Of a stretch of DNA of 64,000 nucleotides, positions 1-64,000 are shown piece by piece. A program made the position numbers and the translations under genes. Numbering within the stretch: position 1 is the stretch's first letter; each line of letters begins with the position of its first letter. Location: the NCBI RefSeq assembly GCF_900129635.1, contig NZ_FSRB01000001.1, positions 2,395,501-2,459,500 on the forward strand, written 5' to 3'. The stretch comes from Singulisphaera sp. GP187. GTDB lineage: Bacteria > Planctomycetota > Planctomycetia > Isosphaerales > Isosphaeraceae. The notes beneath the pieces were generated by a model, which did no database searches, was not told the DNA's origin, and was given only the letters and a program-made list of their open reading frames with translations.

Positions 1-2940
1 GCGCTCACGAACCTGGAGCGCTACGTCTCGGCCTGCCCCGCTCCTGACGCCACGCTCAAGCTCTTGGCGGATAATCCTCGGACGACCGAAATCCTGGTTC
101 AACTCTTCAGCACGAGCCAGCATTTCAGCGAGTTGATGATCCGTGACCCTGCCTTACTCGACTGGCTCCGAGGAGGGGCCGATCGTCGCGATCGCGATAC
201 GTTGATCGCCGACCTCTGGAACGACCTCGAGGAGGCCCGTGATGAGGAAAGCGAGCGGCTGATCATTCGCCAGTTTCGCCAGCGCGAGTTGCTCCGGATC
301 GGCTACAACGACATTGTGCGGGGGATGCCGCTCGAGGTGGTGACCCTCGACCTCTCGCACCTGGCCGACGCCTGCGTCGAAACCGCGTGCCGCCTCGCGC
401 GGCGTCGCGCGGAGTTTCGACACGGCATCCCCTCCGGGCAAGACGGCGAACCCGCACGTTTCGTCGTCCTGGCGCTCGGCAAGCTCGGCGGTGAGGAACT
501 CAACTACAGCTCCGACATCGACCTCATCTTCCTCTACGACCTCGAGGGCCAAACGACCGGCCCTCGCGTCGTTTCCAACGCGGAATTCTTCGCCAAAATG
601 GGCGGGGACGTCGTCAGGATCCTCTCGGACCACACGGCGCTCGGTATCGCCTACCGGGTCGATATGCGATTGCGACCCGAAGGCGAGCAAGGCGCCCTGG
701 CCCGGTCGCTGGCGGCCACCCTCGGCTACTACGAAACGTCCGGACGGACCTGGGAACGACAAGCCCTGATCAAGTGCCGGCCGATCGCCGGCGACCCCGA
801 GCTCGGCCGCGCCTTCATCGACTCGATCACCCCGTTCGTCTACCGACGCTACCTCAGCGGTGCCGAGATCGGCGAGATCAAGGCGATGAAACGCAAGATC
901 GAACAACGGACGGTCTCCGCGGGAACCGCCTCGGTCGAGGTCAAGACGGGCCACGGCGGCATCCGTGACGTCGAGTTCGTCGTCCAGTTCCTCCAACTCC
1001 TCCACGGTGGTTCCTACACCGATGTCCGCCATCCGAATACTCTCCAGGCGATTTCTCAACTCGAAGTCGTCGGCTGCCTGACGGCCGAGGAACGCGGCAT
1101 CATGGAAGATACCTATCGCTTCCTGAGACGCGTCGAACACCGTCTGCAAACCATGTTCGACCGCCAGACGCATGAGATGCCCCGCGGCCTCGACGAACAG
1201 CGGATCCTGGCGATTCGAATGGGCTACCCCCTGGTGAGCATCTGGGAAGATCGCACCGGCCCGGCGCAGCGGTTCTTGACCGACTATCGCGCGAAAACCG
1301 AGCTCAATCGGAAGATCCTCAACCATCTCCTCCACGATGCCTTCCGCGATGATGACGGGGACGCCGCCGACCCCGTCGTCGACCTGGTGCTCGACCCCGA
1401 TCCCGACCCGGGCCTGGTGTCCCGGGCGCTGGGGAACTATCCGTTTCAGGATCGCCAAACCGCCTACCACAACTTGATGGCCCTGGCGCGCGAAGATTTC
1501 CCCTTCCTCTCCCAGGCGCGGTGCCGGCACTTTCTCGCGGCGATCGCGCCTCGGCTCCTGCAAGCGGTCAGCCAGGCTCCCGACCCCGACATGGCCCTCA
1601 CCAATCTGGAGAAGGTCTCGGCGTCGCTGGGGGCCAAGGCGATTCTCTGGGAACTGTTCAACTTCAACCCACCGACCCTCCGCCTGTTCGTCGAGCTCTG
1701 CGCCACCAGCCAGTTCCTCTCGGAAATCCTGATCAACAACCCAGGAATGATCGATGAGTTGATGGATTCATTGGTGGTCGATCGCCCTCAACCCGCGCAG
1801 GCGATCAAGGCCGAGCTGGCCGAGCTCTGTAAAGGGGCCGAGGACCTCGCGCCGATCTTGCTGAGCTTCCGAAATAAGGAATGGGTTCGCATCGGGATTC
1901 GCGATATCCTCGGCCGCGAGCCGATCCGCGACGTCACTCGCGAGCTGGCCGACGTCGCCGAGGCGATCGTCAGCCAGGTGGCGCGCGACCAGTGGGACCG
2001 GCGTGCCGAGAAGTACGGCCTCCCTCACCGCGGCTCGGACCGAAAGCGGTCGCGTTGGGCGATCGTCGGCCTCGGGAAACTCGGAGGTCGCGAGCTGAAT
2101 TATCACAGCGACCTCGACCTGGTCTTCCTTCACGAAGCGGACGGCGAAACGCGCGGCGGGTTCGAGTCGATCAGTAACGAGCAATTCGTCAACGAGGTGA
2201 CACGCCGGGTCCTCAAAGCGCTGGGGGGAGACTCGTCGTCGGGCTCGCTCTACCAGGTCGACACTCGACTCAGGCCCCATGGAGCGTCGGGACCACTCGT
2301 CGTCACCTTGGCGGCGTTCCGCGACTACTTCCGTGATTCGAGCCAGACGTGGGAGCGACTCGCGCTGACCCGCTCCCGAATCCTTTTCTCAAACGGTGGT
2401 TTCGGGCGAGACGTTCAGGAAGTCATTCAGGAGATCTCCGCTTCGGCCACGCTCGACGCGAAGAGGTTGGCTCATGAGGTATTCGCGATGCGCCGCAAGC
2501 TCGAGGAAGGGCGGGCGCGCAGTGATCTCAAGCGCGGATCGGGCGGGCTGACCGATATCGAGTTCCTGGTCCAGTACCTCCAGTTGGTCCATGCCGCGGA
2601 ATTCCCTGAGATCACCCGGCCGAACCTCTGGGACGCCCTGGACGCGCTCCGCCGCGCCGGTCTGCTCAGCCCCGAGATGCATGTCGACCTCCGAGAGGCC
2701 TACGACTTTCTGCGCACCGTCGAGAGCCGCCTTCGCATCGTTCACAACCGGAGCGCCCACGACCTGCCCGAGAAGATCGAGGAACTGGCGAGACTGGCCC
2801 GCCGCTTGAACTACGGGTCCAACGACGCGACGGATTCAGCCCTCGCCTTCGCCCTCACCGCCGACGCCGACCGGCACGCCGTCCGCACTCGCGCCTTATT
2901 TCAAGAGGTGGTTGGGCGCGCGGCGGGGGAAGTTGTTTAA
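1..2940 (+). CDS. glnE: Bifunctional glutamine synthetase adenylyltransferase/adenylyl-removing enzyme (5' truncated)
   Basis: The gene adds and removes AMP on a tyrosine of glutamine synthetase, setting nitrogen assimilation according to PII and glutamine. The reading frame is open from base 1, so the true start lies upstream; the visible part is 979 residues, near the full length of E. coli GlnE (about 946), so only a short N-terminal piece is missing. Two nucleotidyltransferase domains are visible: GKLGGEELNYSSDIDL (from about 478) in the N-terminal adenylyl-removing half and GKLGGRELNYHSDLDL (from about 2072) in the C-terminal adenylyltransferase half. Each keeps the paired aspartates (SDxD) that bind metal. 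Each is followed by the family's R-x-E and GGIRDVEF / GGLTDIEF helical segments. No glnB or glnA is seen nearby. Identification is secure. Confidence 0.96.
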   Translation, partial: ALTNLERYVSACPAPDATLKLLADNPRTTEILVQLFSTSQHFSELMIRDPALLDWLRGGADRRDRDTLIADLWNDLEEARDEESERLIIRQFRQRELLRIGYNDIVRGMPLEVVTLDLSHLADACVETACRLARRRAEFRHGIPSGQDGEPARFVVLALGKLGGEELNYSSDIDLIFLYDLEGQTTGPRVVSNAEFFAKMGGDVVRILSDHTALGIAYRVDMRLRPEGEQGALARSLAATLGYYETSGRTWERQALIKCRPIAGDPELGRAFIDSITPFVYRRYLSGAEIGEIKAMKRKIEQRTVSAGTASVEVKTGHGGIRDVEFVVQFLQLLHGGSYTDVRHPNTLQAISQLEVVGCLTAEERGIMEDTYRFLRRVEHRLQTMFDRQTHEMPRGLDEQRILAIRMGYPLVSIWEDRTGPAQRFLTDYRAKTELNRKILNHLLHDAFRDDDGDAADPVVDLVLDPDPDPGLVSRALGNYPFQDRQTAYHNLMALAREDFPFLSQARCRHFLAAIAPRLLQAVSQAPDPDMALTNLEKVSASLGAKAILWELFNFNPPTLRLFVELCATSQFLSEILINNPGMIDELMDSLVVDRPQPAQAIKAELAELCKGAEDLAPILLSFRNKEWVRIGIRDILGREPIRDVTRELADVAEAIVSQVARDQWDRRAEKYGLPHRGSDRKRSRWAIVGLGKLGGRELNYHSDLDLVFLHEADGETRGGFESISNEQFVNEVTRRVLKALGGDSSSGSLYQVDTRLRPHGASGPLVVTLAAFRDYFRDSSQTWERLALTRSRILFSNGGFGRDVQEVIQEISASATLDAKRLAHEVFAMRRKLEEGRARSDLKRGSGGLTDIEFLVQYLQLVHAAEFPEITRPNLWDALDALRRAGLLSPEMHVDLREAYDFLRTVESRLRIVHNRSAHDLPEKIEELARLARRLNYGSNDATDSALAFALTADADRHAVRTRALFQEVVGRAAGEVV

Positions 2941-3269
2941 GAGCCTCTCGACTTCCCCCGGTTTCTCGTCGGGTTACTCTGAGCTTGCCATGCGAACCTC
3001 CCGCCTCTGCCAGCCCCGGAGGCGCTGGCGATGGTGGTTGCCGCTGGCGGACGAGCGGTCACGCAGGCGTGTTCACAACGCGACATTTAGACCACCCGAT
3101 GCGCAAGCCAGCAGCGAACGACCGGACCAGCCAAAACTTATAGGTTGTCCGATAAGTCGTATCCATGCAAACGAGTTGATTCTTCTGACCACCTGGAACT
3201 CTTGATGAGTTTCGGCGTAGAATGACTACCGGTAGAGTGCGTTGCCCGGAGAATTCCGAAGACCAAGGC
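2941..3269. other. Intergenic stretch between glnE and the first secreted-protein gene
   Basis: No convincing gene, tRNA or strong terminator was seen. The only supported element is the promoter-like pair at 3195-3224, which recurs upstream of the second copy of the downstream unit. Confidence 0.5.
3195..3224 (+). promoter_or_regulatory. Promoter-like element, copy 1 (TGGAAC-N18-TAGAAT)
   Basis: TGGAAC at 3195-3200 and TAGAAT at 3219-3224 are separated by 18 bases and lie about 45 bases before the ATG at 3270. The same pair with the same spacing occurs at 7195-7224 before the duplicated gene, while the spacer sequence differs. TAGAAT fits a -10 box. TGGAAC is a poor housekeeping -35 but contains GGAAC, typical of many ECF sigma -35 elements. 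Conservation supports it; the sigma factor is not known. Confidence 0.45.
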
Positions 3270-3659
3270 ATGTTTAAAGCCAGTCATCATCCACACGTGC
3301 TGATTGCCACAATCACCGCACTTTGCACCATGGCGTGGATGACAGCTGGCGTTCAGCCTTCGAGCATGCCTCCGGGGCTCAGGGTCGCCGCCGTTGACCG
3401 AGTCCAGGAGCTGCGTCTCGAACCGAAATGGCTGAGGGTCCAGATCGATCGGGGCACGGACGAGCCGAACGTCGCCGCTTTTGAAGAGGATGACCTGCGG
3501 GAGGAAGTCCGCGAATCGATCCGTTCGAGCTCAATCGTCCACTTCGACCGGCCCGAATCAAACCGACAGCTTGATCCATTGCTCGTCCCCGACTGCGAGT
3601 CTCGGGGCGACAGCCATGGGGGACGACGCGGCCCTCCGCCTCGCATGCCTCCCGCCTGA
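3270..3659 (+). CDS. Small secreted or membrane-anchored protein of unknown function, copy 1
   Basis: A 129-residue protein that I do not recognise. Residues about 8-27 form a hydrophobic helix after a short polar start, so it is probably exported or anchored. The middle is acidic (EEDDLREEVRES). A conserved stretch follows (SSxIVHFDRP, then PDC with a single cysteine) and the protein ends in GGRRGPPPRMPPA. An equally long paralog at 7271-7660 shares all of these features. The ATG at 3270 was chosen because it gives exactly the paralog's length and aligns with its start; an upstream in-frame ATG at 3222 lies within the promoter-like region. It precedes an RND pump gene by 198 bases, as the paralog does, so a role with the pump is plausible but unproven. 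It has no His/Met-rich metal-binding stretch like that of CusF. Confidence 0.75.
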   Translation: MFKASHHPHVLIATITALCTMAWMTAGVQPSSMPPGLRVAAVDRVQELRLEPKWLRVQIDRGTDEPNVAAFEEDDLREEVRESIRSSSIVHFDRPESNRQLDPLLVPDCESRGDSHGGRRGPPPRMPPA

Positions 3660-3857
3660 TCATTCACGTCTTCACTCACCGCTCGTGCTCCTCACGGCCG
3701 CTGGAATGCCGCGCCACGCGCGAACGCAAACTTCGCCATGAGCCCGTCCTGAATCCGTGACGGATCATCGCCCAGATTTCCCCGGTCGACGGTGTCGCGA
3801 TCGGGTCCCCCCGACCTATCTATTGACGCCCTCACACATGCTGCAAGGTCTTCCCCC
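3660..3857 (+). promoter_or_regulatory. Conserved spacer/leader before RND pump, copy 1
   Basis: This 198-base non-coding stretch separates the small secreted-protein gene from the RND gene. It aligns with 7661-7863 in the second unit. The best block reads GCGCCACGCGCGAACGCAAA in both copies, followed shortly by GTCCTGAATCCGTGACGGAT in both. No open frame is conserved between the copies, which suggests a functional RNA leader or simply retained sequence after duplication. Confidence 0.45.
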
Positions 3858-6800
3858 ATGGTCCGCGCCATCATTACGTGGAGCCTGCACAATCGTCTGA
3901 TTGTCATCCTGGGGGTTTTCGCCCTCGTCGCGGCCGGCATCCACTCCGCGATCAACTTGAACGTCGAGGCTTACCCCGACCCCACGCCCCCCTTGGTCGA
4001 AATTATCACCCAAAATCCAGGTGCCAGTCCCGAGGAAATGGAGCGACTCATCGGCATCCCCTTGGAAACCGCGCTCAATGGCATGCCCGGCCTCGATGAC
4101 ATGCGAAGCACCTCGATCAGTGGGCTGAACGACATCAAATGTCAATTCACCTACGGCACCGATTACAAGTCGGCCCGCCAGGAGGTGATCAATCGGATCG
4201 GCGCCGTGAGTAACTTGCCGGCGGGGGTGAATCCGGGCCTCTCCCCCTGGAGTCCGACCGGCGAGATCGTCCGTTATGTCCTGGAAGGCCCCGCCTACAC
4301 CACGAACCAACTCAAGGCGGTCCAGGACTGGGTCATCAACCGGGTTCTCAAGACGGTCCCGGGCGTCATCGACGTGACCGGCTACGGGGGCACCGTCAAG
4401 CAGTACCAGGTCCTGGTCAACCCCAGACTGCTTCGACACTACAACGTCACCCTGCATCAGGTTGAGGAGGCATTGGCCCAGTCCAACGCCAACGTCGGCG
4501 GCGATCTGCTGATGCTCGGCAGCCAGACCCACAACGTCCGCGCGATCGGCTTGCTCGGAAAGGGGATCGACCCGCTCGACCCGGCCAACGTCGACCAAGC
4601 CTTCGCCATCGAAATGAAAAAGCTCGATGACATCAACAACGTCATCGTCTCGACCTCGGGCGGGATGCCGATTTTCGTGCGACAAGTGGCCCAGGCGGTC
4701 ATCGGGCATCGTCCAAGACTCGGGATTGTCGGTCGCGGACGTGAAAACGACGTGGTCGAGGGTATCGTGCTGATGCGGAAGTACGAAAAGAGTCTTCCCA
4801 CCTCTCAGGCGGTCGCCGCCAAGTTGAAAGAGATTGAACGCGAAAAGCTCCTGCCCAAGGGAATGCAAATTCGTATTTTCAACAAGCGTACTGATCTTGT
4901 TAATGTGACAACCCATAATGTTCTGCATAATCTTGTGATAGGAATGGCGCTCGTTATCGCCGTGTTGATTGTCTTTCTCGGCGATCTCAGTAGCGCGGCG
5001 ATCGTGGCGATCATGATCCCGCTGGCGCTGCTCTTCGCGGTGACCGTGCTCTATCTCCAGGGCAAGTCGGCCAACCTCTTATCGATCGGCGCCGTCGATT
5101 TCGGGATCATCGTCGATAGCTCGGTGATCATCGTCGAAAACATCTACCGGCACATCACGGCCCCCGACGCCGACCGAACCCGGCCCTTGATCGACCGAAT
5201 TGCCGACGCCTCCCACGAGATCGAGCGTGCCCTCTTCTTCTCCGCCTCGATTATCGTCTGCGCCTTCCTCCCCCTCTTCGCCATGACCGGGCCGGAGGGA
5301 GCCCTCTTCGGACCGATGGCCAACACCTACGCCTTCTCGATCTGCGGCGCCCTCTTGCTTGCGCTCACCTTGGCCCCCGTACTCTGCTCGTTCCTCTTCC
5401 GGAACAAGCGTGAGGAAGCCGACACATTCATCGATCGTTTGATGAAACGGCGCTACCTCTGGATCTTGCACCGGGTGCTCAATCACGGCAAGCTCACCCT
5501 GGCTTGCATCGGCATTCTCCTCGCCTTCACAGTCTCCCTCATCCCAGGTCTCGGCGGCGAGTTCATGCCCGAGCTCGAAGAGGGCAACCTCTGGATTCGC
5601 GCCCTCCTGCCACGCACCGTCTCACTCCAGGAGGCCGCGCGGATGGCGCCTCGGTTGCGAGCGGTCATCGCTTCGGTGCCCGAGGTCCGGGGGGTGATGT
5701 CCCACGTCGGACGACCCGATGACGGCACCGACGTCACCAACTTCTTCAACCTCGAGTTTAACGTCCCGCTCAAACCGATGGAGCAATGGCCGAAAGGCAT
5801 GACCCGCGAGAAGATCCAGGATGAGCTGATGGCGAAGTTCCGCAAGTTCCCGGGCATCGACTTCAGCTTCTCGCAACTGATCCGCGACAATGTCGATGAG
5901 GCGCTCTCGGGCGTCAAGGGGGCCAACTCCGTCAAGCTCAGCGGCAATGACCTGAAAATCCTCGAGGAGAAGGGGCAACAACTCGTGAACGTGCTCCGGA
6001 CCGTGCGGGGCATCGAGAACGTCGGCCTGTTCCACATCGTCGGTCAGCCCAACATGGAGATCGATATCAATCGCGCCGCCTGCGCTCGCTACGGCGTCAA
6101 CGTCGCCGATGTCGAACGCGTCGTCCAGGTCACCATCGGCGGCCGCGCCTTCTCCCAGATGGTCGAGGGCGAGAAGCTCTACGACATCGTGCTCCGGCTC
6201 CCCGACGAACTCCGCGACGACCCCACGGTCATCGGCCGCATCCCGATCGACGTGCCCGGCAACGACGCAGGCGAAGGTGTCCGCATCCCCTTGTCGCAAC
6301 TCGCCACCATCAACCCCCACACTCCGGGCGCCTCCTACATCTACCGCGAGAACAACCGCCGCTACATCCCCGTCCGGTTCGCCGTCCGCGACCGCGACCT
6401 CGCCTCCGCCATCGCCGAGGCCCAGGTCAAGGTCAACGCCCCCAAAACCGGCGTGGACCTGCCCCAGGGCTATAAGCTCGAGTGGTCGGGTGAGTTCGCC
6501 CAGATGCAGGAAGCCAATGCCCGGCTGAAGTGGATCGTACCGCTCTCGATGGTGCTGATGATGGTCCTGCTTTACACCGCGTTCAGCTCGATGAAGGACG
6601 CCATCCTGGTCATGACCAACGTGGTCGAGGCGTCGATGGGAGGCGTCTGGGCCCTGCGACTGACGGGGGTCCACTTCAGCATCTCAGCGGCGGTGGGCTT
6701 CATCTCGATCTTCGGCGTCGCGGTCCAGGATGGAGTCCTGCTAATTTCCTACTTCAACCAGATGCGGGCCGCCGGGATCCCGGTCCGTGAATCCGTGATG

Positions 6801-7106
6801 CGAGGCTCTGAGGTCCGAGTCCGCCCGGTGGTCATGACCGAGCTGACAGCCATGCTCGGCCTCTTGCCCGCCGCATTCGCGACCTCGATCGGTTCCCAGG
6901 CCCAGCGGCCCTTGGCGATCGTGGTTGTCGGTTCCATGTTTGTGACGTTATTCCTGGCGCGGTTCTTGATGCCGGTGCTCTACAGCATCTTCCCGGCACC
7001 CGCCGGCAGTGTCCACGACACGCAACGGGCCAAACTGATCGAAGGATCGCGCTACACCGATGAAATCCTGAACGGCGGCCGGCCGACTGACGAGGAGGAT
7101 CGTTAA
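3858..7106 (+). CDS. Heavy-metal-type RND efflux pump (CusA/CzcA-like), copy 1
   Basis: An inner-membrane proton-driven efflux pump of 1082 residues, the usual length of the HME-RND family. The N-terminal helix is followed by the family stretch PGASPEEMERLIGIPLETAL (about 55-74). Twelve membrane helices and two large periplasmic loops fit the sequence. The proton-relay motif in helix 4 reads DFGIIVDSSVIIVEN (414-428); characterised CzcA proteins have DGA where this has DSS. The ATG at 3858 was chosen because it starts MVRxIITWSLHNRL in both copies; upstream in-frame sequence is not conserved. No membrane-fusion (CusB/CzcB) or outer-membrane (CusC/CzcC) gene is present, so partners must be encoded elsewhere. 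It is about 89% identical to copy 2 over the first 100 residues. The substrate cannot be inferred safely. Confidence 0.9.
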   Translation: MVRAIITWSLHNRLIVILGVFALVAAGIHSAINLNVEAYPDPTPPLVEIITQNPGASPEEMERLIGIPLETALNGMPGLDDMRSTSISGLNDIKCQFTYGTDYKSARQEVINRIGAVSNLPAGVNPGLSPWSPTGEIVRYVLEGPAYTTNQLKAVQDWVINRVLKTVPGVIDVTGYGGTVKQYQVLVNPRLLRHYNVTLHQVEEALAQSNANVGGDLLMLGSQTHNVRAIGLLGKGIDPLDPANVDQAFAIEMKKLDDINNVIVSTSGGMPIFVRQVAQAVIGHRPRLGIVGRGRENDVVEGIVLMRKYEKSLPTSQAVAAKLKEIEREKLLPKGMQIRIFNKRTDLVNVTTHNVLHNLVIGMALVIAVLIVFLGDLSSAAIVAIMIPLALLFAVTVLYLQGKSANLLSIGAVDFGIIVDSSVIIVENIYRHITAPDADRTRPLIDRIADASHEIERALFFSASIIVCAFLPLFAMTGPEGALFGPMANTYAFSICGALLLALTLAPVLCSFLFRNKREEADTFIDRLMKRRYLWILHRVLNHGKLTLACIGILLAFTVSLIPGLGGEFMPELEEGNLWIRALLPRTVSLQEAARMAPRLRAVIASVPEVRGVMSHVGRPDDGTDVTNFFNLEFNVPLKPMEQWPKGMTREKIQDELMAKFRKFPGIDFSFSQLIRDNVDEALSGVKGANSVKLSGNDLKILEEKGQQLVNVLRTVRGIENVGLFHIVGQPNMEIDINRAACARYGVNVADVERVVQVTIGGRAFSQMVEGEKLYDIVLRLPDELRDDPTVIGRIPIDVPGNDAGEGVRIPLSQLATINPHTPGASYIYRENNRRYIPVRFAVRDRDLASAIAEAQVKVNAPKTGVDLPQGYKLEWSGEFAQMQEANARLKWIVPLSMVLMMVLLYTAFSSMKDAILVMTNVVEASMGGVWALRLTGVHFSISAAVGFISIFGVAVQDGVLLISYFNQMRAAGIPVRESVMRGSEVRVRPVVMTELTAMLGLLPAAFATSIGSQAQRPLAIVVVGSMFVTLFLARFLMPVLYSIFPAPAGSVHDTQRAKLIEGSRYTDEILNGGRPTDEEDR

Positions 7107-7143
7107 AAACGACCCCCAGGCAAATCCAGTAATGACGATCAGG

Positions 7144-7184
7144 GCGCGTGGGCGAGTTGAAACTCAACTCGCCCGCGCATTTTC
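7144..7184 (+). terminator. Rho-independent terminator-like hairpin after RND copy 1
   Basis: An 11-base perfect inverted repeat (GGGCGAGTTGA / TCAACTCGCCC) is extended by GCGC pairing on both sides with one bulged T, and is followed by ATTTTCC. It lies 40 bases past the RND stop and before the promoter of the second unit, so it would insulate the two duplicates. Confidence 0.65.
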
Positions 7185-7194
7185 CAACACCACC

Positions 7195-7224
7195 TGGAAC
7201 GCATCAGGAGAATTTGCGTAGAAT
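7195..7224 (+). promoter_or_regulatory. Promoter-like element, copy 2 (TGGAAC-N18-TAGAAT)
   Basis: TGGAAC at 7195-7200 and TAGAAT at 7219-7224 with an 18-base spacer, about 46 bases before the ATG at 7271. It matches copy 1 in box sequence, spacing and distance to the gene, whereas the spacer itself has diverged. Confidence 0.45.
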
Positions 7225-7270
7225 CATTGGGCACTGAAAAGGCATCACCCCGCGACTTCGAGGCCGAGGC

Positions 7271-7660
7271 ATGCCTAAAGCGAAATTTCACCCGCGACTG
7301 CTGATTTGCACGATCGCTGCACTCTGCGTCATGGCATGGGTGAATGATCGCGTTCACGCTTCCACGCATACCCAAGAGACCAATGCGGCAGCCGTCGACC
7401 GGCTCCAGATTTTGCGCCACGAAGCAAAATGGCAGCGGGTCCGGTTCGAGCGGGTGTCTGACGAGCCCACTCTCTCCGCCTTGGAAGAGGACGACGAGCA
7501 GGAGGAAGTCCGCGAGTCGGCCCAGTCAAGCTTGATCGTCCACTTCGACCGCCCGGTGTCGACCAGGGAGGTAAACACCTTGCTCATCCCCGACTGCGAC
7601 TTTCGGGGTGACAGCCCTGGGGGACGTCGCGGTCCTCCGCCCCGCATGCCCCCCGCCTGA
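7271..7660 (+). CDS. Small secreted or membrane-anchored protein of unknown function, copy 2
   Basis: Also 129 residues, paralogous to the protein at 3270-3659 over its whole length. It has an N-terminal hydrophobic helix (about 9-25), the conserved VDRLQIL and EAKWQRVRF segments, an acidic middle (LEEDDEQEEVRES), SSLIVHFDRP, a PDC motif with one cysteine, and the same GGRRGPPPRMPPA tail. The tail and the SSxIVHFDRP block are better conserved than the N-terminus, as expected if they carry the function. It lies between the terminator of the first pump and the second pump, so it belongs to the second unit. Function unknown. Confidence 0.75.
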   Translation: MPKAKFHPRLLICTIAALCVMAWVNDRVHASTHTQETNAAAVDRLQILRHEAKWQRVRFERVSDEPTLSALEEDDEQEEVRESAQSSLIVHFDRPVSTREVNTLLIPDCDFRGDSPGGRRGPPPRMPPA

Positions 7661-7863
7661 CATTTCACGACTTCGTTCGCCTCTCGAGTTCTTCACGGCC
7701 ACTGGGATGCTGCGCCACGCGCGAACGCAAACTTCGGCATGCGCCTTGTCCTGAATCCGTGACGGATCACGGATCATCGCTCAGCTCCCCGGTCGACGGT
7801 TTTCCGGCCGGGCCCCCCTGCCCTCCCTCGCACATCGTCACACAGACTTCGAGGCCTTCGCTC
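7661..7863 (+). promoter_or_regulatory. Conserved spacer/leader before RND pump, copy 2
   Basis: Counterpart of 3660-3857. In this copy the conserved block ends in a perfect palindrome (ATCCGTGA-CGGA-TCACGGAT, about 7755-7774), of which copy 1 keeps only the left arm. No conserved reading frame is seen. Confidence 0.4.
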
Positions 7864-10800
7864 ATGGTCCGTACTATCATTACGTGGAGCCTACACAATC
7901 GACTGATTGTGATCTTGGGCGTCATTGCCCTGATCGGGGTCGGCATCCACTCGGCGTACAACTTGAACGTCGAAGCCTACCCCGACCCGACGCCGCCGTT
8001 AGTCGAGGTGATCACACAATCCCCCGGAGCGAGTCCGGAGGAAATGGAACGCTTGATCGGGATCCCCCTGGAGACCGCACTGAACGGGATGCCAGGGTTG
8101 GAGGACATGAGAAGCACCTCGATTACGGGCCTGAACGACATCAAGTGCCAGTTCGCGTATGGCACCGATTATAAGTCAGCGCGACAGGAAGTGATCAACC
8201 GGATCGGCGCGGTCAGCAACCTCCCGGCAGGGGTAACGCCCGGACTCTCTCCCTGGAGCCCAACTGGCGAGATCGTCCGTTACGTCCTCGAAGGTCCCGG
8301 CTACACGACCAACCAACTCAAAGCTGTGCAGGACTGGGTCATCAATCGGGCGCTCAAGACCGTACCAGGAGTCGCCGATGTGACCGGTTATGGGGGCACG
8401 ATCAAGCAGTACCAGGTCTTGGTCGATCCTCAACTCCTCCGCCAGTACAACATCACCTTGCAGCAGGTTCAGGACGCGTTATCCCGATCCAATGCCAACG
8501 TTGGCGGCGACCTCCTGATGCTCGGCAGCCAGTCGCACAACGTCCGCGCGATCGGCTTGCTCGGCAAGGGGATCGACCCGCTGGACTCGGCCAACGTCGA
8601 TCAATCGTTCGCGATTGAAATGGGGAAGCTCGATGACATCAATAAGGTCATCGTCACGACGGCAGGCGGCCTACCGATCTACGTACGGCAAGTGGCCAAG
8701 GCCATCGTGGGCAACCGCCCGAGACTCGGAGTCGTCGGACGAGGCCAGGAGAATGACGTCATCGAAGGCATCGTGCTGATGCGCAAGTACGAGAAGAGCC
8801 TCCCCACATCGGAGGCCGTCACCGCGAAAATGGAGGAGATCGAACGGGAGAAGCTCCTCCCCAAGGGAATGAAGCTTCGCATCTTTAATAAGCGGACTGA
8901 CCTCGTCCATGTGACGACGCATAACGTGTTGCACAACTTGGTCGTCGGCATGGCATTAGTCATCGCCGTGCTGGTAATCTTCCTAGGCGACTTCAGTAGC
9001 GCCGTGATTGTGGCAATCATGATCCCGCTGTCGCTTCTCTTCTCGGTGACGGTGCTCTACTTCCAGGGCAAATCGGCGAACCTGCTGTCGGTCGGCGCCG
9101 TCGATTTCGGGATCATCGTCGATAGCTCGGTCATCATGGTCGAGAACATCTTCCGGCACATCACGGCGCGGGGCCGGAACCAGTCCCGCCCGCTGATCGA
9201 CCGGATCACCGAGGCCTCGCACGAGATCGAGCGGGCGTTGTTCTTCTCGGCCGCGATCATCGTCTGCGCGTTCGTCCCCCTGTTCGCGATGAGCGGGCCG
9301 GAGGGAGCGCTCTTCGGGCCGATGGCGAACACCTACGCCTTCGCGATTTTCGGGGCACTCCTGCTGTCCCTGACCCTGGCGCCGGTGCTCTGCTCGTTCT
9401 TGTTCCGGAATAAGACCGAGGAGACGGACACGTTCGTGGATCGGTTGATGAAACGGCGCTACCTCCGCTTCTTGAACCGGGTGTTGGATCACGGCAAGCT
9501 GACCCTGGCGTTCATGGGCCTCCTCCTTGCGATTACGATCGCTCTGATCCCAGGCCTTGGCGGCGAGTTCATGCCCGAACTCGAGGAGGGCAACCTCTGG
9601 ATCCGTGCCCTGATGCCCCGAACGGTTTCGCTCCAGGAGGCGGCGAGGATTGCGCCCCGGTTGCGCGAGGTCATTGCCTCCGTGCCCGAGGTCCGGGGCG
9701 TGATGTCCCACGTCGGACGACCGGATGACGGTACCGACGTCACCAGCTTCTTCAACCTCGAGTTCAACGTTCCGCTCAAGCCGATGGACGACTGGCCCAA
9801 GGGGATGACCCGTGAGAAGATCCAGGACGAACTGATGGTGAAGTTCCGTCAGTTCCCGGGCATCGACTTCAGCTTCTCCCAGCTCATCCGCGACAACGTC
9901 GAGGAGGCACTCTCGGGGGTCAAGGGGGCCAACTCCGTCAAGCTCATTGGCAACGATCTGCCAACCCTCGAAACGAAGGGGCAAGAGCTCGTCAACGTGC
10001 TCCGAACCGTCAAAGGGATCGAGAATGTCGGCCTGTTCCATATCGTCGGCCAGCCCAACATGGAGATCGACATCGACCGCGACGCGTGCGCCCGCTACGG
10101 CATCAACGTCGCCGATGTCGAGGCGGTCGTGCAGGTCGCCATTGGCGGCCGGGCGTTCACCCAGATGGTGGAGGGCGAAAAGCTCTACGACATTGTGCTC
10201 CGGCTCCCACCGGAACTCCGCGACGACCCCACCGTGATCGGCCGAATTCCGATCGATGTTCCCGGCGAGAACGGAGCTCAGGCGGTCCGCATCCCCTTGT
10301 CCCAGCTGGCGACCATCAACTCGCACACGCCAGGCGCCGCATACATCTATCGCGAGAACAACCGCCGCTATATCCCCGTCCGGTTCGCCGTGCGCGACCG
10401 CGACCTTGCCTCCGCCATCGCCGAGGCGCAGCGCAAGGTGGACGACCCCAAAACCGGCGTCCAGCTACCGGACGGCTACAAGCTCGAATGGTCGGGGGAA
10501 TTCGCCCAGATGCAGGAGGCCAACGCCCGGTTGATGTGGATCGTGCCGCTTTCGATCGTGTTGATCATCGTCCTGCTCTACACGGCGTTCAACTCGATGA
10601 AGGACGCCATGCTCGTCATGGCCAATGTGGTCGCGGCGACGATGGGTGGTGTCTGGGCTCTGCGCTTGACGGGAGTCCACTTTAGTATCTCCGCGGCGGT
10701 GGGCTTCATCTCGATCTTCGGTGTCGCCGTCCAGGACGGCGTCCTGCTGATCTCCTACTTCAATCAGATGCGGGCCGCAGGGATCCCGGTCCGCGAGTCC

Positions 10801-11112
10801 GTGATGCGTGGAGCCGAACTTCGGGTCCGCCCGGTGGTCATGACCTCGCTCACGGCCGCACTGGGACTCCTGCCGGCCGCCCTGGCGACCTCCATCGGCT
10901 CGCAGGCGCAGAAGCCCCTGGCCATCGTCGTCGTCGGCGGCATGCTCTGCACGCTCTTGCTGACGCGGTATCTGATGCCCGTGCTCTACACGTTCTTCCC
11001 AGCGCCAGCCGGCAGCGCCCCAGACTCCCATCAGGCCGAACTCATCGAGGGATCGCACTACACCGATGAGATCCTGAACGGCGGCCGGTCGGCCGAAGCG
11101 GAGGATCACTGA
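7864..11112 (+). CDS. Heavy-metal-type RND efflux pump (CusA/CzcA-like), copy 2
   Basis: 1082 residues, the same length as copy 1 and collinear with it without visible gaps. The helix 4 motif is DFGIIVDSSVIMVEN, again with DSS in place of DGA. The differences from copy 1 are mostly conservative and spread along the protein, and synonymous positions differ widely, so the duplication is not recent. The ATG at 7864 aligns with the start chosen for copy 1. As there, no adaptor or outer-membrane channel gene follows; a strong hairpin lies 50 bases past the stop. Whether the two pumps export different ions or respond to different signals cannot be told from sequence. Confidence 0.9.
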   Translation: MVRTIITWSLHNRLIVILGVIALIGVGIHSAYNLNVEAYPDPTPPLVEVITQSPGASPEEMERLIGIPLETALNGMPGLEDMRSTSITGLNDIKCQFAYGTDYKSARQEVINRIGAVSNLPAGVTPGLSPWSPTGEIVRYVLEGPGYTTNQLKAVQDWVINRALKTVPGVADVTGYGGTIKQYQVLVDPQLLRQYNITLQQVQDALSRSNANVGGDLLMLGSQSHNVRAIGLLGKGIDPLDSANVDQSFAIEMGKLDDINKVIVTTAGGLPIYVRQVAKAIVGNRPRLGVVGRGQENDVIEGIVLMRKYEKSLPTSEAVTAKMEEIEREKLLPKGMKLRIFNKRTDLVHVTTHNVLHNLVVGMALVIAVLVIFLGDFSSAVIVAIMIPLSLLFSVTVLYFQGKSANLLSVGAVDFGIIVDSSVIMVENIFRHITARGRNQSRPLIDRITEASHEIERALFFSAAIIVCAFVPLFAMSGPEGALFGPMANTYAFAIFGALLLSLTLAPVLCSFLFRNKTEETDTFVDRLMKRRYLRFLNRVLDHGKLTLAFMGLLLAITIALIPGLGGEFMPELEEGNLWIRALMPRTVSLQEAARIAPRLREVIASVPEVRGVMSHVGRPDDGTDVTSFFNLEFNVPLKPMDDWPKGMTREKIQDELMVKFRQFPGIDFSFSQLIRDNVEEALSGVKGANSVKLIGNDLPTLETKGQELVNVLRTVKGIENVGLFHIVGQPNMEIDIDRDACARYGINVADVEAVVQVAIGGRAFTQMVEGEKLYDIVLRLPPELRDDPTVIGRIPIDVPGENGAQAVRIPLSQLATINSHTPGAAYIYRENNRRYIPVRFAVRDRDLASAIAEAQRKVDDPKTGVQLPDGYKLEWSGEFAQMQEANARLMWIVPLSIVLIIVLLYTAFNSMKDAMLVMANVVAATMGGVWALRLTGVHFSISAAVGFISIFGVAVQDGVLLISYFNQMRAAGIPVRESVMRGAELRVRPVVMTSLTAALGLLPAALATSIGSQAQKPLAIVVVGGMLCTLLLTRYLMPVLYTFFPAPAGSAPDSHQAELIEGSHYTDEILNGGRSAEAEDH

Positions 11113-11467
11113 AATCTCGACCAGGCGATCTGAGAACTGACGATACCGACTTGAATGAGGAAACGGCGGGGAGGCTGGGGACCGAAGTCAGGCCCCAGCC
11201 ACCCCGCCGTGGGCAACCCGAGAGCGAGCCGCACTCGAGCGGGTCAGTCAAGCACCGCACGTCTTTTACAGCCAGTTCGGGGCTTGCCTGATCCACGCGG
11301 CAGAGCTTCGCCGAACCTGTTGTGAAGTCATGTGCGATTCACGATTGACTCATGAGTGAAAAGGGTGGGCCGTTTCCACCCTACGGGAATTGTGGACCAA
11401 CGATAACGCCAAGGCCGATGACGCCAAAGTTGGGGATAACAGGTTCAGCGACGCTTTACGGTCCCCT
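11113..11467. other. Convergent intergenic region after RND copy 2
   Basis: Lies between the plus-strand RND gene and the minus-strand DUF1552 gene. It holds the hairpin at 11163-11210 and a short imperfect inverted repeat near 11365 (GGGTGG ... CCACCC). No gene was seen. Confidence 0.5.
11163..11210. terminator. Strong hairpin between convergent genes
   Basis: ACGGCGGGG-A-GGCTGGGG pairs with CCCCAGCC-A-CCCCGCCGT around a 12-base loop, giving 17 base pairs with one internal A/A mismatch. It lacks a U tract on either strand. It sits between convergent genes and could end transcription from both sides. Confidence 0.55.
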
Positions 11468-12817
11468 TCAGGAGAGTCCCTCAAGATGGCCGGTGCTGTC
11501 ACCCAGTTGCTCGAGGTGGGCCCCCATCCTGTCGAGCAGTGAAAGCCAGAGGTTATTGACCGGGGTCTCCTTCGGAAACCGGAGATGCCGGCCGGTCTTG
11601 AGCGATCCCCCACCCTTACCGGCGACGAGGATCGGCAAGTTATCGTGCGAGTGACGATTGCCGTCGCTGTTGCCGCTGCCATAGGCGATCATGCAGTTGT
11701 CGAGCAGCGTTCCCTCACCCTCGGGAATGGCTTTGAGCTTGCCGATCAGGTAGGCAAATTGCTCGATATGAAAGGTGTTAATCGAACGAACCTTGTCGAT
11801 CTTGTCCGGGTCGCCGCGATGATGCGTCAGTTCGTGATGGCCTTCGGAGACGCCGACCATCTTGTACTTGAGCTCGCTCCCCTCGCGACCGAACATGCAC
11901 GTTGCCACGCGGGTCACGTCGGTCTGGAACGCCAGAACCATCAGGTCGCACATGAGGTGGAAGTGTTCCGCGAGGTCGGCGGGAACCGACTCGGGCCGAA
12001 CAACGCCCGGAGGAGGTTGGATCGGCGGCAGAGTCTCCGCGCGGGCGATCCGAAGCTCGAGCTCGCGCACACAGGTCAGATACTGATCCAGCTTCTGGCG
12101 ATCCGCCCCCCCCAATCGACCCTCGAGCCCGCGCGCGTCGGCGATCACGGCGTCGAGCACACTCGCTCGGAGCCGGTTCCGCTTTAGCCGGCTGGGGTCG
12201 TTGGACTGGTCGGAGAAAAGCCGTTCGAACACGAGACGGGGGTCGACCTCGTTGGGCAGCGGCGAGGTGGATGACCGCCAGGACATCGTATGCTCGTAGA
12301 CGCAGGAATAACCACTATCACAGTTGCCGGTCCCGCGATAGCGTTCGATTCCCAGCTCAAGAGACGAAAGTCGGGTGCGTTCACCCAGACGAGTCGCCGC
12401 GACCTGGTCGGCGGAGATGCCGGAGCGGAAGTTGGCTCCGGCGGTCTTACGCGCCTGGCAGCCGGTCAAGAACGCCGACGACGCCCGCGCATGATCGCCG
12501 GCACCGTCGCCGTTGGGGCGGGCCTTGTCACAGGTCAGCTCGCTGAGAACAAGCAACTCATCGCGGTACGGGGCCATCGGTTCCAGGATGGTCGGCAACG
12601 CGAAGTTCGCCCCCTCGGTCGTGGGCGTCCAGTCGTCCATGATCGCACCGTTGGGCACGTAGATGAACGCCAGACGCCGGGGCGCCGCGGCCTGACCGGT
12701 GGCGGTGGCGGCCGCCGCCAAGAGCCGGGGACGCATCGCCTCCAGGAACGGGAGGGAGACCACCGTGCCGAGCCCGCGCAGGACCGTTCGCCTCGAGATC
12801 CGCCCGCCGTTCGTCAT
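11468..12817 (-). CDS. DUF1552 family secreted protein
   Basis: A 449-residue member of the DUF1552 family, abundant in Planctomycetes and of unknown biochemical role. The N-terminus has a twin-arginine-type start (SRRTVLRGLG followed by a hydrophobic stretch), so export through Tat is likely. The family pattern LAFIYVPNGAIMDDWTP (about 48-64) and the downstream GDHARASSAFLTG block are present. The start overlaps the stop of the upstream DUF1592-type gene by 4 bases (ATGA), so the two are translationally coupled. This pairing is common in planctomycetes and suggests that the two proteins act together at the cell surface. Confidence 0.88.
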   Translation of the reverse strand: MTNGGRISRRTVLRGLGTVVSLPFLEAMRPRLLAAAATATGQAAAPRRLAFIYVPNGAIMDDWTPTTEGANFALPTILEPMAPYRDELLVLSELTCDKARPNGDGAGDHARASSAFLTGCQARKTAGANFRSGISADQVAATRLGERTRLSSLELGIERYRGTGNCDSGYSCVYEHTMSWRSSTSPLPNEVDPRLVFERLFSDQSNDPSRLKRNRLRASVLDAVIADARGLEGRLGGADRQKLDQYLTCVRELELRIARAETLPPIQPPPGVVRPESVPADLAEHFHLMCDLMVLAFQTDVTRVATCMFGREGSELKYKMVGVSEGHHELTHHRGDPDKIDKVRSINTFHIEQFAYLIGKLKAIPEGEGTLLDNCMIAYGSGNSDGNRHSHDNLPILVAGKGGGSLKTGRHLRFPKETPVNNLWLSLLDRMGAHLEQLGDSTGHLEGLS

Positions 12818-15165
12818 GGTTCTTCCCCTGTCGCCGTGCGCATCTGGAAGGGTTCGCTTTTGACGACCTCCGCCATCAAGACGGAAAACCGGTCGCCGTT
12901 TTGATTCAAGGCTTCAAGAATCTTGTCCACGGCACACTTGTCGTAGTATTCCAGTCCGCGGCCCAGCGCGTATGTAAGCATCTTCTCGGCCAAGCAGCGG
13001 CTGAACAACTCTTTTTTGCCTCGGAGAATCGTTTTGAGCTCGGCCGGCCCCTGGAACGACTGGCCGCCGGGAAGCTCTCCCGAGGGATCGATCAAGAAGG
13101 CCCCATCCTTGTCGCGCCAGGCTCCCGTGGCATCGTAGTTCTCGAACGCGAAGCCGATCGGATCCATTCGCTTGTGACACGAGGCACAGATCGGCTGCTC
13201 TCGATGCATCTCCATGACCTTGCGCAACGAACCGGTCAGGCGCTTAGCTTCGGGAAATTCAGGCACATCGGGCGGCGGGGGGGGCGGGGGCAAATTCAGG
13301 AGTTGGTCGAGCACCCACTTTCCCCGCTTCACCGGTGAGGTCCGGGTCGGGTTCGAGGTGAGCGTCAAAATACTCGCATGGGTCAGGATCCCCCCTCGAT
13401 TGGCCGGGAGCTTGACCCGACGGAACTCCTTCCCTTCGACGCCCGACATGCCGTAATGTTTCGCCAACCGCTCGTTCACGAAGCTGTAGTCGGCGTCGAG
13501 GAAGTCAAGGATCGAGCGATCCTCGCGCAGGATCGACTCAAAAAAGAGCTCGGTCTCCCGGTACATCGCCGCGCGAAGCTCGTCGTCGAACTCAGGGAAC
13601 TCCTTCGCGTCAGGCGCGACGTAGGCCAGTTTCCGGATCGTCAGCCATTGGCCAGAGAAGTTCTCCACGAACGCGACCGCCTTCGGGTCCTTGAGCATGC
13701 GCTGCAACTGGTGATCGAGCTCGCCACGCAACCGCCCCGCTCCCGCCAAGCTCAGGAGCGTCTCGTCGGGCATACTACTCCAAAGAAAATAGGAGAGCCG
13801 GCTCGCCAGCTCGAATTCGCTGACCGGGTAGCTCGAACCCGCCTGGGCATCGCGAGGGTCGAGCTCGACGCGATAGAGGAAGTCGGGCCAGACCAGAACG
13901 GCTTCGAGAACCAGTCGGACACAGTCCTCGAACCGTTCCCCTTCGGCCTCGCCCTTATCGTAGAGCTTCATCAGCTGGTCGACCTCGCCCGGCTGGACCG
14001 GTCGGCGAAACGCCCGCGCAGCGAACCGGGAAACGATCTCGTGGGCCGCGTCGCGCGGTGCCAGACCGACCTGATGGGTCATAATTCGCTGATGCGTTTC
14101 CGGGAAGACCTGAGGCGGCGGGTTATACGGGCCGTCCATCTCGATTCCGCGCAGAAAGAGCAGCCGGCGATTCGTGTCACTGTCGCTGTTCTTCGGGTCC
14201 GTATACGGGTTGAGGAACGTCACCGCAATGGTCTTCGTCCCGGTCTTGATCCGGACCTTCCGCTCGATCCGGGTCGGCTCCGCGCGGTCGCCCGGCACAT
14301 CGAACTCGTCGATATCTTCACCGTTGATCCGAATGACGGCCCGCACCGGCTGATCACCGACCTGGTGGCCGAAGACCGACACTTTGAGGGTGTAATCCCC
14401 CTCGTCGAAATAGCTTTGAGCGCGGAACGAGCCGATCGAGTGGAGGAATCGACCGAAACCACGTTTTTCTCCGCCAGCGTCCTCGGTCGCGCGAATTCCA
14501 CCGAGTTGGGACTTCGTGGGCTTGGGCGTATTGTCGGTGACGATCGCCTGCCCAAGAATCGATTCGGCCGCGGTCAGATACTTCTCAAACAGGAGGGGGG
14601 AGAGGGACAGAACGTCGCCGATGTTATCGAATCCGTAGCCGACATCGTCGTTGGGAAAGTCCGCCGCGGGCTTGAAGTCGATGCCAACCAGGTCGCGGAT
14701 CGTGTTGTTGTATTCGACCCGGTTCAGCCTCCTGAGGGTGACTCGCCCCACGTTCCTGGGTTGCGAGCAGTCGAGCTTATTGAGCACCCCGTCGATGGCG
14801 AGGAGCGCAACCTCGGTTTCCTCCGGAGTCGGTCGAGGCCGATTCTTGGGCGGCATCTCGCCGGCTCGGATCATCTCGAGCACGTTTTCCCAGACCTTGC
14901 GATTCTTCTCGACCGCTCGCTCATCTCGATCCGCGTCGAGGGTGAGGTCGCCCTTGGTCTTCCCATTGCCGTGGCATGCGTAGCAATGTTTGGTGAGGAA
15001 GGGGACGGCGCCTTTCGAGAAGCTCGGCGATGCTCCCGACTCCTCAACGCCGGCCTGCGTCGGCTCGGGAGCCGCGGCGACTCCCGGTGTCGACCATCCC
15101 AGGAGGAGGACGGCCACCAAGCCTCGCGCCAACCACCACGGATCGCATTGGTCCATCAAGCCCAC
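12814..15165 (-). CDS. DUF1592/DUF1588/DUF1585-type planctomycete cytochrome protein
   Basis: 783 residues with an N-terminal signal peptide (hydrophobic about 12-30). A cytochrome c-like motif CYACH lies at 61-65 within the planctomycete cytochrome domain, followed by the DUF1587, DUF1595 and DUF1592 regions and by a DUF1588 segment containing a second CxxCH (CASCH, about 660-664) and DPIGFAFENYD. The C-terminus is the DUF1585 region. Domain names follow the known order of this family; boundaries are approximate. A proline run (LPPPPPPP) precedes the DUF1588 part. The family is thought to be periplasmic and probably heme-binding, but its reaction is unknown. It is the first gene of a two-gene operon with the DUF1552 gene. 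Confidence 0.88.
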   Translation of the reverse strand: MGLMDQCDPWWLARGLVAVLLLGWSTPGVAAAPEPTQAGVEESGASPSFSKGAVPFLTKHCYACHGNGKTKGDLTLDADRDERAVEKNRKVWENVLEMIRAGEMPPKNRPRPTPEETEVALLAIDGVLNKLDCSQPRNVGRVTLRRLNRVEYNNTIRDLVGIDFKPAADFPNDDVGYGFDNIGDVLSLSPLLFEKYLTAAESILGQAIVTDNTPKPTKSQLGGIRATEDAGGEKRGFGRFLHSIGSFRAQSYFDEGDYTLKVSVFGHQVGDQPVRAVIRINGEDIDEFDVPGDRAEPTRIERKVRIKTGTKTIAVTFLNPYTDPKNSDSDTNRRLLFLRGIEMDGPYNPPPQVFPETHQRIMTHQVGLAPRDAAHEIVSRFAARAFRRPVQPGEVDQLMKLYDKGEAEGERFEDCVRLVLEAVLVWPDFLYRVELDPRDAQAGSSYPVSEFELASRLSYFLWSSMPDETLLSLAGAGRLRGELDHQLQRMLKDPKAVAFVENFSGQWLTIRKLAYVAPDAKEFPEFDDELRAAMYRETELFFESILREDRSILDFLDADYSFVNERLAKHYGMSGVEGKEFRRVKLPANRGGILTHASILTLTSNPTRTSPVKRGKWVLDQLLNLPPPPPPPDVPEFPEAKRLTGSLRKVMEMHREQPICASCHKRMDPIGFAFENYDATGAWRDKDGAFLIDPSGELPGGQSFQGPAELKTILRGKKELFSRCLAEKMLTYALGRGLEYYDKCAVDKILEALNQNGDRFSVLMAEVVKSEPFQMRTATGEEP

Positions 15166-15686
15166 CCTCGCCAGCGAAGCCTCGTCGACCGCCCCTCGCC
15201 ATTCAAAGGGCGCAAGCCTACACCCGGATCCACCTTATTCCTCAACTTAGCGTCATTGGCTCCATCTTTCTCCCTACAAAAATCCAATGCCGCGAGCGAA
15301 TGGGAACAGGCCGTGCAAGCGGGCCTCACCAGAACGGAGTCATCTTCAGCCTAACACGTTGGCCTGATTGCAAGTTCGGAAAACGATAGAATTCATTCAA
15401 ACGAAGAGTGAGCCGGTCCGCGCGAGAAGTTAGAATTCCCTCGGCTTCTTCCTTAACGGCGCCCGACCCATGCGAGCCGACCATACGGCAAGTGGCTTGC
15501 TTGTGCTCGTCCGTGACGATGGCTAAGATCGCCGTTGGGTTACAAAACGTCGGTCGGACGGGGCACGACGCCACTCGCGACCATAAAAGTTCATCACCAG
15601 TTCACGTTTTTGTCTTATCAATCGCTCTCCGGGTTTGCTGGAGCGACGGACCAACCGAATTCCGAACTCATGCGAGTTCCGTCATC
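15166..15686. other. Divergent promoter region between cytochrome gene and sulfatase
   Basis: About 520 bases between divergently transcribed genes. Short open frames exist on both strands, but none has a ribosome site or recognisable content. It must hold both promoters; I cannot place them with confidence. Confidence 0.45.
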
Positions 15687-17096
15687 ATGGGGAGAAGCCC
15701 GTTGCGAATCGCACGCCTCGATCGTGTTCGCCCTCGAATTCTCACTTGTCTCGGCGGCCTCGCGCTTCTGACGACGGCTCCCCTGTGGGGTCAAGCCCAC
15801 GCCGCGGCTCCACCGCCAAATGTGATCTTGATCCTGGCCGACGACCTCGGTTATGGCGATCTCGGCTGCTTCGGACAAAAGCTCATCAAGACGCCGAACA
15901 TCGACCGGCTCGCCGCCGAAGGGATGCGGTTTACGCAAGCCTATGCCGGCGCCACCGTCTGCGCCCCGTCGCGATGCAGCTTGATGACGGGCAAGCACAA
16001 TGGCCATGCGCCGATTCGAGGCAATCGCGAGATCAAGCCCGAGGGGCAAGTCCCCATGCCGGCCGACACGATCACCGTGGCCCATCTCATGAAGTATGCG
16101 GGCTACACCACCGGCTTGATCGGCAAGTGGGGGCTCGGCCACCCCGGGTCGGTCAGCACGCCCGACAAGATGGGGTTCGACGAGTTCTTCGGCTACAACT
16201 GCCAGCGCCTAGCGCACGAGTATTATCCCGAATACCTCTGGCGCAATAACAACAAGGTCATGCTGAACGGAAAATCGTATTCGCACGACCTGATGGCCCA
16301 GGAAGCCCTCGAGTTTATCCGCCGAAATCAGGCGAAACCGTTCTTCCTCGACCTCTCGTTCACCCTCCCGCACGCCAAGTTGCAGGTCCCCGACCTGGGC
16401 CCTTACGCCGACGAACCGTGGCCCGATAACCTTAAAACACTCGCAGCCATGATCACCCGAATGGACGGTGATGTGGGACGCCTGATGACGCTCCTCAAAG
16501 AGCTCAAGCTCGACGAGAAAACGCTCGTCATCTTCGCCAGTGACAACGGCGCAGCCTACTCCGACTCACTCTTCAACCACTCCGGCGCACTCCGCGGCCA
16601 CAAGCGCGACATGTACGAGGGAGGCATCGCATCCCCCGTGATCGCCCGCTGGCCCGAGAAGATCAAGCCCGGGGTCGTCAGCGACCAGGTCTGGGCCTTC
16701 TGGGACTTCCTTCCGACAATGGCCGAGCTTACCGGTCGACGGCTCCCGGCCAACCTTGATGGCGTTTCCATCCTCCCCGCACTGCTGGAGGGGAAGGCCG
16801 TCAAGCATCCGCCCCTGTATTGGGAATTCCACGAGCGTGGATTCGACCAGGCGGCACGGATTGGCGACTGGAAGGCGGTCCGCCACGGCCTGACGGGACC
16901 GATCGAACTGTACAACCTCAAGGACGATCGCGAAGAAGCGCACGATGTGGCCGTCCAAAATCCCGATCAGGCGAAGTCATTCGAAACTTTTTTCAAGTCG
17001 GCACGCGTTGATTCGGAACTCTGGCCGATCCAGACCGCCAACCCCAAGAAGGCCGCGGGCAAAGCAAACGCCAAGACGAAAGCGGGCGCCCTTTGA
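15687..17096 (+). CDS. Sulfatase, formylglycine type (arylsulfatase A-like)
   Basis: 469 residues with a signal peptide (hydrophobic about 18-40, likely cleaved after AHA). The metal-binding start of the sulfatase fold reads NVILILADDLGYGDLGCFG (about 45-63). The formylglycine site is CAPSR at 92-96 and agrees with the C-x-P-x-R rule, so the enzyme needs a formylglycine-generating enzyme encoded elsewhere. The GKWGLGHPG and FASDNGA segments of the active site are also present. The ATG at 15687 was chosen because it places the signal peptide at the N-terminus; the frame is open further upstream without signal-like features. The likely role is hydrolysis of sulfate esters on exogenous polysaccharide or glycolipid; the substrate is unknown. 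Confidence 0.9.
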   Translation: MGRSPLRIARLDRVRPRILTCLGGLALLTTAPLWGQAHAAAPPPNVILILADDLGYGDLGCFGQKLIKTPNIDRLAAEGMRFTQAYAGATVCAPSRCSLMTGKHNGHAPIRGNREIKPEGQVPMPADTITVAHLMKYAGYTTGLIGKWGLGHPGSVSTPDKMGFDEFFGYNCQRLAHEYYPEYLWRNNNKVMLNGKSYSHDLMAQEALEFIRRNQAKPFFLDLSFTLPHAKLQVPDLGPYADEPWPDNLKTLAAMITRMDGDVGRLMTLLKELKLDEKTLVIFASDNGAAYSDSLFNHSGALRGHKRDMYEGGIASPVIARWPEKIKPGVVSDQVWAFWDFLPTMAELTGRRLPANLDGVSILPALLEGKAVKHPPLYWEFHERGFDQAARIGDWKAVRHGLTGPIELYNLKDDREEAHDVAVQNPDQAKSFETFFKSARVDSELWPIQTANPKKAAGKANAKTKAGAL

Positions 17097-17299
17097 CTCA
17101 CGACGAATTTAGCCGTCGGGACCGAGGGGCTGAGGACGACCGCGGCGGACCGTCGGGAGTCAGCCGGCACACGCTTCTGAAATCGATGGCCGCGGCATCC
17201 CTCTGCGCGGGTGCTCCGTCTTTCTCAGAACCGTCCGACTCACACGACCGGCTGTGTTGTAGCCCCTGCGGGGCCGCAAAAAAACAGGCATTACTCTGA
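17093..17299 (+). pseudogene. Possible 5' remnant of a Tat-exported protein gene
   Basis: A 68-codon frame begins with TTG inside the stop of the sulfatase gene. Codons about 25-45 read SRHTLLKSMAAASLCAGAPS, which resembles the leader of a Tat substrate with a degraded RR pair. Homology-like sequence stops near 17240, just before the palindromic repeat at 17305-17467. It may be the leftover start of a gene whose body was lost, or chance. Low confidence. Confidence 0.2.
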
Positions 17300-17304
17300 G
17301 ACGG

Positions 17305-17467
17305 TAGCAAGGATACCAGGATCTCGTTCCTACGCTCGGCGTGGGAAGGCCGTCTCTGCGACGCTCCGCGTCGTCTTCCCCGGCGGGTGGGGCCGCAGAG
17401 CGGCCAGAACGGCCTTCCCACGCCGAGCGTAGGAACGAGTTTCTCCCGCGAATTTCGGCCTCCGGGG
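17305..17467. repeat. Palindromic MITE-like element, type 1 (copy A)
   Basis: A 163-base element, largely self-complementary (CTCGTTCCTACGCTCGGCGT near 17333 pairs with its inverse near 17421-17440). It matches the reverse complement of 58660-58820 almost base for base from TAGCAAGGATACC to GGCCTCCGGGG, with about a dozen differences by eye. It contains the internal motif ACGCTCCGCGTCGTCTTCCC shared with the type 2 element at 53012. No open frame; it looks non-autonomous. Confidence 0.75.
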
Positions 17468-17576
17468 CAGACTGACGGTCCGGTTTCCTTGCGACAGACT
17501 CATGACTTTTCTGACTTGCAATACAAGAGGGGGATCGCGAACCGGGCCGTCGCGGAGCAGGCGACGGCCCATCGGT

Positions 17577-19481
17577 TCAATTCGCCGCGCGTTTCTGGCT
17601 CTTCTCCTGTTGCTCCCTCATCTTCTTCTCGAATTCCTTCATCTGGGCTTTGAAGAGGTCGTGCAGGTCATCCTTTTCGCCCGCCCTGGTGAGGTCCTGG
17701 CCCTTCTTGGTGACGGCGATGAAGCCAATGCACATCTCGTCCGTGGTGGCTTCACCCCAGGTCACGAGCTTGGGAGGATGGTTGGGGTTGCGGGGATTGT
17801 CCGAGGAATTGTCAAAGTGCGCGGCGACCTTGACCAGTGTCCCCTTCGGAAGCGTGATCGGCTCTTTGAAGAAATAGGTGTTCTGCCAGCCAAAATCCCA
17901 GTCACCGATCTTGATCAGATCCTGGGTCCGTCCGTCGGGAAATTTGAGTGACATACTCATATTTTTCCCGAGAAGATGCATGTGAGGTGTGACCGCCCAG
18001 GCCTCGAGGTCGAGAGGGACGGGCCAGGCGGCCTCGACCTTATAGTTCCCATCGTTAGCCGGGATCTTCAGGTCGAACTTGATGGCGGCGTTCCAATGCA
18101 GGGTCTGCCGCACCGGCTTCTTGGAAAAGTGGAGGCCGATTCGAGAACGGTCGGTTTCGGGCTTCCCACTCGGATGATAGTGGATTTGCACGACGACGTC
18201 GGCCCGGCTGGGCAGCGCCCTCCCGATCCCGTCGGGGAGATGGCTCGGTTCATTGCCCGGGGCCCAGCCGCCCAGGTCGCCGTCGATCTCAACCCCGGGG
18301 CCTGAGAAGCAGGAATAGCCCTGGCCTGGCTCGGCATCGTCCTTCTTGCGAGCCTCCCCCGAAATATCGACGTAGCTGAGCATATGATGGACCACCCGAC
18401 GGTTGCCGGGCCGATACTCAATGGCCGAGACGTACATGTCTTCCGGCAAGCGGGTCGGCAAGACGAAGCAGCGATAGATATCGTCGCCGGAGGCGGGAAT
18501 CGAGAAGTCTTCGGAGAGTTCCAGGACGAGGTCGGGCGTGCCGAGCGCCCATTCGTCGGCAAATTCGGGAGCAGGGGGCACGCGCTCGGCGTCGCCCAGC
18601 GGGGCGCCGGCTTCGGCCCAGGCGGCCAGCGTGGCGATCTCGTCGGTCGACAGTGAGCGGTCGTTCTTGAAGCCGGGGCCGACGTGCGGGTCCGGTTTCC
18701 AAGGGGGCATCTTCCGCTCTTCGGCGATCGTGGCGATGTCGTCGGCACGCTTGCGAGCCTGCTCATAGGTCTCGAGCGCGAACGGCCCGACCTGACCGCG
18801 ACGATGACACTCCAGACAGTTCTTCTGGAGGATCGAGGCGACCGCGCCGGAATAGGTGGGTGCATCGACGGTCGGTGCGGGCTTCGGGATCGGACAGCCG
18901 ACGGCCGGGACATGGGCGATCGCCACCTCGCGTTTCGCGAGAACGGCGACGATCGCGTCATGGAGCTCGCTGATCTTCGGGTTCGCGTTCTTTTTCTGAC
19001 GTGCGGCGTATTGATCGTCGATTCGCCCGTGATAGCGTATCCGCCCCCGGTCATCGACGACGAACGCCTCGGGCGTGACCGCCGCGCCAAGCTTGGTGGC
19101 GATCACGCCCTTGGGGTCCTGGACGACCGGGAATTCGAGCTCAAAATCCTTGGCGTGAGCGAGCACGTCGTTCGAATTGAGGTCGGGGTCGACGCAAACG
19201 CCCACGATTTTCACCGACTCGGTCGGGAACTCCGCGCGAAGCCGGTTGAGCATCGGGCTGTATGCATTCGAGATCGGGCATTCCGAGGAATAGAAAACGA
19301 GGGCGGAAAGACCACCTTGTGGGGCGGTCAGATCCATGATCTGTCCATCCGGCCCCCGCATCGTGGGCAAAGCGACTTCCGCCACAGGTGCCGAAGCGTC
19401 GCCCCCCGCGAAACTCCAAGTTGCCAGACAAGCAAGGCCGATCCCAAGCATCGACCGTCTCAAAAACGTCGAACCATGCAT
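17577..19481 (-). CDS. Thioredoxin-like / cytochrome c / copper type II monooxygenase fusion
   Basis: 634 residues with a signal peptide (about 8-26) and three parts. Residues about 35-190 are peroxiredoxin/thioredoxin-like, with SSECPISNAY in place of the usual CxxC. Residues about 205-295 carry one heme motif CLECH (222-226). Residues about 300-590 resemble the peptidylglycine/dopamine hydroxylase fold: HHM (365-367) and H434 in QIHYH match the CuH ligands, while H500 and H502 in PHMH and M583 in DEMC match the CuM ligands. A full copper set therefore appears to be present. The C-terminus is a charged coiled tail (KEFEKKMREQQEKSQK). It is likely periplasmic and redox-active; the substrate is unknown. 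A GAGGGA ribosome site lies 8 bases before the ATG. Confidence 0.85.
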   Translation of the reverse strand: MHGSTFLRRSMLGIGLACLATWSFAGGDASAPVAEVALPTMRGPDGQIMDLTAPQGGLSALVFYSSECPISNAYSPMLNRLRAEFPTESVKIVGVCVDPDLNSNDVLAHAKDFELEFPVVQDPKGVIATKLGAAVTPEAFVVDDRGRIRYHGRIDDQYAARQKKNANPKISELHDAIVAVLAKREVAIAHVPAVGCPIPKPAPTVDAPTYSGAVASILQKNCLECHRRGQVGPFALETYEQARKRADDIATIAEERKMPPWKPDPHVGPGFKNDRSLSTDEIATLAAWAEAGAPLGDAERVPPAPEFADEWALGTPDLVLELSEDFSIPASGDDIYRCFVLPTRLPEDMYVSAIEYRPGNRRVVHHMLSYVDISGEARKKDDAEPGQGYSCFSGPGVEIDGDLGGWAPGNEPSHLPDGIGRALPSRADVVVQIHYHPSGKPETDRSRIGLHFSKKPVRQTLHWNAAIKFDLKIPANDGNYKVEAAWPVPLDLEAWAVTPHMHLLGKNMSMSLKFPDGRTQDLIKIGDWDFGWQNTYFFKEPITLPKGTLVKVAAHFDNSSDNPRNPNHPPKLVTWGEATTDEMCIGFIAVTKKGQDLTRAGEKDDLHDLFKAQMKEFEKKMREQQEKSQKRAAN

Positions 19482-19791
19482 GACACTGATCCCTCGAAGG
19501 AGGAAGCGGGGGCCGGATGGAGCTTGCCGGCAGAGGATGCAAGCAGGTCAGCAAGCCCGTCATTGGGAAGTTGACGCGTCAAGGACCTCGTCGTCTACGT
19601 CACGGATCGCTTCGGAGCGGGGAGGCCGACCCTCCTCCTCTCCAAATCATAGACGTAGGGCCGGAAATCTTCGCGCAAAAAATCGAGGGAATCGCCCGCG
19701 ACGGAGCCATTCCCTTGATTCGAGGGAATCGCCCACGCCGGAGCCACTCCCTTGATGTTGCCAACCAATAACCGATCACGCGGACGCGGGG
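19482..19791. other. Intergenic region upstream of the monooxygenase fusion
   Basis: About 310 bases. It holds the promoter region of the minus-strand fusion gene and, at its far end, the duplicated hairpin at 19677-19756 that lies downstream of the ZIP transporter. No gene was seen. Confidence 0.5.
19677..19756 (-). terminator. Duplicated hairpin (37-bp tandem repeat), likely terminator of ZIP gene
   Basis: Two direct repeats of 37 bases (19683-19719 and 19720-19756) differ at three positions. Each can fold through GGGAAT / ATTCCC-type arms (the second is weaker). Read on the minus strand, the distal hairpin is followed by GATTTTTT (A run at 19677-19682 on the plus strand). The position, 36 bases beyond the ZIP stop, fits a terminator that was tandemly duplicated. 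Confidence 0.5.
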
Positions 19792-20727
19792 TTAGCCACG
19801 TTCCCGCACCGTGGCTGCGGCCGGTACAGCCGAGTGATGCGGCGCCTGATCGTGCGCGTCGCTCGGTTCCCACATGGATGTCAGGCCCATCAAGGCGAAG
19901 CCGGCGAGGAGGGCCAACGAGAGGAAAACACGATCGTGCTCGTGAAATTGCAGTTCGGGGAGCAAGTCGCTGAGCGCAATGCAGAGAAAGGTCCCGGCCG
20001 AGAAGGCCAGGGCGGCCGCCGTGGCCGAGGCGGCCGCGTCCGGCTCCATCTTCCCCATGCCCAACAGAAAAATGGCGACGCCGAGCGGGATCATCAGGGC
20101 GAAGCCGAGGTTGACCAAGTGAGCCAGCATCCGCGGTGCGCCCGCGCGAAGCATCAGGCTGACGATGGTCAGGGCATCAGCCGGCTTATGGATGATCGTG
20201 GCCAGGAAGACCCCCCAGGCGGCGACCCCCACCGCGTTCGGTTCCCCTTTCGCGATCACCGAGGCACTGGCGAGGGCGACGCCTCCCGCCAAAGAATGCG
20301 CGGCGAGGCCGAACGCGGCCGCCCCCCAGTGGAGCGAGGTGCCCTTCGTTCCCGACGCCGAACCGCCGGGCGCGGCCGAGTCGACCAGTCCGGCGGAGTG
20401 GCCTCGGCCCGGCGAATGCTCATGGGCATGGGTCGGGCACGGCTCGGTGGGATCCGCCGGAGCCTCGTGGTGGTGGAACGCGAAGAATCGTTCCAGGAAA
20501 AAGAGCGCGAGCAGCCCGAACGCCGACCAGTTCAGGGTGTGGGCCGACCCCATTCGAACCGCCTCGGGCATCATATGGAAGAAGGCCGCGCCGAGCATGG
20601 CGCCCGCGGAGAAGCTCAGGTAGCCCTGAAGCCGGGTGTGCGTCAACACGGTCGCCAACGGCAGGAGCCCGCCGAGAACGCTCACGCCGACGATCGCGAT
20701 GCTGAACAGCACGAGGGTCGTGGTCAT
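19792..20727 (-). CDS. ZIP family divalent metal transporter
   Basis: 311 residues with about eight hydrophobic segments. The variable loop between helices 3 and 4 is histidine-rich (FHHHEAP and THAHEHSPGRGH), as usual for ZIP proteins. The metal-path motifs are recognisable but altered: helix 4 reads HSLAGGVAL and helix 5 reads HKPADALTI, where many bacterial ZIPs have HNxPEG and HExPHE. It is an inner-membrane carrier, most likely for zinc or iron uptake, but direction and metal are not certain because of the changed motifs. The C-terminus also carries histidines (DAHDQAPHHS). It is transcribed alone. Confidence 0.85.
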   Translation of the reverse strand: MTTTLVLFSIAIVGVSVLGGLLPLATVLTHTRLQGYLSFSAGAMLGAAFFHMMPEAVRMGSAHTLNWSAFGLLALFFLERFFAFHHHEAPADPTEPCPTHAHEHSPGRGHSAGLVDSAAPGGSASGTKGTSLHWGAAAFGLAAHSLAGGVALASASVIAKGEPNAVGVAAWGVFLATIIHKPADALTIVSLMLRAGAPRMLAHLVNLGFALMIPLGVAIFLLGMGKMEPDAAASATAAALAFSAGTFLCIALSDLLPELQFHEHDRVFLSLALLAGFALMGLTSMWEPSDAHDQAPHHSAVPAAATVRERG

Positions 20728-20893
20728 CGTAGTTACTTGTCTTCCCTCGCCCTTGAGGTTTTCCCTTGTTCCGCCGACGCTGCGCGGAAATAATAGATCT
20801 CAAGGAACCTGGAGGCGGTTGCCAATCGGCCGAGCCCATTTCTAAATACCGGCCGTCCTCATTGCGACCCGCGCCGATCCCCAAGGGAATCCC

Positions 20894-21181
20894 ATGGCCA
20901 AGCTGAGCGAACCGGAGATCCTGGAGAGGATGGCCACTGCCAAGGGGTGGGAGCGGGAGGGCGACATGCTCATCCGCTCGTGGCAATTCCCATCCTTCCG
21001 CCGCGCCCTTGAGTTTGTCAACCAAGTGGCCGCGGTGGCTGAGAAGTACGACCATCACCCCGATATCATCTTGAGCTACCGTCAAGTACGGCTCGAACTC
21101 TCCACCCACTCCGATGGTGGCCTGACCCCGACCGACTTCTCGTTCGCATCTGAGATCAACGTTCTACCCACCGATCGCTGA
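20894..21181 (+). CDS. phhB: Pterin-4-alpha-carbinolamine dehydratase
   Basis: A 95-residue cytosolic enzyme that dehydrates 4a-hydroxytetrahydropterin to recycle the cofactor of aromatic amino acid hydroxylases; in organisms without such hydroxylases the family is linked to molybdopterin or folate metabolism. The active-site signature EKYDHHPDIILSYRQVRLEL (about 50-69) contains the histidine pair and the downstream LSTHSDGGLTPTDFSFA. Length is normal for the family. No phenylalanine hydroxylase gene is adjacent, so the physiological partner cannot be named. Confidence 0.92.
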   Translation: MAKLSEPEILERMATAKGWEREGDMLIRSWQFPSFRRALEFVNQVAAVAEKYDHHPDIILSYRQVRLELSTHSDGGLTPTDFSFASEINVLPTDR

Positions 21182-21195
21182 TCGGCTACGGGCGA

Positions 21196-21226
21196 AGAAA
21201 AACCCCCGACGATTGCTGCCGGGGGT
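21196..21226 (-). terminator. Rho-independent terminator of the small basic protein gene
   Basis: Read on the minus strand, ACCCCCG/CGGGGGT form a G+C-rich stem with a loop of about 11 bases, immediately followed by TTTTTCTTC. It lies about 50 bases past the stop of the small basic protein gene. Confidence 0.75.
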
Positions 21227-21276
21227 CGCTCGTAACCTGGTGATCGGTACTGCCGACCCAACCCACGTCAAAGACG

Positions 21277-21468
21277 TCAGCTCGGTCGCTTGGGACCCGA
21301 TTGCCCGGGAGCCAGACGGCGGAACTTGGTCTTGGGCAGGTTGAAAACACCCTGCGCCGGCAGCCAACGCTCGTCCTCTTGCAGCAAGGCCAAGCGCTCG
21401 GGCCTCGTCAACACGTTCCGGGTTCGGGTCAACCCGCCCCCCTTTTTCAGACTCTTATCAATCGACAT
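21277..21468 (-). CDS. Small basic protein of the PVC superphylum (signature family)
   Basis: 63 residues, strongly basic, starting MSIDKSLKKGGGLTRTRNVL and continuing TRPERLALLQEDERW...VFNLPKTKFRRL. This matches from memory the small basic protein conserved across Planctomycetes, Verrucomicrobia and Chlamydiae, proposed to have a housekeeping, nucleic-acid-binding role. No catalytic residues and no membrane segment. It is a single-gene unit with its own terminator. The function is not established. Its presence is one of the best taxonomic pointers in the window. Confidence 0.85.
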   Translation of the reverse strand: MSIDKSLKKGGGLTRTRNVLTRPERLALLQEDERWLPAQGVFNLPKTKFRRLAPGQSGPKRPS

Positions 21469-21709
21469 CGCCCTGATTCCCCCGGCGCCGCCTCGAACTT
21501 GCGACTCATTGCCACGAAATTATCGCCTCCCGCGGACAAATGGTCCCGGGGCGAAAGAGACGATCTTAATCCAAACGACTCACCCGACGCAAGGCAAACG
21601 TCGAAGTCGCGCAACGCGAGCGGACTTGTTCGGCTCGTTCGTTTGGTTTACTGTCGTATTCCGTGAGAAATCCCAGCGAATCCGGCTTTAGTGAGAAGGA
21701 CCCCGCGGC

Positions 21710-22600
21710 GTGACACTGCTCGAGACCGCACTCGAAGGACTGCCGAAACGCCAGGGCAAAGTTCGCGACGTTTATGACCTCGGCGATCGCCTCTTGATGA
21801 TCGCGAGCGACCGGATCAGCGCCTACGATTGGGTCATGCCGAACGGCATCCCCGATAAGGGACGGATCCTGACCGGCGTCAGCATGTTCTGGTTCAACCA
21901 GTTGGGCGTTTCCCACCACGTGCTGTCAACCGACGTCCAGGACGCTCGGCTCAACCTCTCGGCCGAGATCGTTGAGGCGTTGACCGGCCGATCGATGATC
22001 GTCAAGAAAGCCGCCGTGATCCCGTTCGAGTGTGTCGTGCGCGGCTATCTCTCGGGGAGTGGCTGGCGCGAGTATCGCCAGTCGGGGACGGTCTGCAACG
22101 AACGCCTGCCCGAGGGCCTGGTCGAAAGCTCCAAGCTCGACCGCCCTTACTTCACGCCCGCCACCAAGGCGGAGAGCGGGCACGACGAGAACGTTTCCTA
22201 CTCGGTGCTGGTCGATGCCCTGGGCACCGTCGAGGCCGAGACCCTGCGCGATCGAAGCATCGCCCTCTACGAGCAGGCGGGCGAACGGGCCCTTGCCCAA
22301 GGCCTGATCCTGGCGGACACCAAGTTTGAGTGGGGACACGACCGGGAAACGGGCGAAATCCTCCTGATCGACGAGGTTTTGACCCCGGACAGCTCGCGGT
22401 TCTGGTCGACCGAGACTTATCAGCCGGGGGGACCTCAGCCCTCGTTCGACAAGCAGTTCGTTCGCGACTGGCTGGATGCGTCCGGCTGGGACAAGTCGAG
22501 CCCTCCCCCCACCTTGCCCGACGACGTCGTGGCGAAGACTCGCGAAAAATACGTGGACGCTTACGAGACTCTGACAGGCCAAGCCTTCCCCTGGAAATGA
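21710..22600 (+). CDS. purC: Phosphoribosylaminoimidazole-succinocarboxamide synthase
   Basis: SAICAR synthase, the ATP-dependent step of purine synthesis that joins aspartate to CAIR. It has 296 residues, the longer form of the family. Motifs: QGKVRDVYDLGDRLLMIASD (about 14-33), SDRISAYDWVMPNGIPDKG, VVRGYLSGSGWREY and DTKFEWGHD. The start is GTG, preceded by GAGAAGGA about 10 bases upstream. The stop is one base before the ATG of aroC, so purC and aroC form an operon; no other pur gene is adjacent. Confidence 0.96.
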   Translation: MTLLETALEGLPKRQGKVRDVYDLGDRLLMIASDRISAYDWVMPNGIPDKGRILTGVSMFWFNQLGVSHHVLSTDVQDARLNLSAEIVEALTGRSMIVKKAAVIPFECVVRGYLSGSGWREYRQSGTVCNERLPEGLVESSKLDRPYFTPATKAESGHDENVSYSVLVDALGTVEAETLRDRSIALYEQAGERALAQGLILADTKFEWGHDRETGEILLIDEVLTPDSSRFWSTETYQPGGPQPSFDKQFVRDWLDASGWDKSSPPPTLPDDVVAKTREKYVDAYETLTGQAFPWK

Positions 22601-22601
22601 C

Positions 22602-23756
22602 ATGCTCCGCTACCTGACCGCAGGCGAGTCCCACGGCCCCGCCCTCACCGCGATCGTTGAAGGCTTTCCCTCGGGGATCACGATCGACCGCGAACTGATC
22701 GATGGCGAGTTGAAGCGGAGGCAAGGGGGGTACGGCCGCGGGAAGCGGCAAACGCTCGAGACCGATCGCATCATCATCGACTCGGGGACCTATCACGGGG
22801 TCACGACCGGTGCGCCGATCACGCTGAGGCTCGTCAACAATGACGCCAAGCTCGAGCGGCTCCAGGAACCGGCCTCGCCCCGGGGTGGCCACATCGATCT
22901 GGCCGGCTCGATCAACTATCAGACGGGGATCCGCCAGGTCCTCGAGCGTGCCAGCGCCCGCGAAACCGCGCTTCGGGTCGCGGTCGGAGCCTTGGCCAAG
23001 CTCTTGCTCAGAGAGCTCGGGATCGATGTCATCGGCTATGTTCGCGAGTTGGGTGGGATCGCCGCTCCCCCTCTCGCTTTCGACTTGACGGTGCGCGACG
23101 CCAGCCCCGTCTACACGCTCAATCCCGGGGCCGACCCGTCGATCGTCGCGGCGATCGACGCCGCCAAGGCGGCGGGCGACACGCTCGGCGGCATTGTCGA
23201 GACGATTGTGACCGGATGCCCGATCGGGCTCGGCAGCCACGCGCAGTGGGACCGCAAGCTCGATGCGCGACTGGCGCTGGCCGTGATGAGCATCCAGGCG
23301 ATCAAGGGCGTCGAGATCGGTCTCGGGATCGAGGCGGCCCGCCGGCCGGGTTCGCAGGTGATGGATCCGATCGCCCACGAGTCCGACCACCCCGGCTCCG
23401 ACCGCCGGTTCGGCTTCCGACGCCCCACGAACAACGCGGGCGGCATCGAAGGGGGCACGTCGAACGGCGAGCCGATCGTCGTCCGTGCCTCGAAGAAGCC
23501 GATCAGCACGCTCGCAGCCCGAGGGCCGTCGGTGAACATGGCGACCAAGAGCCCGCAGCTTGCCGCCTATGAACGCTCCGATGTGTGCGCGGTCCCTGCC
23601 GCCAGCGTGATCGTGGAGAACGTGGTGGCCTTCGAGATCGCCGCGGCGATCGTCGAGAAATACGTCGGCACCAGCCTGGGCGCCATCAAGGCGGCCCACG
23701 CGGCGCTCCATGAGCTCGCCCGCACGCATCTGGAAACGTGGGGAACCGCTCCCTGA
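22602..23756 (+). CDS. aroC: Chorismate synthase
   Basis: Catalyses the last shikimate step, EPSP to chorismate, using reduced FMN. 384 residues, the usual length. The three family signatures are present: GESHGPALTAIVEGFP (about 8-23), RASARETALRVAVGALAK (about 124-141), and RSDVCAVPAASVI near the C-terminus. It begins one base after the purC stop and is probably translated from the same message. Confidence 0.97.
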   Translation: MLRYLTAGESHGPALTAIVEGFPSGITIDRELIDGELKRRQGGYGRGKRQTLETDRIIIDSGTYHGVTTGAPITLRLVNNDAKLERLQEPASPRGGHIDLAGSINYQTGIRQVLERASARETALRVAVGALAKLLLRELGIDVIGYVRELGGIAAPPLAFDLTVRDASPVYTLNPGADPSIVAAIDAAKAAGDTLGGIVETIVTGCPIGLGSHAQWDRKLDARLALAVMSIQAIKGVEIGLGIEAARRPGSQVMDPIAHESDHPGSDRRFGFRRPTNNAGGIEGGTSNGEPIVVRASKKPISTLAARGPSVNMATKSPQLAAYERSDVCAVPAASVIVENVVAFEIAAAIVEKYVGTSLGAIKAAHAALHELARTHLETWGTAP

Positions 23757-23986
23757 CCTGACTGGATGTGGTCGCGTCGTGGGACGACTCACGCCCCTGA
23801 TTCCGGCGATCGCCGGCAAACTCAAATTGAGGCGGTCGGCCGTTTGGATTATCCTGACGGCCGATCGCGCACGAACTCAAACGGCGGGCGGAGTCTTGCC
23901 GGCGCGCAGCCAATTCGAACGGATCGATCCCGGCGCTCGCCGGATCAAGTCCGATTCGAGTCCCCCCTCGCACACGGGAGGCAAGG

Positions 23987-25315
23987 ATGTTTCCCCTGGC
24001 ACGTCCGTACCGTCAGATCCTCGCGACCTGCATTCTGGTCGTCACCGCGGTGCTGCCGACGTCCTACGTCATCGTGACCGCCTGGAAGATCAACCGACCG
24101 GGACATCTTCGGGACATCGAAGTCGAGATGAGCCGCCAGCTCGGGCTCCAGGTGAGTCTCGAGGGCATTCGCTATCCCTGTCCCGGCGAGGTGATCTGCC
24201 GAGGGGTGGTCATCCGCCAGGAAGAACCGAGACGGAAAGGCCTGACCGAAATCGCCCGGGCCCGGTCGGTCCGACTGCGCCGGGGCGATCGCGAACTCGT
24301 GGTGGAAACCGACGGGCTTCGGCTCCGAGGCGAGAGTCCGAAGCTGGCCATGGCCCAACTCGGCCTGATCCTTCAGCGCCCCAGCGATGGCTCGTTCGAT
24401 CGGGTGAGCCTCTCCGCGCCGACCTGCGATCTCGATCTCGACGTCGATAACCTGCACTTCTCATTGCGTGAGGTGGCTGGCGTCTTCCAGACCGACCGGG
24501 TCGCTCCCACAGTCAAGGCGAGCTACCGAATGGTCGCGAAGGGCTCCAACACCCGCTGCGAGCTGACTCTAACGCGCGACCGGAAAACCGAGCCGGTCCG
24601 GACCACGCTCGCGATCAAAACGATGGATGGCCTGCCACTCCCCGGCCACGTTCTTGACGTCTTCTTCGATTCGACCGACTGGCTCGGCGCCGCCGCGCGA
24701 GTCGAGGGAGCGCTGACCTTGCGTCAGACGGGGGCCAAGGACTGGGAGGCCGACTTCCAGGGAGATTTGCATGATATTGACATGAATACCCTTGTCGGTC
24801 GACGGTTTCCCAGTCACCGGCTCAGCGGCCTGGCGCACCTGGCGATCAAGTCGGCCCGCTGGGGCGATCGCCCCGGCCAGGGGATGGGCTGGATCGAGGC
24901 CTCCGGCGAAATGACCACCGGCCAGGGTTCGATGGGGAAAGATCTCCTCAACGCGCTGGCGACCGAAATGAACTTTCGGCTCCCTGAGAAAAGCGCGAAG
25001 TACGGAACCGGTGACAGCAAAGTCGACGTCGAGTTCCAGGCCATGGGACTCACCTTCGAGATCCGCCGGGATGGCGAGATTCGCCTCGGCGGGGCACTCG
25101 GCAATGAGTTTGCGCCCGACGCGGTGCTGGCCCGGCAGACGAGTGCCTTGGCCTACGCCCCCCGAGGCGCGGCCAACGTTCGAGGTCTGATCAAGACCCT
25201 GGTTCCCACGAATGCCAGCGATCCGGTCATGGTCCCGCTCACCCAGGAATCGCGCGTCCTCCTCTGCTTCCCGGCTCCGCCCCAACTCGTCCCGAAACGC
25301 ATCGAAGGGAATTAA
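23987..25315 (+). CDS. AsmA-like membrane-anchored protein, function unknown
   Basis: 442 residues. One hydrophobic helix (about 9-32) anchors the N-terminus, and the rest is predicted outside the cytoplasm. After the anchor the pattern VEMSRQLGLQVSLEGIRYPCPGEV, with repeated short beta-like segments, resembles the AsmA/TamB style of large envelope proteins, but I see no diagnostic motif. A GGGAGGCAAGG ribosome site lies just before the ATG. It stands alone in the same direction as the protease pseudogene that follows. The family assignment is a guess from architecture. Confidence 0.6.
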   Translation: MFPLARPYRQILATCILVVTAVLPTSYVIVTAWKINRPGHLRDIEVEMSRQLGLQVSLEGIRYPCPGEVICRGVVIRQEEPRRKGLTEIARARSVRLRRGDRELVVETDGLRLRGESPKLAMAQLGLILQRPSDGSFDRVSLSAPTCDLDLDVDNLHFSLREVAGVFQTDRVAPTVKASYRMVAKGSNTRCELTLTRDRKTEPVRTTLAIKTMDGLPLPGHVLDVFFDSTDWLGAAARVEGALTLRQTGAKDWEADFQGDLHDIDMNTLVGRRFPSHRLSGLAHLAIKSARWGDRPGQGMGWIEASGEMTTGQGSMGKDLLNALATEMNFRLPEKSAKYGTGDSKVDVEFQAMGLTFEIRRDGEIRLGGALGNEFAPDAVLARQTSALAYAPRGAANVRGLIKTLVPTNASDPVMVPLTQESRVLLCFPAPPQLVPKRIEGN

Positions 25316-25502
25316 TCCGTCCGTCTCTCGGTCTCAGGGTGGTGGGGAAGAATGGCAGCTCATCTCATCGCTGATCTTAACTGATCAGAATATCGTTGCG
25401 ATCGGCGGCCCCCTCGCTTACTTTATCGAGCATGTTGAATTCAAGAGTGCGAGCAAGCTCCCCCCCTTCGCTTCGCATTGCATCCGTTCGCAGGGGGTCG
25501 AC

Positions 25503-27416
25503 ATGCCGATCAAAGTGAGCTGCTCCTCGTGCGGCCGAACGGGCCGCGTCCCCGATCACGCGATCGGTGAGAACGTCCGATGTCCCGGCTGCGGATTCCG
25601 ACGGAGGCTGTCGGCCGCGGACGTGGTGCCTGAAGTTCAGGCCAGCCTGGACGAGCTCGAGATCCTCGACGACGAGCCCGCACCGATCGTCGTGAGCGAC
25701 CGTGGTTCACGTGATCATCCCGAGCGGGCTACCTCCGCCACGCAGAACCCACCACGAGGCTCCCGATCCCGCAAGCGGGAGACATCGCCTCGAGCCGACG
25801 AACCGCCGGCCTGGAATCCAGCGTTTCTCGGCCTGGGAGTGGGGGTCGGGATCCTCTCCCTTTCCATCCTCTTGGTTGTGATTTCGAACCGCGCGTCGAA
25901 GCCGAAACCCGAGCGGCCGGGAACCGACAAGACCGTCGCTCAAGGGGCCCCGCCGCAACCGTTGTCGCTGCCCGAGCCAACGCTGACTTCGAGCCCACTC
26001 GCCACCTCGGAACCGAACTCGCCGGGCCTGCCGACGAGCAAGCCGAGCGAGGAGACCGGAGTCGCTTCGGAACCGGGATCTGACGAGCCCGAATTCGCCA
26101 AGAATGCGCGACAGGCGTTGGCGTCATCCCCCCCTGCCCCGGCTTCGCTGTCGAACCCCGGCAAAACCACGGACTCGCGCACCGAGCCACCGTCGGGCGC
26201 TCCGCTCTCGACCGCGGAGATCGTCGCCTGATACGAACCGTCCGTCGCGCTGATCGACGGCAAAGGGGGGAGCGGCACCGGGTTTCTCGTCGCGCCCGGG
26301 ATCCTCGCCACAAACTCGCACGTCATCGACGGCGAGTACATCGCGAACCTCGAAATCCGTTTCCCCTCGGCCGACGAGGGAAAAAAAGGGCCGGTCCAAG
26401 CGGAGCTGCTCTATGAAGACGTGAAACGGGATCTCGCGTTCCTTGCCGTAAAAACCGATCTCCCCGCGCTTCAGGTCGCCCCATCCTATCGGTATCGCAA
26501 GGGCGAGGATGTCACCGTCATCGGCAATCCGGGCGTGGATGGGGAGACCGTCCTGGAGAACGCGATCAGTCGGGGAGTGATGAGCAGCAAGGCCCAGATC
26601 GACGGCCAGCAGTTCTACCAGCTCGGCATCGCGGTCAATCCAGGGAACTCGGGCGGCCCTGTGTTCGACTCGCACGGCCAGGTCATCGGCGTCGTCACGC
26701 TTCGAATTCCAGGGAAGGAAGAACTCTCCTTCTGCATCCCGGTCGAGGAACTCCAGGCAGGAATGACGAAACTGAAATCGCAATCCTCGGGCCTCGCCAA
26801 CGAGGTTCGATCGCACCACCGGATGATGACCACCTACAAGTGTCTGGGCGCCGCGGGGGCCGTTTTTGGGATCGCGCTCGAGCTCCGCGTCGCCTCGCGA
26901 TCCGACCCCGGCAATCAGGATTTGAAAGAGAAGGTTGGGAAACTCGATGAAGCCTTGGCCAAGCTCGATCAGTCGCTCTTGTTCAAACTGAGCGAAGAAA
27001 CCCGCGACGCCCGGAACGACCCACTCTTCCCAAGGCCCGCCCGAACCAAGGTCGGAGCGCTCGCGGACAATTACAAGAAGCTGAGACAGACCTACGACCA
27101 GCCCCAGAGCAACGCCCCCGTCGCCACGATTCGCGCACTCAAGGCCACCCACCGCCGACTCGTCGTGGAGATCGGCTCGGATTTGAAGCAGGAGGTTCCC
27201 AAAGGACTTTTGGAAGCCCTCGACGATCACCTCGTCACCGGATCTTCGATGGCGATGACGATCCCGTTCCCTTCGTCGGGCTCAGCTCGCTCACGCATCT
27301 GGGAGCGACACGGGATCACTCCCCCGTCAAGCAGGCTGGGTCGTACCGGCATCGGATCCAGGTCGGGGATACGGACACCAAGCCGGATCAGTCCACGAAG
27401 CCGCTTCGGCCGGTGA
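25503..27416 (+). pseudogene. Membrane-anchored zinc-ribbon trypsin-like protease, interrupted by an in-frame TGA
   Basis: The gene starts at ATG 25503 with a zinc ribbon (CSSC ... CPGC, about 7-32), then a membrane helix (about 109-129) and a Ser/Pro-rich linker. A TGA at 26229-26231 stops it after STAEIVA. The same frame continues without another stop as YEPSVALIDGKGGSGTGF and gives a full S1-type protease: His codon 26319 (TNSHV), Asp codon 26430 (KRDLA), Ser codon 26649 (GNSGGP). A single C-to-T change (CGA to TGA) explains the stop. No start codon between the TGA and the His codon would restore an active protease. Near 27235-27260 the coding character appears to move to another frame (FDGDDDPVPFVGLSSL), so a second lesion is possible. 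Sequencing error or stop readthrough cannot be excluded. Confidence 0.75.
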
Positions 27417-27548
27417 ACCAGGCGGGCCGCCGGGTTTGGTTCCGAACGGCGGCCCGCACTGGCTCGAAGAAGCGTGACTCGGCCGGTTGGCTGGAAACAG
27501 AGCCGGGGGAATTCGATCCCCCAGGGGGGGGAATCGAACGCGCCTCGC

Positions 27549-28628
<1,080 letters not shown>

Positions 28629-28677
28629 GGGCGCATCCTCCAAATTCCCGACACGAGTCTGTACGCAAGGACACTAA

Positions 28678-28705
28678 CTTATCGCGCATGCGCAATCAAA
28701 GTCAA
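28678..28705 (-). promoter_or_regulatory. recA promoter with embedded palindrome (candidate SOS operator)
   Basis: On the minus strand TTGACT (28705-28700) and GATAAG (28683-28678) are spaced by 16 bases. The spacer contains the perfect palindrome GCGCATGCGC (28684-28693) directly against the -10 box. It does not resemble the E. coli CTG-N10-CAG or the Gram-positive SOS box. The position fits a repressor site. Binding by LexA is inference. Confidence 0.45.
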
Positions 28706-29295
28706 GTTACTGATCGACGTTTTTTGCCTCTGAACTGAGCCCGAGCCAGGTGGGAGTATTCGGGCCCGTCTTGGCCCTGGCCCGAGGCGAATGAGACGAG
28801 TTCGGTGGCGTGGATCAAGCCGGCGGCCCAGGTACGGAAATGGTTGAGCTGGCGGGTGAGGTCGGGGTGCTCGCCCCGGCTCCGTTTCAGACGCCCCAAG
28901 GTCACGTGGGGCGTGAATGTTTCGTCACAGCGGTAGCCCGCCTTGGCGAGTGCGGAGGCAAGCGCTTCACGGACTTCGTGGAGCACCGACAACCCCGACC
29001 CGGAGAGCCCGACCCAGATCACCCGCGCCTCGGTCGAGTTCGGAAAGACGCCGAGTCCTTCGAGAAGCAGGTCGAACGGCGGGAAGTCGGCCGCCACTTC
29101 CTCCACGGTTCGGCAGACCTTGTTCAGCTCCGTGTCCTCGACATCTCCCAGGAAGGCGAGCGTCAGGTGGAACGGAGAGACCACAGACCAGCGAACTCCC
29201 GGCAAATCGGGAGCGAGGAGTGTCTGAAGCCGCGTGAGCTTGGTGCCAAGCGCGTCGGGGACCGGAATCGCGATGAACGTTCGAGTAGTGCGCAT
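28702..29295 (-). CDS. thpR: RNA 2',3'-cyclic phosphodiesterase
   Basis: A 197-residue LigT-like enzyme of the 2H phosphoesterase family. The two catalytic HxTx motifs are HLTL (from residue 43) and HVTL (from residue 130). The family opens 2',3'-cyclic phosphate to a 2'-phosphate and includes an in vitro RNA ligase; its cellular role is unclear. The ATG at 29295 was chosen since MRTTRTFIAIPVP is the normal beginning of the family. Its end overlaps the -35 box of the recA promoter. Confidence 0.92.
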   Translation of the reverse strand: MRTTRTFIAIPVPDALGTKLTRLQTLLAPDLPGVRWSVVSPFHLTLAFLGDVEDTELNKVCRTVEEVAADFPPFDLLLEGLGVFPNSTEARVIWVGLSGSGLSVLHEVREALASALAKAGYRCDETFTPHVTLGRLKRSRGEHPDLTRQLNHFRTWAAGLIHATELVSFASGQGQDGPEYSHLARAQFRGKKRRSVT

Positions 29296-29378
29296 CAGAC
29301 ATCCGCTAGGGTGGCGAGAGGTGGAACGAGGGCGAGTCAAGTTGGCCCGCCCATCGTTGTCGTGTCCGTATCGCCGTT

Positions 29379-30281
29379 TTAGAAGCTCATCATATTGCGG
29401 TACGACTCGAGCCGGCGGTCGACTTCGTCACGCTCGGTGCGCTGGAATCGGCGGAGGCTGAAGTCTTCGACGTTGAAGCTGGCGATGACCGTTCCGCAGG
29501 CCATGGCCGTCTTGAGCGAGGCGAGATCGCTTTTCCCCACGGACGCCAGGTATCCCATGAACCCACCGGCGAAGCTATCCCCCGCACCGGTCGGATCGAC
29601 CACGTCGGCGAGTGGGAAGGCCGGCATCACGAACGATTCCTCGGCGCTCAGGAACATGGCGCCGTGCTCGCCCTTCTTGATGATGACGAATTTCGGCCCG
29701 AGTTCGAGGACCTTCCGGCCGGCCCGGACCAGATTGATCTCGTCGGTCAACATCCGCGCTTCGCCATCGTTGATGACGAGGCCATCCACTTCCTTGAGCA
29801 GCGCGTTGAGTTCATCACGCTGGGTCTCGATCCAGAAGTTCATCGTGTCGGCCACGACGAGCTGCCTCTTTTTGGTCTGCGAGAGCACCTTGCGCTGCAT
29901 CGCCGGGCTGCCGTTGGCCAGAAAGACGAAGGGCGAGTCGGCGAAGTGGGGCGAGAGCTCGGGGTTGAACGTGCCAAGGACGTTCAAGTGGACCTCAAGG
30001 GTCTCCGCCGTGCTCATATCTCCCGTGTACTTTCCGCGCCATCGGAAGGTGGAGCCATTCTTCTCGACAACCAAACCCGACGTATCCACCTTGCGACCTT
30101 CAAGCATTTCACGGTGAGCGGTCGGGAAATCTTCTCCGACCACGCCGACCAGTCGGACCGGAGTGAAGTAGCTGGCCGCGTACGAGAAGAAAACGGCCGC
30201 TCCACCCAGGGCGTCATTCACGATGCCATGAGGAGTTTCCACGGAATCGAGCGCAATCGAACCAACAACCAACAACGGCAT
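29379..30281 (-). CDS. PfkB family carbohydrate/nucleoside kinase
   Basis: 300 residues of the ribokinase/PfkB fold. The C-terminal signature DPTGAGDSFAGGFMGYL holds the anion hole and catalytic aspartate. The N-terminal region reads VVGSIALDSV...LGGAAVFFSYAAS, where the di-glycine hinge (GGAA) is typical. The ATG at 30281 is preferred over 30287 because GGAG lies 7 bases before it. The sugar or nucleoside acted on is not evident; such kinases are widespread in planctomycetes. It follows the small membrane protein by 31 bases in a minus-strand run. Confidence 0.88.
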   Translation of the reverse strand: MPLLVVGSIALDSVETPHGIVNDALGGAAVFFSYAASYFTPVRLVGVVGEDFPTAHREMLEGRKVDTSGLVVEKNGSTFRWRGKYTGDMSTAETLEVHLNVLGTFNPELSPHFADSPFVFLANGSPAMQRKVLSQTKKRQLVVADTMNFWIETQRDELNALLKEVDGLVINDGEARMLTDEINLVRAGRKVLELGPKFVIIKKGEHGAMFLSAEESFVMPAFPLADVVDPTGAGDSFAGGFMGYLASVGKSDLASLKTAMACGTVIASFNVEDFSLRRFQRTERDEVDRRLESYRNMMSF

Positions 30282-30312
30282 GAACATTCTCCGGGTTTCT
30301 GAAACTTCAACG

Positions 30313-30762
30313 TCAGGGTGACTCGAGCGACTTCTCCAGCCAGTGCCACGCCCCCGTGGCAAGCCGGCTCCAGCGAGGTGGGTCCCCATCATCTTGGTAA
30401 CGTTCGAACTCGTTCTGGCGAATCACGATGACGAGGGAAAATCCATCACGATGGAGCGCGGCGGGATCGAAAACAGGGATCTCGAAATTGACCAGCGGGT
30501 TATTCTTCTGCTGAAACGACACGACCAAGGTCTGCTTACCACGTCCTTCAAGGACCAGGTTCGCGGATTCCCCATCCGGGATCGTCGCCACGGTTGCCTC
30601 GCTTCGCCCGCTGACCAGGCGAAGGTTCTTGATGGGTTCCCCACCCTGGTTGACGACCCGGACGGAGGCGGCCGGAAGGCGAAGTGACTGAAGCCCCACC
30701 TCCGCCGCGACGAGAAGCGACACCACGATGCCAATCGTGAAGTTGCGTTTTCGTCGCGTCAT
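30313..30762 (-). CDS. Membrane-anchored protein of unknown function
   Basis: 149 residues. A basic start (MTRRKRN) is followed by a hydrophobic helix (about 8-25) and a small soluble domain with a beta-rich pattern (SVRVVNQGGEPIKNLRLVSG). The soluble part would face the periplasm. I recognise no family. A GAGG ribosome site lies 7 bases before the ATG. It sits 53 bases after gltX and 31 before the PfkB kinase, so it is probably co-transcribed with them. Confidence 0.7.
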   Translation of the reverse strand: MTRRKRNFTIGIVVSLLVAAEVGLQSLRLPAASVRVVNQGGEPIKNLRLVSGRSEATVATIPDGESANLVLEGRGKQTLVVSFQQKNNPLVNFEIPVFDPAALHRDGFSLVIVIRQNEFERYQDDGDPPRWSRLATGAWHWLEKSLESP

Positions 30763-30815
30763 GGGAACACCTCGCGAATTTGAGAATCCGCCGAACGAAG
30801 ACTCCTGGATCGCTC

Positions 30816-32306
30816 TCAACCGGCGCCGGCTTCGAGCATCGCGAGCGTGGCCGCGATCCGGGCACGACAGGAGTCGCGACCGAGGATGGCGAGGCAGTCG
30901 TACAACCCCGGCCCAACCCCCTGGCCCGTCGTGGCCACGCGGAGCGGATTGACAACCTGTCCCATCGGATGGCTGTTCGTTTCCGCGAACTCGTGGACCG
31001 CCTTCTCGAGCGTCGGGACGTCGTACGGTTCCACGGTCGCGAGCAGACCGTCCAGCGCGGTCAGCAAGGCCGGGACGCCGTCCTTGCGGAGCCGCTTCTT
31101 GACCGCGTCCGGGTCGTGCGTCAGCGTGTCGGTGAAGAAGTAGCGGCCGAGCTTGACGATGTCGGCGAACACCTTGAGCCGGTCGCCCAAGGCGTTGATC
31201 ACGGCCTCGATCCGGGCTCGCGTTTCCGCCGTGACCGGCTCGGTGACGAGCCCTTCCTTCGTCAAGAACGGGAGCGCGCCCTCCACCTTTTGCTCGAGAG
31301 TAAGCGTCTTCATCCACTCGCCCTGGACCCAGAAGAGCTTGTCGGGGTCATGGCTGGCGGGCGAGCTGTTGACCCGGTCGAGGGTAAACTTCTCGATCAA
31401 GTCGGCGCGTGAGAAAATCTCCTGGCTATCGTCCAGGCTCCAACCGAGCCGCGCCAGGTAGTTCATCATCGCCTGGGGCAGGTAGCCCCGATCCACATAG
31501 TCACTCAAGTACACAAAGACATCGTTGGCCTTGTACTCGGCCCCTTTTCGCTTCGACATCTTCTTCCGCGAACCCGGCTCAGCCACGTAGGGAACGTGCG
31601 CGAACGCCGGCAGCGTGTAGCCGAGGGCTTCAAAGACGAGAATCTGTGTATAAGTGTTCGACAGATGCTCCTCAGCGCGGACGACGTGGGTAATCTCCAT
31701 GTCCGCGTCATCGACCACGCTGGCGAAGTTGTACAGCGGAGTGCCGTCCGGCCGGACGATCACGAAGTCGCTGATCTCCTCGGTCTTCTGCTCGACATCG
31801 CCCTTGATCAAGTCGTGGACGACCACCGTGCGCCCGAGGGGCACCTGAAACCGGAGGGCATACGATCGGCCTTCCGCCTCATATTGCAACCGCTGCTCTT
31901 CGCTGACCTCTTTCCGGCGAAACCGATAGGCTCGTTTCGCACGGTCCGACTCAGCCCGATCCGCGTCACGCTCCGCCTGAGTACTATAGTCGCGATAGAC
32001 GTGCCCCGACGCCTCGAGCTTGGCCGCGGCCTTGGTATAGAGGTCATGTCGTTCCGACTGAAAATAGGGACCGTGCAGCCCCCCGACCTCGGGGCCCTCA
32101 TCCCAGTCCATCTCCATCCAGCGGAACCCGTCGAGGATCCGATTGACGGCGTTCTCAACGTGTCGTTCCTGATCGGTGTCATCGATCCGCAGGATGAACT
32201 GACCCCCGAAGTGGCGTGCGAGTAGCCAGCTAAAAAGTGCCGTCCGCACTCCGCCGATGTGCAGAAAACCGGTCGGACTGGGGGCGAACCGTGTTCGTAC
32301 GCTCAT
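30816..32306 (-). CDS. gltX: Glutamyl-tRNA synthetase
   Basis: 496 residues of class I synthetase. The HIGH-like motif is HIGG (FAPSPTGFLHIGGVRTALF, about 7-25) and the KMSKS motif is KMSKR (KKMSKRKG). It charges tRNA-Glu, and tRNA-Gln if the organism uses the GatCAB route; discriminating or not cannot be told here. The ATG at 32306 is chosen because MSVRTRFAPSPTG is the usual family start; an in-frame ATG at 32324 has no ribosome site. First gene of the minus-strand run toward recA. Confidence 0.96.
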   Translation of the reverse strand: MSVRTRFAPSPTGFLHIGGVRTALFSWLLARHFGGQFILRIDDTDQERHVENAVNRILDGFRWMEMDWDEGPEVGGLHGPYFQSERHDLYTKAAAKLEASGHVYRDYSTQAERDADRAESDRAKRAYRFRRKEVSEEQRLQYEAEGRSYALRFQVPLGRTVVVHDLIKGDVEQKTEEISDFVIVRPDGTPLYNFASVVDDADMEITHVVRAEEHLSNTYTQILVFEALGYTLPAFAHVPYVAEPGSRKKMSKRKGAEYKANDVFVYLSDYVDRGYLPQAMMNYLARLGWSLDDSQEIFSRADLIEKFTLDRVNSSPASHDPDKLFWVQGEWMKTLTLEQKVEGALPFLTKEGLVTEPVTAETRARIEAVINALGDRLKVFADIVKLGRYFFTDTLTHDPDAVKKRLRKDGVPALLTALDGLLATVEPYDVPTLEKAVHEFAETNSHPMGQVVNPLRVATTGQGVGPGLYDCLAILGRDSCRARIAATLAMLEAGAG

Positions 32307-32507
32307 AGTCTCGCAATCAGGCATTGTGATCGAAACCGCTTACCGTCGAACGGATTGGGTTAACGATAGGCAGTTTGACCAAGGGTGTCAACCAACTTCG
32401 AGTCCCTTCGCTCACCTCAAACGCGAGTCGAATCCACGAGACGGGAGCGGGAAACCGGTCCTGGCCACCCTTCCCGCGGTCAAAACGACGCGCGCCCCAT
32501 TCTCGAC

Positions 32508-32536
32508 TTGACTCCGAACCAATTCACTCTAATACT
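32508..32536 (+). promoter_or_regulatory. Promoter of the GntR-ABC operon
   Basis: TTGACT at 32508-32513 and AATACT at 32531-32536 with 17 bases between. The -10 region overlaps the left arm of the operator palindrome, which is the arrangement expected for autorepression. Confidence 0.5.
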
Positions 32537-32557
32537 GTATCAGTTCACTGATACAGT
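32534..32557 (+). promoter_or_regulatory. GntR-type operator
   Basis: A perfect inverted repeat with 11-base arms, ACTGTATCAGT and ACTGATACAGT, around a 2-base spacer. It ends 15 bases before the regulator's ATG and overlaps the -10 region. Position, symmetry and the adjacent GntR/YtrA gene all support it as the regulator's own binding site. Confidence 0.75.
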
Positions 32558-32572
32558 GGTTGGGGGGACGCG

Positions 32573-33001
32573 ATGCTCTTCCAGCTCAACACGACCGACG
32601 GCCGGCCGATCTACGCGCAGATCGCCGACCAGGTCAAAAATGCGGTAGCGGCGGGGCTGTTGCGACCGGGGGAGTTGATCCCGTCGGTGCGCGAGTTGTC
32701 CAAGCAGCTAGTGGTCAACCCGAACACGGTGGCGCGGGCCTACCGCGACCTTCAGGGGCAGACGATCCTCGAATCGGTACGCGGAACCGGCTTGCAAGTC
32801 GCGGCGGGTGCGCCTTTGCTCTGCCGCGACGACCGCCAAGCGACGGTCCGCCGGCGGCTCCGCGAAGCGCTTGACGAGGCGAGGCGGAGCAACCTTCCGC
32901 GCAATGAGATCGAGGCGATCCTCCACGAGGAGTGGGGGCGCGGTAATGGCGACGGGGGCAGCGACACCAACGGGACGGGGGTGGTCGATGAACGAGGATA
33001 A
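32573..33001 (+). CDS. GntR family (YtrA-like) transcriptional regulator
   Basis: 142 residues. The winged helix of the GntR family is clear: RPIYAQIADQVKNAVAAGLL (about 11-30) and the recognition region SVRELSKQLVVNPNTVARAYRDLQ (38-61). The C-terminal part is only a short helical arm, as in the YtrA subfamily, which usually controls a linked ABC transporter. Here an ABC ATPase and permease follow with a 14-base overlap, and a perfect palindrome lies in front. It most likely represses its own operon until a ligand such as an antibiotic or envelope stress signal is present; the ligand is unknown. Confidence 0.9.
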   Translation: MLFQLNTTDGRPIYAQIADQVKNAVAAGLLRPGELIPSVRELSKQLVVNPNTVARAYRDLQGQTILESVRGTGLQVAAGAPLLCRDDRQATVRRRLREALDEARRSNLPRNEIEAILHEEWGRGNGDGGSDTNGTGVVDERG

Positions 33002-33947
33002 CGCAATTCGGATCGAGGGGCTGACCGTCCGGTATCGGGGCCGGCCGGCCGTGGATGGCCTGAGCTTCGACGTCCCGACCGGCTCGGTCTTCGGCCTTCT
33101 GGGCGAGAACGGCGCGGGGAAGTCGACCACGATCAAGACGCTGCTCGGCCTGGTCGCCCCCAACGCCGGTCGAGTCGAGGTGCTCGGGCTCGACCCGAAT
33201 CTAAAGGGCGAAGAGGTCCGTCGCAAGGTCGGTTATGTGCCCGAGACGCCGACCCTGTACGACTGGATGACTCCGGCCGAGATCGGCTGGTTCGCCTCCG
33301 GGTTCCGGCCCGACGCCCCGGGGGGTCCCGAAGGGACGCAAGGCCGCTATGCCGACCTGATCCAAGGGTTCGACCTACCGACCGGCCGCAAGATCAAGGC
33401 GCTCTCGAAAGGGATGCGGGCCAAGGTTGGTCTCGCCCTGGCCCTGGCGCCCGACCCCTGCCTGCTGATCCTCGATGAGCCGACTTCGGGGCTCGACCTC
33501 CTGGTGCGCCGCGAGTTCCTGGAAAGCATGGTCGACCTGGCCGGGAGCGGGCGGACGGTGCTGCTGTCGAGTCACCAGGTCGCGGAGGTCGAGCGGGTCG
33601 CCAGCCACGTCGCCCTGGTCCACAAGGGGAAGTTGATCCTGGCGGAGCCGCTCGACGAGCTCAAGGCCCGAACGTTCCGGGTCTCGCTCACGCTCGACGG
33701 CCCGACTCGCCCGGCCAGCCTGCCGGTCGGTCCGGACTGGCAATTGATCGACGCCGACGACGCCCCCCGCCAATCGTGCTGGCTGGTCCACGCCGCCGAC
33801 CGCGAGTCGTTCACCGCGCTCCGGGCCTTGCCCGGTGTGACCGGCCTGGAGCTGGAAACGCCGGGCCTGGAGGAGATCTACATCGCTTACATGAGGCGAC
33901 GCGTTCCGACCGGCGTGACGCCATCGCTCGCCGCCGCCCTCGCGTGA
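32988..33947 (+). CDS. ABC transporter ATP-binding protein
   Basis: 319 residues. Walker A GENGAGKST (about 39-47), the signature LSKGMRAKVGLALALAPDP (SKGMR in place of the usual SGGQ), and Walker B LLILDEPTSGLD, followed by the switch His (SSHQ). The C-terminal 100 residues are an accessory domain often seen in ABC-2 exporters. The ATG at 32988 overlaps the regulator gene by 14 bases and starts MNEDNAIRIEGLTVRYRG. It pairs with the permease that begins 43 bases later. Confidence 0.92.
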   Translation: MNEDNAIRIEGLTVRYRGRPAVDGLSFDVPTGSVFGLLGENGAGKSTTIKTLLGLVAPNAGRVEVLGLDPNLKGEEVRRKVGYVPETPTLYDWMTPAEIGWFASGFRPDAPGGPEGTQGRYADLIQGFDLPTGRKIKALSKGMRAKVGLALALAPDPCLLILDEPTSGLDLLVRREFLESMVDLAGSGRTVLLSSHQVAEVERVASHVALVHKGKLILAEPLDELKARTFRVSLTLDGPTRPASLPVGPDWQLIDADDAPRQSCWLVHAADRESFTALRALPGVTGLELETPGLEEIYIAYMRRRVPTGVTPSLAAALA

Positions 33948-33990
33948 CGTGGACCCCGATCCCGCTCGATCCTCCTTCGTGGAGCCTCCC

Positions 33991-36690
33991 ATGATCGCCC
34001 GCTTGTGGTGGAAGGAAACGCGGACCCTGTGGCCGGCCTGGCCGGTCCTGTTCGGGACCGGCGCCGCCTTGCAATGGGTGCTGTTGGCCTCGGGGTCGGA
34101 AGGCATTCGCTCCGGCTCCTTGATGCTGATCGCCCTGTGCTGGGCGACGATCTATGCGCTCGTGGTGGCCTCGGCGGCCTTCGCCGGGGAGCGCGAGGCG
34201 GGGACGCTAGGTCTGCTCGACGCCCTGCCCGTCGATCGCAAGACGCTCTGGCTGAGCAAGACCACGTTCGCCCTGGCCTCAACGCTCGGCCTGTCCCTCA
34301 TCATGCTCGCCCTGGGCTACCTGGGCTCGGCCGACCTGCAGGATCTCCCCGGAACGACCGAGTTCATCGGGCACTACGGCACGCTCCTTTTCGAGTCGGT
34401 CGCCTGGGGCCTGCTCTGGTCGGCGCTCCTGCGGAACCCGATGATCGCCGGGGCCCTGGCCCTGTTCTGCATCGGCGAGGTCTCGTACGTCGCCAGTGGC
34501 GGGGCCAAGATCGAATTCATCTCGGATTCGGTGATCCCGACACGGTTCCTGATGGGAGCGCTGGCCCTGGCGGCGTCGGCCATCGCGATCGTCTGGCGCC
34601 CCCTCGCGGGATGGTCGTCGTCCCGGTCACTAAATGAGGATAGGGCCGACTTGCCGGCCGATTCCGCGAGGTCGATCCGGTCGCGACCCGCCTCGCCCAC
34701 GAGGGTCCTGATGTGGAAGGCGACGCGCGAAGGTTTCTTGATCTGGCTCGGCGCCTCGGCGCTCTGCTGGGGGGCGTTGGCCTGGATGTTCCAGTTCAAC
34801 AGTGCGAGCTACGCCGACGGAATGGCTGCCGCGTTTGGGGTTGGGGCGGCACTGGTGGCGGGCGTGGGTGTGTTCGGCGGTGAGACGGCGGTGGGGTCAC
34901 AACGGTTCCTGCTCCACATGGGCGTCAGCCCGGGGCCGATCTGGTCCAGGACGATGCGGGCCTGGGCGATCGGCCTGACAGTGACGGCTTTCATCATTCT
35001 GGCAATGCTCTCGGCCCGCTGGCCGGGATGGTGGAACCAGCCCAACTTAGTGGGGTTTTTCACACGGCAGTATGATTTTTCGCCGCTCGGTTTCGTCGCC
35101 GCGATCGCGAGCGTCTTCGGTCTCGCCGCCCCGTTCGCGAACGCCTTCGCAGTCGGAACGCTGGCCGGGATGGTGTTCCGTCGCCGGATCACCGCGGGCA
35201 TGATCGCGGTGATCGTTTGGATCGCGACCGCGCCGTTGCAATTCGGCCTGGCGATCATGGGCATGATGCCCCTGTGGGCCCTCTTGTTCACGCCGATTAC
35301 AGTTGTGGGGATCTCCCGAGCTTGGGCCGGCGACTGGCTTGACGACCGACCCGGCCCGGCCCGTTGGCTTCGACTGGCCGGATACCTGGCGGTGCCCTCG
35401 GTCGTATTCCCGGCCGCGTACATCGCCAACCGCGCCTGGGGCGTGCCCGATCCCGGCCCGGTGCAAGTCACAGCCCAGACACCGGCCGGGAGCGTGCCTC
35501 CAGGCTCCGACACCGCCGCAACGTATCGCCGCCTGGCCGTGGAAATTCTCCCGATACGCGGGACATCTCCACGGGGAGCGAGGACAAACGAGGAAGCACC
35601 CTTCGACTTCGACAGGCTTGAGGAGGACCTCAGCAAGCGGGGAGACCTCCTCGATCGGATCCACAAGGCCACGAAATTGCCGCCGCCCCAATTTGCAAAC
35701 CAGCCTTTCTTCAGGGTCGGCGTCGTACCCGATCCGACCAGCGGCGAGATGAGCCGGGTTGCCTGGTTATTGGAGCAGCACGGGCGCGGGCTCCTGAAGC
35801 GGAGCGACCTGGCGGGCGCCTGGGAGGACATCCTCGCCCAGTATCGGCTCGCCCGGCAATTGACAGGGGCGACTCCGACTTCCTTCGCAGCTCATAACGC
35901 ACTCCTGGTTGATCGTCAGGCGACGATGCTGGCACTCGATTGGGCGGCCAGTGACAAGCAAACGTCCAACCGACTCCGCAAGGCATTGGCTGACCTCCGG
36001 GCTCTACCGCCCTTCCCCACGCTCGTCGAAGTCTTGAATGCAGAGGCCCCGTTGGTGGAGCGGACTCTTGACCTCTCAGGCGCCGAGCTCGAGACGGCGA
36101 TCAATGGTCCCAACCGACGAGCGCTCGCAGTACGCGTCTGCGAGACCATGTTGCTCTACTCCTCGTGGGAGCGCGAACGAGCCCGGCGGATCTGCCGGGC
36201 GGAATTCAAGCGACTGATCGTGGAGTCCGCGGATGAATCGAATCCGTTGCCTGATTTCAACTCATATCCCCCGAGTCAGGATCTCCGGAGGGTCAGCCCG
36301 CTCGCCGCGACGGTCATGTCGTACGGATGGCTTTCCGCGAGCCTCGAACGCGCGAAGGCGGGACGCCGGGGGCTCGTCCAAGTGATCGCGCTTCGCGCCT
36401 GGAACCTTGACCACAATGGGACTTATCCCGAGACCCTCGACGCCCTGGTCCCCGACCTGCTCGACCACCTACCGCTCGACCCCTATTCAGCCCGGCCATT
36501 CGGCTACAAGCGATCGACGGGGCAGGAGATCCCAAGGCTGGACCTTCAATCCCCAAGCTCGAACCTGGGCCCCCTGACCAAGCCCGGACAATGGTTGCTC
36601 CTCAGTATCGGGCCGGATCTTCATGAAGGGACCGCGGTGAGCGGCCGGAATTATATCGACGACTTGGTGTTCCCCCTGCCCTCTCCTTAA
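33991..36690 (+). CDS. Large ABC-2 type permease with C-terminal soluble domain
   Basis: 899 residues. Two permease halves are visible, each opening with a W-K-x-x-R segment: LWWKETRTLWPAWPVLFG near the start and MWKATREGFLIWLGAS from about residue 241. Hydrophobic segments continue to about residue 490. The remaining 400 residues are soluble and helical; near residue 810 they contain NGTYPETLDALVPDLLDHLP followed by LDPYSARPFGYKRS, a pattern common in the C-terminal part of planctomycete proteins and like the GspG pseudopilin end. GGAG lies 6 bases before the ATG at 33991. It is probably an exporter with the adjacent ATPase; the role of the soluble part is unknown. Confidence 0.82.
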   Translation: MIARLWWKETRTLWPAWPVLFGTGAALQWVLLASGSEGIRSGSLMLIALCWATIYALVVASAAFAGEREAGTLGLLDALPVDRKTLWLSKTTFALASTLGLSLIMLALGYLGSADLQDLPGTTEFIGHYGTLLFESVAWGLLWSALLRNPMIAGALALFCIGEVSYVASGGAKIEFISDSVIPTRFLMGALALAASAIAIVWRPLAGWSSSRSLNEDRADLPADSARSIRSRPASPTRVLMWKATREGFLIWLGASALCWGALAWMFQFNSASYADGMAAAFGVGAALVAGVGVFGGETAVGSQRFLLHMGVSPGPIWSRTMRAWAIGLTVTAFIILAMLSARWPGWWNQPNLVGFFTRQYDFSPLGFVAAIASVFGLAAPFANAFAVGTLAGMVFRRRITAGMIAVIVWIATAPLQFGLAIMGMMPLWALLFTPITVVGISRAWAGDWLDDRPGPARWLRLAGYLAVPSVVFPAAYIANRAWGVPDPGPVQVTAQTPAGSVPPGSDTAATYRRLAVEILPIRGTSPRGARTNEEAPFDFDRLEEDLSKRGDLLDRIHKATKLPPPQFANQPFFRVGVVPDPTSGEMSRVAWLLEQHGRGLLKRSDLAGAWEDILAQYRLARQLTGATPTSFAAHNALLVDRQATMLALDWAASDKQTSNRLRKALADLRALPPFPTLVEVLNAEAPLVERTLDLSGAELETAINGPNRRALAVRVCETMLLYSSWERERARRICRAEFKRLIVESADESNPLPDFNSYPPSQDLRRVSPLAATVMSYGWLSASLERAKAGRRGLVQVIALRAWNLDHNGTYPETLDALVPDLLDHLPLDPYSARPFGYKRSTGQEIPRLDLQSPSSNLGPLTKPGQWLLLSIGPDLHEGTAVSGRNYIDDLVFPLPSP

Positions 36691-36910
36691 AATCAAATCC
36701 GGTCGGCGGCCCTGGCGAAGCGACCCGCCGCCGACTCCCGATCCTCGGGCTCATTGAGGCCCAGATTGAAACTCCGGCCACCAGGCCGGCCCGCTTGCTG
36801 CTGGCCCGCCTGGCCGTACAACTTGGGCAAGGAGATAGGGATAGTGGGCCGTGCCCACCCTCCATTGTTATCTCCTATTCCCTCGTCGCGCTGCGTGGAT
36901 TGTCAAGTTA

Positions 36911-37000
36911 CGACGACCCGAGGCCGGGCCAGGAAGCCTCTCCCGACTCGTTCCCACGGTCCCCCGTGGGAATGCAGTCTGGGAGGCTCTGCGTCCTCGG
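36911..37000 (+). repeat. Truncated MITE-like element, type 2 (copy B)
   Basis: From CGACCCGAGGCCGGGCCAGG through ACTCGTTCCCACGGTCCCCC and on to CTCTGCGTCCTCGGCTT it aligns with the left half of the element at 53012. The right half and the right terminal inverted repeat are missing. Confidence 0.65.
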
Positions 37001-37164
37001 CTTTCACCGGGTTGGCAAGTGCACGAATCTTGTGTCAAACACGACCGGACGCGGCCCTGGTTCTTCTTCCCGAACGTTGGAAATTCGGAGGGGAATCCGC
37101 CCGAGATGTACGAAACGATGGTTCCATGGACCCAGATACGCGAAACAGTTGACCTTGCCAGACG

Positions 37165-37192
37165 TTGCGACCGGCCGCTCCTCTGGTAAAAT
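37165..37192 (+). promoter_or_regulatory. Candidate promoter of the kinase gene
   Basis: TTGCGA (37165-37170) and TAAAAT (37187-37192) with a 16-base spacer, about 70 bases before the ATG at 37264. Confidence 0.4.
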
Positions 37193-37263
37193 AGAGAAGT
37201 CGAGCTCCCGCGCAGGACGCCGCCACATCGATTGACGACCGATCAGAGCAGGAACCCTCTCCG

Positions 37264-38862
37264 ATGCCAGACTTTGATGCCGAAATGTTGGCCGAGCAGG
37301 CCTTGAGGATCGGTCTGGTCGACAAAGATCAGGCGATGCAAGCGAGGTTTGAAGCCGAGGATGGCTCGCCCGAGGCGATCCTCCGCGTGTTGCTCCGCAA
37401 GGGCCTGCTCACGAGCTGGCAAGTCGAGCGCCTTCAAAAAGGGGACCCCTCGGGGTTCTTTTACGGCGGTTGCAAGGTCCTCTTCCACATTGCCGAGGGG
37501 ACGTTCGCCCGCGTCTATCGGGGCCAGCGCGTGATCGGCGGGAATTCGGTCGCCATCAAGGTGCTCCGCCAGCGCTTCGTCACCGATCCCGACGCAATCT
37601 CCCGGTTCCGCAAGGAAGCCGAGGCCGGGATGAAGCTTGTCCACCCGAACATCGTCCAGATTCTCGATTTCGGTGAAGAGGACAAGAAACACTACATGAT
37701 GATGGAGTACGTCGAGGGGACGAACCTTCGCGATCTCTTGAGGATTCGGACTCGGATCGATGCCGCCGCCGCCCTCCCCATGATGATTGGACTGGCCGCG
37801 GGCTTGCAGTATTCCTTTGAGAACGGCGTGACCCACCGTGATATCAAGGGAACCAACATTCTGATCAGCAACAACGGCACTGCCAAACTCGTCGATTTCG
37901 GACTCGCGACGATTGAGGGGGACAGCTCAAAATCGGCCTCGCTCAATCAGCGAACCGTGGATTACTCCGCGCTCGAACGAACCTGCAACAGCCCCAAGGG
38001 GGACCCGCGGTCCGACATCTACTTCCTGGGCTGCGTCTTCTATCAGATGCTCACCGGCCAACTGGCGATGGCCGAGGTGGAATCGAAGGATCCCTTGCAG
38101 AAGATGCTCAAACGCAGCTTTGGCGCCATCAAGCCGTTGAGCGATCAGCGCCATGCTCCCGATCCGGAGTTGACCCGAATCATTGAGAAGATGATGAAAG
38201 TCGATCTGAAAGCCCGGTATCAGTTGATGTCGGACGTCCATAAGGACCTCGTCGCGTTTCAAGCTCAACAGCAGAGTCAATCGGCCATCGACGCAAGTGG
38301 TGTCGCCCCGGAAGCCAAGAAGTCGGACGAGTTCGACTTTGATTCGCTCTTTACCTATAAGGAGGTCGAGCCCGTCCCGGTCGCTGTATCCAAGCCGGCG
38401 CCGGAACCTGAACCGGAGCTCCCGAGCGAAGTCGCGGCGGAGGCCGAGTCGGATCATCTTGATTTCGAGATCAAGGCGATCCAGCAAAAGCACATCCTCT
38501 GCGTCGAAACTCAGAGCGAAATCCAGGACGCATTCCGCAAGTCGCTCTCGAAGCTGGGATACCGAGTCATCCTCGTCAGCGACGCCGAGCGCGCGGCCGA
38601 GCGCTACCGTGAGTCGACACCCGACGCGGTCATCTTCGACGTCGACGGTTTCGGCGATGAAGGGATTGATGCGTTTATCGACATGCACGACAAAGCCCGC
38701 GAAGACGACCATGACCTCGCGGCCGTCGTCCTGCTCGGCCCGAAACAGGCGAGCTTCAAGGCGAAACTGCCGACTGATGACCGCCTGATCGTGTTCGTCA
38801 AGCCGGTCAAAATGAAGGATATCCAAGGCGCGATCGCCCAGCTCGTCCCGGCCGTGGGATGA
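37264..38862 (+). CDS. Serine/threonine protein kinase with C-terminal degenerate receiver domain
   Basis: 532 residues, no membrane segment. A planctomycete-type leader (LLRKGLLTSWQVERLQKG, about 43-60) precedes a Hanks-type kinase: glycine loop AEGTFARVYRG, K99 in AIKVL, catalytic HRDIKGTN (191-198, D193), D211 of DFG. A Pro/Glu-rich linker (about 365-395) leads to a receiver-like domain (about 409-531). The receiver keeps the central aspartate (D459 in VIFDVDGFG) and the lysine (K513 in FVKPVK). The acidic pair at its start is reduced to a single Glu (ILCVETQ), and the conserved Thr/Ser is replaced (VVLLGPKQ). Phosphotransfer to the receiver is therefore doubtful; it may serve as a docking module. 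Confidence 0.88.
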   Translation: MPDFDAEMLAEQALRIGLVDKDQAMQARFEAEDGSPEAILRVLLRKGLLTSWQVERLQKGDPSGFFYGGCKVLFHIAEGTFARVYRGQRVIGGNSVAIKVLRQRFVTDPDAISRFRKEAEAGMKLVHPNIVQILDFGEEDKKHYMMMEYVEGTNLRDLLRIRTRIDAAAALPMMIGLAAGLQYSFENGVTHRDIKGTNILISNNGTAKLVDFGLATIEGDSSKSASLNQRTVDYSALERTCNSPKGDPRSDIYFLGCVFYQMLTGQLAMAEVESKDPLQKMLKRSFGAIKPLSDQRHAPDPELTRIIEKMMKVDLKARYQLMSDVHKDLVAFQAQQQSQSAIDASGVAPEAKKSDEFDFDSLFTYKEVEPVPVAVSKPAPEPEPELPSEVAAEAESDHLDFEIKAIQQKHILCVETQSEIQDAFRKSLSKLGYRVILVSDAERAAERYRESTPDAVIFDVDGFGDEGIDAFIDMHDKAREDDHDLAAVVLLGPKQASFKAKLPTDDRLIVFVKPVKMKDIQGAIAQLVPAVG

Positions 38863-38871
38863 CGGAACCGG

Positions 38872-40263
38872 TCAATCTCGACCGCTCGACCACGATGACC
38901 TGGAGGCCTCGAGTAGATTGGTGGCGATCCGCCCATTCGAACCGAAATGCAGGTGGGCGTATCCTGCCAACAGTCCGCCGACCTGAATCCCGTCCGGTTT
39001 CGGATCGCGGTCCGGACGGTTCAGACTCGTGACATACCGAAGTGGAGCGAGCGGCTCGAGCTCCGAATAGTGGAACTCATGGCCACGGATTTTCGTCCCC
39101 GCCTTTCCGAGCACGGTGTCCCGCTCCGCGACCACCGAGACATAGCCAAGCGCCGCGAGTTTGGACTGCATGACCGCCCGGGCCGGGATCAACCCCCAGA
39201 GCGGGTGATCCTTTCCCTCGAGATCGCGCAGTTGCTCCGTACAGGCCATCATCCCTCCGCACTCGGCGAGGATGGTCCCCCCTTGGGCGTGAAAACTCCG
39301 GATCGACCCGCGCATCGCGAGATTGGCCGCGAGCCGCGCCGCATGGAGCTCGGGATACCCCCCCCCGAGATAAACCAGATCGAGCCCGGGAGGCAGGCCG
39401 GGATCGTTGAGGGGTGAAAATGGAACGATCTCCGCGCCCGCGGCGCGAAGCTGATCGAGATTATCCTCGTAGTAGAAGCAGAACGCGGGATCGCGCGCCA
39501 GCCCGACACGAACCGTTGGCCGTGGCTCCGAATCAGAAGGCGCACATGGCGGAGGCGGAGCGAGCCGGGGAATTCGAGCCAGCTCGACCAGGCGATCGAG
39601 GTCCAGGGTCGACTCGGCCACGTCGGCCAGCGCATTGGCCAGCGAGGAGTCGAGGGCCAACTCCTCGGCGGTCCAGAGCCCGAGGTGCCGCGACGGGATC
39701 GAGAGCAATTCATTGCGCGTCAAGTAGCCGAGCAGGCTGAGATCAGGCGCGTCGGCCCGCAGCCCAGGCGCAAGGTACTCGGCGAAATGGCGATGACTGC
39801 CGACGTTGTTGGCGACCACCCCTTCCACCCGGACCGACTCATCAAACCTGGCAAAGCCGAGCACGAGCGGGACGATCGAACGCGCCAAGCCGCGCGCATC
39901 GACCACAAGCACGACGGGCAACCCGAGGAGCCGCGCCAGGTCGGCCGTCGATCCTGACTCGTCGAGGCCGCCGCGGCCGTCGAACAGGCCCATGACCCCC
40001 TCGATCACCGCCAGGTCGGCTCCGACCGTTCCATTGCGGTACGTCTCGGCGAGCGCGGACGGGTCGAGCAGCCAGGTATCGAGATTCCGGCTCGGCCGGC
40101 CAGTGATCCGGGTCTGATGCCCTGGATCGATGAAATCAGGACCGACCTTGAAGCCCTGAACCCGGACCCCGCGCCGGCTGAGTGCGGCCAGGATCGCGAG
40201 CGTGACCGTCGTCTTTCCGGAGCCGGAATGCGTGCCGGCCACGATGACCGCGGGTGTTGTCAT
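38872..40263 (-). CDS. cbiA: Cobyrinate a,c-diamide synthase
   Basis: 463 residues. ATP- and glutamine-dependent amidation of cobyrinic acid side chains a and c. The N-terminal dethiobiotin-synthetase-like domain has the P-loop GTHSGSGKTT (10-19) and VGPDFIDPGHQ. The C-terminal type 1 glutamine amidotransferase has the nucleophile C335 in AECGGMMA and the late HFHYS-like EFHYSELEP. It could equally be the aerobic-pathway hydrogenobyrinate enzyme (CobB); sequence alone does not separate them. It follows cobM by 64 bases in the same operon. Confidence 0.93.
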   Translation of the reverse strand: MTTPAVIVAGTHSGSGKTTVTLAILAALSRRGVRVQGFKVGPDFIDPGHQTRITGRPSRNLDTWLLDPSALAETYRNGTVGADLAVIEGVMGLFDGRGGLDESGSTADLARLLGLPVVLVVDARGLARSIVPLVLGFARFDESVRVEGVVANNVGSHRHFAEYLAPGLRADAPDLSLLGYLTRNELLSIPSRHLGLWTAEELALDSSLANALADVAESTLDLDRLVELARIPRLAPPPPCAPSDSEPRPTVRVGLARDPAFCFYYEDNLDQLRAAGAEIVPFSPLNDPGLPPGLDLVYLGGGYPELHAARLAANLAMRGSIRSFHAQGGTILAECGGMMACTEQLRDLEGKDHPLWGLIPARAVMQSKLAALGYVSVVAERDTVLGKAGTKIRGHEFHYSELEPLAPLRYVTSLNRPDRDPKPDGIQVGGLLAGYAHLHFGSNGRIATNLLEASRSSWSSGRD

Positions 40264-40327
40264 GATTCGAGATCGCTACCTGTGACACGGTCCCCAGCGA
40301 GGCCGGGGCCGCCGACATCATTGAGGA

Positions 40328-41164
40328 TCACGGTGAGTCAAATTCAGCGGTCGAGGCGGGCTCTTGGTCGCGGTTGGAGTCGTCGACAGCCCCCTTGCGA
40401 AACAGGTGGCTGTAACCCTTGTTGTACAAATGACTCTCCAACGCGGGCGAGTCGTCGACCATCGGGCCGATGAAAATCAAAGCCGTTCGGGTGATCCCCG
40501 CGCTCGACATCCGCGCGGCAACCTCGGCAAGCGAGCAGCGCAAGAATTGCTGGTCGGGCCAACCCACACGATAGGCCACCACCACGGGGGCCTCCGGTCC
40601 GTAACTCGGCTGAAGCGCGGCGACGACTTCGGCCATCTGATCGGCCGACAGGAACAGAGCCATACCGGTCCGATGGCTCCCCAACGAAGCCAGGTCGTCC
40701 ACCTCCGGCACGCCCGTCCGTCCGGCCGCCCGGGTCAGGATCACCGACTGGTTCTTTCCGGCCGGGGTCAGCTCGATCTTGAGCGCGGCGGCGGCGGCCT
40801 GGTACGAGCTCACGCCCGGGACGACCTCATACGGAACCCCGCATTCGTCGAGCCGGCGCATCTGCTCGGCGATCGCGCCGTAAAGGCTCGTGTCTCCGGA
40901 GTGCACTCGCGCCACATCCTTCCCTTCGGCGCTGGCGTCGACCATCAAGGCCACGATCGCGTCGAGGTGCATGCTCGCCGAGTTCCGAACGACCGCGCCC
41001 GGCGGCGCGAACGAGACGATCACTCTCGGCACCAGCGAGCCCGCGAACAGGCAGACCGGGCACCGCTCAATCAAGGCGCGACCGCGCACGGTGATCAGGT
41101 CGGGATCGCCCGGCCCCGCACCGATGAAATAGACCGTCCCCTTCGTCGTCGTCGAGTTACTCAA
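40328..41164 (-). CDS. cobM: Precorrin-4/cobalt-precorrin-4 C11-methyltransferase
   Basis: 278 residues of the SAM-dependent corrin methyltransferase family. The start GTVYFIGAGPGDPDLITVRG and the mid segments AGSLVP, HSGDTSLYGAI and PGVSSYQAAAAAL fit CobM/CbiF rather than the C-2, C-17 or C-20 enzymes. The start is placed at TTG 41164: the triplet overlaps the TGA of the upstream gene (TTGA), an AAAGAG lies 6 bases before it, and upstream in-frame residues do not resemble the family. It carries a 25-residue polar C-terminal tail of no known role. Confidence 0.9.
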   Translation of the reverse strand: MSNSTTTKGTVYFIGAGPGDPDLITVRGRALIERCPVCLFAGSLVPRVIVSFAPPGAVVRNSASMHLDAIVALMVDASAEGKDVARVHSGDTSLYGAIAEQMRRLDECGVPYEVVPGVSSYQAAAAALKIELTPAGKNQSVILTRAAGRTGVPEVDDLASLGSHRTGMALFLSADQMAEVVAALQPSYGPEAPVVVAYRVGWPDQQFLRCSLAEVAARMSSAGITRTALIFIGPMVDDSPALESHLYNKGYSHLFRKGAVDDSNRDQEPASTAEFDSP

Positions 41165-41691
41165 GGCAGACTCTTTCCCAGAATAATGAGGGCCACCCAG
41201 GCAAATGGCCAGGACACGAGGAGCCCGATCGCCAGGTCGTGGGTCCAATATCGGCGTTCGCCGGGACCGCTGAGACTTGAAGGCCGGAAAACCCGCAAGC
41301 CCAACGCCGCGAGAACCGGAAAGACCCCGAGCACGGCCGAGTCGAGCACCCGGGTCTGGTGCAAACGGACCGGCACCACCAAGATCGTCAAGCCGATCCA
41401 GTAGAACCCAATGATCAGCCAGGCGAGTTCAGCCCAGGTCCGTGGTTCGGGGGCGTCGGACTCTTCCGACTCTCGAGCCGGGCGACGATGTCCCAGCATC
41501 ACGATCGGGCCACTCATGGCCAACCCGAGCCAGAGGAAGGCGACTCCGAGCACGCAGAACACAGGGAACGAAGGCTCTTCCACGGCGGGCCAGAACGCTC
41601 GAACCAGGACCGACGCCAAACTATAGCCGACCACCATGGCCGCGAGGTCCAGAAGGTGAAGGCCCGACCTGGGTGTGCTCTGGAGGTTCAT
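41161..41691 (-). CDS. Membrane protein of unknown function, cobalamin operon
   Basis: 176 residues with four to five hydrophobic segments. It resembles the upstream gene at 41729 in layout: LDLAAMVVGYSLASVLVR against LDGVALVMGAAVASVHLR, a GPxxxLxxRR segment, and PRTWAELAWLIIG against PRVGDSLWALLGF. They look like diverged paralogs. The stop overlaps the cobM start. Co-transcription with cobM and cbiA hints at a role with cobalt or corrinoids, but no metal-binding motif is visible. The ATG at 41691 has GGAG 7 bases upstream. Confidence 0.7.
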   Translation of the reverse strand: MNLQSTPRSGLHLLDLAAMVVGYSLASVLVRAFWPAVEEPSFPVFCVLGVAFLWLGLAMSGPIVMLGHRRPARESEESDAPEPRTWAELAWLIIGFYWIGLTILVVPVRLHQTRVLDSAVLGVFPVLAALGLRVFRPSSLSGPGERRYWTHDLAIGLLVSWPFAWVALIILGKSLP

Positions 41692-41728
41692 CGGCTGTCT
41701 CCAGGGCGAAACCTGCCCCACCCGCGAA

Positions 41729-42253
41729 TCAACTGATCACGACCAGTCCGATCCCGCACTGCACCGGCCAGGCGATGGCGAGCATCAGGCCGACCCGGTT
41801 GGTCCACGGCAACGACGCGGTGCGCGCCGCCTGCTCGGGAGAGACCGTAACCCACGTCGTCCAAACCACCCAGAGCGCAATCAGCGAGGCGATGCCCAGT
41901 CCCACGACCAACCCCATTCCAAACGAGGCATCATACGCGGACGTCCCGTCCCCGATGGTCGATCGCAGCAGGGCACTCAAGAGCCAGGGAAATCCGAGCA
42001 ACGCCCAGAGACTATCGCCAACCCGAGGATACCCGGGCACCTGGCGGGCAAATCGGCGGACCAAGAACAGAAAAGGGCCGGTCGCCGTGATGGAAACCCA
42101 GGTAAAAGTACACCAAACCAAGCCCCAGCCGAAACTGGTCAGATTTTCGCGAATGATCTCGCGGAGGTGCACTGAGGCGACCGCGGCGCCCATCACCAGC
42201 GCGACCCCATCGAGGACCCGAAAGCCGTTCTCATCGTTCATCCGATCCATCAT
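41729..42253 (-). CDS. Membrane protein of unknown function, paralog of the neighbour
   Basis: 174 residues with about five hydrophobic segments. It is the first gene of the minus-strand set that continues with its paralog, cobM and cbiA. ATG 42253 is preferred (GGGAG 7 bases before it); ATGs at 42250 and 42241 also fit. A W-rich stretch (IALWVVWTTWVTVS) lies in the second half. No family recognised. Confidence 0.65.
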   Translation of the reverse strand: MMDRMNDENGFRVLDGVALVMGAAVASVHLREIIRENLTSFGWGLVWCTFTWVSITATGPFLFLVRRFARQVPGYPRVGDSLWALLGFPWLLSALLRSTIGDGTSAYDASFGMGLVVGLGIASLIALWVVWTTWVTVSPEQAARTASLPWTNRVGLMLAIAWPVQCGIGLVVIS

Positions 42254-42632
42254 GATCGAACTCCCGCCGAGAAGGAAGGCCGGCGCCGAAACCACTCGGG
42301 GATCACCACGGAAAACCGTTCGCGGCCATCCAAGGGTTCGATCGCGCTCGATTCGAGCCCAAGGCAATCCCGGATTAGGCCAACGATTTCGCCCAATTTT
42401 CCTGGCGAATGTGTTCGGGATTGACCACAAGCGAACCGAAAACGCCAGAAAATGCGCAAATGCCCGTTTGCCGTAATCTACTCACATCCCTTATAATTGA
42501 CGGGGTTGGTGCATGGCAATGTTGTGATCGCTCGATGCCGAGGCAAGGCCAAGCCCAGATTTCTCGTTTCTCTCCATTCCAACCGCGCTCCCATGTATCG
42601 CGCGGGCCCAGCCCAGCCGCTGGCGAAAGGTC
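42254..42632. other. Divergent promoter region between the cob operon and der
   Basis: 379 bases without a gene. I looked for a cobalamin riboswitch upstream of the minus-strand operon and saw no B12-box-like sequence. The der promoter candidate is at 42468-42497. Confidence 0.5.
42468..42497 (+). promoter_or_regulatory. Candidate promoter of der
   Basis: TTGCCG (42468-42473), an 18-base spacer and a consensus TATAAT (42492-42497), giving a leader of about 130 bases before the der start. Confidence 0.55.
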
Positions 42633-44153
42633 ATGGACGTTCTCATGCCTATTCCTAAAGTCGTCATCGTTGGACGGCCCAATGTCGGTAAATCTTCGCT
42701 GTTCAATTGGCTTGCAGGCCGTCGAATTGCCATCGTGGACGACATGTCAGGGGTCACACGCGACCGGGTGGGAGCCCTGGCGCAAGTGGGGGATGAAACC
42801 AATCCCCGCTTCTTTGAATTAATGGATACCGGCGGCGTCGGCATGGTCGACCGTGACGACCTGTCCGAGGATGTCGACCGACAGATCGAGACCGCCGTCA
42901 CCGAGGCGGATCTCTTGCTGTTCGTCGTTGACATCCGCGATGAGCTGATGCCGCTCGATGAAGAGGTCGCCCGACGGCTCCGCTACATCAGCACTCCGGT
43001 TATCCTCGTGATGAATAAGGCGGATACGCCCGAGTTCGACCAGCGCGGCGCCGAGTTTTACAAACTCGGACGAGGCAAGCCGATCGCGATCTCGACCCAG
43101 CAGAACCGCAATAAGAAAGAGCTCCTCAAACTCATCGAGAAGATGCTCCCGGCTGGCGACGACATGAAGCCGGCCGACTCGGTGATGAAACTGGCCGCCG
43201 TCGGCCGGCCCAACACCGGGAAATCCACTTTCATCAATATGCTCGCTCGCGCAGAGCGGATGATCGTCTCCGAGCGCCCCGGGACGACCCGAGACTCGGT
43301 CGACGTCCACTTCGAGCTCGATGGACTCCCGTTCACGGCGATCGATACCGCGGGTGTGAAGCGCAAGGCGAAGATTCGCGAGAATCTCGACTTTTACTCG
43401 GTCCACCGCGCCGAGCGATCGATTCGACGGGCCGACGTCGTCCTTCTCTTCCTCGATCCCACCCAAGGGATCTCGCGCCTCGACAAGCAGATGGCCGACT
43501 ACATCGCCAAGCAATACAAGCCCTGCATCTTCGCGGTGAATAAGTGGGACCTGATGGCCGCGGGAGGAGACGAGCAAGGCGTTCAAGGATCGATGTCCAA
43601 GTATGCCCACATCGTCCAGCACGCGTTCCGCTCGATGTCGTACATGCCCTTGGCGTTTATCACGGCGAAGACAGGCAAGAACGTCAAGGCACTGCTGAAT
43701 CTCTCGCAATCGATGCACAAGCAGGCCCAGCGACGCGTCGGCACGGGCACCTTGAACCGCGTGCTTCGCGAAGCCGTCGACGCCCATCCTCCCGCGGGTC
43801 GCGATAACAAGCAAGCGAGAATCTACTACGCGACGCAGGTCAGCTCGGGTCCCCCCACGATCGTCCTGTTCGTGAACAGCACCTCGCTCTTCGATGCGAC
43901 TTATCAGCGATACCTGCTCAACTTCTTCCGCGAGAAACTGCCGTTCCACGACATCCCGATCAAGCTCTATCTGCGTTCGCGGTCGCAGACCGACCCGGAA
44001 ACTCGCAGAGCGCGCTCGGAAGACGACTTCACGATCGACGAAGGGCCCCGGGCCGAATGGCCATTCAAGGGTGCCCCTCCCCTGGGTGACTCCGGGAATT
44101 ACCGGCAGCTCGATCGCGAGGTCAACGAGGCACTTTCCGAGCTGGAAGACTGA
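42633..44153 (+). CDS. der: GTPase Der (ribosome assembly)
   Basis: 506 residues with two GTPase domains in tandem, diagnostic of Der/EngA, which is needed for maturation of the 50S subunit. First P-loop GRPNVGKSS (from residue 14) with DTGGVG and NKAD; second P-loop GRPNTGKST (from residue 191) with DTAGVKRK and NKWD. A KH-like domain follows (about 390-480), and a charged tail (ARSEDDFTIDEGPRAEWPF) ends the protein. The ATG at 42645 (MPIPKVVIVG) is an equally good start; AAAGG lies 3 bases before the first and 15 before the second, so the sequence does not decide. Confidence 0.95.
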   Translation: MDVLMPIPKVVIVGRPNVGKSSLFNWLAGRRIAIVDDMSGVTRDRVGALAQVGDETNPRFFELMDTGGVGMVDRDDLSEDVDRQIETAVTEADLLLFVVDIRDELMPLDEEVARRLRYISTPVILVMNKADTPEFDQRGAEFYKLGRGKPIAISTQQNRNKKELLKLIEKMLPAGDDMKPADSVMKLAAVGRPNTGKSTFINMLARAERMIVSERPGTTRDSVDVHFELDGLPFTAIDTAGVKRKAKIRENLDFYSVHRAERSIRRADVVLLFLDPTQGISRLDKQMADYIAKQYKPCIFAVNKWDLMAAGGDEQGVQGSMSKYAHIVQHAFRSMSYMPLAFITAKTGKNVKALLNLSQSMHKQAQRRVGTGTLNRVLREAVDAHPPAGRDNKQARIYYATQVSSGPPTIVLFVNSTSLFDATYQRYLLNFFREKLPFHDIPIKLYLRSRSQTDPETRRARSEDDFTIDEGPRAEWPFKGAPPLGDSGNYRQLDREVNEALSELED

Positions 44154-44285
44154 GCCTCGGGACAACTTCGGAACCGGACCGTCGGCTTTTCCAGCCGCCG
44201 AGTGGCAAACGGAAAGGCGCTGCGCTATGATCGGGTCGAGCATCCCGATCGCGGCGTTCTTTCCTTCCCACCGACGAGGGTTCCG

Positions 44286-45188
44286 ATGCAGCCGACGACT
44301 CGACGAGACTTCCTTCGAAGTGCGGCCCTGACCGTAAGTGGCTCCCTGCTTGCCGCCCGAGGCGCGAGTGCAATCCCCGCGATCGGCCGGACTCGACCGA
44401 GCCACTTGAAGTTGAGCCTGGCGGCCTATTCCTTTCGCCAGCTCCTCCAGGGCAAGCAACCCAAGATGGACCTGTTCGACTTCGTCAACCTCGCCGCCGA
44501 CATGGAGCTCGACGGTGTGGAACTGACGTCGTACTACTTTCCGGCCGACGTGACGACCGAGTACTTGCACCGGATCAAGCAGCACGCCTTCTTGCTGGGG
44601 CTGGATGTCTCGGGCACCTCGGTCGGCAACAACTTCTGCGTGCCCGACGGCCCGGAGCGCGAGAAGCAGATGGAACTGGTGCGGACCTGGGTGGACCGCG
44701 CCGCGGAGTTGGACGCTCCGGTCATTCGGATCTTCGCCGGGACGGTCGCCAAGGGAGATGACGAAGCCAAGGCCGTCGAACGCGCCATCGCCGGCATCAA
44801 GGCCTCATTGCCCTACGCGGCCGAGCGGGGCGTCACCCTCGCTCTCGAGAATCACGGGGGGATCACCGCCACGCCCGCGCAACTGCTGAAACTGGTCAAG
44901 GCCGTCGACGCCCCCAACTTCGGTGTGAACCTCGACACGGGCAACTTTCACGGCGAAGACCCGTACGCCGACCTGGCGGAACTGGCCCCCTACGCGGTCA
45001 ATGTCCAGGTCAAGACCGAGATCAGCCGCAAGGGTCAGAAGAAGGAAGAGGCCGATCTCGCCAAGGTGGTCGACGTCCTTCGAGCCGCCCGCTATTCCGG
45101 CTATGTCGTCCTTGAATATGAAGCGGCCGAGGACCCGATGAAGGCCGTTCCTCAGCATATCAAAACACTTCGTAAGCTGATCGGGTAA
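44286..45188 (+). CDS. Tat-exported sugar phosphate isomerase/epimerase-like TIM-barrel protein
   Basis: 300 residues. A twin-arginine leader TTRRDFLRSAALTVSG (4-19) indicates export. The body fits the xylose isomerase-like TIM barrel (AP endonuclease family 2 fold): LSLAAYSFRQLL, MELDGVELTSYYFP, APVIRIFAGT, TLALENHGG, FGVNLDTGNFH, VLEYEAAED. The E, D, H and E positions expected to bind a metal are present in those segments. The substrate is not evident; secreted members are common in planctomycetes. GAGGG lies about 5 bases before the ATG. Confidence 0.85.
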   Translation: MQPTTRRDFLRSAALTVSGSLLAARGASAIPAIGRTRPSHLKLSLAAYSFRQLLQGKQPKMDLFDFVNLAADMELDGVELTSYYFPADVTTEYLHRIKQHAFLLGLDVSGTSVGNNFCVPDGPEREKQMELVRTWVDRAAELDAPVIRIFAGTVAKGDDEAKAVERAIAGIKASLPYAAERGVTLALENHGGITATPAQLLKLVKAVDAPNFGVNLDTGNFHGEDPYADLAELAPYAVNVQVKTEISRKGQKKEEADLAKVVDVLRAARYSGYVVLEYEAAEDPMKAVPQHIKTLRKLIG

Positions 45189-45279
45189 AGCTTCGCCGAG
45201 CCCGTTTTCCCCTGCGTCGGCGCGATTGGTCGTGGCGTTATCGTGGGTCCAAAGATTCCCGTAGCCCACCATCTCATCT

Positions 45280-45375
45280 CATCGACCCGCCATTGAGCGA
45301 GGAATCACTCTCGTTCCCACGGTCCTCCGTGGGAACGAGTCGTGCGCGGCTTTCTCGCTCTGGATCGGGTCGTTG
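45280..45375. repeat. MITE-like element, type 2, internally deleted (copy C)
   Basis: 96 bases with ends CATCGACCCG and CGGGTCGTTG forming imperfect terminal inverted repeats. Its two halves match, in inverted orientation, the outer parts of the element at 53012-55092, but the middle is missing, leaving the hairpin CTCGTTCCCACGG/CCGTGGGAACGAG. It abuts the T tract of the terminator at 45376-45407. Confidence 0.7.
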
Positions 45376-45407
45376 AAAAAAAACTGGGGTCCGAGTTTGG
45401 ACCCCAG
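45376..45407 (-). terminator. Rho-independent terminator of the DUF1501 operon
   Basis: Read on the minus strand: CTGGGGTCC / GGACCCCAG, a 9-base perfect stem with a 6-base loop, followed by eight T residues. It lies 39 bases past the DUF1501 stop. Confidence 0.9.
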
Positions 45408-45445
45408 CCACCCAAACATGATGTTCTTGACGGGCAGTAAGGAGC

Positions 45446-46744
45446 TCAGGAGAAAAGTTCCTTGATCGGAGCCCCGTAGCGTGCGATCGCGATCGGCCGA
45501 CCGGTGTTGGTCTTGTATTCCTTCTGAACGTCGATGCCCAAGGTCTGATAAAACGAGGCGGCCACCTGGTCGGGGGTGATCCCGTCGCCGGAGGCCGGGC
45601 CCATCGCTTTCTCGTCGCTGGCGCCGACGACTTGGCCCCCCTTGATGCCGCCGCCGCCCAACAGGACGAACATGGCGCGGGGAAAGTGGTCGCGGCCCGC
45701 ATTGACGTTGATCTTGGGCGTGCGGCCGAACTCTCCGGTCACGCAGACGATCGTGGTCTCGAGCAGCCCCTTGTGCGCCAAGGCGGTGAAGAGACCGGAA
45801 ATCGCGCTGTCGAGATCGGGGAGGAGCTTCGTTTTGAGGTTCTCGAAGTTCTGCGTGTGCGTGTCCCAGCCACCGCTAGAAACGCTGACGAACCGAACCC
45901 CGCTCTCCACCAATCGGCTCGCCAGCAGGCAGCTCTGAGCGAACGGCTTCTCATTAAAGAGCGACGTGATGCTGGGTGACTCTTGGCTGATATCAAACGC
46001 CTTGCGCGACCGGGGTGAGCTGATGATGTCGTAGGCGCGTTGCGAGAACTTTTCGAGGCCGTTGACCAGGTCGCTCTCGGTCTCGAAACCGCGGAACGTC
46101 ATGTCGAGGTTCTTCAAAAGATTGCGACGCGTCTCGATATCTTCCACCGTGAGTCCACGGCCCAGCGAGATCCCTCGGACGGCAAACGGCTGGCCGGCAC
46201 GCGGGGCGTTCGTGGTATTGAACGGGGAATACTCGACGCCGAGATAGCCGGGAACCTGCGGCGTGTTCGGGATCGCGACGAACGGGGGCAAGTCACGAGG
46301 CCCTCCCAGCTCCTTGGTCACGACACAGCCGAGCCCCGGGAACTGGAGCGAAGGAATCGGGCGATTGCCCGTGTTCATATATTGGCTGCCAAGGTCGTGC
46401 GCGGCGAGGCTATGGCTGACGCCGCGGAGCAATGCGAACTTATCCGCGCACATCGCCAGCTTGGGCAGGTGCTCGCTGATCGCGATGCCCGGCACGTTGG
46501 TTTCAATGGGGTTGAATTCCCCCCGAAACTCCTTGGGCGCGTCCGGCTTCAAGTCGAACGTGTCCATGTGCGACGGGCCGCCCGCAAGGTTGATGAAGAT
46601 CGCCGACGTCGCCTTGCCGGCCTGGATCTCCCCAGCCTCAGCCAACCGGAAATAATTCGCGAGGCTCATCCCCGAGACGCCGAGAACGCCCAGCTTCAAG
46701 AAGTCACGTCGCCGGACCCCGTCGCAATACTGGTTCGTCGCCAT
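45446..46744 (-). CDS. DUF1501 family Tat-exported protein (operon member)
   Basis: 432 residues of the DUF1501 family, whose fold relates to alkaline phosphatase/sulfatases. A Tat leader RRRDFLKLGVLGVSGMSLA (about 11-29) is present, then the family segments NLAGGPSHMDTFDLKPDAP (about 51-69), GWDTHTQN, GEFGRTPKIN and GRDHFPRAM. The biochemical activity is unknown. It is last in the ECF sigma operon, 117 bases after the DUF1549/DUF1553 gene, with a strong terminator behind it. Pairing with a DUF1553 protein is a recurring planctomycete arrangement. Confidence 0.9.
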   Translation of the reverse strand: MATNQYCDGVRRRDFLKLGVLGVSGMSLANYFRLAEAGEIQAGKATSAIFINLAGGPSHMDTFDLKPDAPKEFRGEFNPIETNVPGIAISEHLPKLAMCADKFALLRGVSHSLAAHDLGSQYMNTGNRPIPSLQFPGLGCVVTKELGGPRDLPPFVAIPNTPQVPGYLGVEYSPFNTTNAPRAGQPFAVRGISLGRGLTVEDIETRRNLLKNLDMTFRGFETESDLVNGLEKFSQRAYDIISSPRSRKAFDISQESPSITSLFNEKPFAQSCLLASRLVESGVRFVSVSSGGWDTHTQNFENLKTKLLPDLDSAISGLFTALAHKGLLETTIVCVTGEFGRTPKINVNAGRDHFPRAMFVLLGGGGIKGGQVVGASDEKAMGPASGDGITPDQVAASFYQTLGIDVQKEYKTNTGRPIAIARYGAPIKELFS

Positions 46745-46861
46745 GATGGAACCGTCTCCCTTGCGAGAACGTGAATGATCGTGCGTATCTGGATTTCAAG
46801 ATGAGCTGACCAGCCCTGCCCCAAACACGGGACAGGGCCGAGGCACGAACGAACCGTCCGC

Positions 46862-49369
46862 TCAATGGTTCGTGATGAATTCCTTGGTGTTGAGCAACGC
46901 CCAGAGCAGGTCGCGCAGGCCCTTCTCGTCGTTCTTCGTCTGCTTGAGGTGGTCGCGAGCGACGGCAACCTCAGTCGCATCCGGGTTCCGGCCGAGCGTC
47001 CGAAGATAGGCCTCGCGGATCATCGCTTCCGGATCGAATGGCGTCGCCTTCTCCTTGTCCTCGGCCTTGTCTCCCTTGGGATCGGAGCGGAGCGACTCTC
47101 CGAGCCATCCCTTGGGGCGGACGATCGAGGCGAGCACTTCCTGATCGTTCTGAAGGTAGATCGACTGGAGCAGGTTGGGCTCGTCCGACCGGTTGCAATC
47201 ACAATTGGTGTCGCGGGTCGAGCGACCGAACACCTTGCCCGCATACGGGTTGTTCCCGGGGCGGTAGCCCCCTGCCCCCTTGGATCCGATCGCGCGGTCG
47301 GTGCCCGTGGAGGCGAGCTTGACTAGGTCGGTCGACGACGCTGTCGATTGGGCCACGGCGTCGATCAGCACCTCGGCGGGGAGCCGGCGAACCATGGCGC
47401 GACTGAAGTTTCGCTCGTCGAGCCGGTTCGTCTCGTTGGTCTTCCAACTCCTCTGGTAGGTATCGCTCAGGGCGATCTCGCGATGGAGCCACTTCATGTC
47501 GAAGTCGTGGCTCAGGAACCCCTTCGCCAGATAATCCAGCAGCGCCTCGTTGCTGGCCGGGTTTGCCATGTTCATATCATCGGGCGGGTTGATGATCCCC
47601 TTGCCGAAGTAGTTCGCCCAGACCCGGTTGACGAAGGCGCGAGCGAAGTAAGGATTGTCCTTGTTCCGCATCCATTCCATGAGCGGTTCGCGAGGATCCT
47701 TGACGCTGGCAAGCGCGACTTCCTCACCGCCCAGCAACTTCGGGGTGGCGACTCGGCCCCCGCTGTTTTTCTGAGCGTTCGGATTTCCGCGCTGACCCGC
47801 GCCGCGGTTCCCGTTGATGACGAAGACTTCTTGCCAGGGGATCGGATTCCCTTGCTTCATCTCGTTCTCAAGGATTTTTCGACGCTCGCCGCCATTGGTC
47901 GTCTTCGCGAGTCCAAGTTCATCAGTGAGCTTCTTGACAACCTCACGCGACTCCTTCTCCTGGCCCACCGCGTAGCGGATCGGCCGGAAGAACTCGGTGA
48001 ACTGCTTGAAGTCGTCCTGGGTCCACTGGTCGAACGGGTGCTTGTGGCACTGGGCGCACTCGAGGCGGACGCCGAGGAACGTGTAGCTGAAGCCGAGCGC
48101 CTTCTCCTCGGGCTGACGCATGTTGCGCCGAGCCCAGAAGTAGGGCATCGAGTCCCGTTCGCTATACGCGGGCGGATTCTTCTCCCGGAAGTAAGCGCTC
48201 TCTTCCTTGATGAAGTCTTCATAGCTCTGCCCTGGTTTACGGCTGGACGCCAGGACGATGCCGGCGATCAGTTGGTCGTAGGGCGTGTTCTGCTCAACCC
48301 TGCGGTAGATCCATTCGTACCAGAACTGGGAAGGCTGATCGGTATTCACCTGCATCTGGAGCGCCCGGGGCGCATTTCCGGTGATGTCGCAGAGCTTGTT
48401 CGTCCACCAAGCGGCGTAGGTGGGTCGAGCGAGCAGCTCGTCGACCTTCTGCTCACGCTTCTTGAGCGAGCCATCGGCCAGGAACGCGTTGACCTCGTCG
48501 GGGGTGGGCATCGTGCCCGTCATGTCGAGGCTGACACGGCGGAGGAATTCGGAATCCGAGCAGACCTCGGCGGGGACGACCCCGAGCTTGCGCAGCTTGT
48601 TCACGACCAGTTCATCGACCTTCGTTGAAGTAGGCACTTGCGGATACTTCGGCCCCACCTGTTCCGAGACGGGCGAGAGGATCTGGGTCACCGCCAGCCC
48701 GTTGTCGTAGAAGGCGACGATGTGCGTGTCCCCCTTCCCCTTGCTCGTGATCCGGCCATCCAGGTCGACCTCGGCAATCGACTCGTCGTTGGTCCGGAAC
48801 CGGCTGATGCAGGTCACATCCTCCTGGCTGCCGTCCGACCAGTGCGCCACGACCTTGAGCGGAACCTGCTCCCCTTCGTGGGCGAACACGATTTCGGTCG
48901 GCGTCACTTCGAGCCGCTCGAAATGCGCGGGGTTCGTCACCCCCTTGGCCCCTTGATCGATCCAGCGCACGAGCATCCGATACTGCCAGCTCTCCTCATC
49001 CATCCGCTTGCCCCCCTTGTGGGGGATCTCCAGCGTCGGCTTCTGGATGATCTTGCTCGCCTCGGGATCCTCGCGGTTCACCCGCGCGGAGCCCTCTTTA
49101 AGCAAGGCGTCGTGGTCCATTTTGAAGTCATAACCGAAGAGGGAAAGGCGGAACCCCCCCTGCCCCTGGAACGACCCATGGCACGCCCGTGCGTTGCAGC
49201 CCAACCGTCCCATCAGCGGGAGGATGTGCCGCTGAAAGTCGGGGACTTCCTCGACGTCGGGCGTGGCGAATCGATCCTTGACCGGTCGGATCAACTCTCC
49301 GTACGACCCCGACGTCGTCAAAGCGACCATCACCAGTGCGGCGCCGAGCCTGGCGTAACGATCGTTCAT
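46862..49369 (-). CDS. DUF1549/DUF1553 cytochrome-like surface protein with Ig-like domain
   Basis: 835 residues with a signal peptide (about 8-24). The N-terminal heme-like motif is unusual, CNARACH (58-64, C-x4-C-H), in GCNARACHGSFQGQGGF. A bacterial Ig-like (BIG2) domain covers about 150-230 (LEVTPTEIVFAHEGEQVPLK). The DUF1549 region follows (VDELVVNKLRKLGVVPAE...FLRRVSLDMTGTMPT). A second site is CAQCHKHPFDQW (CxxCH). The DUF1553 region forms the C-terminal third (FARAFVNRVWANYFGKGI, EVLIDAVAQ). Probably periplasmic or surface bound; activity unknown. Its ATG overlaps the stop of the coiled-coil gene by 4 bases. Confidence 0.9.
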   Translation of the reverse strand: MNDRYARLGAALVMVALTTSGSYGELIRPVKDRFATPDVEEVPDFQRHILPLMGRLGCNARACHGSFQGQGGFRLSLFGYDFKMDHDALLKEGSARVNREDPEASKIIQKPTLEIPHKGGKRMDEESWQYRMLVRWIDQGAKGVTNPAHFERLEVTPTEIVFAHEGEQVPLKVVAHWSDGSQEDVTCISRFRTNDESIAEVDLDGRITSKGKGDTHIVAFYDNGLAVTQILSPVSEQVGPKYPQVPTSTKVDELVVNKLRKLGVVPAEVCSDSEFLRRVSLDMTGTMPTPDEVNAFLADGSLKKREQKVDELLARPTYAAWWTNKLCDITGNAPRALQMQVNTDQPSQFWYEWIYRRVEQNTPYDQLIAGIVLASSRKPGQSYEDFIKEESAYFREKNPPAYSERDSMPYFWARRNMRQPEEKALGFSYTFLGVRLECAQCHKHPFDQWTQDDFKQFTEFFRPIRYAVGQEKESREVVKKLTDELGLAKTTNGGERRKILENEMKQGNPIPWQEVFVINGNRGAGQRGNPNAQKNSGGRVATPKLLGGEEVALASVKDPREPLMEWMRNKDNPYFARAFVNRVWANYFGKGIINPPDDMNMANPASNEALLDYLAKGFLSHDFDMKWLHREIALSDTYQRSWKTNETNRLDERNFSRAMVRRLPAEVLIDAVAQSTASSTDLVKLASTGTDRAIGSKGAGGYRPGNNPYAGKVFGRSTRDTNCDCNRSDEPNLLQSIYLQNDQEVLASIVRPKGWLGESLRSDPKGDKAEDKEKATPFDPEAMIREAYLRTLGRNPDATEVAVARDHLKQTKNDEKGLRDLLWALLNTKEFITNH

Positions 49370-50025
49370 GCCTCGCTCTCCTTCTTGGCGCGGACGGGCT
49401 TGGCCGGGGCGGACTCGCCACCGTCTTGGCTCCGTGCGCGGCGAACCTTCTTTTGAAGTTCAAGCAAACGATTGTCGATCTGCCGATCTCGATTATCTTT
49501 CAGGCGTTTGACCGTCTTCTCGATCTGGCTCAGGCGAGCCTTGAGCTGCTCTTCGAGGAGTTCCTGTTTCCGAATCTCAAGGTCGAGCTGGTTCTCGAGC
49601 GCGCGCCGCAGTTGGCTCTCCAGCTCGGGCGAAGGCGCGCTGATCAGCCGCGCCGCGAGCAGTTCCGCCTTCGATTTGGCCTTCCAGAATTCCAGACCGA
49701 CTTCGTACTGGGGCGGATTATTCTTCTTGAGCGTTTCGAGCGACTGACTCACCTGGAACAATTCCGCGATCGCTCGGCGGTATTCTTCGGGCCGCATCGC
49801 CTTGAGCTGTTCGAGCAGGCTGGCAAGCTCGGGATGATGCTCCTTGACGAAGCCAAGCGCGATCGTTTCACGCTCCGCCTGGGAGAAGGAACTCTTCGAT
49901 TTTTCCTGGGAGTTGGATTTACCAGCCGCTTCCGAGCGGGGACGTTTCGCTTCGTCGGCCGTCGCATGGTGCGGGTTCCACCCGAGACTGGCGAGGATCA
50001 GGAACAGGATCAGACAAGGTCGCAT
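49366..50025 (-). CDS. Secreted coiled-coil protein of unknown function
   Basis: 219 residues with a signal peptide (about 4-23). Most of the mature part is predicted helical and charged, with a long heptad-like stretch from about 125 to 195 (LESQLRRALENQLDLEIRKQ and on). It resembles periplasmic sensor or scaffold proteins only in general form. It sits 3 bases after the anti-sigma-like gene and overlaps the DUF1549/DUF1553 gene, so it is part of the operon. It may act between the anti-sigma protein and the surface proteins; that is conjecture. Confidence 0.7.
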   Translation of the reverse strand: MRPCLILFLILASLGWNPHHATADEAKRPRSEAAGKSNSQEKSKSSFSQAERETIALGFVKEHHPELASLLEQLKAMRPEEYRRAIAELFQVSQSLETLKKNNPPQYEVGLEFWKAKSKAELLAARLISAPSPELESQLRRALENQLDLEIRKQELLEEQLKARLSQIEKTVKRLKDNRDRQIDNRLLELQKKVRRARSQDGGESAPAKPVRAKKESEA

Positions 50026-50028
50026 CGC

Positions 50029-50592
50029 TCAGTTCTCCCTCGTGCCCGACCTGGTCGTCCCCGAATCCTCGCGGAGCGAAGCCGCTTCCAGGAGCCAGTG
50101 AGGTAACAGCTCGTCCTCCAGGGCTAGAGCGCTTGGGGTTGGGAAATCAGGCGAGGCCGAGGCTATCGGTTCATCGAGCCAGGCCAGAAGTTCACTATGA
50201 GAGACCAGGTCGACTTCGCCGGACTGTCTCAAGCCCGACCAGGCGATGGCGACCGCTTCGGGCGGGTTGGGGTGGGCGAGCGCCGAATCGTTTGCCGGCC
50301 GCGGGTCCGCAACATGACCGTATTGAAGCGCCAGCCCCACGACCGATCCGAGGCAAGCCGCGGCCAGGCCGAGTCGCATCGGGCTGAACCCGCGCCGCCG
50401 GGGACGGAAGGGAAGCTGGTCGAAACTCGTCGCGGGCAGTCGAGAGACGGCCACCGTCAGCTCGACGGCCTCCGCCACGGCCTCACGGGCCGCCTGGTCG
50501 TCCGCCAGCAGACGCTCGAAAGCCGCCATCTCCTCATCCGGCAACTCGTTCGAGATATAGCGAACCGCGAGCAGGAGCAGGTCAGACGGCAT
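50029..50592 (-). CDS. Probable membrane anti-sigma factor
   Basis: 187 residues. The N-terminal 60 residues are helical (RYISNELPDEEMAAFERLLA, like the anti-sigma N-terminal fold), then a single membrane helix (about 73-90, LGLAAACLGSVVGLALQY) and a periplasmic part. There is no zinc-binding HxxxCxxC motif. The gene begins 3 bases after the ECF sigma gene, the standard arrangement for a sigma/anti-sigma pair. The assignment rests on context and topology rather than on a sequence motif. Confidence 0.7.
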   Translation of the reverse strand: MPSDLLLLAVRYISNELPDEEMAAFERLLADDQAAREAVAEAVELTVAVSRLPATSFDQLPFRPRRRGFSPMRLGLAAACLGSVVGLALQYGHVADPRPANDSALAHPNPPEAVAIAWSGLRQSGEVDLVSHSELLAWLDEPIASASPDFPTPSALALEDELLPHWLLEAASLREDSGTTRSGTREN

Positions 50593-50595
50593 CGA

Positions 50596-51156
50596 TCAAT
50601 CTCCCGGGCGTAAGGAACGCCTCAGTTTTTCCAGCGCGAGCCGCATCCGGGTCAAAACCGTACCCAGAGGCAATCGAAACTCTTGGGCAATCTCGGCAAA
50701 CGTCTTATCTTCGTACATCCGTGCCCAGACAACGCGCCGTTGCTCCGAGGGCAAATCCCCCAGCGCCTGCCGTACCGACTCAATCGTCTCATGCCGAATC
50801 AGGCGCTCTTCAGGTCGTTCGACGGTGGGACCGCCCAGGTCGGCCAACCGACGAACGCCCTGGTCGCGAGCGGTCCGCCGCCGACGGGCAGTCAGGGCCT
50901 CATGAAAGGCCACCCGGAACAGCCAGCCCTTCACAGTCTCGGGGCGGGCGGTATGACCGAGCTCGACGGCTTTGGCATAAGTCGCTTGAATCACATCATT
51001 CGTCAGTTCCGGATCGCGAGTGACGCCCAGGATGAATCGTCGCAGCTCAGGTCCATGACTCTCGAAGAGTGCCACGAACCGGGTTGCGTCGACGGTTCCA
51101 CCCGACTTCAGACTCTCGGCATGCGGAACCGACGGGTGGTCGTTCGCATCATTCAT
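50596..51156 (-). CDS. RNA polymerase ECF sigma factor
   Basis: 186 residues. Region 2 (RFVALFESHGPELRRFILGV to VKGWLFRVAFHEALTARRR) and region 4 (ALGDLPSEQRRVVWARMYED, then FAEIAQEFRLPLGTVLTRMR, a helix-turn-helix) are clear. No region 3, as expected for the ECF class. The ATG at 51156 is chosen because GAGGG lies 6 bases before it; a TTG one codon earlier is a weaker option. It heads the five-gene operon down to 45446 and probably controls it. Confidence 0.92.
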   Translation of the reverse strand: MNDANDHPSVPHAESLKSGGTVDATRFVALFESHGPELRRFILGVTRDPELTNDVIQATYAKAVELGHTARPETVKGWLFRVAFHEALTARRRRTARDQGVRRLADLGGPTVERPEERLIRHETIESVRQALGDLPSEQRRVVWARMYEDKTFAEIAQEFRLPLGTVLTRMRLALEKLRRSLRPGD

Positions 51157-51398
51157 CAACGACCCTCCCCTGTCGCAAGAGAACGATGCGCGAGCCGACC
51201 GGTTTATTTTCAGGTTCTCAAAGAATTTCCCGAATCGCTCTCGATCGCTGGCTCAGGAACCGAAGAAAGCGAGCCTGAGGGGCGTTTCGATCAAACGGAA
51301 GGAAGATTGGACTTCACATGGCGGCCCCGCTAAGCTTAAACAAATGATTTGCGTGGGGGACGTGAGGTCCGGGACGACCCGAGGTTCGGAGACAGGCC

Positions 51399-52874
51399 AT
51401 GCCGCGGTTGAATCGAGAGGGCTGTCCGACACCGTTCCTTCATCCCAGGCTCTCGCGGCGCGTCGCCATTCAGGCCGGCGCGGTTGGCCTGCTGGGGCTC
51501 GGGACGAATCACCTGACCGCCTTGCAGAGCCTCGCCGTGGCGGGTGAACCCGGTCGATCCACCCCTCGTGCCCGCGCCGTGATCTACATTTTCCTCTCGG
51601 GTGGGCTGGGGCAGCAAGATAGCTTCGACCTCAAGCCCCATGCGCCCGAAGAGATTCGCGGCGAGTTCAAACCGATTGCCACCCGTACACCTGGAATCGA
51701 GATCTGCGAGCATCTGCCGATGCTGGCGAGTCGGAGCCAACACTGGTCGTTGCTGCGGTCGCTGACCCACTCCTCGAACGATCATTCGGCCGGTCACCTG
51801 ATCATGCTCACAGGTCGGACCCCACTTCCGCCCGGGTTCGATCCCACCAAGCCGACTCCGACCGATTGGCCCTCGATCGCCGCCATCGCAGGCGCCGTGA
51901 CGAAAGCGAGAAACAACCTTCCGCCCGCGGTGATCCTCCCCGAAAAGCTCGTGCACAACTCAGGGCGAGTGATCCCGGGGCAGCTCGCGGGGGTCATGGG
52001 GCCGTCGCACGATCCGATGTTGATCGAAGCGTCTCCGTTCGATCCCAATGCGTATGGCGCTTATCCCGAGTACGAGTTCGATCACCAGAACCGGAAACGG
52101 CCCGCCGCAGTAAAACGGTTCCAGGCACCCAACTTGAGCCTCCCTGAAGGTTTCGGCGTGGCTCGGTTCACCCATCGCCTCGAACTGCTCGATCATCTCG
52201 ACGCCCAGCGTCGCGAGCTCGACGAGCACGCGCAAACCGTGCAGCTCGATCGCCATCGCCAGGACGCCGTCTCGATGCTGACCGACCCTCGCGTCAAGCA
52301 GGCTTTCGACGTCATGAGCGCCGATCCGAAGATGCTCGAACGCTACGGTCAGAACTCGTTCGGCTGGTCGCTCCTGATGGCGCGGCGCCTGGTGGAGGCG
52401 GGGGTCAACCTGGTTCAGGTCAACCTCGGCAACAACGAGACGTGGGACACGCATGGCAACGCGTTCCCGCACCTCCGTGACAACCTCTTCCCTCCGACCG
52501 ACCGAGCCTTGTCCGCACTGCTCGACGACCTGCACTCCTCCGGCCTGCTCGACTCGACGCTGATCGTGATGGCGGGAGAGTTCGGCCGCACGCCTCGGAT
52601 CTCGACCCTCCCCAACTTCTACAAGTCGTCGGGACGCGACCACTGGGGACACGCCCAGACCGTCTTCTTCGCCGGCGGCGGCACGCAAGGCGGACGAGTC
52701 GTCGGCTCCACCGATAAGAACGCAGGCTACCCCACCACCAACCCGCAGACGCCCGAAGCGCTGGCCGCGACCATCTATCACTCGCTGGGCATCCCCCAAT
52801 CCACCCACTGGACCGACGCGCAGGACCGCCCCCACTACATCTACCACGGCGAGCCCATCGCCGGCCTCTTCTGA
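51399..52874 (+). CDS. DUF1501 family protein, divergent from the sigma operon
   Basis: 491 residues. A Tat-like leader (LSRRVAIQAGAVGLLGLG, about 19-36) and the family segments FLSGGLGQQDSFDLKPHAPE, WDTHGNAFPHL, GEFGRTPRI and GRDHWGHAQTVFFAGGG are present. The last region is better conserved than the N-terminal half when compared by eye with the DUF1501 protein at 45446. Its start is 243 bases from the divergent sigma gene, so it could share regulation with that operon. Activity unknown. Confidence 0.88.
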   Translation: MPRLNREGCPTPFLHPRLSRRVAIQAGAVGLLGLGTNHLTALQSLAVAGEPGRSTPRARAVIYIFLSGGLGQQDSFDLKPHAPEEIRGEFKPIATRTPGIEICEHLPMLASRSQHWSLLRSLTHSSNDHSAGHLIMLTGRTPLPPGFDPTKPTPTDWPSIAAIAGAVTKARNNLPPAVILPEKLVHNSGRVIPGQLAGVMGPSHDPMLIEASPFDPNAYGAYPEYEFDHQNRKRPAAVKRFQAPNLSLPEGFGVARFTHRLELLDHLDAQRRELDEHAQTVQLDRHRQDAVSMLTDPRVKQAFDVMSADPKMLERYGQNSFGWSLLMARRLVEAGVNLVQVNLGNNETWDTHGNAFPHLRDNLFPPTDRALSALLDDLHSSGLLDSTLIVMAGEFGRTPRISTLPNFYKSSGRDHWGHAQTVFFAGGGTQGGRVVGSTDKNAGYPTTNPQTPEALAATIYHSLGIPQSTHWTDAQDRPHYIYHGEPIAGLF

Positions 52875-52935
52875 GCCACCCCGCCGTCGGACCACAGAAC
52901 AAACACGTAAACGCTTACATGTTATGTCCTAATAG

Positions 52936-52952
52936 GGTGGGCACGGCCCACC
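52936..52952. repeat. Short palindrome GGTGGGC-ACG-GCCCACC
   Basis: A perfect 7-base inverted repeat. A near-identical palindrome lies at 36844-36858, also shortly before a type 2 MITE-like copy, and CCCACCATCT recurs near 45266 and 52948. This suggests a second small dispersed repeat associated with the MITE copies. Confidence 0.4.
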
Positions 52953-53135
52953 ATCTTTCGCCTTTTCATAGAGGCGAGGCCGTTGGTCGCGGTCTACTTT
53001 TGATTTTTTGCTAACGACCCGATCCAGGGCTAGGAAGCCGCTCGCGACTCGTTCCCACGGTCCTCCGTGGGAATGCCGTCTTGGGCGCTCTGCGTCCTCG
53101 GCTTGCGAGGGCCAGACGACGCGGAGCGTCGGGGA

Positions 53136-55031
53136 GTGCGCCTGTAATTGCATTGAATCCGCAGGGTGTGAGTTCCTGCCGAAGTGTTCTGGCACTTCGT
53201 AACCGAGGGTAACTGCGTCGCCGCGAGGCGGGGTGGGAAGCAACCGTAGGTGAACGATCAGTCCGTAACGCAAGTAAACTCGATTCGGCCGACTGTCGTG
53301 GCGAGCCTGCTCCTCGATGGCGAAGCCCAATTGACGCATGGCCCCTCAGAAAGGGCGTCCACAGTGATGTGGTCCGGTAAGACCGACGCACAAAACCCCA
53401 GAATGGCGTCGGGACGACAGTAGGTTGTTGGAGACGGAATGATCGGAAGGTTCGATGACGAAACACAGGGAGACCTGGACCTCGCCAAAGCCGGTGTTCA
53501 TTGTCCCTGATAAGGATACGAAGAGCCGGGGGTCCAGGAGTCAGAGCACCCATAGTAGCGCAGAAGCCGGGTAACTCCGGTGGAGCGAAGGGGTGCAGGG
53601 AGGTGGAGACGCGATGTCCGATGCGAAGGAATTCCCACTGGAGGCAGTGCCCGCGAGGGCTAGGCGCGCCAGAGAGATCCCGATCCCATGGGTCTGGGTC
53701 GAACCGACGGTCTGGACGGAGCGGATGTTGACGGCCCTCATCGAGGGGGTCAAAGGTGGAGTCTGGTATAGCCTGATGGACAAGGTCCACCCGCAACGCG
53801 CCCTGTATACGGCCTACTCTCGAGTCGCCGCCAACGAGGGTGCCGCGGGCGTGGACCACGTGACCGTGACGATGTTCGAGGACCGCCTGGAAGAGAACCT
53901 GAAGGATCTCAGCGACGCCCTGCGTACGGGAACCTACCGTCCGCAAGCGATCCGCCGACACTGGATTCCCAAACCAGGAAACCAGGAGAAGCGTCCGCTC
54001 GGGATTCCCACCGTCCGCGACCGGGTGGTCCAGACGGCACTCCGGCAGGTGTTGGAACCGATCTTCGAGCGTGACTTCGCCGCGCACAGCTACGGCTTTC
54101 GCCCCGGCAGGGGATGCAAGGACGCGCTGCGGCGGGTGGACGAGCTGCTTAAAGGCGGATTCACCCATGTGGTAGATGCCGACTTGAAGAGCGATTTCGA
54201 CACGATCCCCCACGACCGCCTGCTGGCGCTGGTCGCCAAGAAGGTAGCGGACGGGAAGGTGCTGAACTTGATCGACGCGTTCCTGCACCAGGGCGTCCTC
54301 GACGACCTGGAGGTATCGACGCCCGAACAGGGGACGCCGCAGGGTGCGGTGATCAGCCCGCTGTTGAGCAACATCTACCTTGATCCGCTCGACCACCTGA
54401 TGGCCGAATCGGGTTTCGAGATGGTGCGCTACGCGGACGACGTCGTGATCCTGTGTCGAAGCTCGGAGGAAGCGGCCCAAGCGATGGCGGTGGTGCAGGA
54501 GTGGACGGCCTCGGCCGGCCTGACCCTGCATCCCACCAAGACGCGGATCATCGCCGTCAGGACCGAAAGCTTCGACTTCCTGGGCTACAGGTTTGAGGAC
54601 GGCACACGCCGCCCGCGACCGAAGAGCCTGGACAAGTTCAAGGAGACGGTCCGGACGAAGACCACGCGTACGACCGGGGGCAGCCTCTCCGCGATCATCG
54701 CTAGCCTCAACCCAACGCTTCGTGGCTGGTTTGAATACTTCAAGCACAGCCACAAGTGGACGTTTGAACGACTCGACGGCTGGATCCGCATGCGTCTGCG
54801 GAGTCTGCTCCGTAAACGGATGAAGAAACGAGGCCGCGGTCGTGGCACCGACCATCAACGTTGGCCCAACGCCTTCTTTGCCGACCATGGACTTTTCAGC
54901 TTGGAACGAGCCCATGAGTTAGCCAGTCAATCCTCTTTGAGGTAAAACCACCAACGGGAAAGCCGTATGCGGGAGATCCGCCCGTACGGTTTGGAGGGAG
55001 GGGGAGCGTAATCCGCTCTCCCTACCCCTAT
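53136..55031 (+). mobile_element. Group II intron, complete, 1896 bp
   Basis: The 5' end reads GTGCG (53136-53140), the group II consensus. Domain V is at about 54959-54992 with the AGC triad (54961-54963) and the pairing AAGCCGTA/TACGGTTT. Domain VI (54993-55031) ends CTACCCCTAT, with the likely branch A eight bases from the 3' end (AT fits the AY rule). The encoded maturase is complete. The joined flanks read GCGTCGGGGA + CGGCATTCCC; the uninterrupted repeat at 58763-58782 reads GCGTCGCGGACGGTATTCCC. This independently fixes both boundaries. Insertion is 4 bases past a perfect 6-bp hairpin, which is how class C introns choose sites; class assignment by structure was not made. Confidence 0.93.
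53614..54945 (+). CDS. ltrA: Group II intron reverse transcriptase/maturase
   Basis: 443 residues lying inside the intron (domain IV position). The RT core is clear: the palm motif AAGVDHVTV near the N-terminus, RPLGIPTVRDRVVQTALRQV, DADLKSDFDTIPHDRL, GTPQGAVISPLLSNIYL and the catalytic YADD (in RYADDVVIL). The maturase domain has the group II intron-specific pattern LNPTLRGWFEYFKHS. The protein ends after GRGRGTDHQRWPNAFFADHG and lacks the zinc-finger/HNH endonuclease, so it is an endonuclease-minus type. AGGTGGA precedes the ATG at 53614 by about 6 bases; an upstream GTG at 53593 is less likely. No stop or frameshift interrupts it, so mobility may be retained. Confidence 0.93.
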   Translation: MSDAKEFPLEAVPARARRAREIPIPWVWVEPTVWTERMLTALIEGVKGGVWYSLMDKVHPQRALYTAYSRVAANEGAAGVDHVTVTMFEDRLEENLKDLSDALRTGTYRPQAIRRHWIPKPGNQEKRPLGIPTVRDRVVQTALRQVLEPIFERDFAAHSYGFRPGRGCKDALRRVDELLKGGFTHVVDADLKSDFDTIPHDRLLALVAKKVADGKVLNLIDAFLHQGVLDDLEVSTPEQGTPQGAVISPLLSNIYLDPLDHLMAESGFEMVRYADDVVILCRSSEEAAQAMAVVQEWTASAGLTLHPTKTRIIAVRTESFDFLGYRFEDGTRRPRPKSLDKFKETVRTKTTRTTGGSLSAIIASLNPTLRGWFEYFKHSHKWTFERLDGWIRMRLRSLLRKRMKKRGRGRGTDHQRWPNAFFADHGLFSLERAHELASQSSLR

Positions 55032-55129
55032 CGGCATTCCCACGGAGGACCGTGGGAACGAGGATGATTCCTCGCTCTTTGGCGGGTCGTTGTTTATTGT
55101 TGGGTGACTGCGGTGATGCAAAGGCCGCT

Positions 55130-55208
55130 GGGTGCCACGGGCTGGACTCAACCCGTGAGCGATCGCCCGGATTTTTGGCTCACGGGTTGGGCACAACCCG
55201 TGGCACCC
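55130..55208. repeat. Nested palindrome (79 bp)
   Basis: Outer arms GGGTGCCACGGG (55130-55141) and CCCGTGGCACCC (55197-55208) are perfect 12-base inverted repeats. Inner arms CAACCCGTGAGC (55149-55160) and GCTCACGGGTTG (55178-55189) are another perfect 12-base pair. The CACGGG core recurs in both arm pairs. It lies between the intron-bearing element and the sulfatase gene and looks like a separate dispersed palindromic repeat. Confidence 0.6.
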
Positions 55209-55314
55209 ATGATTCACACATGATTCAATACGAAGAATGACCAGGTCCACGTACTCATGCTTCAGCCTGCCACCCGTTCGAGAAACGGGCTGACGAAACT
55301 TGACTTCCCTTCAA

Positions 55315-56784
55315 TCATGGGGATGACTTGAGACCGTCGGCCCCCGCGACCGGCCGCAGTTTTTCTTGGAGCAGACGCTGCATGTCGGCGACAATCCTGG
55401 CGAATTGCGAGTCGGAGGCAAGGTTCGTCCCCTCGTGCGGATCGGTTTCGTGGTCGTACAACTGGACACCCCGTTTGCCGCCGTCCCACTCGGTGTAGCG
55501 ATAACGCTCGGAGCGGACGGAATATCCTTTGAACGGATCTTGCTTTGCTTTCCGACTCACTTGAGTCAAAGCTCCGTGCGGCCACGCCCGATCGGGATCC
55601 TCGAGCAACGGTCGTAAGCTTCGCCCGTCGAGATCGGCGGGTGGGGTCAGGCCGCAGAGATCGGCCAAGGTGGGATAGAGGTCGATGAGTTCGACGACTC
55701 TCGAGGTCGCCCGCTGATTTCCCTTCAGCCCAGGCGCGGCGATGATCAGAGGGACTCGGGCCGACTCCTCGAAGAGGGTCATTTTCTGCCAGAGTCCATG
55801 CTCACCAAGCTGGTAGCCATGATCGCTCATGAAGACGATGATGGTGCGGCGGCTCAGTCCGAGCTGGTCCACCGCGTCGACGACTTTGCCGACTTGAGCA
55901 TCCATGAAGGATGTTGAGCCATAATAAGCCTGGATGGCTTGTTGCTGGAGGAGCGTGCTGATGCCGTAGTTCGGCGGATTGACCGTGAGTGCAGGCGCGG
56001 GGACTCCGTCGCGCCGAGCCCCACTGCCGCCGACCAGGGAAATCTTGTCGAGCGGATAAAGCGCGAACCAAGGCTTCGGGGCCACGTACGGGGTGTGCGG
56101 TCGAAAGAAGCCCATGGCAAGGAAGAAGGGGCGATCACGATTCTGTTCCAGCAGTCGGACGGCGGCCTCCGCCCCCTTGCCGTCGGTCTGTTCCGCGTCC
56201 TCACCGTCGGCGGCCAGCCAGCTCAGGGTGGCGCCGAAGCCGGTTCCCGGCTTGATGGAGACGATCTTGTCCTCGTCGTCCTTGTCTCGTCCTCGAGGGT
56301 TGACGACCTCGTCCCACGACTCGGGATCATCCAAGCCATTGGTGCCGATCTGGCCGGGGACTCCGTAGTGGAAGAGTTTGCCCACGCGCGCGACGTGGTA
56401 GCCGTTCTTCCGAAAGAGTTGCGGGAGGGTCACGGTGGCCGGGCGACTTGTCCGGAACCGGGCGGCATTATCCGTCACTCCGGTCGTGTCGGGCCGGAGG
56501 CCGGTCAAGAACGAGGTCCGACTCGGGTTGCAGAGCGGGTACTGGCAATAGGCCCGATCGAACCGAACGCCGCGCGCGGCCAGGCGATCGATGTTCGGGG
56601 TGCGGACGAGCGGGTGCCCGTAACAGCCAAGCGCATTCCGCAGGTCGTCGGCCGTGATCAAGACGACGTTGAGCCGGCGATCGGCCACACGCGGTTCCTC
56701 CGCCGCGATCACGCTCGTGCTCGCCAGAACCAGGCTCAATGCGCTCGCGGCGACGCATCTCGATAAGGTCTTCGATGCCATCAT
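55315..56784 (-). CDS. Sulfatase, iduronate-2-sulfatase-like
   Basis: 489 residues with a signal peptide (about 9-28, cleaved near IAA). [19 protein letters not shown] binds the metal. The formylglycine site is CNPSR (85-89), followed by [14 protein letters not shown], the pattern of the iduronate-2-sulfatase/choline-sulfatase branch. [20 protein letters not shown] and [14 protein letters not shown] are further active-site segments. Likely an exported enzyme acting on sulfated polysaccharide. GGGAGA lies 5 bases before the ATG at 56784. Confidence 0.92.
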
Positions 56785-56969
56785 TGGGTTCTCCCTTTTC
56801 CGCCGCGAACAGCATCGAGCCTCCGCGCGCAGGTCTGGATGATACTCCCGTTGGACGCTCAATTCGAGACGCAAGCCGGATTCCGCAAGGGGTTGACACG
56901 CTGCCACCGCTTCCGGACCATTGCCTTAGTCAGTCCGAGCCCGACGCACCCCATTTACGAGATTCGATT

Positions 56970-58442
56970 ATGGCCCAAACCGCAACGGCCCCACGGGCCA
57001 TTCCGGCCATTCGCCACACCAAACTTCTGATCGACAATCAGTGGGTCGATCCGGTCGAGGGGGGAGACTTCGAGACCTACAATCCCGCGACGGGCGAAGT
57101 CATCGCTCGGGTGGGCGCGGGGACGGCCGCCGACGTGGACAAGGCGGTCAAGGCCGCCCGGCGCGCACTCGAGTCCGGTCCCTGGAGCACCATGGATGCC
57201 GCCGACCGCGGCCGCTTGATGTATGAGCTGAGCGACCTGGTCGAGCGCAATGGCGCCGAGCTCGCCGCGCTCGAGTCGCTCAATTCCGGCAAGACGATCA
57301 ACGACTCGCTCGGCGACATCGAGGGAGTCGTCAACACCCTCCGCTACTATGCCGGCTGGGCCGATAAGATCGAAGGCAAGACGCTTCCGGTTCGCGGTAG
57401 CTTCCTCTCGTACACGCTACGACAGCCCGTCGGCGTCGTCGGCCAGATCATCCCCTGGAATTTCCCCCTGCTGATGCTCGCCTGGAAGTGGGGCCCCGCG
57501 CTCGCTTGCGGCAACACGGTGGTGATGAAGCCGGCCGAGCAGACCCCCTTGACCGCGCTCCGGATCGCCGACCTGGCGATCGAGGCGGGATTCCCCGCGG
57601 GTGTACTCAATATCATCAATGGATTTGGTGAGACGGCGGGCGCCGCGTTGGTGGGGCATCCGGACGTCGACAAGATCGCGTTCACGGGCCACGTCGATAC
57701 CGCCAAGATCATTCAGCGGCAGGCGGCCGAGACGCTCAAGCGTACCACGTTTGAGCTTGGCGGCAAGAGCCCCAACGTGATCTTCGCCGACGCCAATCTC
57801 GAGGACGCCGTCGCAGGCGCTTTCCACGCGATTTACTTCCACGGCGGCCAGTGCTGCACCGCGGGGAGCCGGCTCTTCGTCGAGCAGAAAATCCACAAAG
57901 AGTTCGTTCAGCGGCTCGCCGAGAAAGCGAAGACGCGGACCCTCGGCGATCCCCTCAACCCGAACACCGAGCAAGGTCCGCAAGTCTCGCAAGAGCAGCT
58001 CGACAAGATCCTTCACTACGTCGACCTTGGCCAGAAGCAAGGGGCCAAGCTCCTCTCCGGCGGCGAACGCGTCGGCGACCGCGGGTTCTTCGTCTCGCCG
58101 ACGATCTTCGACGACGTCAAGGATGACATGGCGATCGCCCGCGACGAGATCTTCGGGCCCGTCGTCAGCGTTCTTCCCTTCAACGGGATCGACGAGGTGG
58201 TCGAACGATCGAACAACACCTCGTACGGCCTGGCCGCCGCGATCTGGACCAAGGACATCGACAAGGCCCACCTGTTCGCCAAACGGGTCAAGGCCGGAAC
58301 CGTCTGGGTCAACTGCTACCACGTCGTCGACACGACCACCCCGTTCGGCGGGTTCAAGATGTCCGGACAAGGCCGCGAGAACGGCGAAGCCGCGCTCGAG
58401 CACTACAGCGAAATGAAAACCGTCACCGTCAAGCTCGGCTGA
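56970..58442 (+). CDS. NAD(P)-dependent aldehyde dehydrogenase
   Basis: 490 residues of the ALDH superfamily, class 1/2 (betaine/retinal type). Cofactor region [20 protein letters not shown] (160-179) and [11 protein letters not shown]; catalytic Glu E262 in [10 protein letters not shown]; catalytic Cys C296 in GQCCTAGSR. The ATG at 56970 starts [13 protein letters not shown]. It is divergent from the sulfatase, with 185 bases between the starts. The aldehyde oxidised cannot be specified. Confidence 0.94.
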
Positions 58443-58462
58443 TCCTTTCTTGAAAACGGCCC

Positions 58463-58508
58463 CGACCCCACGACCCCGACCCTCGGACTCTCCGAGCGGT
58501 CGTGGTCG
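58463..58508 (+). terminator. Hairpin after the aldehyde dehydrogenase gene
   Basis: Nested pairing CGACCCCACGACC with GGTCGTGGTCG (one bulged C) outside, CTCGGA with TCCGAG inside. No T tract follows, so factor-independent termination is uncertain. Confidence 0.4.
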
Positions 58509-58659
58509 GTATCCGGTTGGTGCAATCAATGCATACTCATATTCCTCGATATTCTCCGAGCTCGTGAGGCAATCAATCAAAAAGCCTCATATTTGCATAC
58601 TCAGGCACGAAATGATTCCCCGCGGAAAGGAAGGGTTTTGAATCGGCGTCGGGTGACTA

Positions 58660-58820
58660 CCCCGGAGGCCGAAATTCGCGGGAGAAACTCGTTCCCAGGC
58701 TCGGCGTGAGAACGCCGTTCTGGCCGCTCTGCGGCCCCACCCGCCGGGGAAGACGACGCGGAGCGTCGCGGACGGTATTCCCACGCGGAGCGTGGGAACG
58801 AGATCCCGGTATCCTTGCTA
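58660..58820. repeat. Palindromic MITE-like element, type 1 (copy F)
   Basis: 161 bases, the inverted counterpart of 17305-17467, running from CCCCGGAGGCC to GGTATCCTTGCTA. It contains CGACGC-GGA-GCGTCG and the uninterrupted junction at 58772/58773 that corresponds to the intron insertion site in the type 2 element. Confidence 0.75.
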
Positions 58821-58864
58821 AAGTCTCGATGCGTCCCGCAAGCCACCACATCTCGAGAGAACCG

Positions 58865-61102
58865 ATGAGACCAGACCGCTCTCTCTTGCTCCTGACTTTC
58901 TTCGGAGTCTTCATGTCGGAACGATCGGAACTCTTGGCCGGGACACCGGACACGAAGCGCCAAGCGGTCGATGCGGCGGCCGTGGCCAAGCTGCCTGCTC
59001 CGGGGAGCGTGGTTCCGGCCGCGTTCGGGTTCACGCCGGACGGAAAGGCGATCACTTATTTGAAGTCGGAGTCGGCCAGTCTGAGTCGCGTGCTCTGGCG
59101 CGTCGATCTCGCGACGGGCGAGCCTCGTGTCGTGGCCCGACCGCCCGGCGATGGGGATACGGAATCCACGCTCTCGGACGCGGAGAAGCTGCGCCGTGAA
59201 CGCCAGCGCCTCCGCGAAACCGGGATCACCCACGTCGTTCGCGCCGAGGCGGCCGACGTCTCGGTCTTCCCGATCGGCGGCGACCTCTACCTCCAGCGTC
59301 AGGACGGACCGCTCGAACGCATCACGAACACGCCGACACCCGAGCTCGATCCCAAATTGACGCGAGACGGATCCAAGGTTGCGTTCGTGCGCAATGATGA
59401 ATTGCACGTGATCGACCTGGCGACCAAGCAAGAGCGACAGCTCTCTCAAGGAGCCGGGGATGGCGTGACCCACGCGCTTGCCGAATTCATCGCGCAAGAA
59501 GAAATGGATCGAGCCACCGGGTACTGGTGGTCGCCCGACGGCGCAACGATCGCCTATCAGGAGACTGACGAGCGGCACATTCCGCTCTACTCCATCGTCC
59601 ATCAAGGAGGAGAGAAGATCTCGGTCGAGACACACCGCTATCCCTTCTCCGGCGCGGCCAACGCCAAGGTCCGGCTGGGCGTCGTCTCCGCTGGCGGGGG
59701 TCCAACGCGCTGGCTCGAGCTCGACGAACCGGGTGCGGATTTCTATCTCGCTCGAGTCAACTGGGCGTCTCCGACCTCGCTCCTGGTTCAGGTCCTTTCA
59801 CGCGACCAGAAGAACTTACGGCTTTATCGGTTTGACCTCGGGTCGCTCCGGAAAAAGCTGCTGATCGAGGAGTCGGCCGAGACCTGGGTCAACCTCCACA
59901 ACGACCTCCGCGTGCTCGACTCGACCGGCGAGATCCTCTGGTCGTCCGAGCGAACCGGGTTCCGGCATCTCCAACTCCACGACCAAGACGGGACGCTCCT
60001 GCGGACGTTGACTTCCGGGGACTGGCCCGTGGATGCGGTCGTCGCGCTCGATGAGAGCCGTCGCGAAGCCTGGTTCTCGGCCGGTCGAGAGACTCCACTC
60101 GAAGCCCATCTCCATCGCGTCTCGCTCGATGGAGGCGAAGTTGTCCCCGTCACACACGAGCCTGGCACCCATCGAGCCGTCGTGGCGCAGGACGGCGAGC
60201 ACTTCGTCGATGTCGCGTCGAGCCTCGATCGACCGCCGGTCACGACCCTTCGGAATCGAGCGGGGAAGCTCGTCAAAACGCTCGACGACGCGAGCTCCGA
60301 CGCTCGAGTCGGAACCTTGCGGCTGGCTCCCCCGGAGCTGGTCGAATACGTCAATCGCGACGGGATCAAGCTCCAAGGCGCGTACTATCCGCCGAAAACG
60401 ATGGGGTTCGGAACGAAAGTCCCGCTCGTCGTGATCGTCTACGGCGGTCCACACGTTCAGACGGTCTCAAACGCGTGGGCGTTGTCGGCCGACATGAACG
60501 CTCAGTTCTTGACCGAACGCGGGTTCGCCGTCTGGAAGACCGACAATCGCGGCTCCGCGCGACGGGGGCACGCCTTCGAGTCCGCACTCAATCGCCAGAT
60601 GGGTCAGGTGGAGGTACGCGACCAGGTCGATGGCGTGAAGTTTGTCGGTGAGCGCTGGCCCGAGGTCGACCTCGGTCGAGTCGGCATCACTGGAGGCAGC
60701 TACGGCGGCTACATGACGCTCCGCTGTCTGACCGAGGCGGCCGACGTCTTTCGAGCTGGTGTTTCGGTGGCGCCCGTGACCGATTGGGACGGTTACGACA
60801 CCTGCTACACCGAGCGCTACATGGGGACGCCCGTCAACAATGCGGCGGGTTACCACAAGTCGTCGGTCCTGCCCCACGTCGAGACGCTCCGGGGCGACCT
60901 GCTCGTGATCCACGGGATGCTCGACGAAAACGTTCATTTCCGACACTCCGCGCGATTGACGACGGCCTTGATCTCGGCCTCGAAGCCGTTCACGCTGCTC
61001 CCCTTGCCCGACGAGCGGCACTCGTCGCGACGCGACGCCGATCGTAAATACGTGGCGGAGCGAATCGCGGATCACTTCGAGCGGGCCCTGCGTTCCCAGT
61101 GA
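58865..61102 (+). CDS. S9 family peptidase, dipeptidyl peptidase IV-like
   Basis: 745 residues with a signal peptide or anchor at the N-terminus (MRPDRSLLLLTFFGVF). The N-terminal two-thirds is a beta-propeller (WSPDG and similar repeats; EFIAQEEMDRATGYWWSPDG contains the double-Glu motif that binds the substrate amino end in DPP-IV). The alpha/beta-hydrolase part has Ser612 in GGSYGG, Asp687 in GMLDEN and His719 in DERHSSR. Predicted to release Xaa-Pro-type dipeptides in the periplasm. The ATG at 58865 follows GAGAGA by 4 bases; ATG 58829 is an alternative without a signal-like start. Confidence 0.9.
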   Translation: MRPDRSLLLLTFFGVFMSERSELLAGTPDTKRQAVDAAAVAKLPAPGSVVPAAFGFTPDGKAITYLKSESASLSRVLWRVDLATGEPRVVARPPGDGDTESTLSDAEKLRRERQRLRETGITHVVRAEAADVSVFPIGGDLYLQRQDGPLERITNTPTPELDPKLTRDGSKVAFVRNDELHVIDLATKQERQLSQGAGDGVTHALAEFIAQEEMDRATGYWWSPDGATIAYQETDERHIPLYSIVHQGGEKISVETHRYPFSGAANAKVRLGVVSAGGGPTRWLELDEPGADFYLARVNWASPTSLLVQVLSRDQKNLRLYRFDLGSLRKKLLIEESAETWVNLHNDLRVLDSTGEILWSSERTGFRHLQLHDQDGTLLRTLTSGDWPVDAVVALDESRREAWFSAGRETPLEAHLHRVSLDGGEVVPVTHEPGTHRAVVAQDGEHFVDVASSLDRPPVTTLRNRAGKLVKTLDDASSDARVGTLRLAPPELVEYVNRDGIKLQGAYYPPKTMGFGTKVPLVVIVYGGPHVQTVSNAWALSADMNAQFLTERGFAVWKTDNRGSARRGHAFESALNRQMGQVEVRDQVDGVKFVGERWPEVDLGRVGITGGSYGGYMTLRCLTEAADVFRAGVSVAPVTDWDGYDTCYTERYMGTPVNNAAGYHKSSVLPHVETLRGDLLVIHGMLDENVHFRHSARLTTALISASKPFTLLPLPDERHSSRRDADRKYVAERIADHFERALRSQ

Positions 61103-61274
61103 CGTTTCCGTCCGTATCGATTGGAGTCGGGCGATCGGAGCGTCAAGGGCTTGCGTTCCGTTCGCCGACGTGAGACAAGAATTTGGCCCTTCGACGCACT
61201 CTCCCGACGTCAGGCAACGATCACCGCGCTGGCATCCCCTGCCGGCCTCACCGTTAGTTAGGAGTGCACTCGCC

Positions 61275-61598
61275 GTGTCCGGAAACATCGATCCCGTTTT
61301 GAAGCATTCCCGACGCGAGGCGATCATCATCGGGGTGGCCTGGCTCATCTCCACGACGTACTGCTGCGCGTACTGTTACTGGGCCGGCTACATCCGCGAG
61401 GGGCGGCCGCTGGGCGTTCAGGACGTGCGGCCCATTTTTGGGATGCCGTCCTGGGTTTTCTGGGGAATCATGGTCCCCTGGCTGTTCTGCTCGCTCTTCA
61501 CGTTCTGGTTCGCCGGCTTCTACATGGCGGACGACGACCTGGGCGCGGATCACACGGGCGAGCTCGAGAGCGACATCCGGGAAGGGGGCCTCCAATGA
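61275..61598 (+). CDS. YhdT-like small membrane subunit of a sodium symporter
   Basis: 107 residues with two hydrophobic helices (about 14-33 and 54-76). It resembles the DUF997/YhdT family found next to PanF. The chosen GTG at 61275 begins MSGNIDPVLKHSRREAI; AGGAG lies about 11 bases upstream. Its stop overlaps the ATG of the symporter gene by 4 bases (ATGA), so the products are made together and probably interact. Confidence 0.78.
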   Translation: MSGNIDPVLKHSRREAIIIGVAWLISTTYCCAYCYWAGYIREGRPLGVQDVRPIFGMPSWVFWGIMVPWLFCSLFTFWFAGFYMADDDLGADHTGELESDIREGGLQ

Positions 61599-63268
61599 AT
61601 CCTGTTCAGGCCATTCACGCTCAGCCGCCGACGCTCATCGCCTTGCTCCTGTTCACGCTCATCTCGCTCGGATTGGGCGTGGTGGCGAACCTCGCCCAGC
61701 GCAAGGGGACCTTCCTCGAGAAATACTTCCTGGGAGGCCGTTCGCTCGGTCCGTTCGCCGTGGCGTTGACCGCCGCCGTGATGAGCGGGGGCACGTTCGT
61801 CGGGTTCCCGTCCCTGGTCTACAGCTTCGGCTGGGTTGTCGCCCTCTGGATCGCCTCCTACATGGTCGCCCCGGTGACCGTGCTCGGGATCCTCGGCAAG
61901 CGGATCGGCCAGCTCTCGCGCAAGACAGGCGCGATCACCCTGCCCGACCTCTTCCGCGAGCGGTTCGGTAGCCCGGCCCTCGGCCTGATGACGAGCCTGC
62001 TGGTGATGTTCTTCCTGATCTGCAACCTTGTCGCGCAATTCTCCGCGGGCGCCCGGATCATGAAGATCGTGCTCCCGGTGGAAGCGACCTCATGGTTCGC
62101 CAGCGCAGAGCTCGCAGACTCGTCGAACGCCGGCTACTACCTCGGTCTGGCGATCTTCACCGCGACCGTCGTCGCCTATACGACCTACGGTGGGTTTCTG
62201 GCCGCGATCTGGACCGACGTCTTCCAGAGCATCATCATGGCGATCGGGGTCATGCTCCTGCTCCCCCTGGCGATGAACGCCTCGGGCGGGTTCGCGCAGG
62301 CCACCTATTCCGGTATGGCCCAGACCGACCCTGGCTTCGGCTTCGGTCCGGGCGCGGGGCGAGCGTTTCATCCACTAGGCCTCGCCATCTCGTTCTTTTT
62401 CATGTGGGCGATTACGGGGATGGGACAGCCATCGACGCTCGTTCGCCTGATGGCGTTTCGCGACTCCAAGACGCTGCGCTATTCCATCATCTATCTCACC
62501 ATTTACAACGCGTTGATCTACATCCCCTTGATCTTCATCTTCGTGGCCGCCCGGAGCATCCTGCCCAACCTGGCGTCGTCGGATGATGTGATGCCGAGTC
62601 TCGTCATCAAGCTCGCCAACCCTTATGTCGCCGGCCTGATCCTGGCCGCGCCTTACGGGGCCGTCTTGAGCACGGTGAGCGGCTGGCTCCTGATCGTCTC
62701 CTCGGGCCTGGTGCGTGACCTCTACCAACGCTTCTTCCGCCCGACCGCGACCGAGCGTGAGATCGCCTGGGCCAGCTACTCGACCACCGTGGGGATCGGC
62801 CTGATCGTCGCGGTCGTGGCGCTCAGGCCACCCACTTATCTGCAACTCATCATCGTCTTCTCGAGCACCGGAATGGCGGCGGCGTTCCTGATGCCGGCGC
62901 TGCTCGGCTGCTTCTGGCGACGGTCGACAGCCGCGGGAGCGATCGCGGCGATGGCCACGGGGACCGCCGTCACCCTCGGCCTCTACGTGCTCGGCACCCT
63001 TGGCCCCGAACGGTTGCACCTCGGCTGGCTCTTCGGCCCCAACCCGGACATTGGAGCGGAAAGCTCGTTCCGGCCGTACTACCTGCTTGGGCTCGACCCT
63101 TGCATCTGGGGACTCTCGGCGTCGCTCGCGGCCGGCCTGATCGGGAGTTGGCTCTCGCCCCTCCCCCCCGAAGAGCGGGTGGCGCTCCTTTTCGATGCGC
63201 AACCGGCCGATGCCCCAGCACCTGCCACGCTGGACTTGCATCCGGAGATCAAAGTCAGCACGGCCTGA
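61595..63268 (+). CDS. Sodium:solute symporter (PanF-like)
   Basis: 557 residues, about 13 membrane helices. The sodium:solute symporter family pattern GRSLGPFAVALTAAVMSGGTFVGFPSLVYSFGWVVALW (about 49-85, given here as segments GRSLGPFAVAL and MSGGTFVGFPSL) is evident, as is AAPYGAVLSTVSGWLLIVSSGL. The YhdT-like gene in front points to a PanF-type pantothenate carrier, but the family transports many organic acids and the next gene is an M81 protein, so the substrate is open. Confidence 0.87.
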   Translation: MNPVQAIHAQPPTLIALLLFTLISLGLGVVANLAQRKGTFLEKYFLGGRSLGPFAVALTAAVMSGGTFVGFPSLVYSFGWVVALWIASYMVAPVTVLGILGKRIGQLSRKTGAITLPDLFRERFGSPALGLMTSLLVMFFLICNLVAQFSAGARIMKIVLPVEATSWFASAELADSSNAGYYLGLAIFTATVVAYTTYGGFLAAIWTDVFQSIIMAIGVMLLLPLAMNASGGFAQATYSGMAQTDPGFGFGPGAGRAFHPLGLAISFFFMWAITGMGQPSTLVRLMAFRDSKTLRYSIIYLTIYNALIYIPLIFIFVAARSILPNLASSDDVMPSLVIKLANPYVAGLILAAPYGAVLSTVSGWLLIVSSGLVRDLYQRFFRPTATEREIAWASYSTTVGIGLIVAVVALRPPTYLQLIIVFSSTGMAAAFLMPALLGCFWRRSTAAGAIAAMATGTAVTLGLYVLGTLGPERLHLGWLFGPNPDIGAESSFRPYYLLGLDPCIWGLSASLAAGLIGSWLSPLPPEERVALLFDAQPADAPAPATLDLHPEIKVSTA

Positions 63269-63331
63269 GCGTAAGGCAAGGCAATCCCAATGGAATGATC
63301 CGACTCTTCCCGACCCTCTGAGGGCTTCGCG

Positions 63332-64000
63332 ATGGCCAGAATCGCCATAGGCGGTCTGATGCATGAGTCGAATTCGTTCGCGACCGGTCGGACGGACCTC
63401 GCCGCGTTCCAGTCGGGTGGACTGGAGACCGGCGACGGGATCTTCCAGCGCTGGGGCGAAGCCCATCATGAGGTGGGCGGATTCTTCCAATCCGCCACCA
63501 AGAACGGATTCGAAATTGTTCCGACGTTGATGGGTTGGGCGACTCCGTCCGGCCCGTTAACCTCCGAAACCTACCGCGAGCTGACCGATCGGCTGCTCCA
63601 GGCCTTGCAGGAGGCCGGGCCCGTCGACGCCGTTCTGCTGGCACTCCACGGCGCGATGGTCGCCGATGGCGAAGACGACGCCGACGGCACCTTGCTCGCC
63701 AAGGTGCGCTCATTGATCGGCCCGAGTCGCCCCTTGATCGTCACCCTCGACTATCATGCCAATGTCTCCCCGCTCATGGTGTCCGAGTCCCATGCCCTGA
63801 TCGCCTATCGAACCTACCCCCACGTCGATCAGCGTGCGCGAGGCAAGCGGGCGGGCGACCTCGCCTGGCAGGCCGCGACCGCACAGATCCGGCCGACCCA
63901 GGCGATGAGCAAGCCTCCGATCCTGATCCACCTGCTCGCTCAGGAGACCGATCGAGAACCGATGAAAGGCCTGATCGGCGGGCTCGAAACCCTCGAGCGG
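63332..64000 (+). CDS. M81 family metallopeptidase/MlrC-like protein (3' truncated)
   Basis: The first 223 residues are visible; the frame runs off the window. GLMHESNSF (8-16) and VTLDYHANVS (about 137-146) hold the histidine and aspartate expected to bind zinc in the MlrC family, named for microcystin degradation but present in many bacteria with unknown substrates. LLALHGAMV and RTYPHVD are further family segments. GAGGG lies about 8 bases before the ATG. It is 63 bases after the symporter gene, so it may be part of one operon that imports and processes a compound. Confidence 0.9.
   Translation, partial: MARIAIGGLMHESNSFATGRTDLAAFQSGGLETGDGIFQRWGEAHHEVGGFFQSATKNGFEIVPTLMGWATPSGPLTSETYRELTDRLLQALQEAGPVDAVLLALHGAMVADGEDDADGTLLAKVRSLIGPSRPLIVTLDYHANVSPLMVSESHALIAYRTYPHVDQRARGKRAGDLAWQAATAQIRPTQAMSKPPILIHLLAQETDREPMKGLIGGLETLER

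Follow-up and report, generated by a model that had tools for sequence, protein, structure and literature searches.

A group II intron lineage, probably outside sampled class C, with proposed targeting of hairpins in dispersed palindromic repeats

We describe a group II intron of Singulisphaera sp. GP187 that very probably belongs to a distinct mobile lineage, without an endonuclease and outside sampled class C, which targets DNA hairpins and finds its landing sites in the dispersed palindromic repeats of each host. We regard a broader statement as evenly balanced: that this is a second, widespread hairpin-directed lineage outside IIC, with an EBS1 matched to host repeats and with non-autonomous transposons as genome-wide landing sites. 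The intron was studied in a window of 64,000 nucleotides (the whole stretch of DNA analyzed), which is part of contig C5 of a 10.69-Mb genome.

The intron is 1,896 nt long. It starts with GTGCGCC at 53136, terminates with CCCTACCCCTAT at 55031, and is followed by the 3' exon CGGCATTCCC from 55032. We classified it as group II owing to domains V and VI with the triad and a bulged A, the maturase open reading frame, and EBS1–IBS1 and EBS3–IBS3 pairings. The Rfam match to domains V and VI stops exactly at the 3' end of the intron, and an alignment of 34 introns yielded a fold of both domains that places the bulged A 8 nt from this end. The maturase scored above the TIGR04416 cut-off and has RVT_1 and GIIM domains; a profile domain search found no endonuclease domain in its 443 aa. 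The intron is predicted to splice and to be mobile. The features of the locus are as follows.

53012..53135, + strand: 5' part of the interrupted type-2 MITE (TAACGACCCG... inverted-repeat end), with ends defined on other copies
53117..53131, + strand: target hairpin CGACGC-GGA-GCGTCG, read in the sequence, present at 11/11 filled sites, with hairpins in the equivalent place in relatives
53132..53135, + strand: GGGA spacer, the unpaired part of IBS1, from the EBS1 pairing
53136..55031, + strand: group II intron, from 11 copies with identical ends and RF00029
53311..53316, + strand: EBS1 (UCCUCG), the sole alignment column complementary to IBS1 in 35/37 introns, with a permutation test
53427..53427, + strand: EBS3 (G), from pairing with the first 3'-exon base in 32/35 introns
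53614..54945, + strand: reverse transcriptase/maturase, 443 aa, without an endonuclease domain (TIGR04416, 392 bits; RVT_1, GIIM)
54958..55031, + strand: domains V and VI, AGC triad, bulged A at 55024 (RF00029, 55 bits; covarying fold in 34 introns)
55032..55092, + strand: 3' part of the interrupted MITE (...GGCGGGTCGTTG end), from the sequence, with MITE ends from other copies
58763..58782, + strand: empty site in a type-1 MITE (GCGTCGCGGA/CGGTATTCCC), from the sequence and the core search

The genome contains 11 full-length copies of the intron, which are 99.3%–100% identical and share both ends exactly. All 11 occupy the homologous position of a repeat core, each with the same hairpin. This core (CGACGCGGAGCGTCGNGGA/CGGCATTCCCACG) is common to two repeat families of 185 and 202 bp, which we classified as MITEs since they are short and non-coding, have inverted-repeat ends, occur in many copies, and show target duplications (8 bp, seen at copies L018, L021, L027, L031, and L035). 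The MITE interrupted in the window measures 185 nt when the intron is left out of the count. Ten of the filled sites are in type-2-like MITE copies, some of them truncated or chimeric, and one is in a type-1 copy. A search allowing at most three mismatches recovered 95 uninterrupted cores on three contigs (reversed control pattern: 0), and thus 11 of about 106 core sites are filled. The maturase frame is intact in 10 of the 11 copies; in L009, it is shifted by an 8-bp duplication (AAACCAGG) at intron positions 836–843.

These data agree well with a preliminary description of the locus. Its hairpin, 4-nt spacer, intron ends, and intact maturase frame in the window copy were confirmed on rereading the sequence, and the joined, intron-free site differs from the empty site at 58763–58782 by exactly the two mismatches it had reported. 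Where it had placed the boundaries by that one empty site, they are now fixed as well by the 11 copies with the same ends, the 95 empty cores, the Rfam end at 55031, and the fold. The proposal that a dispersed repeat serves as a family of landing sites also held, with 11/11 copies at one core position and ∼95 similar sites empty; we encountered neither copies at unrelated sites nor ends lying elsewhere. The further claim that such sites are harmless to genes is borne out in the window, where the intron sits between a DUF1501 gene on one side and a sulfatase gene on the other, and is presumed for the other ten copies.

We scanned one genome per species and obtained 80 related introns (44%–84% identity). 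By record title, their hosts are Planctomycetota, Acidobacteriota, Thermodesulfobacteriota, other former Deltaproteobacteria, Pseudomonadota, Cloacimonadota, Verrucomicrobiota, and others, although many of these records are bins from metagenomes and may be mistitled. The intron of a contig titled Armatimonadetes is nearly the same as that of a genome from the host's family (the L045/L126 pair), reflecting either mis-binning or recent transfer. In 38 introns, the 5' end was located by the GTGCG motif and the distance to the open reading frame, not by exon structure. A hairpin with a score of at least 15 preceded 84% of these 38 lineage introns versus 4.9% of 1,140 random positions, a comparison in which the introns share kinship and are not independent observations. 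The 3' arm of the hairpin ended mostly 2–4 nt upstream of the intron, and the hairpin sequences were mostly unrelated to each other.

To locate the exon-binding sites, we aligned the 5' regions of 37 introns and scanned every column blind for complementarity to the exon end. The EBS1 loop is complementary to the final three bases of the exon in 35/37 introns and to the final four in 34/37, with 19 distinct IBS1 sequences represented; no other column exceeded 46%. The mean number of contiguous EBS1–IBS1 pairs was 5.24; in 20,000 permutations, this value averaged 1.27 and never rose above 2.70. The EBS3 column (window position 53427) pairs with the first base of the 3' exon in 32/35 introns, including all six whose exon begins with A. 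The same blind covariation scan gave no EBS2–IBS2 pairing above permuted controls, and therefore the hairpin stands where IBS2 would be. At position −4, where EBS1 has U, the motif (G/A)GGA occurs at 10/11 filled versus 37/95 empty sites (p = 0.002). The MITE palindrome had been named as the target in the preliminary description; its position stands, and the target itself is refined to the hairpin, 4–6 nt of IBS1, and one IBS3 base. The MITE in itself is not the target, given that the hairpins used by relatives are unrelated in sequence.

The alternative that survives best, though we consider it unlikely, is an ordinary class C (IIC) intron whose preference for hairpins is simply known IIC behavior. 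The closest solved proteins are IIC maturases, the hairpin habit is common to both, and divergent class C members have been published (PMC3552965) that lie outside the reference set used. Against this, the domain V triad is AGC in 34/34 lineage introns and CGC in all class C references read (L132, L133, and L175–L179), and RF02001 (D1–D4) matches three class C references at 136–144 bits and gave no match in 12 lineage loci; in the Cupriavidus member L174, RF02001 scores weakly, at 34 bits. IQ-TREE recovered the lineage and class C (nine rows) as separate groups at 100/100, with g1 and g3 rows nearest to the lineage at moderate support (85/82), in trees that left out the divergent class C members (PMC3552965) and class F/variety g5 (Ge.ur.I1, So.us.I2, Pe.th.I2). 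The spacer also differs, being T-rich in class C controls and 2–4 nt without a T run in the lineage, as does IBS1, at ∼5 nt versus 3–4 in IIC (PMC7923331). Among the features that mark class C, the lineage thus has the hairpin in place of IBS2 and lacks the maturase clade, the CGC triad, and the RF02001 match. Owing to its separate clade, its AGC triad, and the lack of an RF02001 match, we did not file it as class C. A tree uniting the lineage with class C as sister groups is not rejected (p-AU 0.35), and we therefore make no claim that hairpin use arose independently, by convergence.

Introns L132 and L133, carried by relatives, are true class C introns that follow terminator-like hairpins with T-rich tails, so both kinds of hairpin-using introns occur in this class of bacteria. 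A 'Kuenenia' record had pointed to the class F intron c-Ku.st.I1, but this link was rejected: the record (L123 in G059, titled Candidatus Kuenenia stuttgartiensis) is probably mistitled, since it gives the same hits as G023, which belongs to the host's own family.

A distinct hairpin-targeting lineage, the reading we prefer, is further illustrated by the repeats of other hosts. The palindrome ATTCCSGC-N4-GCSGGAAT occurs 213, 90, 60, and 36 times in the genomes carrying L078, L079, L087, and L071, respectively (controls 0), and GCGGGCG-NGA-CGCCCGC has 77 copies in the genome of L049 and 113 in that of L086 (one control match each). The hairpin family of L048 is found in 22 places versus one in the control. 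We inspected ten empty repeats from each of two genomes. After the hairpin, ACTC (10/10) or GCTC (9/10) matched the IBS1 of the resident intron, and the following base was C in 9/10 and 10/10. The empty repeats of these two genomes hence carry the IBS1 of the intron and the next base, such that EBS1 and EBS3 suit the host repeat.

Could the hairpin be incidental, with plain sequence-specific homing to IBS1 and MITE sequence? Within the host genome, all 11 targets have ∼40 bp in common, including the hairpin sequence, and as many as 9 exon nucleotides could pair with EBS1; what is seen locally could therefore be due to sequence alone. We still judge this explanation improbable, more so than class C membership: Most relatives are preceded by hairpins, mostly of unrelated sequence, and no EBS2–IBS2 pairing was detected. 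In addition, different hairpins precede nearly identical introns; L074 and L109 are 99% identical over the aligned 5' part and both have the IBS1 CTA, yet their hairpins are CGCAGAA/TTCTGCG and GGCGGA/TCCGCC.

The 9-nt pairing in the window intron joins 53127–53135 of the 5' exon with 53311–53319, and five of the nine exon nucleotides belong to the 3' arm of the hairpin. As the pairing reaches the stem, the base of the stem may open in competition with hairpin recognition or after it. In single-strand DNA folds, the inner hairpin formed in several empty MITE copies; in others it did not, as pairing between the MITE arms can extend over their full length.

That the intron was carried inside a MITE by MITE transposition, and did not home to each MITE, is highly improbable: The MITEs are mobile, as their 8-bp target duplications attest, and every intron copy is within MITE sequence, but near-identical introns sit in 5' MITE flanks of only 63%–96% identity, two MITE families and chimeric copies are occupied, and the arm mismatches of filled copies recur in empty ones. 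Among filled copies, MITE flank identity averaged 75% on the 5' side (100 nt) and 79% on the 3' side, and the outer flanks were 61% identical, roughly the level of a global alignment of unlike sequence. Near-identical introns in diverged flanks imply independent homing, site by site; judging by these alignments, the intron recently entered MITE copies that had already diverged, one by one. Co-conversion of the 3' arm by the intron was rejected, as empty copies carry the same arm mismatch.

We noted several other aspects of the host genome. In L002, L007, L014, L029, L034, and L039, the MITE core is fused to a third repeat (CTATGC[C/A]TTACCCACAAGT... or its complement); this fusion in both filled and empty copies indicates that the repeats form chimeras. 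All 11 introns are on C5, yet C3 and C4 hold 32/95 empty cores (Fisher p = 0.03), which could reflect local spread or a separate contig origin (assembly contamination is given as 5.8%). Two short matches of 82%–88% identity, L012 (C5:776015–776055) and L013 (C5:67748–67796), correspond to intron positions 418–458 and 1852–1896 and are probably fragments of other group II introns, or else remnants. GC skew places the origin near 4.8–5.4 Mb, with dnaA at 4.83 Mb, and the terminus near 2.2 Mb. By this map, 7–8 of the 11 copies have the lagging-template orientation, which does not differ significantly from all empty sites (p = 0.53 or 0.19); a difference (p = 0.03) appeared only against pairable empty sites, under one of the two origins tried.

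Under the mechanism we propose, the RNP would reverse splice into the strand carrying hairpin, IBS1, and IBS3, 2–4 nt downstream from the hairpin. As in the structure of the E. rectale IIC intron (PMC10190682), the hairpin would be recognized by its shape, and the bases after it would be read by EBS1–IBS1 and EBS3–IBS3. Other introns that lack an endonuclease are reported to prime cDNA synthesis at the replication fork (PMC4424553), and this one may do likewise. Since short palindromes are dispersed in host genomes, a fitting EBS1 would open tens to hundreds of near-equivalent sites. In Singulisphaera sp. GP187, the repeat is the core common to two MITE families, with 11 of its roughly 106 sites recently entered.

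If hairpins are used by a second lineage whose domain V differs, this would matter for the origin of shape-based DNA recognition in retroelements. The 11 filled and tens of empty near-identical sites on one chromosome amount to a natural experiment in target choice. The use of dispersed palindromic repeats as low-cost targets also suggests why such repeats persist alongside other mobile elements.

Insertion at hairpins is already known, and in the literature consulted it is described for IIC introns only (PMC10190682, PMC7923331, PMC4424553). These insert just downstream from a DNA hairpin, using IBS1 and IBS3 and no IBS2 (PMC10190682, PMC7923331); the 5' hairpin is considered unique to them (PMC10190682), with all other lineages homing to sequence (PMC4424553). 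In a literature search that covered subscription journals incompletely, we found no account of a separate lineage on dispersed palindromic repeats with a host-matched EBS1, nor any description of introns in REP-like or MITE repeats. The lineage resembles group IIC (GsI-IIC, the E. rectale IIC intron, and introns inserting at terminators or attC) in having an upstream hairpin and neither an endonuclease nor IBS2. It differs in its AGC triad and separate maturase clade, in its longer IBS1 pairing (∼5 nt versus 3–4; PMC7923331), in a 2- to 4-nt spacer without the T-rich run of class C controls with a readable 5' end, and in targeting dispersed palindromic repeats and not terminators or attC. With varieties g1 and g3 and class F (PMC3552965, PMC4244168), it shares the lack of an endonuclease domain and an AGC-type D5; an adjacent hairpin was not seen in the g1 and g3 references, though their 5' ends are less sure. 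Finally, the insertion sequences that target REP palindromes (PMC1525189) likewise use dispersed palindromic repeats as a target family, but they are DNA transposons, whereas the intron is a ribozyme retroelement with RNA-guided recognition of exon bases.
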